From positions 1 through 22,600 of the IMG/VR virus record IMGVR_UViG_3300046003_004459: DNA of 22,600 nt; one strand, given 5' to 3'. Below the pieces are notes generated by a model. That model was not told where the DNA came from. It made no database searches and saw only the letters and a program-made list of their open reading frames with translations. The position numbers and the translations under genes were made by a program. Source of the stretch: a virus. Shown piece after piece: positions 1 to 22,600 of the stretch (position 1 is its first letter; the number at the start of each line of letters is the position of its first letter).

Positions 1-433
1 AGACATTAGCCATATCAATAGTCATACTACCTTTTTCATTTACTGGTAATTTTGTTGATGCAACAATAGAATCATAAACAGCTGCTATTTCCATAACTGT
101 TTGTAAAAACAATTGAGGGTCTTCATTGTTTGGAAATTCAGGGTTTGTTTCTTCGATATTATTATGTAATCTTTTAATCATTTCATTACTTTGCTTATCA
201 ATAATGTTTCTTATTTTTTCAGCGTATTGAGCGTCAACTTTACTCTTACCAAATATTTTACCACCAGCTTTGTATCTTCCTAATTTAGATAAAGCATATT
301 TCACGGAATCCCAAATACCTTCATTTAAAGACCCTTCAGCTTCTAATTTTTCAATTTTTTCAACAGTTTCTTTAAGTATATGGTTGATAATTACACTATG
401 TTGTTGTTCTGTAAGTATTACTTTTTTGTTCAT
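1..433 (-). CDS. Hypothetical protein, N-terminal part (runs off window); shares N-terminal motif with its upstream neighbour
   Basis: The ATG is at 433 (reverse complement of cat at 431-433) and the frame stays open to base 2, giving the first 144 residues; the C-terminus lies outside the window. I do not recognise the family. The first 22 residues read MNKKVILTEQQHSVIINHIL followed by KE, then an acidic/basic helical stretch and a GRYKAGGKIFGK segment. The opening resembles that of the preceding gene (MKIRITESQYNRLLLKE): both have a short basic start, an LTE/ITE-x-Q pattern, a hydrophobic helix and a closing Leu-Lys-Glu. In T4, head-core proteins carry short N-terminal targeting peptides cleaved after (L/I)-x-E by the gp21 protease, so an internal head protein is a reasonable guess but unproven. 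The composition is charged and helical with no membrane segment. A promoter-like element sits 17 nt upstream of the start. Confidence 0.8.
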   Translation of the reverse strand, partial: MNKKVILTEQQHSVIINHILKETVEKIEKLEAEGSLNEGIWDSVKYALSKLGRYKAGGKIFGKSKVDAQYAEKIRNIIDKQSNEMIKRLHNNIEETNPEFPNNEDPQLFLQTVMEIAAVYDSIVASTKLPVNEKGSMTIDMANV

Positions 434-441
434 TATAAGTA

Positions 442-457
442 GTTTTATATATAAATA
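442..457 (-). promoter_or_regulatory. Putative phage promoter element (TATTTAT box) upstream of the gene starting at 433
   Basis: The minus strand reads TATTTATATATAAAAC, ending 8 nt before the ATG; the TATTTAT core (451-457) is 17 nt from the ATG. The same core followed by an A-rich tract precedes at least five other genes here. That it is a promoter is inferred from position and recurrence. Confidence 0.45.
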
Positions 458-484
458 TTCTTAAGTGTTTAAAAACACAAGAAT
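457..484 (-). other. Inverted repeat (hairpin) between the genes ending at 490 and starting at 433
   Basis: ATTCTT-AA-GTGTTT-AA-AAACAC-AAGAAT on the plus strand: a 6-bp inner stem and a 6-bp outer stem separated by a 2-nt bulge, 5 nt after the stop codon of the upstream gene. No T-run follows on the minus strand, so it is not a clear intrinsic terminator. It could be a processing or stability element, or an operator, since it touches the promoter-like box at 451-457. Confidence 0.4.
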
Positions 485-489
485 TAAGG

Positions 490-861
490 TTATTTTCTTA
501 ATATTTTATTCAAAACCGAATCCAATTTTAAGTCTTTTCCTTTTGAATATTTATTAAAGTTAGAAACAATTGTTTCAATATTATCATGTAATTTTTTTTC
601 AGCGTCAACCATACCCTTATTATTTAAATCATCAATGATTTCGTTCTTCTTATCAACGTTATTCATTATTGAATAAATTTTGTTTAAAACTGTTTCATTA
701 TCTAACGCTCTGTTAGCTAAAAATTCATTTTGACCTTTTAATGGTAAACCAATTAATTTAGCAAAACCAAGTATAGTATCAACATCAAAATTAAATTGAA
801 TTTCTTTTTCTTCTTTTAAAAGCAATCTATTGTATTGTGATTCTGTAATTCTAATTTTCAT
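490..861 (-). CDS. Hypothetical small charged protein with N-terminal ITES...LKE motif
   Basis: A 123-residue protein with no recognised domain, no membrane segment and no cysteine cluster. It is rich in Lys, Asp, Glu and Asn, and the region after about residue 20 looks mainly helical. It begins MKIRITESQYNRLLLKE; the pattern ITE-x-Q, a hydrophobic helix, then Leu-Lys-Glu matches the beginning of the next gene downstream (start 433). A cut after LKE would fit the (L/I)-x-E rule of T4-type prohead proteases, so it may be an internal head or scaffold-core protein; this is inference from the N-terminus alone. It is preceded by a TATTTAT box 14 nt before the ATG and separated from the tail sheath gene by an intrinsic terminator, so it probably has its own promoter. 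Confidence 0.75.
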   Translation of the reverse strand: MKIRITESQYNRLLLKEEKEIQFNFDVDTILGFAKLIGLPLKGQNEFLANRALDNETVLNKIYSIMNNVDKKNEIIDDLNNKGMVDAEKKLHDNIETIVSNFNKYSKGKDLKLDSVLNKILRK

Positions 862-867
862 AGTTAT

Positions 868-882
868 GTTTTATGATAAATA
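868..882 (-). promoter_or_regulatory. Putative phage promoter element (TATTTAT box) upstream of the gene starting at 861
   Basis: The minus strand reads TATTTATCATAAAAC, with the core at 876-882, 14 nt before the ATG. It differs at only one position from the element in front of the tail sheath gene (3865-3879). It lies directly after the sheath terminator, as expected for the start of a new transcription unit. Confidence 0.5.
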
Positions 883-895
883 TCTTCATAAAACG

Positions 896-924
896 AAAAA
901 AGCTTCCATTAAGGAAGCCTTTTT
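896..924 (-). terminator. Intrinsic terminator of the tail sheath gene
   Basis: On the minus strand GCTTCC-TTAAT-GGAAGC forms a 6-bp stem (902-907 with 913-918) followed by a run of T. The A-run before the stem extends pairing with the T-run. It lies 16 nt after the sheath stop codon. The symmetric A and T tracts could also let it act on the plus strand. Confidence 0.85.
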
Positions 925-939
925 GTTTTGTTTATTTTA

Positions 940-3822
940 TTAGATGTTATCGAAAGATGCACCAGTGTTCATAATTACGAACTCTAACTGGATGAACTCT
1001 AACGCTCTAGTTGGTTTCAAGAAAATTTGACCTGTAAGTTGATTTCTGTCGATATCTTCTGGGTCATTTGAAAGAACCACTCTAAAGTCTGTAAGACCTC
1101 TTTCTGCTCTAATGTTATCTAAGATTGGGTTAACCAATGATAAGAATTGATTTCTTACAACACTATCGTTTTGTTCAAACAACAATCTGATAGAAACAGC
1201 AGAAATAAGTTTTCTAGCTTGTAACAATAGTCTTCTAACGTTGATTCTGTCAAGAGCAGATTCTTTAACTTGAAGAGTTTTATTACCCCATATTTTAACA
1301 CCATCTGTTGTAAATGTTGCGATTGGGTTAACTCTGTTTTCGTATAACGCATCTCTTTCAGCAAGAGTAAGTTTTTTACGAGCTTGGATACAATCAACAT
1401 CACCTCTTTGAATACCAGCAACAGCAAACCAAGGGAAAGCAATATTATCGGTAAGAGCAATATTTCTTACAACATCTCTTGTAGCTGGCATCCAGATGTA
1501 AACGTTATTTTCCGTATCGTTTACTTGAATCCATGGCCAATATGTACAAGAATAGTTGCTATCGAATGAACCATCAGAATAGAAATCTGAAACTTCCTCA
1601 GCAGTTAAAATATCACCACCTGTGTTTAAATCAGGTGTTGTAAGGATATAAAGTGAGTCAGCTCTATCAGTTTCAACCATTTCAATAGCTGCTTCAATTA
1701 AGTTGCTGTTATCAAAAGTATCAATACCTGGAGTTGCAAACACATTAACATTAACAGCTTCTGGGTTTTTAAATGTCCAAATAGCTTCTAAATAAGCGTA
1801 GTAATCAGAGTTGATACCTAAATCACCATTCGAAAGAGTTCTGTTAACAAAAGCACCTGAAGTTAATCCTTTAACACCGTTTGAACCGTTGATTAAGAAT
1901 GAATCTAAATTACTTCTTCTTGTTCTGTAAATATCCCATCCATCAAAACCACCGTATGGTGCAAATGTAAATTTACGTGCAAATATTTTATTGTATGGGT
2001 TATCTGTATCAGCAACAGCTGTAGCGTTGAATGCAGCATCACCAGTCTCAAATAAGAACACTGGGCTGTAAGTGTCTCCACTACTGTTAATAACGATAAA
2101 TACGTTGTCAATTGTTGCGCCAGTAGCGCTTACATCCATGTGGAAACCTTTTGTCATACCAGTCCAAGTATCATAAGTTTGTCCAATAGGTGCACCTTTA
2201 TAATCAAAGAAATCAGCGTCAATACCAACAGTTTCAGATAAACCTAAATAGTATTTACGTTTATTTTGGAATGCATCATAAGCTGTTTTATATTCAATAT
2301 TTGGACTTACAACACTAGTGTTGCTATCTTCTTGGTAATCTCTAATTGGGTAACCAACAAAACCAGCTGGAATCATATCTCTAGTGTCAGATTCTGTATC
2401 CATTTCAATCAACACATAAGTTGATTTAGAAGGATATTCACCGTCCAATGTACCAATTCTTCTAGCTATATAGTTATTAGAAGTTGGGTCCATAGTTACA
2501 CGACTAAATGTTTCCAACACAGTTGGTTGAGCATCAGTATCGTAAAAACCTCTAACCACAACATCAAATTCACCAGAATCTAAGTTTATGTTTCTAACAG
2601 AAATTTTAAATTGTTCGTTTGCAGCATTACCGTCAGAAATAGTCCAAAATCTGAACAATCTAAACAAGTTAGTACCACGTAATTCAGAAACAACATAAGG
2701 TGTAACCGCTGGTTGATATTCTTGAAGATAATCATTGAATACATATAAGTCACCTTGTGGGCCACCGTATTCAATAAGATTTAAATTTATACCATATATT
2801 TTTTCGTTAGCGTTTAAATCGCTAAACATGTTTCTATAGAATTCTTCAACAAAGATTGCTGTTGAACCATCTTGAGCTTCTCTACCCAATACTCTTGTAA
2901 TGTAGTTTTGTTTTGTTCTATCAAAAGACAATACATAACTAAAAGCACCTTGAGTGTTAGAAACACCAGTCAAAGCAAAATCACCACTTGCACTAGTATT
3001 TGCAGCGGTATAATTTGGTGCAAATGTTAGGTTACCAGTAGCTGCACTGACTTCAAAGTTTGGTAGTTGGTTCAAAGTGTTAATACTACCTCTAGAACGT
3101 AACAATGTAACCAATTTATTTTCAACGTCAGAATATGCTGAACCAGAATAAGTTGTTGTTATACCAGTTGTTGTACCAGTAATGTATGTTGTTGTACTAA
3201 CAGTTGTTGTACCAGTAGATTTGACATATAAACTAAAAGATACCCCAGTAAATGAGCTACCTGTTTTTTTGTACTCTACGTCCACAGTTGCTGTACTACC
3301 AGTAGTGGTAGTGTAAGCTAAAAAGTTTAAACTTTGTGTAAGACTTCCGTCATTGTACAAATCTTGAATTAACGAATTAGTAGAACTTACGTTCACTAAA
3401 GTTCCTGAAGTGGAAGCAGTGTAAGTTAAAAGAGGGTTAAATGTATTTCCAGTTGATGTAATACCGCTTGTAGCTGGGTCTAAAGCACCTTGAAGAGTGA
3501 TTCCCCATGCTGGACCAGCATTGTAACCAGACAAACCTAATATTCTAGTTACGAATAATTGGTTAGATTGACTTAAATACGATTTAGCAATATAAGGTAA
3601 TTCATATTTTGGTGCTCCATTGTCTTTAATTTTAGTGGCGTTTTGCCCACCAAAGAAAGATTGGAATTCGCCATAATTGCCTACAAATATAGGTTGGAAA
3701 GCTGGACCAATAGTAGTCTCACCAACTAACCCTAAAGTTGTAACACCAATTTGACGTGTGATAAAAGATAAGTCTTTTTCTGAGGTATAAACCCCTGGAC
3801 TTACAAACACTTTTGTTGCCAT
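940..3822 (-). CDS. Contractile tail sheath protein (T4 gp18-like)
   Basis: This 960-residue protein forms the contractile sheath around the tail tube. The N-terminus (residues 6-58) has the sheath signature: FVSPGVYTSEKDLSFI, then GLVGETTIGPAFQPIFVGNY and a phenylalanine-rich FQSFFGG. The C-terminal domain (about 830-960) has TTDGVKIWGNKTL, the RRLLLQARKLISA helix and the LTGQIFLKPTRALEFIQLEF strand region, all typical of the phage_sheath family and the part that interlocks neighbouring subunits. It is clearly longer than T4 gp18 (659 aa). Part of the excess is a Thr/Ser/Gly-rich stretch at about residues 110-310, probably an exposed domain on the sheath exterior. It is transcribed alone, between a promoter-like element at 3865-3879 and a terminator at 896-924. 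No tube gene (gp19-like) follows it, unlike T4. Confidence 0.95.
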   Translation of the reverse strand: MATKVFVSPGVYTSEKDLSFITRQIGVTTLGLVGETTIGPAFQPIFVGNYGEFQSFFGGQNATKIKDNGAPKYELPYIAKSYLSQSNQLFVTRILGLSGYNAGPAWGITLQGALDPATSGITSTGNTFNPLLTYTASTSGTLVNVSSTNSLIQDLYNDGSLTQSLNFLAYTTTTGSTATVDVEYKKTGSSFTGVSFSLYVKSTGTTTVSTTTYITGTTTGITTTYSGSAYSDVENKLVTLLRSRGSINTLNQLPNFEVSAATGNLTFAPNYTAANTSASGDFALTGVSNTQGAFSYVLSFDRTKQNYITRVLGREAQDGSTAIFVEEFYRNMFSDLNANEKIYGINLNLIEYGGPQGDLYVFNDYLQEYQPAVTPYVVSELRGTNLFRLFRFWTISDGNAANEQFKISVRNINLDSGEFDVVVRGFYDTDAQPTVLETFSRVTMDPTSNNYIARRIGTLDGEYPSKSTYVLIEMDTESDTRDMIPAGFVGYPIRDYQEDSNTSVVSPNIEYKTAYDAFQNKRKYYLGLSETVGIDADFFDYKGAPIGQTYDTWTGMTKGFHMDVSATGATIDNVFIVINSSGDTYSPVFLFETGDAAFNATAVADTDNPYNKIFARKFTFAPYGGFDGWDIYRTRRSNLDSFLINGSNGVKGLTSGAFVNRTLSNGDLGINSDYYAYLEAIWTFKNPEAVNVNVFATPGIDTFDNSNLIEAAIEMVETDRADSLYILTTPDLNTGGDILTAEEVSDFYSDGSFDSNYSCTYWPWIQVNDTENNVYIWMPATRDVVRNIALTDNIAFPWFAVAGIQRGDVDCIQARKKLTLAERDALYENRVNPIATFTTDGVKIWGNKTLQVKESALDRINVRRLLLQARKLISAVSIRLLFEQNDSVVRNQFLSLVNPILDNIRAERGLTDFRVVLSNDPEDIDRNQLTGQIFLKPTRALEFIQLEFVIMNTGASFDNI

Positions 3823-3838
3823 ATTTTTTTACTTTTTA

Positions 3839-3884
3839 AATGATATTATTAATATTAATGTTTTGTTTTATAATAAATATCATT
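3839..3884. other. Inverted repeat around the tail sheath promoter region
   Basis: AATGATATT (3839-3847) and AATATCATT (3876-3884) are perfect 9-bp inverted arms 28 nt apart. The distal arm overlaps the TATTTAT box of the sheath gene. It could be an operator or the base of a leader hairpin; chance is possible in such AT-rich DNA. Confidence 0.3.
3865..3879 (-). promoter_or_regulatory. Putative phage promoter element (TATTTAT box) of the tail sheath gene
   Basis: The minus strand reads TATTTATTATAAAAC, identical except for one base to the element at 868-882. The core (3873-3879) is 50 nt before the ATG, so the sheath mRNA would have a longer leader than its neighbours. Confidence 0.5.
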
Positions 3885-3927
3885 AAAAATTCAAAAGTAG
3901 GTGCCCATAAAAATAATAATCACTTTT

Positions 3928-3960
3928 AGTATGAAAAAAATCATACTTTTGTGTATTTAT
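3928..3960 (+). promoter_or_regulatory. Palindrome overlapping a Bacteroidota-type -7 box and a TATTTAT box, upstream of the RHH-like gene
   Basis: AGTATGA-A6-TCATACT (3928-3947) is a perfect 7-bp inverted repeat. Its right arm runs into TACTTTTG (3944-3951), an exact match to the Bacteroidota TAnnTTTG promoter box. A TATTTAT box follows at 3954-3960, 13 nt before the ATG. A repressor bound to the palindrome would cover the promoter, which suggests autoregulation by the small downstream gene. Confidence 0.45.
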
Positions 3961-3973
3961 ATACAAAAACATT

Positions 3974-4123
3974 ATGAAAAGGGATAAAAACATAAAAATA
4001 ACACCAATAACCCATGACCTCTTAAAAAAGTATTGTGAAGAACATGGGTTGAAGATGTTTCAATTCGTAGAGTCGTTGATTAAAAAAAATTGTACTCCAA
4101 AGAAAGATTTATATGGTGAATAA
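3974..4123 (+). CDS. Small ribbon-helix-helix-like protein, putative DNA-binding regulator
   Basis: A 49-residue ORF, the only plus-strand gene in the first 14 kb. The start KNIKITPITHDLLKKY gives a short beta-strand (IKITPI) followed by two amphipathic helices separated by a short turn containing HGLKM. That layout is the Arc/MetJ/CopG ribbon-helix-helix fold, in which dimers insert the paired strands into the DNA major groove. The length also fits. It begins at ATG 3974 behind an A-rich leader (ACAAAAACATT) and a promoter region with a palindrome at 3928-3947. Its last 15 bases overlap the 3' end of the converging membrane-protein gene. The fold is inferred from pattern only. The presence of promoter, palindrome and a sensible product argues that it is real despite its size. 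Confidence 0.6.
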   Translation: MKRDKNIKITPITHDLLKKYCEEHGLKMFQFVESLIKKNCTPKKDLYGE

Positions 4124-4462
4124 TACAGCTAACAAAGCTCCAAGTATTCCACCATAACTACCCATGTTTAAATCAGTAATATCCCATGGTGCTTTGTGAT
4201 ATTTACTATAATACCATTCTCTTAAATAGTTAACAGCATATGCTCCAAACCCACCAACAAATAATTGGAATGGCATTCCTGTGTCAGCCAAATCAGCATG
4301 TGTTAACAAGAACCACATACTAAAGAAAGTTAACACTAGTGAATAACCTAAGTGTTTATGGTAATTTTGTTTTATAAAATCTTTGGTAAAGATTTTAGTT
4401 GTATCTGTTAGATACTTTTTAATGTTGTTCCATAAAATTGGACAAATTGTACATTCAATCAT
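4109..4462 (-). CDS. Small membrane protein, holin candidate
   Basis: A 117-residue protein with three probable membrane segments at about residues 37-54, 64-80 and 99-117 and a polar N-terminus. Charged or polar residues are spaced in a way reminiscent of the YfiM/DUF2279 and VanZ-like small membrane families: H37 at the start of the first segment, E82 after the second, D94 and D97 and a Gly-rich GSYGGILGALL in the third. It starts 11 nt after the stop of the chaperone-tipped fibre gene with no promoter in between, so the two are almost certainly co-transcribed. In T4 the holin gene t directly follows the distal tail-fibre genes 37 and 38, so a lysis role is plausible by position. The sequence does not prove it; an envelope-modifying or unknown membrane role is equally open. 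No lysozyme gene is adjacent. Confidence 0.7.
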   Translation of the reverse strand: MIECTICPILWNNIKKYLTDTTKIFTKDFIKQNYHKHLGYSLVLTFFSMWFLLTHADLADTGMPFQLFVGGFGAYAVNYLREWYYSKYHKAPWDITDLNMGSYGGILGALLAVLFTI

Positions 4463-4473
4463 GATTTTTGTTT

Positions 4474-7014
4474 TTAATTATTGTTATTTTTTAATTCTTT
4501 TATAACTGATTCTAATTTTTCTATTCTAATAATACTTTCTTGTAATGCTTTAACTGTTAATGATAAAATTCCGTCATAATCTAACCCATACACACCATTT
4601 TCTTCATTACCATTACCTAAAACTAATTCAGGGTATAGTTCAAGTATGTCTTGAGCAATAAAACCATGTCTTTTAATATTTTCATTATTTTTAAACTCAA
4701 ATTTAACTGGTTTTAATTTTTTAATTAATGTTGTTTTTTCATCATAAATATATTCTATATTTTTTTTAGTTCTTAAATCAGATGTACCACCACCTGGAGT
4801 ATTTAATACACCAGCATCTGTAAGACTAAAAGCTATATTGCTGTAAGCACTATTAACAATCTCAAGACCCCCAGTGTTGTTTAACCTAAAGGTTTTATTT
4901 ATATTGGTTGCACCAGCAGCTGTGTTTGTTACTTTAATAAAATCAGTATATCCAGTACCACCAACGGTGTTGCTACCACTAAATACAATCATAGATTGAT
5001 TATTACTAGCGTTTAAGTTTGCATAACCATAAGTACCCGTGCTAATATAACTATTACTTTGAATTGTTGTTCCAGAAATATCACCATCAGCTCTAATAAA
5101 ACTAGTTGTATTTCCAGCAGCGTTTAAACCCTCAAGCAACCTAGTTACATTATCAGCATTTCCAGTACCGTTCTCAATACTTAAACCACCCAACGTTGAG
5201 TTTATAATTATTTCAGGGTTTGTTGAGTTGTTATATGCTTGTTGAAGATTGGTTGTTGAAACACCACCCGTTCCACCTACTGATTCACCAAATTTTGATG
5301 CAAACGTAATTTTTGCTTGTGCTATATCACTTAAAAGTGTTGCGTCTGACCTGATAGACAATATTGCGATTAATACTGCGTTATCTCTAAAGTTTGAAAA
5401 TGTTGTAAATGCTTCGGTAGTAACAGCCGCAATTGCAGCGGTTAAATCTGTATATTTTGTTTGACCATATTGTATTCTAATTTGACCATTTTGTAACAAA
5501 AATATTCTTTGATTTGTTGCTTGTTTTGCTGGAGCTCCAATTGAAGTTATTATTCCATTTAAATCATAACTTCCTGGGATAATTGTAGTTCTATTGGTTG
5601 ATGTACCACCAGTTTGTGTTCTATATTGAAAAGTTGTTGGTGAGTTACCTGATATAGTTATGCTACTTGGGTTAAGTGGGTCTGTTGAAAACCCAATACC
5701 TAAACCCCATAAAATTCCACTACTAGTATTAAAAGTTAAACCTGTGTTTGGACTTGGATAAACACTTTCATTTATCAGTTTGATTGGCGTGAACATATCA
5801 CGAATCTGTGATATTGGTGATATTTCAAAATCAGGTTCGTTGAATGCATTGATAAGACTAGTTCTATTTCCATGACCCATTTTAGCCAAATAAATACTTT
5901 GTCTTCTTTGTTTCGGTGTTGGAAATGTTACTTGTTGTGTCAACGTACCAGCACTTGTAAGTAACAAATATGTTTGAGTTGCAGAACTATAATAAAGTGA
6001 TGGGATATTTGTTTGACCAGTATAGTTAACATAAAGAACATCTGGGACCAAAGGATTCGTAGTGTTATCAACAATCCATCCTTCTGCTGGACCAACATTA
6101 AATGTGGTGCTTGAAGCTAACGATATTCCACCAAAGCTAAAAACACCAGTTGAAATCACATTACCTTCTAATATGTTTCGTTGTAAATCTGTTAATGATA
6201 GGTTATTATTCTCATTTACTGGGTTAACAAATAATTTACCGTTTGTTGTGCCAGTTTGAATAATATAACCAACAGCGTTGGTTCTAGCAGTCAAAGGGAA
6301 GTTATTAAATTCTGTAGCGTTTTTAAATTCACCAGGGGTTGTATCCGAAGCATAAACCAACGAACCAACGCTAGCACCAGTTACAGTAATATCACTAATG
6401 ATACCATAAGTCAAAACAATACCTTCTGAATTGTTTGGTATTATTTCAGCAGAAACTCCGACAACATCTCTATCATTATAATGTCGATTAATAGCGAGTT
6501 GAACAGCTGGTAAACCACTATAACTAGATAAAAGCTCAATACCTTTACCCCTAGGTATGTCAAGTCCACTAATGTTGAATACTCTTAGGTAATTTTGTTG
6601 GCCTAAATTAACAGTAACTCCTTGATTTATTGATGTGTTGTATGATAAAGTTTTTTCTGTATTATTAAAATATACGGTTCCAGCAACAGTAGCGGCACTA
6701 GTTGTTCCAGTATTAAATATTATATAATCTACAGAATTTATACTAGTTGCTGATATTGTGTTAGCGGTTAAACCACCTGTGAATATTGTTGGGCCAGTTA
6801 CGGTACCACCAGTAAATGTAGTTGTTCCACCAGTCAAAACACTTGTTGAATCCAATAATGATACCCAACCAACCACACCATCTTTATTGATGTATTCGGT
6901 AGCTGTCAAGATATCGATATAAGTACAACCTTTTGTGGTTATGTGTGTTGGAACACCATAACCACTTTGATAATATATTGAACCTATCGGAAACGAACTT
7001 ATAAGTTGTGACAT
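4474..7014 (-). CDS. Tail fibre protein with C-terminal intramolecular chaperone (peptidase S74 type)
   Basis: An 846-residue protein. The last 102 residues (745-846) are a self-cleaving trimerisation chaperone. SDLRTKKNI at 745-753 matches the S-D-x-R-x-K-x-N-I signature, followed by KLKPVKFEFKN, a HGFIAQDILELYPELV core, and a terminal coiled helix starting LDYDGILSLTVKALQ. In characterised members the chaperone folds the fibre trimer and is released by cleavage just before the Ser, here S745. The preceding part is Thr/Ser/Asn/Gly-rich and beta-like, as in fibres and tailspikes. Near residues 60-93 a GGLTANTISATSI segment recurs in the 682-aa fibre gene, showing shared fibre modules. It is last in a run of fibre genes and is followed by the membrane protein. 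It probably forms the distal receptor-binding tip. Confidence 0.9.
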   Translation of the reverse strand: MSQLISSFPIGSIYYQSGYGVPTHITTKGCTYIDILTATEYINKDGVVGWVSLLDSTSVLTGGTTTFTGGTVTGPTIFTGGLTANTISATSINSVDYIIFNTGTTSAATVAGTVYFNNTEKTLSYNTSINQGVTVNLGQQNYLRVFNISGLDIPRGKGIELLSSYSGLPAVQLAINRHYNDRDVVGVSAEIIPNNSEGIVLTYGIISDITVTGASVGSLVYASDTTPGEFKNATEFNNFPLTARTNAVGYIIQTGTTNGKLFVNPVNENNNLSLTDLQRNILEGNVISTGVFSFGGISLASSTTFNVGPAEGWIVDNTTNPLVPDVLYVNYTGQTNIPSLYYSSATQTYLLLTSAGTLTQQVTFPTPKQRRQSIYLAKMGHGNRTSLINAFNEPDFEISPISQIRDMFTPIKLINESVYPSPNTGLTFNTSSGILWGLGIGFSTDPLNPSSITISGNSPTTFQYRTQTGGTSTNRTTIIPGSYDLNGIITSIGAPAKQATNQRIFLLQNGQIRIQYGQTKYTDLTAAIAAVTTEAFTTFSNFRDNAVLIAILSIRSDATLLSDIAQAKITFASKFGESVGGTGGVSTTNLQQAYNNSTNPEIIINSTLGGLSIENGTGNADNVTRLLEGLNAAGNTTSFIRADGDISGTTIQSNSYISTGTYGYANLNASNNQSMIVFSGSNTVGGTGYTDFIKVTNTAAGATNINKTFRLNNTGGLEIVNSAYSNIAFSLTDAGVLNTPGGGTSDLRTKKNIEYIYDEKTTLIKKLKPVKFEFKNNENIKRHGFIAQDILELYPELVLGNGNEENGVYGLDYDGILSLTVKALQESIIRIEKLESVIKELKNNNN
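6738..6776 (-). repeat. Copy of the dispersed GLTATTISATTY fibre repeat
   Basis: Encodes GGLTANTISATSI in the 846-aa fibre. It is a diverged relative of the three copies in the 682-aa fibre gene (10684-10743, 10805-10850, 11938-11976), including flanking TVTG/TVIG residues. Confidence 0.6.
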
Positions 7015-7052
7015 ACTAATTTTTATAAAATATAATTACCTATTGTGTTAGT

Positions 7053-9926
7053 TTAGAACAACAATGTTCTCCACATCTCTTGACCACCGTGTCTCATTAT
7101 ATATAAATAATTCAACCCATCTACCGTAGTTACTACCTCCATTCTATTTCCGATTGAAGGGGTACCATGTGCGTATGGTGGTGTTCCCAATCCTTCTACT
7201 TGTGTGGTTGTTAAGTCAAGTCTAAATGTTCTCATAGTTGACGTAGTATCACCACGATGTATTATGAGACCATTATTACCGTCATAAGTATACATCGTAC
7301 CAGTTGTGAATATTTCAGTGTGCGGAGACATATTTAATGCCAAATCCCAAGTATTTGTTGTTATGTTATATCTATCTATTAAGTTAGAACCACCACCACG
7401 AGGTGAATACATAAATCTTCCTTTATTTGCTGTATCAGCGTTGTTAAAAGCCCATAATAACTCAATACCAGTACCTCTAGCTGGTATTTCATAAATAACA
7501 TAATTAGATGTTGTATTTGGGGCAGTACCAAAAACACCAGATACAGTCAATGCTGTTGCAGTATTTGAAACGATAGTAGCCTCTAAACCAGCACCAGCAC
7601 CAGATATTATACGTACACGTCTACCAGCCCATTGATTAGTAGACCAAACTTTTGTTGTATCTGTCAAAACAGCGTTTGTAACGTTCGTTACAGTAGTTAA
7701 TAAACCATAACTATCCATTATCTTGTATTGAGTAGTATCATCTGGTGTAAATGTTTGTAAAGAAAATGTAAGCGTATTATTGCTATTACCAACAATAGCA
7801 ATTTCCGAACCAACACCAATACCAGAAATTATTCTAAACCTATATCCAATCCATTGGTTATTTATCCAGTCTTTAGTCGTATCAGTAATAGTTGTTGTTG
7901 TACCACTAGTAGCGTTACCATAAGAAGCTATAGATGAAACCAAATATTGTTGAGCACTACCAAACCCTTCAGGTTCTGTTATAACATATCTAGACTTACC
8001 ACTTACAGCAGCAACAATAGTTGAAACCGTAAGTGTGTTACTAGTGTTTGAGGTAATTCTTCTAACTTGAGTTGTTGGTGAAGGACCAACAGTGTTAAGA
8101 ATTACTATTCTACCAACGTGTTCATTAACAAGCCAGTTTTTCGTCGAATCTACAATAAGTGTGGTGCTTTGTGAAGATGTTGGAACAATATTAGCAGTTG
8201 CCGTTGTTATCACATCAAAATTATTAAATGAATCAATGGCTAAAATTTGATAGGAATCATTCCATGCTGCTTCAGAACAACCACTAAAAGTAATTGTCTC
8301 ACCCAAACCTAAATTAATTGGGGTATCTGACCCTATTCTACCCACAGTACCAACACTTACAATATTAACCGTTAACGAGCCATTTCCAGTGCCAGTAATT
8401 ACAGAAGTAGCTTTACCAGCACCAGTACTATAATTTAACCCAGCTGAAAACAATATAACATTGGTTACAACACCAGAACCAGAAACAGATGTAACTTTTC
8501 CTTTACCCGTAGTACCACCAGTTGTTATGTTAAAAGTGTCACCCACAGCATAACCAGTACCACCAACAGTAGGTGTACTAGCCAACGAAGTTATACCATT
8601 TACGTTTCTAACACTAGTAAATAAACCAAAAGGTGTTTGTCCAGAATAATTAATAGATACATTGGTGGTTATACCATAATCAATATCTGGTCCTTGATAC
8701 CAATAATCATTATCGTAGCTATAATTATATATAGCAGAACTAGCATTTCCTACAAGATAAAATTCTGAAAAATTATACCATATTTCAAATACAGAAGTTG
8801 AATCTGGTTCAGTAGACCAAGTTCTACAAACTTCAATAGTGTTAGTTGTATTACCAACAATACGTAATTGTTGGCCAGCACCACTTCCACTAGTAATTTT
8901 AACAATTTTATTGTTTAAATCATTTGTTGTATATGAACCACCAGAAAAATAAATCGTTTTAGTTGTTGCTGATGTTACCGTTTCAGCAGAATATATAGCT
9001 CCAGTTAACTTACTAGTTCTTTCAATTGCAAAATCGGTACTAAACGCAGCTGTAAGTAACCCACCCAAAGAAGTTCTCGTAGCCCAAGCATCTGAAAGAA
9101 TATCATAATATTGCATATTACTCCATGGTGCAGTAGTATTGGATGTAAAATACATAATGCCACCACTTTCAATCATAAAACTTGACGTTTCATTTGGTGA
9201 TACGGTAAAAGGTGTATCTAAAGAAACCACCGTAGATTCAATATAAAATGTAGCTTGTAAACCAGCGGTTGCAACAGGCTGTGCATATGGTGCTTGAGCA
9301 TTAAAAGGTGTATTGTTTGATGGGTCAACTGCTTGATATGTATCAAGTGAGAAATATAAACTGTTTTCATTATTAAATATTACTTTTCTAATTTGCGAAG
9401 CACCTGTATTATAAACTAAACGTACAGAATAACCAACCCATTGGTTAACCTGCCATTTTTTTGTAGTATCCATAACCCCACCACTTGGGGTTGATAGTGC
9501 AATTCCTTGGTCCCAAATTTTATTTTCTGTTGACGCTGTTATAGTACCTTCATAACCAGCACCAGCACCGTTAATAATTCTTAATTTATATCCATTAAAA
9601 ACTTGTCCTTGTAAACTAGGTATTTCAATAGATGATGATGATGGAGTGCTTAATACATTACCTTCATAACCATATTCGCTCATATATTTAAGTGAAGAAG
9701 CTACACTTGGGCTAACTGATGGTGATTGTAATTGTTGCCAAGTATCCATTTTGGTATCATATCTGTAAAAATTAGCACTAAACCCAACCCAATACATATA
9801 TCTAGAATTTGTTGAGTCTGGAACAGAACATAATGTTGTTACCGAAGTGTTTATGAATGGTGAAAATCTAGTCCACTCCCATACTGGTAAGTCTACTTGT
9901 GATACTAAGTTATTTGTAACTGACAT
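7053..9926 (-). CDS. Large repetitive tail fibre/adhesin-like protein with kelch-like and W-x-x-N-Q-W-x-G repeats
   Basis: This 957-residue protein has no signal peptide or membrane segment and lies between two fibre genes. Two architectures are visible. Kelch-like blades, with Trp/Tyr-rich segments such as YMYWVGFSANFYRYDTKMDTW, occur near residues 43-63, 255-283, 388-410 and 845-862, suggesting a beta-propeller. A second repeat is built as D-T-T-K-x-W-x-x-N-Q-W-x-G-x-x-x-R-I-x-x-G-x-G-x-G, then I-x-x-N-T-x-N-T-L-T. Copies lie near residues 105-135, 152-195, 335-370, 592-635, 681-735 and 754-800. A Gly-rich insert near 454-521 (GGTGYAVGDTFNITTGG) resembles modules of other phage fibres. It starts 21 nt after the stop of the 136-aa gene with no promoter box, so it is co-transcribed. 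It is likely a host-recognition or baseplate-proximal fibre; the precise role is unknown. Confidence 0.8.
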   Translation of the reverse strand: MSVTNNLVSQVDLPVWEWTRFSPFINTSVTTLCSVPDSTNSRYMYWVGFSANFYRYDTKMDTWQQLQSPSVSPSVASSLKYMSEYGYEGNVLSTPSSSSIEIPSLQGQVFNGYKLRIINGAGAGYEGTITASTENKIWDQGIALSTPSGGVMDTTKKWQVNQWVGYSVRLVYNTGASQIRKVIFNNENSLYFSLDTYQAVDPSNNTPFNAQAPYAQPVATAGLQATFYIESTVVSLDTPFTVSPNETSSFMIESGGIMYFTSNTTAPWSNMQYYDILSDAWATRTSLGGLLTAAFSTDFAIERTSKLTGAIYSAETVTSATTKTIYFSGGSYTTNDLNNKIVKITSGSGAGQQLRIVGNTTNTIEVCRTWSTEPDSTSVFEIWYNFSEFYLVGNASSAIYNYSYDNDYWYQGPDIDYGITTNVSINYSGQTPFGLFTSVRNVNGITSLASTPTVGGTGYAVGDTFNITTGGTTGKGKVTSVSGSGVVTNVILFSAGLNYSTGAGKATSVITGTGNGSLTVNIVSVGTVGRIGSDTPINLGLGETITFSGCSEAAWNDSYQILAIDSFNNFDVITTATANIVPTSSQSTTLIVDSTKNWLVNEHVGRIVILNTVGPSPTTQVRRITSNTSNTLTVSTIVAAVSGKSRYVITEPEGFGSAQQYLVSSIASYGNATSGTTTTITDTTKDWINNQWIGYRFRIISGIGVGSEIAIVGNSNNTLTFSLQTFTPDDTTQYKIMDSYGLLTTVTNVTNAVLTDTTKVWSTNQWAGRRVRIISGAGAGLEATIVSNTATALTVSGVFGTAPNTTSNYVIYEIPARGTGIELLWAFNNADTANKGRFMYSPRGGGSNLIDRYNITTNTWDLALNMSPHTEIFTTGTMYTYDGNNGLIIHRGDTTSTMRTFRLDLTTTQVEGLGTPPYAHGTPSIGNRMEVVTTVDGLNYLYIMRHGGQEMWRTLLF

Positions 9927-9947
9927 ATTTTTTTATTTTTTTTAATA

Positions 9948-10358
9948 TTATGAGAATTGTAAATTATGTCTAACACCTGTTGCGTATGATATTCTAGCGG
10001 CTTCCATGAATTGAAATCTAGGGTCAATACCACCAAAACCAGCGATATTGGTAACCGTACCTACGTTAGCGTTTAAGTTAGAAGCTGTTGGTTGAGAAAC
10101 GACAGCGTTTAAGTTAGAAGCTGTTGGTTGAGAAACGACAGCATTTAAAGATGAGGCGGTACCTTGTATAACAGTAACAGCAACTGGTGCTGCGTCAAGA
10201 GTTACCCTTTGTCTATTTTGAGAATCAACTGTTGCTATTGAATCAAGTATTTTCACCATTCTTCTTAGCAATAAGATTGATTCATCAGTTGCTGGGTTTA
10301 TTATTACTCCACTAACGTTTAAAATATTTTGTGAATCCGATGCTGGTATATATGACAT
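9948..10358 (-). CDS. Small tail-fibre-associated protein with a 12-residue tandem repeat
   Basis: A 136-residue protein of unrecognised family. The N-terminal half includes a helical ESILLLRRMVKILDSI segment and a polar linker. The middle holds two exact and one partial copy of a 12-residue unit, TASNLNAVVSQP. The C-terminus reads DPRFQFMEAARISYATGV. It sits between two large fibre genes and probably belongs to the same transcription unit as the 957-aa fibre. A helical start, a beta-like repeat and a compact tail suggest a connector or short fibre, which is inference from context. A TATTTAT box lies 15 nt upstream and the start codon follows ACAAAAATT. Confidence 0.7.
   Translation of the reverse strand: MSYIPASDSQNILNVSGVIINPATDESILLLRRMVKILDSIATVDSQNRQRVTLDAAPVAVTVIQGTASSLNAVVSQPTASNLNAVVSQPTASNLNANVGTVTNIAGFGGIDPRFQFMEAARISYATGVRHNLQFS
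10069..10140 (-). repeat. Perfect 36-bp tandem repeat inside the 136-aa gene
   Basis: 10069-10104 and 10105-10140 are identical 36-bp units, each encoding 12 residues in frame. A third, diverged unit begins at 10141. The perfect DNA identity implies a recent duplication that keeps the frame and would let copy number vary. Confidence 0.95.
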
Positions 10359-10365
10359 AATTTTT

Positions 10366-10380
10366 GTTTATTTATAAATA
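10366..10380 (-). promoter_or_regulatory. Putative phage promoter element (TATTTAT box) upstream of the 136-aa gene
   Basis: The minus strand reads TATTTATAAATAAAC with the core at 10374-10380, 15 nt before the ATG. It lies in the 46-nt gap after the 682-aa fibre gene and may give the 136/957-aa pair its own promoter. Confidence 0.4.
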
Positions 10381-10404
10381 TATGGTTATTGTTAAATTTG
10401 TAAA

Positions 10405-12453
10405 TTAAATCAAGTACCAATTATTATTATATGATTTAAAATCTAACGAAACATTTTTTCTAGCAACAACAACTGATGTATCACCATCAATTAATTGTCC
10501 ACTATAAGGTAGAATTGTTTCAACACCTGTGTTTATATTTTTTATTGTTATAATTCTATCATCACTAGTTATTTGTGGCAACGTTATAGTTATAGGGTTT
10601 ATTGAATCAACGATTACTGTTTGGTTATTATTGGTTAACACCGTATTACCACTAACAGATATAAAACTTTGTGTCGGTAAGTTCAAATATGTAGTTGCTG
10701 ATATAGTAGTCGCACTAATTGTTGTTGCTGTTAAACCTGAATTAATAACTAAATTACCCGTTATAGTACCTCCCGATAACGGTAAAAACGGTGTTGGTGG
10801 TAAGTTTTGATATGTGGTTGCTGATATTGTGGTTGCTGTTAAACCTGAATTAAAAGTTTGACCAACACTAAAATTATTGTTAGTATTAGTTAACGCTAAA
10901 TTATTATATTTGTTTGAATCTAAGTGATAATACTGTCCAGCCAAACCACCTTGAATACCAGCTAAATCATTGTGTAAAACGGGTGCTCCAGAAGGTTGAA
11001 ATACAGTATTAAAAGCTGATTGGGTGATACCCGTAGTAGCACTTACACCAACTATTATCCTACCAACTAAAAATGCGTGCGATGTAATAAGTTCTGGTAA
11101 ATTAGGTTCAGCTGAAGCTTCAGCCAACTGAATTGTATCGTATTCCCCATAACTTATAAGTTCGTATAAGTGGTCGTTAATTTCTTGACCTCTAAAGTAC
11201 CAGTTTACCAAATATTTACCAGCCGTTGCTGATAGTAAATTTGTACCGTCATCATAGAAAGAATTGTTTATGGTGTCACCACTTGTTATATAAACCCAAG
11301 TACCGCCAGAATGAAAAGATTTAAAGAATACATCATCTTGCGAGTTAACAGCTGTAACAATTTGTTTATATGGACCATTCCATACAACACCAGAACTTAA
11401 CGTGACAATTCCAGTTAAACCACTAAGACCTAACGCACAACCACTTTCTCTAGCAAATCTATCAGTAGAAATCAAACGAGTGTTTAATTTGTTAGGTAAA
11501 CCAGCACCCATATCGCCAAACTCTAATATGTGCACAAAATTGTCTGTTCTGTAAACAATCATATATAACACAACATCACTACTAGTTACTGTCCCATCGT
11601 TGTCTAATACGTTATATCTAGGAGAACCACCGTTATATTCAACAATAATATAATTTGTATCGTTGTTCACAAGAGTAGGTATTCCACCAACACCTGTAGT
11701 ACCGCTGGATACTGTATATATTTTAAGTAATTCTATATTGTTTGGATTATCATATAAAGCAATTTTTATCTCTGGTAAATCAATACTCCCATCACCATTG
11801 TCAAACCAATTTTCAGCACCTAATATTACACCAGCATTATAATTTGAAGGTCCATCAATAGTAAATGTACTTCCAGTATTGTTGGTAAATGTTGTAACAC
11901 CATCAAGATAGGTACCACCCGTTACTCTAATATCTCTTGGTAAATTTTGATATGTGGTTGCAGATATTGTTGTTGCCGTAAGTCCATTTATAAAATATGT
12001 TTGACCAATTACAGTACCACCAGTAAATATAGTATCGGTGAGTCCAGTTAATGTAAATGTACCACCAGTATTGTTAACAAATGTTGCGATATTATTTGAT
12101 TTAGTGGCCCCAGTGACAAAAATATCGGTAGTGCCAGTATAAAAACTAGTAACATTAAAAGTACCACCACTATTGTTAGTAAACACAGCAGTACCAGCTG
12201 AATAAGTACCACCAGTAACAAACGTATCTTGTGTTAATATTCCAGTTAAATTTGAACCATTACCATAAAACGTTGTCGCGCTAAACGCTGAGTTAGCTTG
12301 TATAATATTAGTTCCTAATAATATTTGTGTGTTACCAGTACATGAAACCAACGCGTTGGTAAAAAAACCAGTACACGCACTCATTGTTCCCTCATTTTCG
12401 GCTTCAATGATGAAAGTTTCGTTTATACTCAGTGATTTTTGTCCGTTATTCAT
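10405..12453 (-). CDS. Tail fibre protein with repeated VTGGTY and GLTATTISATTY modules
   Basis: A 682-residue fibre-like protein, rich in Thr, Gly, Ser and Asn. The N-terminal part has YGNGSNLTGI (about 63-72), a motif often seen in phage fibres. Three modules then follow the pattern VTGGTY-x-x-G-x-x-x-FTNN-x-GGTF at about residues 78-103, 112-137 and 176-200. GLTATTISATTY-type repeats occur at about residue 157 and twice near the C-terminus. The central region (about 210-510) is more complex, with NGDGSIDLPEIKIALYDNP and a YYHLDSNKYNNLA segment, and may be the enzymatic or binding part. The C-terminus (ITITLPQITSDDRIITIKNI onward) looks like a small beta domain. Its ATG shares one base with the stop codon of the gp15-like gene (TAATG), so translation is coupled. 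Confidence 0.82.
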   Translation of the reverse strand: MNNGQKSLSINETFIIEAENEGTMSACTGFFTNALVSCTGNTQILLGTNIIQANSAFSATTFYGNGSNLTGILTQDTFVTGGTYSAGTAVFTNNSGGTFNVTSFYTGTTDIFVTGATKSNNIATFVNNTGGTFTLTGLTDTIFTGGTVIGQTYFINGLTATTISATTYQNLPRDIRVTGGTYLDGVTTFTNNTGSTFTIDGPSNYNAGVILGAENWFDNGDGSIDLPEIKIALYDNPNNIELLKIYTVSSGTTGVGGIPTLVNNDTNYIIVEYNGGSPRYNVLDNDGTVTSSDVVLYMIVYRTDNFVHILEFGDMGAGLPNKLNTRLISTDRFARESGCALGLSGLTGIVTLSSGVVWNGPYKQIVTAVNSQDDVFFKSFHSGGTWVYITSGDTINNSFYDDGTNLLSATAGKYLVNWYFRGQEINDHLYELISYGEYDTIQLAEASAEPNLPELITSHAFLVGRIIVGVSATTGITQSAFNTVFQPSGAPVLHNDLAGIQGGLAGQYYHLDSNKYNNLALTNTNNNFSVGQTFNSGLTATTISATTYQNLPPTPFLPLSGGTITGNLVINSGLTATTISATTISATTYLNLPTQSFISVSGNTVLTNNNQTVIVDSINPITITLPQITSDDRIITIKNINTGVETILPYSGQLIDGDTSVVVARKNVSLDFKSYNNNWYLI
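10684..10743 (-). repeat. GLTATTISATTY coding repeat, copy 3 of 3 in the 682-aa fibre
   Basis: Encodes the segment SGLTATTISATTISATTY, with the five-residue TISAT unit itself duplicated. It is closely similar in DNA to copy 2 about 60 bp away, so slippage or recombination between copies is likely. Confidence 0.75.
10805..10850 (-). repeat. GLTATTISATTY coding repeat, copy 2 of 3
   Basis: Encodes NSGLTATTISATTYQNL. Its 3' part (TTTTGATATGTGGTTGC on the plus strand) recurs almost exactly near 11945. Confidence 0.75.
11938..11976 (-). repeat. GLTATTISATTY coding repeat, copy 1 of 3
   Basis: Encodes GLTATTISATTYQNLP, more than 1 kb from the other two copies in the same gene but nearly identical at protein level. 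Confidence 0.7.
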
Positions 12454-13514
12454 TATGTTGTAGTTGTTGTTCCTATTAATTTGAATTCACCTGTTGCTAA
12501 GTAATTCTTTGTTACTTTTATGTTCACCACATCATTTGCTTTTAAAATTAATGGTGAGTTTAAAATTGTACCATCAAAAATAATGGTTCCATTTACGGTA
12601 ATTGTTATTCTACTTATGTTTTTTATATCTTGTAACAATGTAAAATTTACATCATATTGTAAAGTGAAACTAAATTGCGCATTAGACCTAGGTTTAAAAA
12701 TAAAAGAAAAATTAGCTGTGTTATCCTTTCTTACCGCATCAAATAACACATCATTAAATAATTTTCTTTCATCAATTTCTAAAGCTATTACCGTTCTGTT
12801 TATTGTTGGAATTACTTCATATTGACTTTCATCTAACAAATAACCCAACAATTTAACTTCAAATGTTTGAACATAAAATCTTTTGTTTTCAAAGTCATCT
12901 ATGTTACTTTCATCACCTATTGATTCTAAATGCAATGGCATTGGATGTCCTTTTACGTTGATATAACATTGTCTAGATTGAAAAGCTAATTGAATAGCCG
13001 TGTTGAATAAATTTAAATCTTTCATCTTAGTTGTAAAGATTCTAACTTCATAAGTCAAGTCAACAGAAACTGGTTGTGGTATTTTATACATATCAACACC
13101 TCTTCTAGCACCATCCCAAGTAGGAACTTTCATGTAAGTATATGTTTTACGACCTGGTATATTAAATAAACCAGCTTGGTTTTGACCTTGTTGTATATCT
13201 GGTTTTCTGATAATCGTAATAAACGGCATTTTTATGTTTTTGTATTTATCAGAAAAATTCCATGTTTTTGAAAATTCATTCCATCTTTGTATTGTCAAGA
13301 ATATTACTGGGACCTTATCACCATCAATGCTAATAGATAAACCTTCATCAGAGTTAAAAAAATCAACAACTGATGAATCCATATCTTCTGCGTTAACACC
13401 TCTAGGTAAAAACGTACCTTTATCAGAAATATCATCAAGAATTTCTTGACGTCTCTCAGGACCAATTTTATCGTTGGTTATATTTATATTTGTTAAGTAT
13501 CCTTTTGGCATCAT
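12453..13514 (-). CDS. Tail completion / sheath terminator protein (T4 gp15-like)
   Basis: A 353-residue protein that I match to T4 gp15, the hexamer capping tube and sheath and joining the tail to the neck. The resemblance is in pattern and order. KVPVIFLTIQRWNEFSKTW corresponds to the RVPITYASKEHF region. KNIKMPFITIIRKPDI corresponds to ILPRINLHLVDFSY. LTYEVRIFTTKMKDLNLFNT corresponds to MIYELSIFTRYEDDMFQIVE, followed by a GHPMPLHL-like segment and RFYVQTFEVKLLGYLL, matching RIEWSLTFEVNGWMYPP. About 100 C-terminal residues (beta-rich, ITITVNGTIIFDG) have no counterpart I can place in gp15 (272 aa). It follows the gp14-like gene by 5 nt, the same order as in T4. Two consecutive ATGs (13512 and 13509) could both serve as start. 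Confidence 0.65.
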   Translation of the reverse strand: MMPKGYLTNINITNDKIGPERRQEILDDISDKGTFLPRGVNAEDMDSSVVDFFNSDEGLSISIDGDKVPVIFLTIQRWNEFSKTWNFSDKYKNIKMPFITIIRKPDIQQGQNQAGLFNIPGRKTYTYMKVPTWDGARRGVDMYKIPQPVSVDLTYEVRIFTTKMKDLNLFNTAIQLAFQSRQCYINVKGHPMPLHLESIGDESNIDDFENKRFYVQTFEVKLLGYLLDESQYEVIPTINRTVIALEIDERKLFNDVLFDAVRKDNTANFSFIFKPRSNAQFSFTLQYDVNFTLLQDIKNISRITITVNGTIIFDGTILNSPLILKANDVVNIKVTKNYLATGEFKLIGTTTTT

Positions 13515-13519
13515 AATGA

Positions 13520-14041
13520 TTACATTCCTCTAAATTCGTTATTTTCTATCGTTGAACAAACAATTGTTCTAAAAGCTCCCTTGTAACCCATAATAGTATG
13601 TTTGTTGTCGTAGTTCTTAATACCATCGTTAACAACGCTAAAATACCTCATTTCAGTTTCAGTTACTGGGTAACCAATATAATCGCCGTAACTTATTTCA
13701 GTTTTTAATTCAGTTAGTTGCGCGTCATAAATACCAAAAGTTAATTGACCATCTTGTAAATACCTAAGACTACCATTTCCGTTGTAAGCTTTATTCTCGG
13801 CTTCGGCTACAATTGGTATAACCTTTAATTCAACTGGTGGAAAATATCTGATACCGTCTGCTGATGCTTCACCATATACATTATCGTATTCAGTCATTTC
13901 TCTATCAACTCTATACAGAATTATAGTAAAATTACCATCACCTTCAATAGCTTCACGGCCCATTGAGATTTCTAAGTTAAAATCTTCTTCCGAAAACCAC
14001 TTGTTCAATCTCGTTATAGGTGTTACATTTTTATTATCCAT
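13520..14041 (-). CDS. Neck protein (T4 gp14-like)
   Basis: A 173-residue protein resembling T4 gp14, which with gp13 seals the filled head and forms the neck. The segment FTIILYRVDREMTEYDNVYG parallels [20 protein letters not shown] of gp14. The later LTFGIYDAQLTELKTEISYG followed by DYIGYPVTETEMRYFSVV parallels the gp14 stretch ending [20 protein letters not shown]. It is shorter than gp14 (256 aa), lacking most of the middle helix region and the tail end. The gp15-like gene follows at 5 nt, reproducing the T4 gene order 14-15 and supporting the call. A TATTTAT box lies 10 nt before the ATG, so the neck and fibre genes probably start a long transcription unit here, divergent from the helicase. 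Confidence 0.6.
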   Translation of the reverse strand: MDNKNVTPITRLNKWFSEEDFNLEISMGREAIEGDGNFTIILYRVDREMTEYDNVYGEASADGIRYFPPVELKVIPIVAEAENKAYNGNGSLRYLQDGQLTFGIYDAQLTELKTEISYGDYIGYPVTETEMRYFSVVNDGIKNYDNKHTIMGYKGAFRTIVCSTIENNEFRGM

Positions 14042-14043
14042 GC

Positions 14044-14058
14044 TTTTTATTATAAATA
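14044..14058 (-). promoter_or_regulatory. Putative phage promoter element (TATTTAT box) of the neck-fibre unit
   Basis: The minus strand reads TATTTATAATAAAAA with the core at 14052-14058, 10 nt before the ATG of the gp14-like gene. It forms a divergent pair with the helicase promoter. Confidence 0.45.
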
Positions 14059-14087
14059 TTTATGTTTTAATTAATAGTACAAAACCC

Positions 14088-14118
14088 TTGATTTTTATTT
14101 AATATTTTCTTATATTTA
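14088..14118 (+). promoter_or_regulatory. Putative promoter of the helicase-glutaredoxin unit (TTG-N20-TATATTTA)
   Basis: TTG at 14088-14090, a 20-nt spacer, then TATATTTA at 14111-14118: one mismatch to the Bacteroidota consensus TTG-N~19-21-TAnnTTTG. The 14-mer TTTTCTTATATTTA here also occurs before the gp13-like gene (17343-17356). Confidence 0.5.
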
Positions 14119-14144
14119 AGTGTTATAACATAAATATAAACATT

Positions 14145-14150
14145 ATGTAA
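14145..14150 (+). other. Start-stop element (ATG directly followed by TAA) before the helicase frame
   Basis: ATG (14145-14147) sits where a start codon is expected relative to the promoter and follows an A-rich leader, but the next codon is TAA. The helicase frame begins at TTG 14152. Without one T at 14148 the ATG would run into the frame as MKLINLEDIKG. It could be a mutation, an assembly error or a regulatory minimal ORF. Confidence 0.5.
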
Positions 14151-14151
14151 A

Positions 14152-17082
14152 TTGATAAACTTGGAAGATATAAAAGGCCGTTCAGCTTTGGATTTATTAG
14201 AAACCTATGAGGGTTATAATCCATACATTTTAGGTCTTAAAACTGAATATATAAAAAATAAAAAATTGTTGTTAACCGATACTCAATCTAGATATATCAT
14301 TGACAACATAGACAGGGACCCACTATATATAAATAGAGTGGTTAACATAACAGCGTACTTAGGTGAAGAAATAAAAACCAAATCAAGTTTAGATTTTACA
14401 CCAGAAAGAATTCTTATTGAATTTATGCTTGCTGAAACAGATAAAGCTTATCATGTTTATGGTAAACTAACCAAAAAAAGTGACTCAAAATTATTTTGGT
14501 TACCAAAAACACAAGTAACTGACGACCCATATTTTGAAGCTATAAGTGTTGATGTTGATTTTACTAAATATAACGATATCTTAAGTTTAGAGAATAAAAA
14601 ACTATACCAACATCAAGAAGAGGGTATTAAATTTTTATTGTCTAGAAACGGCTGTATACTCGCTGATGATATGGGTTTAGGTAAATTTTTTCCTACAAAA
14701 ACATCTATTTATACACCAAAAGGTAAGAAAAATATAGGTGATTTAGTAATTGGTGAAAATGTAATTGGTTCTAATGGTAAAGCCACTAAAGTAATGGGTA
14801 TATTCCCACAAGGTATTAAACCACAATATAGAATGACTTTTAATGATGGTTATTCTATATTGTGTGGCGGGGAACATTTATGGACTGTATCATCAAATAA
14901 TTCTGGTGAAAATTCTAAAAACAGAGAAAATAGATATGTAACGCTTAGTACTGAACAAATGTTAGATAAAAATCTAGAATTAGAACAAATTGGTACTGGT
15001 TGGAATGAAAAACGACCATATAAGTTTAAAACATATTATAAACAAAAAAATGGTGATTCTAAATGGCAAATACCAATTGTTAAACCAATACAATTTGATA
15101 ATGACGATATTTTACCAATTGAACCTTACTTATTAGGACTTGGGTTGGGTGATGGTTCATTTAAAGGTAAAAATATTAAATTTTCAGTTCATAAAGATGA
15201 TTTTGATGAAATGTTTGTCAATAATTTAATTAAAGAAAATAAATCACAAGATAATAAAAGAATTGGGTATATTAATGTTAATACATCTTTATTTGATTTA
15301 AAATTAGAACATACACGTTCACACACTAAATTTATACCAGAAATTTATAAATATTCTAGTATTGAAAATAGACTTGCTATATTACAAGGTCTTATGGATA
15401 CTGATGGTCATTGTATGAAATCAAAAAATGGTAAATTTAATGGTACTGAGTATTGTACTGTATCTGAAAGATTAGCTGATGATGTTGCAGAGATTGTACA
15501 TTCTTTGGGCGGTATTGTTAGAAAGAAAAGTAAAATTGGTTCGTATAAAAAAGAAGATGGAACAAAAGTTATTTGTAAACGTGCCTATAGATTAAATATT
15601 AAAATGCCAGAACAATTTAATCCATTCAGATTAAAAAGAAAATCAAATATATATTATCTACCAGAAAAATATAAGGTAGGTCGTTACATTAAAGATATAC
15701 AACTAGAAGGTGAAGATGATTCAGTTTGTATTGCTGTAGATGCGCCAGATAAATTATATGTTGTTGAACATGGTATTGTAACTCATAACACAACACAATC
15801 GATTATCGCTGCCATTGAAAGTGGGGCAAAAAAGATTCTAGTAGTTTGCCCATCTTCAACCAAAATAAATTGGGAGAGAGAAATAAATGTTTTTTGTAAT
15901 GATACCACAATAATTGATGGTAAAAAATTCTCTGATGCTAAATTTACCATTATTAATTTTGATATTCTTAAAAATTTTCACACACTTGTTAAAAAAGGTA
16001 AAGAAAATGAAACACCAACAATTCATAGACACTTAGCAGAAGCTGGTTTTGATTTATGTATAATTGATGAGGCTCACTATCTTAAAAATAATGATAGTAT
16101 CAGAGGTAAAATCATGGTTGAGCTATCTGTTAAATATAACATAACCAAAGTTTGGTTACTTACAGGAACTCCAGTCGCCAACAGACCAATGGATTTCTTT
16201 AATCTATTAAAGATTATTAAGTCTCCTATAGCACAAAATTGGCAACACTATGCCACAAGATATTGTGAAGGTAGAAAGTTCTTTAGAACGCTTAAAAATG
16301 GTCAGAAAAGACAAATATGGCTTACAGACGGTGCTAGCAATCTAGAAGAGTTGGCATCTAAAACAAAAAATATTGTATTGAGAAGACTTAAAGTAGATGT
16401 TTTAGATATGCCAGACAAGGTTATTACCCCAATGCACCATGTGTTAGACAATAAACAAAAAGCAGAATATGAATATTTATGGGAAGAATACATATTAGCA
16501 AAAAAAGCTCTTGGCAAACGTGTTAAAGAGGACCAAAAAGACTTAGTTGAGTTGATTTTACTTAGACAATTTATAGCTAAACAAGCCATACCTTATACAA
16601 TAGAAATGGTTGAAAATGCGGTAGAAATGGGTCGTAAGGTTATTGTTTTTACTAGTTTTACTGAAGAATTAAATACTATTTCAGAACATTTTGGTAAATC
16701 AGCTGTTAAACACAACGGACCAATGACTAACACAATGAAACAAAAGTCAGTAGATTCCTTTCAAAACAACGATAAAATCAAAGTGTTTGTTGGTAATATA
16801 AAATCAGCTGGTGTTGGTATCACACTTACAGAAGGTACTGTTGTTATTTTTAACTCATTTGATTGGGTTACAGGTAATAACGAACAAGCTGAAGACCGAG
16901 CTTTTCGTATTGGACAAAAAAATGATGTTAATGTTTACTATCAGTTATTTGACGATACAATATCAACTAGAATGTGGGATATGCTTAAAAATAAAAAAGA
17001 TGTTATAAACACAATATTAGGTGAAAAACAATTAACAGAAGAAGAAATAACAGAATTATTAATAGAAAAATTATATGAATAA
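14152..17082 (+). CDS. SNF2-family DNA helicase/translocase interrupted by an intein
   Basis: The 976-residue precursor becomes about 608 residues after removal of the 368-residue intein. Host-protein motifs in order: Walker A split as GLGK (175-178) and TT (547-548); DEAH box at 639-642; motif III TGTP at 671-674; a motif IV region starting VFTSFTEELN; and motif VI EQAEDRAFRIGQ (911-922), diagnostic of SNF2/Swi2 ATPases that translocate on double-stranded DNA and remodel forks or protein-DNA complexes. T4 uses a different SF2 helicase, UvsW, for fork regression; this protein may fill a similar role. The only usable in-frame starts near the promoter are TTG codons (14152, 14161); the nearby ATG at 14145 is out of frame and stops at once. 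The 3' end overlaps the glutaredoxin start by 8 nt, so the two are co-translated. Confidence 0.92.
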   Translation: MINLEDIKGRSALDLLETYEGYNPYILGLKTEYIKNKKLLLTDTQSRYIIDNIDRDPLYINRVVNITAYLGEEIKTKSSLDFTPERILIEFMLAETDKAYHVYGKLTKKSDSKLFWLPKTQVTDDPYFEAISVDVDFTKYNDILSLENKKLYQHQEEGIKFLLSRNGCILADDMGLGKFFPTKTSIYTPKGKKNIGDLVIGENVIGSNGKATKVMGIFPQGIKPQYRMTFNDGYSILCGGEHLWTVSSNNSGENSKNRENRYVTLSTEQMLDKNLELEQIGTGWNEKRPYKFKTYYKQKNGDSKWQIPIVKPIQFDNDDILPIEPYLLGLGLGDGSFKGKNIKFSVHKDDFDEMFVNNLIKENKSQDNKRIGYINVNTSLFDLKLEHTRSHTKFIPEIYKYSSIENRLAILQGLMDTDGHCMKSKNGKFNGTEYCTVSERLADDVAEIVHSLGGIVRKKSKIGSYKKEDGTKVICKRAYRLNIKMPEQFNPFRLKRKSNIYYLPEKYKVGRYIKDIQLEGEDDSVCIAVDAPDKLYVVEHGIVTHNTTQSIIAAIESGAKKILVVCPSSTKINWEREINVFCNDTTIIDGKKFSDAKFTIINFDILKNFHTLVKKGKENETPTIHRHLAEAGFDLCIIDEAHYLKNNDSIRGKIMVELSVKYNITKVWLLTGTPVANRPMDFFNLLKIIKSPIAQNWQHYATRYCEGRKFFRTLKNGQKRQIWLTDGASNLEELASKTKNIVLRRLKVDVLDMPDKVITPMHHVLDNKQKAEYEYLWEEYILAKKALGKRVKEDQKDLVELILLRQFIAKQAIPYTIEMVENAVEMGRKVIVFTSFTEELNTISEHFGKSAVKHNGPMTNTMKQKSVDSFQNNDKIKVFVGNIKSAGVGITLTEGTVVIFNSFDWVTGNNEQAEDRAFRIGQKNDVNVYYQLFDDTISTRMWDMLKNKKDVINTILGEKQLTEEEITELLIEKLYE
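14686..15789 (+). mobile_element. Class 3-type intein with LAGLIDADG homing endonuclease, inserted in the helicase Walker A motif
   Basis: Intein residues are F179 to N546 (368 aa). Block A begins FFPTKTSIYTPKGKKNIGDL, where position 1 is Phe (TTT) instead of Cys or Ser. Block B is CGGEHLWTV with H242 and W244. Two LAGLIDADG motifs follow: LLGLGLGDG (327-335, acidic D334) and LQGLMDTDG (411-419, acidic D418). Block F is CIAVDAP with C526, and block G ends VTHN with T544, H545 and N546; the +1 residue is T547. W244, C526 and T544 are the W-C-T triplet that defines class 3 inteins, which use the block F Cys rather than residue 1 as the first nucleophile. Both endonuclease catalytic Asp are present, so homing activity is probably intact. 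Splicing restores GLGKT, needed for ATP binding. Confidence 0.93.
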
Positions 17083-17335
17083 AGTAACAATTTACACAAT
17101 GAGTGACTGTCCTTATTGTTTAGAGTTAAAAGAAAAATTGACCAATGAAAACATTCAATTTAGAAATGTTGACATTGATTTACCTGAAAATCAAGAAGAG
17201 TTTAATAAAATAATTGAAGCTTCTAATGCAGAAGAGGTACCGATTGTTAGAATTGAAAAACAATTATTTCTTCCTAATATTAGTTTTAAAACCATCACTG
17301 AGGCTGTTGAATTGACTAAGAAGTTTTTAGGTTAA
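17075..17335 (+). CDS. Glutaredoxin
   Basis: An 86-residue thioredoxin-fold oxidoreductase. The active site CPYC is at residues 12-15, after the first strand VTIYTMSD, and the cis-proline loop is EVPIV (P56). The length is that of classical glutaredoxins and of the T4 NrdC type. It reduces disulfides with glutathione or a thioredoxin reductase and, in T4-like phages, feeds electrons to phage ribonucleotide reductase. The C-terminal half departs from the standard GG motif (KQLFLPNISFKT instead of the usual G-G-x-D), so glutathione binding may be altered. The ATG at 17075 lies inside the last codons of the helicase (8-nt overlap), a translational coupling arrangement. No ribonucleotide reductase gene is in the window. 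Confidence 0.9.
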   Translation: MNKVTIYTMSDCPYCLELKEKLTNENIQFRNVDIDLPENQEEFNKIIEASNAEEVPIVRIEKQLFLPNISFKTITEAVELTKKFLG

Positions 17336-17342
17336 ATTGATT

Positions 17343-17364
17343 TTTTCTTATATTTATAAGAAAA
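17343..17364 (+). promoter_or_regulatory. Promoter-like TATTTAT box embedded in a perfect hairpin before the gp13-like gene
   Basis: TTTTCTTAT (17343-17351) and ATAAGAAAA (17356-17364) are perfect 9-bp arms with a 4-nt loop. The TATTTAT core (17351-17357) spans the loop, 15 nt before the ATG at 17373. No T-run follows, so a terminator is unlikely. The left arm and core share 14 nt with the helicase promoter region. It may be a promoter with an overlapping operator. Confidence 0.45.
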
Positions 17365-17372
17365 GAAAAATT

Positions 17373-18512
17373 ATGAGTGTTAGTTTAGCAGAAAAAGAAA
17401 AAATATTCAGACAATTTAGACATTCTGTCGGTGCCCCAATTCGTCAAATAGAATTGACTGACGAACAACTATGTACTTTGTTGGAAATATCTATAGAAGA
17501 TTACGCGCAATATGTACAAGAGTGGTTAGTAGAACACCAATGGCAATCTATTATTGGTCAAAACATAGATACGATAGATATGGCATTTGCGTTGAGTGTT
17601 AGAAATTTTGATTTTATGACACAATACACTTACGCTTATTCAAAACAAGTTGGTTTACAAACAAACGGTCCGTGGGAACTTAAAAAAGACTACGTTGAAT
17701 TAGAATCTGGTCGTCAAGTTTATCAAATACCAGCAGGTCGTGAAGTCAATGAAGTTCTTTGGATTACACCTCCAGCAACTAGTCAAGCTTTATTGGCAAA
17801 TTATGGTGGTATTGATTATGGTTTTGGTGGTGGTTTCTCACAAGTAGGTGGTGGCGCTGGTACTGGTGGTCCTAATGGTAGAATGGGTTATTATATAGCA
17901 CCAGCATTTGATATATTACTTACCGCTGCTGATATGAATTTAAAAAATAGAATTGTTAGAAGTGAATTAGTTTATAAGATTACAGCTGGTCCAAATGGAA
18001 CAAAGTTGTTGCATTTAATGAGCACACCAGGTTCTAAATTATCTTTTGGTCAAGGTATTGGTGGTGTTGGAAGTTCAATTAACATGACTGGTTGTCACGT
18101 ATGGTATCATTATTATGATACAACACCAGAAAATTTAGACCAATGCAAAGAAGATAACCCTGATATTATAAAAATGCCAAACCAAGTTCCGTTAGCTAAA
18201 TTAGATTATGCTGATTTTAACGAACCAACGAAAACGCTTATCCGTCAATTATTTATAGCTGAAGCAAAAAGAGCGTTAGGTAGAACAAGAGGTAAATTTG
18301 GTGGTATTGTTGGACCTCCAGAAGCTGAAAGAACTATGGATTACGAAACACTTATCTCAGAGGGTAATGAAGAGAGAAAAGCTGTGTTAGAAAGACTTGA
18401 CACTAGACTTGAAAGGTTGTCAAGTACCAAACAATTAGAGAGAGGTGCCAACGAAGCTGAATTCTTAAATAAAGCAATGAAATACAGACCACTAGGTTTC
18501 TGGGTATATTAA
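17373..18512 (+). CDS. Putative neck / head-completion structural protein (gp13-like)
   Basis: A 379-residue protein from ATG 17373 (MSVSLAEKEKIFRQFRHSVG); the frame is open upstream to a TTG at 17337, but that extension covers the promoter-like hairpin and is rejected. The N-terminal 70 residues, with a short helix, a GAPIRQIELTDEQLCTLLEI segment and a Tyr/Trp-rich helix ending VEHQW, resemble the opening of gp13-like virion proteins in marine T4-like phages. The middle has a PAGREVNEVLWITPP strand, a Gly-rich insert (about 155-180), and a basic EAKRALGRTRGKFGGIVGP segment followed by a charged helix. I infer a head-tail connector role from these features and from the gp14-like and gp15-like genes about 3.5 kb away. 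Other virion roles remain possible. It ends 6 nt before a strong terminator shared with the converging polymerase gene. Confidence 0.55.
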   Translation: MSVSLAEKEKIFRQFRHSVGAPIRQIELTDEQLCTLLEISIEDYAQYVQEWLVEHQWQSIIGQNIDTIDMAFALSVRNFDFMTQYTYAYSKQVGLQTNGPWELKKDYVELESGRQVYQIPAGREVNEVLWITPPATSQALLANYGGIDYGFGGGFSQVGGGAGTGGPNGRMGYYIAPAFDILLTAADMNLKNRIVRSELVYKITAGPNGTKLLHLMSTPGSKLSFGQGIGGVGSSINMTGCHVWYHYYDTTPENLDQCKEDNPDIIKMPNQVPLAKLDYADFNEPTKTLIRQLFIAEAKRALGRTRGKFGGIVGPPEAERTMDYETLISEGNEERKAVLERLDTRLERLSSTKQLERGANEAEFLNKAMKYRPLGFWVY

Positions 18513-18517
18513 TAAAA

Positions 18518-18537
18518 AAAGGGGCGAGAGCCCCTTT
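18518..18537. terminator. Bidirectional intrinsic terminator between converging genes
   Basis: AAAGGGGC-GAGA-GCCCCTTT is an 8-bp perfect stem with a GC-rich core and a 4-nt loop. T-rich tracts flank it on both strands (TTTATTATTTTT on plus, TTTTTTT on minus). It serves the gp13-like gene on the plus strand and the polymerase on the minus strand. Confidence 0.9.
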
Positions 18538-18544
18538 ATTATTT

Positions 18545-21500
18545 TTAGAAACCCCAATTATCTTCTGGTTTATCAATAACTGGTATTATTTCTGGTGATT
18601 TAGGTTCATCAACAACATAACCATCTGGTATCTCACTAATTGTGTCATCAAACTCATCATCTAACAACAATTCTTCATCTTTCCTAATGACGTTACCTTC
18701 TTCATCCTCTTCTATTCCATCATCTTCATCTTCATTTTCAGAATAAACACGTTTTTTCTTTTCCACGGTTGGTTTGTTGATAACAACCGAATCTGCTTTC
18801 TCTTTTAATTTACCCATCAATTCAAAATCATCGATTTCAACTTCATCTGTAATGATATTAATAGTTTCACCACTCATAATTCTATATTCTTCTAAATAAT
18901 CAAGCCATAATTCATAACGATTATCAGAATCAGAATATCGCTTAAGAGAATAAAACTTATCTCGTTCTATTGCTTCATTTTTATATTTGAATATTTCGCG
19001 TACATGACATAGAGATTCTTCCCATTTTCTAGAAACTAACATTCCATTTTCACCAATATCACATAAGATAAATACTTCAATAGGTAACTCACCATTTTTT
19101 CGAACATTTTTTAAATCTTCTACTTCTAAATGTTTGAATACGTTATCTAACTTATTTTTTTCGTCAACAATACCCTCTTGTTTTGAAATTATCATCCTTT
19201 CATTATAATCAATTCTGATTCTTTCCCATTCATCAAGTTCCATGTTGTTAGGGGGTTTATTTACACTTTGCCAGAATCTAATTTCTTTATCTTCCATAGT
19301 CATTAGTTCTTCATAAGAATCTTGGTCACCATTTTTAAATGGTATACCCGAAATCAAACTGCATTGTGATTTAGTAAAGATAGTTTTTTCTTTAAGAACT
19401 TCAAATGTTTTTTTGGTTTCTTTATCTTTAAATTTAATAATACTCAAAAGTACTTTATCCCTAACTTCTGGGTCAAAACAAACTAACAAAGGTTTAACTT
19501 TTTTGTTAAATGATTCTAAGTATTTTGCAACGTTATATTCCTCAGTAAATAAAGTCTCTTCTAATACATTTATCCTACTAGTAAATTCACTAATATCACC
19601 ACCTTCTTCTCTTACCTTATCGATAGCTTTTTTAAGCATTTCAAGCTCCTTAATTGCATCAAAATCCCTTTCAATGGTGTCTGGCATTATAAGCTTACAA
19701 TTTATGTTTAATTTGCTCTTAGCTTCTGGTGGTATTGATTCTTGACCGTTGTTAACATACCATTTCTCAAGTTGTCTTTTGGTCATTCTATTTTCCCAAA
19801 CTGTTTGTAAATCACCTTGAGATTTAGAAGTACCTACGTTAATGTAATACAAAACGTCACCCAAAGTAACATCCAATTTGTTTAACATAGCTAATTCCAT
19901 GTGAGCTTGTTTTGGTAAAGGGTTACCAGCTTTGTTTTTCATCTTAGCTTTTTTCTTGTAATCTGCAATAGTTATTTTTACCTTAGATTTAGAAGCCATT
20001 TTAATAAGAGGTATTTTGTAATTGTATATCTTATCAACGTATTCATAATAATGATTTATAAATGAGTAACCGTCACCATCCAACAACATACGAATACCTT
20101 TATTTAAAAATTCTTCAATATAAACTGGCATTTTTTTAGATTTGATTGAGTTCCCAACCAACTTAATCTTTCCACCAATATCGTTAGCGTAGTTTTTTCT
20201 AGCAAAATTAATTGTAGAACTACAAACATCATCTAAATCCAACCCCATACGACCAATCATAAAAGTCTCGTTGAATTCTGCCAACACAGCGTCAATCCCG
20301 TAAAGAGTTTTTCCAGCATCGTCAGTGGTTTTCCAATGCGAACCTTTGGCAAGGTATGAAAAAGATTCTATATTTTCAGGACCAGCAAAGTTACAACCAT
20401 CCGTATCTAATACTAGTGCTCTAAAACCATATTTTTCGGTAAAATGCTTTACCATCAATCTTAAGTATTGTCTACCTCTACATGTAGTTTCTTCAGCCGA
20501 GTCAGTATCACCCCAATTAAAAATATAAGGTGCACCATAAGAACCAAACCAAGAGTTCGCTAGAATTTTAAGTGGCAACTGTTTTTTATCGTATAAGTTG
20601 GCCAACGCTTTGTGTTCTTGTGTTTCTTTTTTAAGTTCATCTATTTCAACCTGTGACATAGTTTCACCTCCTTCTTTCAACTTCTTTTCTAACCCCTTAG
20701 TAATACCTTTTTCTTTACCATTTAAAAATTTAAATTTATCCCTAGTATCAACGATATAAGTAAGTGTACCTTCCATCACACCTGTAATATCTAGGTCTGG
20801 GAAAATGCTATGCGTTAATTGTGTTTTAGGGTACAACGCAGCAAAATCTAATTTATAAACATTTCTAGCAAAACCCACTTCTAACAAACGAGACAAACCA
20901 CCAGTAAAATCTCTTTTAGCTTGTGTCTCTGGGATGGCCAAACCGTTCTCATAGGACCATGCCGACATAATAAGTTTCCATTGTCCAGCGGTACCCATTG
21001 TTGAAGAACGTTGAAAAGTGGTTGGTAGCATTTTAGAAATAAGGAAACTGGCTTGGTTGAATATATTATCAATTTGTTCAGTTTCCCAAAGGTCGTCAAT
21101 CAAATATCTTTGAACAATATAAGCACCTGTTTTAACAACATAACCTTCTTGTAATGGGTTGGTTTCAGATATTTTATACCAATCACCGTTTAAATCGTTT
21201 AACGCGTATTTATTTTCCTTGTCAGCCCACGTGGTGTTTATTTTATCACCTTGTACATATATACGGTTAGGTTTTGCAATTTCAGAATATTGAGTGATAT
21301 ACTTCAACCCCCAAGACTTTATTTCAGAGTTGATAGCCATAGCTCTACGAACAGCATGTGAAATATCTATTATGTTATAACCAAACATATGTGTTTGATT
21401 ATATGCTTCTGTTTCACCACCTAATTTAAGTGTTGCTGATTTTCTTCTTATTTTAGAAGCTCTGCTTAATGTGGTTGCAACTTCCGTAACTGGTAAACCT

Positions 21501-22270
21501 AATCGTTCCGCTCTCTCAAATATAAATGGCCAGTCAAAATTTTCTGAGTTATAACCAGCAATAACATCTGGTTTTAAAAACTCAATAATTTTAAAAAATT
21601 TAACCATATTTTGACGTTCACTTTCACGTCTTTCTTTCGGGGTATCACCTAAAGTTTCAAGGACTTTTTCATTGCCTCTATTATCTTTAATACCAACTTG
21701 AAATATAGCGTCTCTAGTTGCAAATAAACCTTCAGTTTCTAAGTCAAATTGAAGTCTGTGTAATTCATTATAATCTTCAAACCCTTTAAATAACCTCTTA
21801 CCAGTTTGAATTAGAAATTGCTCAGTAGGGCTAAACATTATAAAAGATTTTCTATGTTCTTCACCAAAGATATCAATACCACCGTTTTTGAAAAAAGTAA
21901 TTAAATCGTTGGATGATTTTTTACACTTGGCTAAATAAATATAGCCGTTTTTTAATCTATCTGGTATAAAACCATCGTCAGTCCAAGTTCTCAATTTAGT
22001 TATTTTAACACCAAATTGACTAGAAGCTTCAATAGTTTTCATTCGCTTACCTTGATATAGATATTGGGTAATATCCTCTTTAAACCAAAGAAATGGTTCA
22101 TACTTATGGTCTTCAGTGTACTTACCTCTACCATTTACATCATTAATTACCATGGTAACATAAGGTTTATCATAATAAGATTCTACTGCTACGATATGAT
22201 TTGTGGGGTCACTACCTTGTAAGAAAGATTCTATTCTCTCACTGCTTACTTTTTGTTTAGTATGGCTCAT
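18545..22270 (-). CDS. Replicative DNA polymerase, family B, with 3'-5' exonuclease and a long acidic C-terminal extension
   Basis: A 1241-residue polymerase. Exonuclease motifs: Exo I FDLETE with D176 and E178; Exo II NSENFD with D246; Exo III YLIDD with Y389 and D393. Polymerase motifs: A DFAALYP (D475-P481), B KILANSWFGSYG (K568-G579), and C LDTDG with D622 and D624. All catalytic acids are present, so it should synthesise and proofread. It is far longer than T4 gp43 (898 aa). The C-terminal 200 or so residues continue past the thumb region with a charged domain and an acidic tail (about 1170-1215, with runs such as ENEDEDDGIEEDEEGN), ending EDNWGF. That last hydrophobic tip could be a sliding-clamp-binding peptide, as in other family B polymerases, but this is inference. 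Its own promoter lies at 22286-22316. Confidence 0.96.
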   Translation of the reverse strand: MSHTKQKVSSERIESFLQGSDPTNHIVAVESYYDKPYVTMVINDVNGRGKYTEDHKYEPFLWFKEDITQYLYQGKRMKTIEASSQFGVKITKLRTWTDDGFIPDRLKNGYIYLAKCKKSSNDLITFFKNGGIDIFGEEHRKSFIMFSPTEQFLIQTGKRLFKGFEDYNELHRLQFDLETEGLFATRDAIFQVGIKDNRGNEKVLETLGDTPKERRESERQNMVKFFKIIEFLKPDVIAGYNSENFDWPFIFERAERLGLPVTEVATTLSRASKIRRKSATLKLGGETEAYNQTHMFGYNIIDISHAVRRAMAINSEIKSWGLKYITQYSEIAKPNRIYVQGDKINTTWADKENKYALNDLNGDWYKISETNPLQEGYVVKTGAYIVQRYLIDDLWETEQIDNIFNQASFLISKMLPTTFQRSSTMGTAGQWKLIMSAWSYENGLAIPETQAKRDFTGGLSRLLEVGFARNVYKLDFAALYPKTQLTHSIFPDLDITGVMEGTLTYIVDTRDKFKFLNGKEKGITKGLEKKLKEGGETMSQVEIDELKKETQEHKALANLYDKKQLPLKILANSWFGSYGAPYIFNWGDTDSAEETTCRGRQYLRLMVKHFTEKYGFRALVLDTDGCNFAGPENIESFSYLAKGSHWKTTDDAGKTLYGIDAVLAEFNETFMIGRMGLDLDDVCSSTINFARKNYANDIGGKIKLVGNSIKSKKMPVYIEEFLNKGIRMLLDGDGYSFINHYYEYVDKIYNYKIPLIKMASKSKVKITIADYKKKAKMKNKAGNPLPKQAHMELAMLNKLDVTLGDVLYYINVGTSKSQGDLQTVWENRMTKRQLEKWYVNNGQESIPPEAKSKLNINCKLIMPDTIERDFDAIKELEMLKKAIDKVREEGGDISEFTSRINVLEETLFTEEYNVAKYLESFNKKVKPLLVCFDPEVRDKVLLSIIKFKDKETKKTFEVLKEKTIFTKSQCSLISGIPFKNGDQDSYEELMTMEDKEIRFWQSVNKPPNNMELDEWERIRIDYNERMIISKQEGIVDEKNKLDNVFKHLEVEDLKNVRKNGELPIEVFILCDIGENGMLVSRKWEESLCHVREIFKYKNEAIERDKFYSLKRYSDSDNRYELWLDYLEEYRIMSGETINIITDEVEIDDFELMGKLKEKADSVVINKPTVEKKKRVYSENEDEDDGIEEDEEGNVIRKDEELLLDDEFDDTISEIPDGYVVDEPKSPEIIPVIDKPEDNWGF

Positions 22271-22285
22271 ATAATTTTTTTGTTA

Positions 22286-22316
22286 CAAATATACTAAACT
22301 ATTTTAATTTAAGCAA
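22286..22316 (-). promoter_or_regulatory. Promoter of the DNA polymerase gene, Bacteroidota type
   Basis: The minus strand reads TTG (22314-22316), a 20-nt spacer, then TATATTTG (22286-22293), an exact match to the Bacteroidota primary sigma factor pattern TTG-N~19-21-TAnnTTTG. The leader to the ATG is short (15 nt after the box) and A-rich. It lies just after the terminator at 22338-22362. Confidence 0.7.
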
Positions 22317-22328
22317 GTAAAATTATTA

Positions 22329-22362
22329 TAAAAAAAAATAACTTTGTGACACACAAAGTTAT
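22329..22362 (-). terminator. Intrinsic terminator of the gene ending at 22395
   Basis: ATAACTTTGTG (22338-22348) and CACAAAGTTAT (22352-22362) are perfect 11-bp arms with a 3-nt loop. On the minus strand the stem is followed by a run of T. It lies about 32 nt after the stop of the partial gene. Confidence 0.9.
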
Positions 22363-22394
22363 GAATTTATTTTGACAAAAGCAAGTTTTTAATG

Positions 22395-22600
22395 TTATTT
22401 TTTAATTGTTCTTTCTAAAATATTTATTAGTAGTTCTTCTCTAATAGGTACCAATAGTGTTCCACTACTGTCTAAGAAATCTATTTCAAATTGACCAACA
22501 TATCTTCCACCAACAGCCGTATCTCTTTCGGTGAATTGGTAAATTAGGTAGAATTCATCACCAACACAATCACTAGCTGGTTCAACTTGTTGTATTCTCT
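22395..22600 (-). CDS. Hypothetical protein, C-terminal part (runs off window)
   Basis: An open frame from the window edge to a TAA at 22395-22397, giving the last 67 residues. It is beta-rich with a helical end: EFYLIYQFTERDTAVGGRYV, an EIDFLDSSGTLLVPIREELL stretch, then a lysine-rich terminus. It is probably complete at this end because an intrinsic terminator follows. The family is not recognisable from the fragment; a virion or replication-associated protein are both possible. Confidence 0.7.
   Translation of the reverse strand, partial: RIQQVEPASDCVGDEFYLIYQFTERDTAVGGRYVGQFEIDFLDSSGTLLVPIREELLINILERTIKK

Follow-up and report, generated by a model that had tools for sequence, protein, structure and literature searches.

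Insertion of the element into a phage helicase gene

The stretch of viral DNA analysed here (the window, 22,600 nucleotides) carries a helicase gene whose Walker A motif is interrupted by an intein beginning with Phe, a non-nucleophilic residue, which raises the questions of how such an element could splice and how it came by its first residue. The host gene is an open reading frame on the plus strand (14152–17082) coding for a phage SNF2 helicase of 976 aa, in which Pfam recognises both domains that define this family, SNF2-rel_dom (PF00176, 4.1e-31) and Helicase_C (PF00271, 1.2e-12). The SNF2 match is interrupted by matches to LAGLIDADG_3 and Hom_end, and the insert comprises residues 179–546, encoded in frame by positions 14686–15789. 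It splits the Walker A motif between Lys and Thr (ADDMGLGK/T, i.e., GLGK/T), and the Lys/Thr boundary of the P-loop has been called a classic intein insertion site (PMC5050341). Three viral contigs (L060–L062) code for the same helicase with an uninterrupted GLGKTTQS; their exteins are 88–92% identical and match residues 1–178 and 547–976, with nothing in between. Because these empty sites show the joined exteins, both junctions are exact, and the boundaries of the first-pass annotation proved correct to the base, spanning exactly the 368 intein codons. The empty sites likewise bear out its placement of the insert in Walker A, and since the motif is split by the insert, its view that ATPase activity depends on splicing is supported as an expectation. 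The reading frame starts with TTG at position 14152 of the window, without a clear Shine-Dalgarno sequence. The features of the gene are as follows, all on the plus strand, with the evidence in brackets:

14152–14685, +: N-extein, SNF2 helicase residues 1–178, ending in DDMGLGK of Walker A (presumed TTG start)
14686–15789, +: class 3 intein of 368 aa, F1 to N368 (empty sites, alignment, predicted structure)
14686–14688, +: Phe1 (TTT), non-nucleophilic first residue (sequence, family alignment)
14866–14868, +: Gly61, block B position 7 (B7), co-varying with residue 1 (family alignments)
14875–14877, +: His64, block B position 10, invariant (family alignment)
14881–14883, +: Trp66, block B position 12 (B12), W of the WCT triplet (PDB and family alignment)
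15130–15156, +: first LAGLIDADG motif, LLGLGLGDG (Pfam, sequence)
15382–15408, +: second LAGLIDADG motif, LQGLMDTDG (Pfam, sequence)
15727–15729, +: Cys348, block F position 4 (F4), putative initiating nucleophile, C of WCT (PDB and family alignment)
15781–15789, +: Thr366-His367-Asn368, block G positions 5–7, T of WCT and C-terminal junction (family alignment)
15790–15792, +: Thr+1 (T547), the Walker A threonine, putative second branch point (family alignment)
15790–17079, +: C-extein, remaining SNF2 ATPase domain and Helicase_C (Pfam)

The two LAGLIDADG motifs are those expected of a LAGLIDADG homing intein, and the endonuclease is apparently intact, as judged from its sequence. Elsewhere in the window, the minus strand (18545–22270) codes for a family B DNA polymerase of 1241 aa. 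It has a long extension at its C terminus and DTDG instead of the customary DTDS, and its matches, in phages of Salinibacter, Nostoc and Stenotrophomonas, are distant. A second intein was suspected in this polymerase, which showed neither an intein-like junction nor a match to the intein profile.

Assignment to class 3

A search against PDB sequences aligned H64, W66 and C348 of the insert with His65, Trp67 and Cys124 of the class 3 intein Mch DnaB1 (6rix), and His, Trp and Cys at these positions are the published signature of class 3 (PMC5222942; PMC7664689). Together with Phe1 in place of Cys, Ser or Thr, the terminal T366-H367-N368 and T547 at the +1 position, all residues expected of the class are present. 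An AlphaFold2 model calculated from 27 relatives reached a mean pLDDT of 88.8, and the predicted structure has the HINT fold, matching class 3 structures at Z values of 18.6–19.1. Of the solved mini-inteins, two of class 3 matched the model best, Msm DnaBi1 (6bs8; Z 19.1, rmsd 1.5 Å over 123 residues) and Mch DnaB1 (Z 18.6), ahead of gp41-1 (Z 17.2). Full-length PI-SceI, which came first, and other endonuclease-bearing inteins outranked the class 3 mini-inteins in these structure searches because their endonuclease domain matches as well. In a tree covering the family and class 3 inteins of other phages and of bacteria, the intein grouped with the latter.

Two other assignments were rejected. 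Class 1 does not fit Phe1, where Cys, Ser or Thr would stand, and class 2, represented by KlbA with Ala1, Cys+1, Ser at G6 and Asp at F4, does not fit an intein with Phe1, Thr+1, His at G6 and Cys at F4 in an SNF2 host; the residues at positions 1, F4, G6 and +1 thus exclude both. By its sequence and modelled fold the insert is a class 3 intein, as the first-pass annotation had proposed from F179, W244, C526 and T544 (intein F1, W66, C348 and T366), and its block assignment held against Trp67 and Cys124 of Mch DnaB1.

Relation to known inteins

The first-pass annotation had called class 3 inteins uncommon and knew of no SNF2-helicase host. Neither statement can be maintained, since a 2020 survey of the nr database counted 1701 class 3 inteins, defined by the lack of Cys1 and the presence of Cys F4 (PMC7891396), and the Snf2 intein of Deinococcus radiodurans is long known, being described as an experimentally characterised class 3 intein in a citation of Brace et al. 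2010 (in PMC3196547). The latter shares the class, the SNF2-family helicase host and the initiation from the block F Cys, but has a bacterial host; it was compared by description only. Records of named phages (L001, L002, L003, L008) also contain class 3 inteins at GK/T or GK/S in SNF2-domain proteins; the SNF2-type helicases with such inteins are those of Erythrobacter phage vB_EliS-L02, Brevundimonas phage Papperlapapp, Aeromonas phage CF8 and a 484-kb uncultured phage. These inteins and that of the Mycobacterium phage Pinkcreek helicase, which has a Pfam match to Helicase_C and none to SNF2, resemble the window's intein in their GK/T or GK/S site, W/C/T triplet and LAGLIDADG domain; the phage inteins differ by Ala, Gly or Met as residue 1 and by only about 25–31% identity over the matched protein. 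The MP-Catera Gp206 intein (Catera, NC_008207, DQ398053) is another characterised intein.

The best mini-intein structural matches, Msm DnaBi1 (6bs8) and Mch DnaB1 (6rix, 6riy), share the aligned His, Trp and Cys, but Msm DnaBi1 has Ala1, Asp at B7, Ser+1, no endonuclease domain and a DnaB host. The strongest PDB sequence match of the N-terminal half, gp41-1, also ends in Thr-His-Asn, but its Cys1, Phe at B12 and Asp at F4 make it a class 1 intein. The intein of the window adds one more example to a class that is already well described, in a known type of host; what the analysis contributes is the turnover of the first residue in the family, the coupling of this residue to B7 and the natural relatives carrying both Cys1 and Cys F4, which fall outside the 1701 counted inteins because the survey's definition requires the lack of Cys1.

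Conservation within the family

Scans of viral contigs, for which the whole protein and an intein alignment served as queries, gave well over 60 loci carrying the intein at the GK/T site; one scan of genome contigs yielded four loci, none from Deinococcus. We compared 63 representatives of less than 95% identity, eleven of them distant class 3 inteins of phages and bacteria, and found H64, C348, T366, H367 and N368 to be invariant (63/63). As these residues persist even in the distant inteins, the catalytic pattern is not due to chance. Position 66 is Trp in 55 and Phe in 8 of the 63, so that Trp is dispensable here within the family. The first residue varied widely (16 Ala, 12 Cys, 11 Phe, 9 Gly, 6 Met, 3 Leu, 2 Ser, 2 Glu, 1 Val; one row was misparsed), and every Cys1 member has kept Cys F4. 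An invariant Cys F4 beside a variable residue 1 is expected if the former acts as nucleophile and the latter does not, and the alignment indicates that orthologous inteins freely replace their first residue (A, C, F, G, M, L, S, E, V), with Cys F4 staying fixed.

Several variants were observed along the way. The intein of L064 and L035 has only 311 aa, about 60 residues less than other members, and is possibly losing its endonuclease region. Related inteins in the PhoH protein of Lactococcus phage LW81 (L153, Cys1) and the RNA ligase of Staphylococcus phage CF5 (L154, Ala1) have Cys F4 and Ile instead of Trp at B12. Nine relatives (L012, L013, L023, L024, L025, L047, L051, L052, L053) carry a second intein in this helicase, within motif VI after EDR, at about residue 917 of the window's protein, which lacks it. 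This second intein is class 1-like (Cys1, Cys+1, Asp in block F within YDLSV) and incomplete in L053, where it lies at the contig end; one helicase can thus harbour inteins of both kinds, class 3 and class 1-like.

Mobility and selection

Compared with the relative L012, the intein is 95.2% identical at the DNA level, whereas the N- and C-exteins are only 71.9% and 69.5% identical, and the identity drops sharply at both intein junctions. Accordingly, dS is 0.14–0.23 in the intein vs. about 1.4 in the exteins, while dN/dS is 0.07–0.25 in the splicing and endonuclease parts and 0.06–0.22 in the exteins. This gap in divergence, the low dN/dS and the empty sites indicate that the element moves horizontally and is maintained.

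History of the first residue

We calculated a tree without residue 1, in which the eleven distant class 3 inteins from phages and bacteria served as outgroup. The Cys1 inteins fall within the family, and none of the eleven inteins on the outgroup side has Cys1. Under equal-cost parsimony, Cys1 was gained three times and lost twice within the family; costing a gain as three losses changed this to one gain and seven losses. The N-terminal part does not tolerate all Cys1 rows as a single group (p-AU 4e-36), and this part (residues 2–72) has a different history from the rest of the intein (100–368). All Phe1 rows stand together in the N-part tree, with a support of 90 that is not decisive, while the rest of the intein rejects this clade (p-AU 0.02); conversely, the N part rejects the clade holding the window in the tree of the rest (p-AU 0.005). 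These p-AU values are optimistic because some groups were named after the trees had been seen. Beyond a 95% twin of the window, the nearest rows have Phe1 for the N part and Leu1 for the rest, in neither case Cys1.

The exteins of L023 and L025 are 94–100% identical at the DNA level, while their inteins show only 68–77% identity over the first 60 residues and 61–76% over residues 150–210, the remainder being mostly 89–100% identical. The same picture, strongly different residues 1–60 and 150–210 amid nearly identical exteins and remaining intein, was seen for L023 compared with both L025 and L022, as in a block exchange inside the intein. The trees and these identities indicate that N-terminal halves are exchanged between inteins, so Phe1 most likely arrived with an old N-terminal module and not via a recent TGT-to-TTT change. 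Some family members have probably regained Cys1.

Covariation of residue 1 with block B position 7

All 22 inteins of the initial set with Phe, Met, Leu or Glu as residue 1 have Gly61, and all nine with Gly1 have Asp61. We enlarged this set to 151 representatives of less than 80% identity at GK sites; two of them, L005 and L159, carry Gly at F4 and probably belong to class 1. Gly61 accompanied a bulky first residue (E, F, M, L, D, Q) in 30/30 cases, compared with 1/121 of the others (p 7.7e-31, uncorrected for kinship). Thirteen independent pairs comprised 12 concordant, no discordant and one uninformative pair (p 0.0005). A link of Cys1 with Thr or Ser at B7 (6/12 vs. 2/50) failed the same test of independent pairs and was dropped.

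A held-out set of 79 inteins at GK sites, less than 80% identical to the earlier ones, agreed only in part with the rule for bulky residues. Gly61 occurred in none of 62 inteins with Ala, Gly, Ser or Cys as residue 1 and in only 8 of the 17 that begin otherwise (p 9e-7; Val was counted as bulky here, but as small in the earlier set, where it had Cys61), the exceptions being inteins with Arg, Met, Pro and two of four with Leu. Gly61 thus predicts a bulky residue 1 nearly always, but the converse fails in some lineages. Asp61 accompanied Gly1 in 16/16 cases of the 151 set and 5/5 held-out cases (21/21 together). The AceL NrdHF intein, which has Ser at B7, lost splicing upon an A1G exchange (PMC7891396), and this is consistent with Gly1 needing Asp at B7. 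We found no earlier description of the coupling in a literature search of limited coverage.

Splicing model and alternative explanations

We are confident that the element is an active, mobile class 3 intein which splices, restores Walker A and homes as follows. Cys348 would attack the peptide bond preceding Phe1 to form a branched thioester at block F, the N-extein would be transferred to Thr+1, and cyclisation of Asn368 would release the exteins joined as GLGK-T, thereby restoring the Walker A motif so that the helicase could bind ATP. Phe1 would not act as a nucleophile, and its bulk probably fits because the intein has Gly at the neighbouring B7, a position mostly taken by Asp, Cys, Ser or Thr. 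The LAGLIDADG domain would cut intein-free alleles at the conserved GK/T codons and thus spread the element.

Splicing, the order of its steps, the endonuclease activity and the steric basis of the covariation are inferred. Alternatively, the intein could have lost splicing, leaving the gene a relic; a decayed class 3 intein is known (Arsp-FB24 Arth_1007; PMC3196547). That relic lacks Cys F4, whereas here all catalytic positions and the helicase domains on both sides are intact and dN/dS against L012 is as low in the intein (0.07–0.25) as in the exteins (0.06–0.22), which makes decay very improbable. Least probable of all is a class 2 route, in which Thr+1 would attack the N-terminal junction directly and Cys348 would be only structural: residue 1 is no nucleophile in class 2 either, but that class consists of KlbA orthologues with Ala1, Cys+1, Ser G6 and Asp F4 (PMC4031507; PMC7765530), at odds with the Thr+1, His G6 and Cys F4 found here, the last of these in 63/63 representatives.

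The TTT codon is one base from TGT, as the first-pass annotation noted with a view to a loss at residue 1, and 12/63 representatives have Cys1. From this one might conclude that an ancestral Cys1 was lately changed to Phe1 by a point mutation and that the Cys1 relatives show an ancestral class 1 state. We regard this as very unlikely, given an outgroup of eleven class 3 inteins without Cys1, the three gains against two losses in equal-cost parsimony, the grouping of the Phe1 rows in the N part (support 90, not decisive) and Phe1 or Leu1, not Cys1, in the nearest rows. The module exchange favoured instead offers an explanation for the covariation as well, since residue 1 and B7 travel together when N-terminal halves are swapped as blocks; linked inheritance without physical contact would also agree with the held-out exceptions. 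We consider it unlikely, although less so than the other alternatives. Of the entropy of the residue-1 size class, column 61 accounts for 0.74 and the next column for 0.28, an effect in which other columns of the same module have no part; in a tree calculated without columns 1 and 61, bulky residue 1 changes at least 21 times and Gly61 at least 22 times; and in the published structure of Msm DnaBi1, Asp62 at B7 lies near Ala1 (PMC6195587). A steric basis of the coupling therefore seems the better explanation, although the held-out exceptions show that it does not apply strictly.

Implications for class 3 inteins

The family is useful because it offers many orthologous inteins at one site in which residue 1 has repeatedly changed and the block F Cys has not. 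As a tentative proposal, which we think may well turn out otherwise, residue 1 and B7 could form a size-matched pair that enables free change of the first residue, and the relatives with Cys1 and Cys F4 could be natural two-nucleophile inteins in which Cys1 was regained within the class 3 lineage, so that the passage between the class 3 and class 1 mechanisms could proceed via a functional and not a dead state. Class 3 inteins have no conserved residue at B7 (PMC7891396); the coupling to residue 1 may explain this and yields a testable rule.
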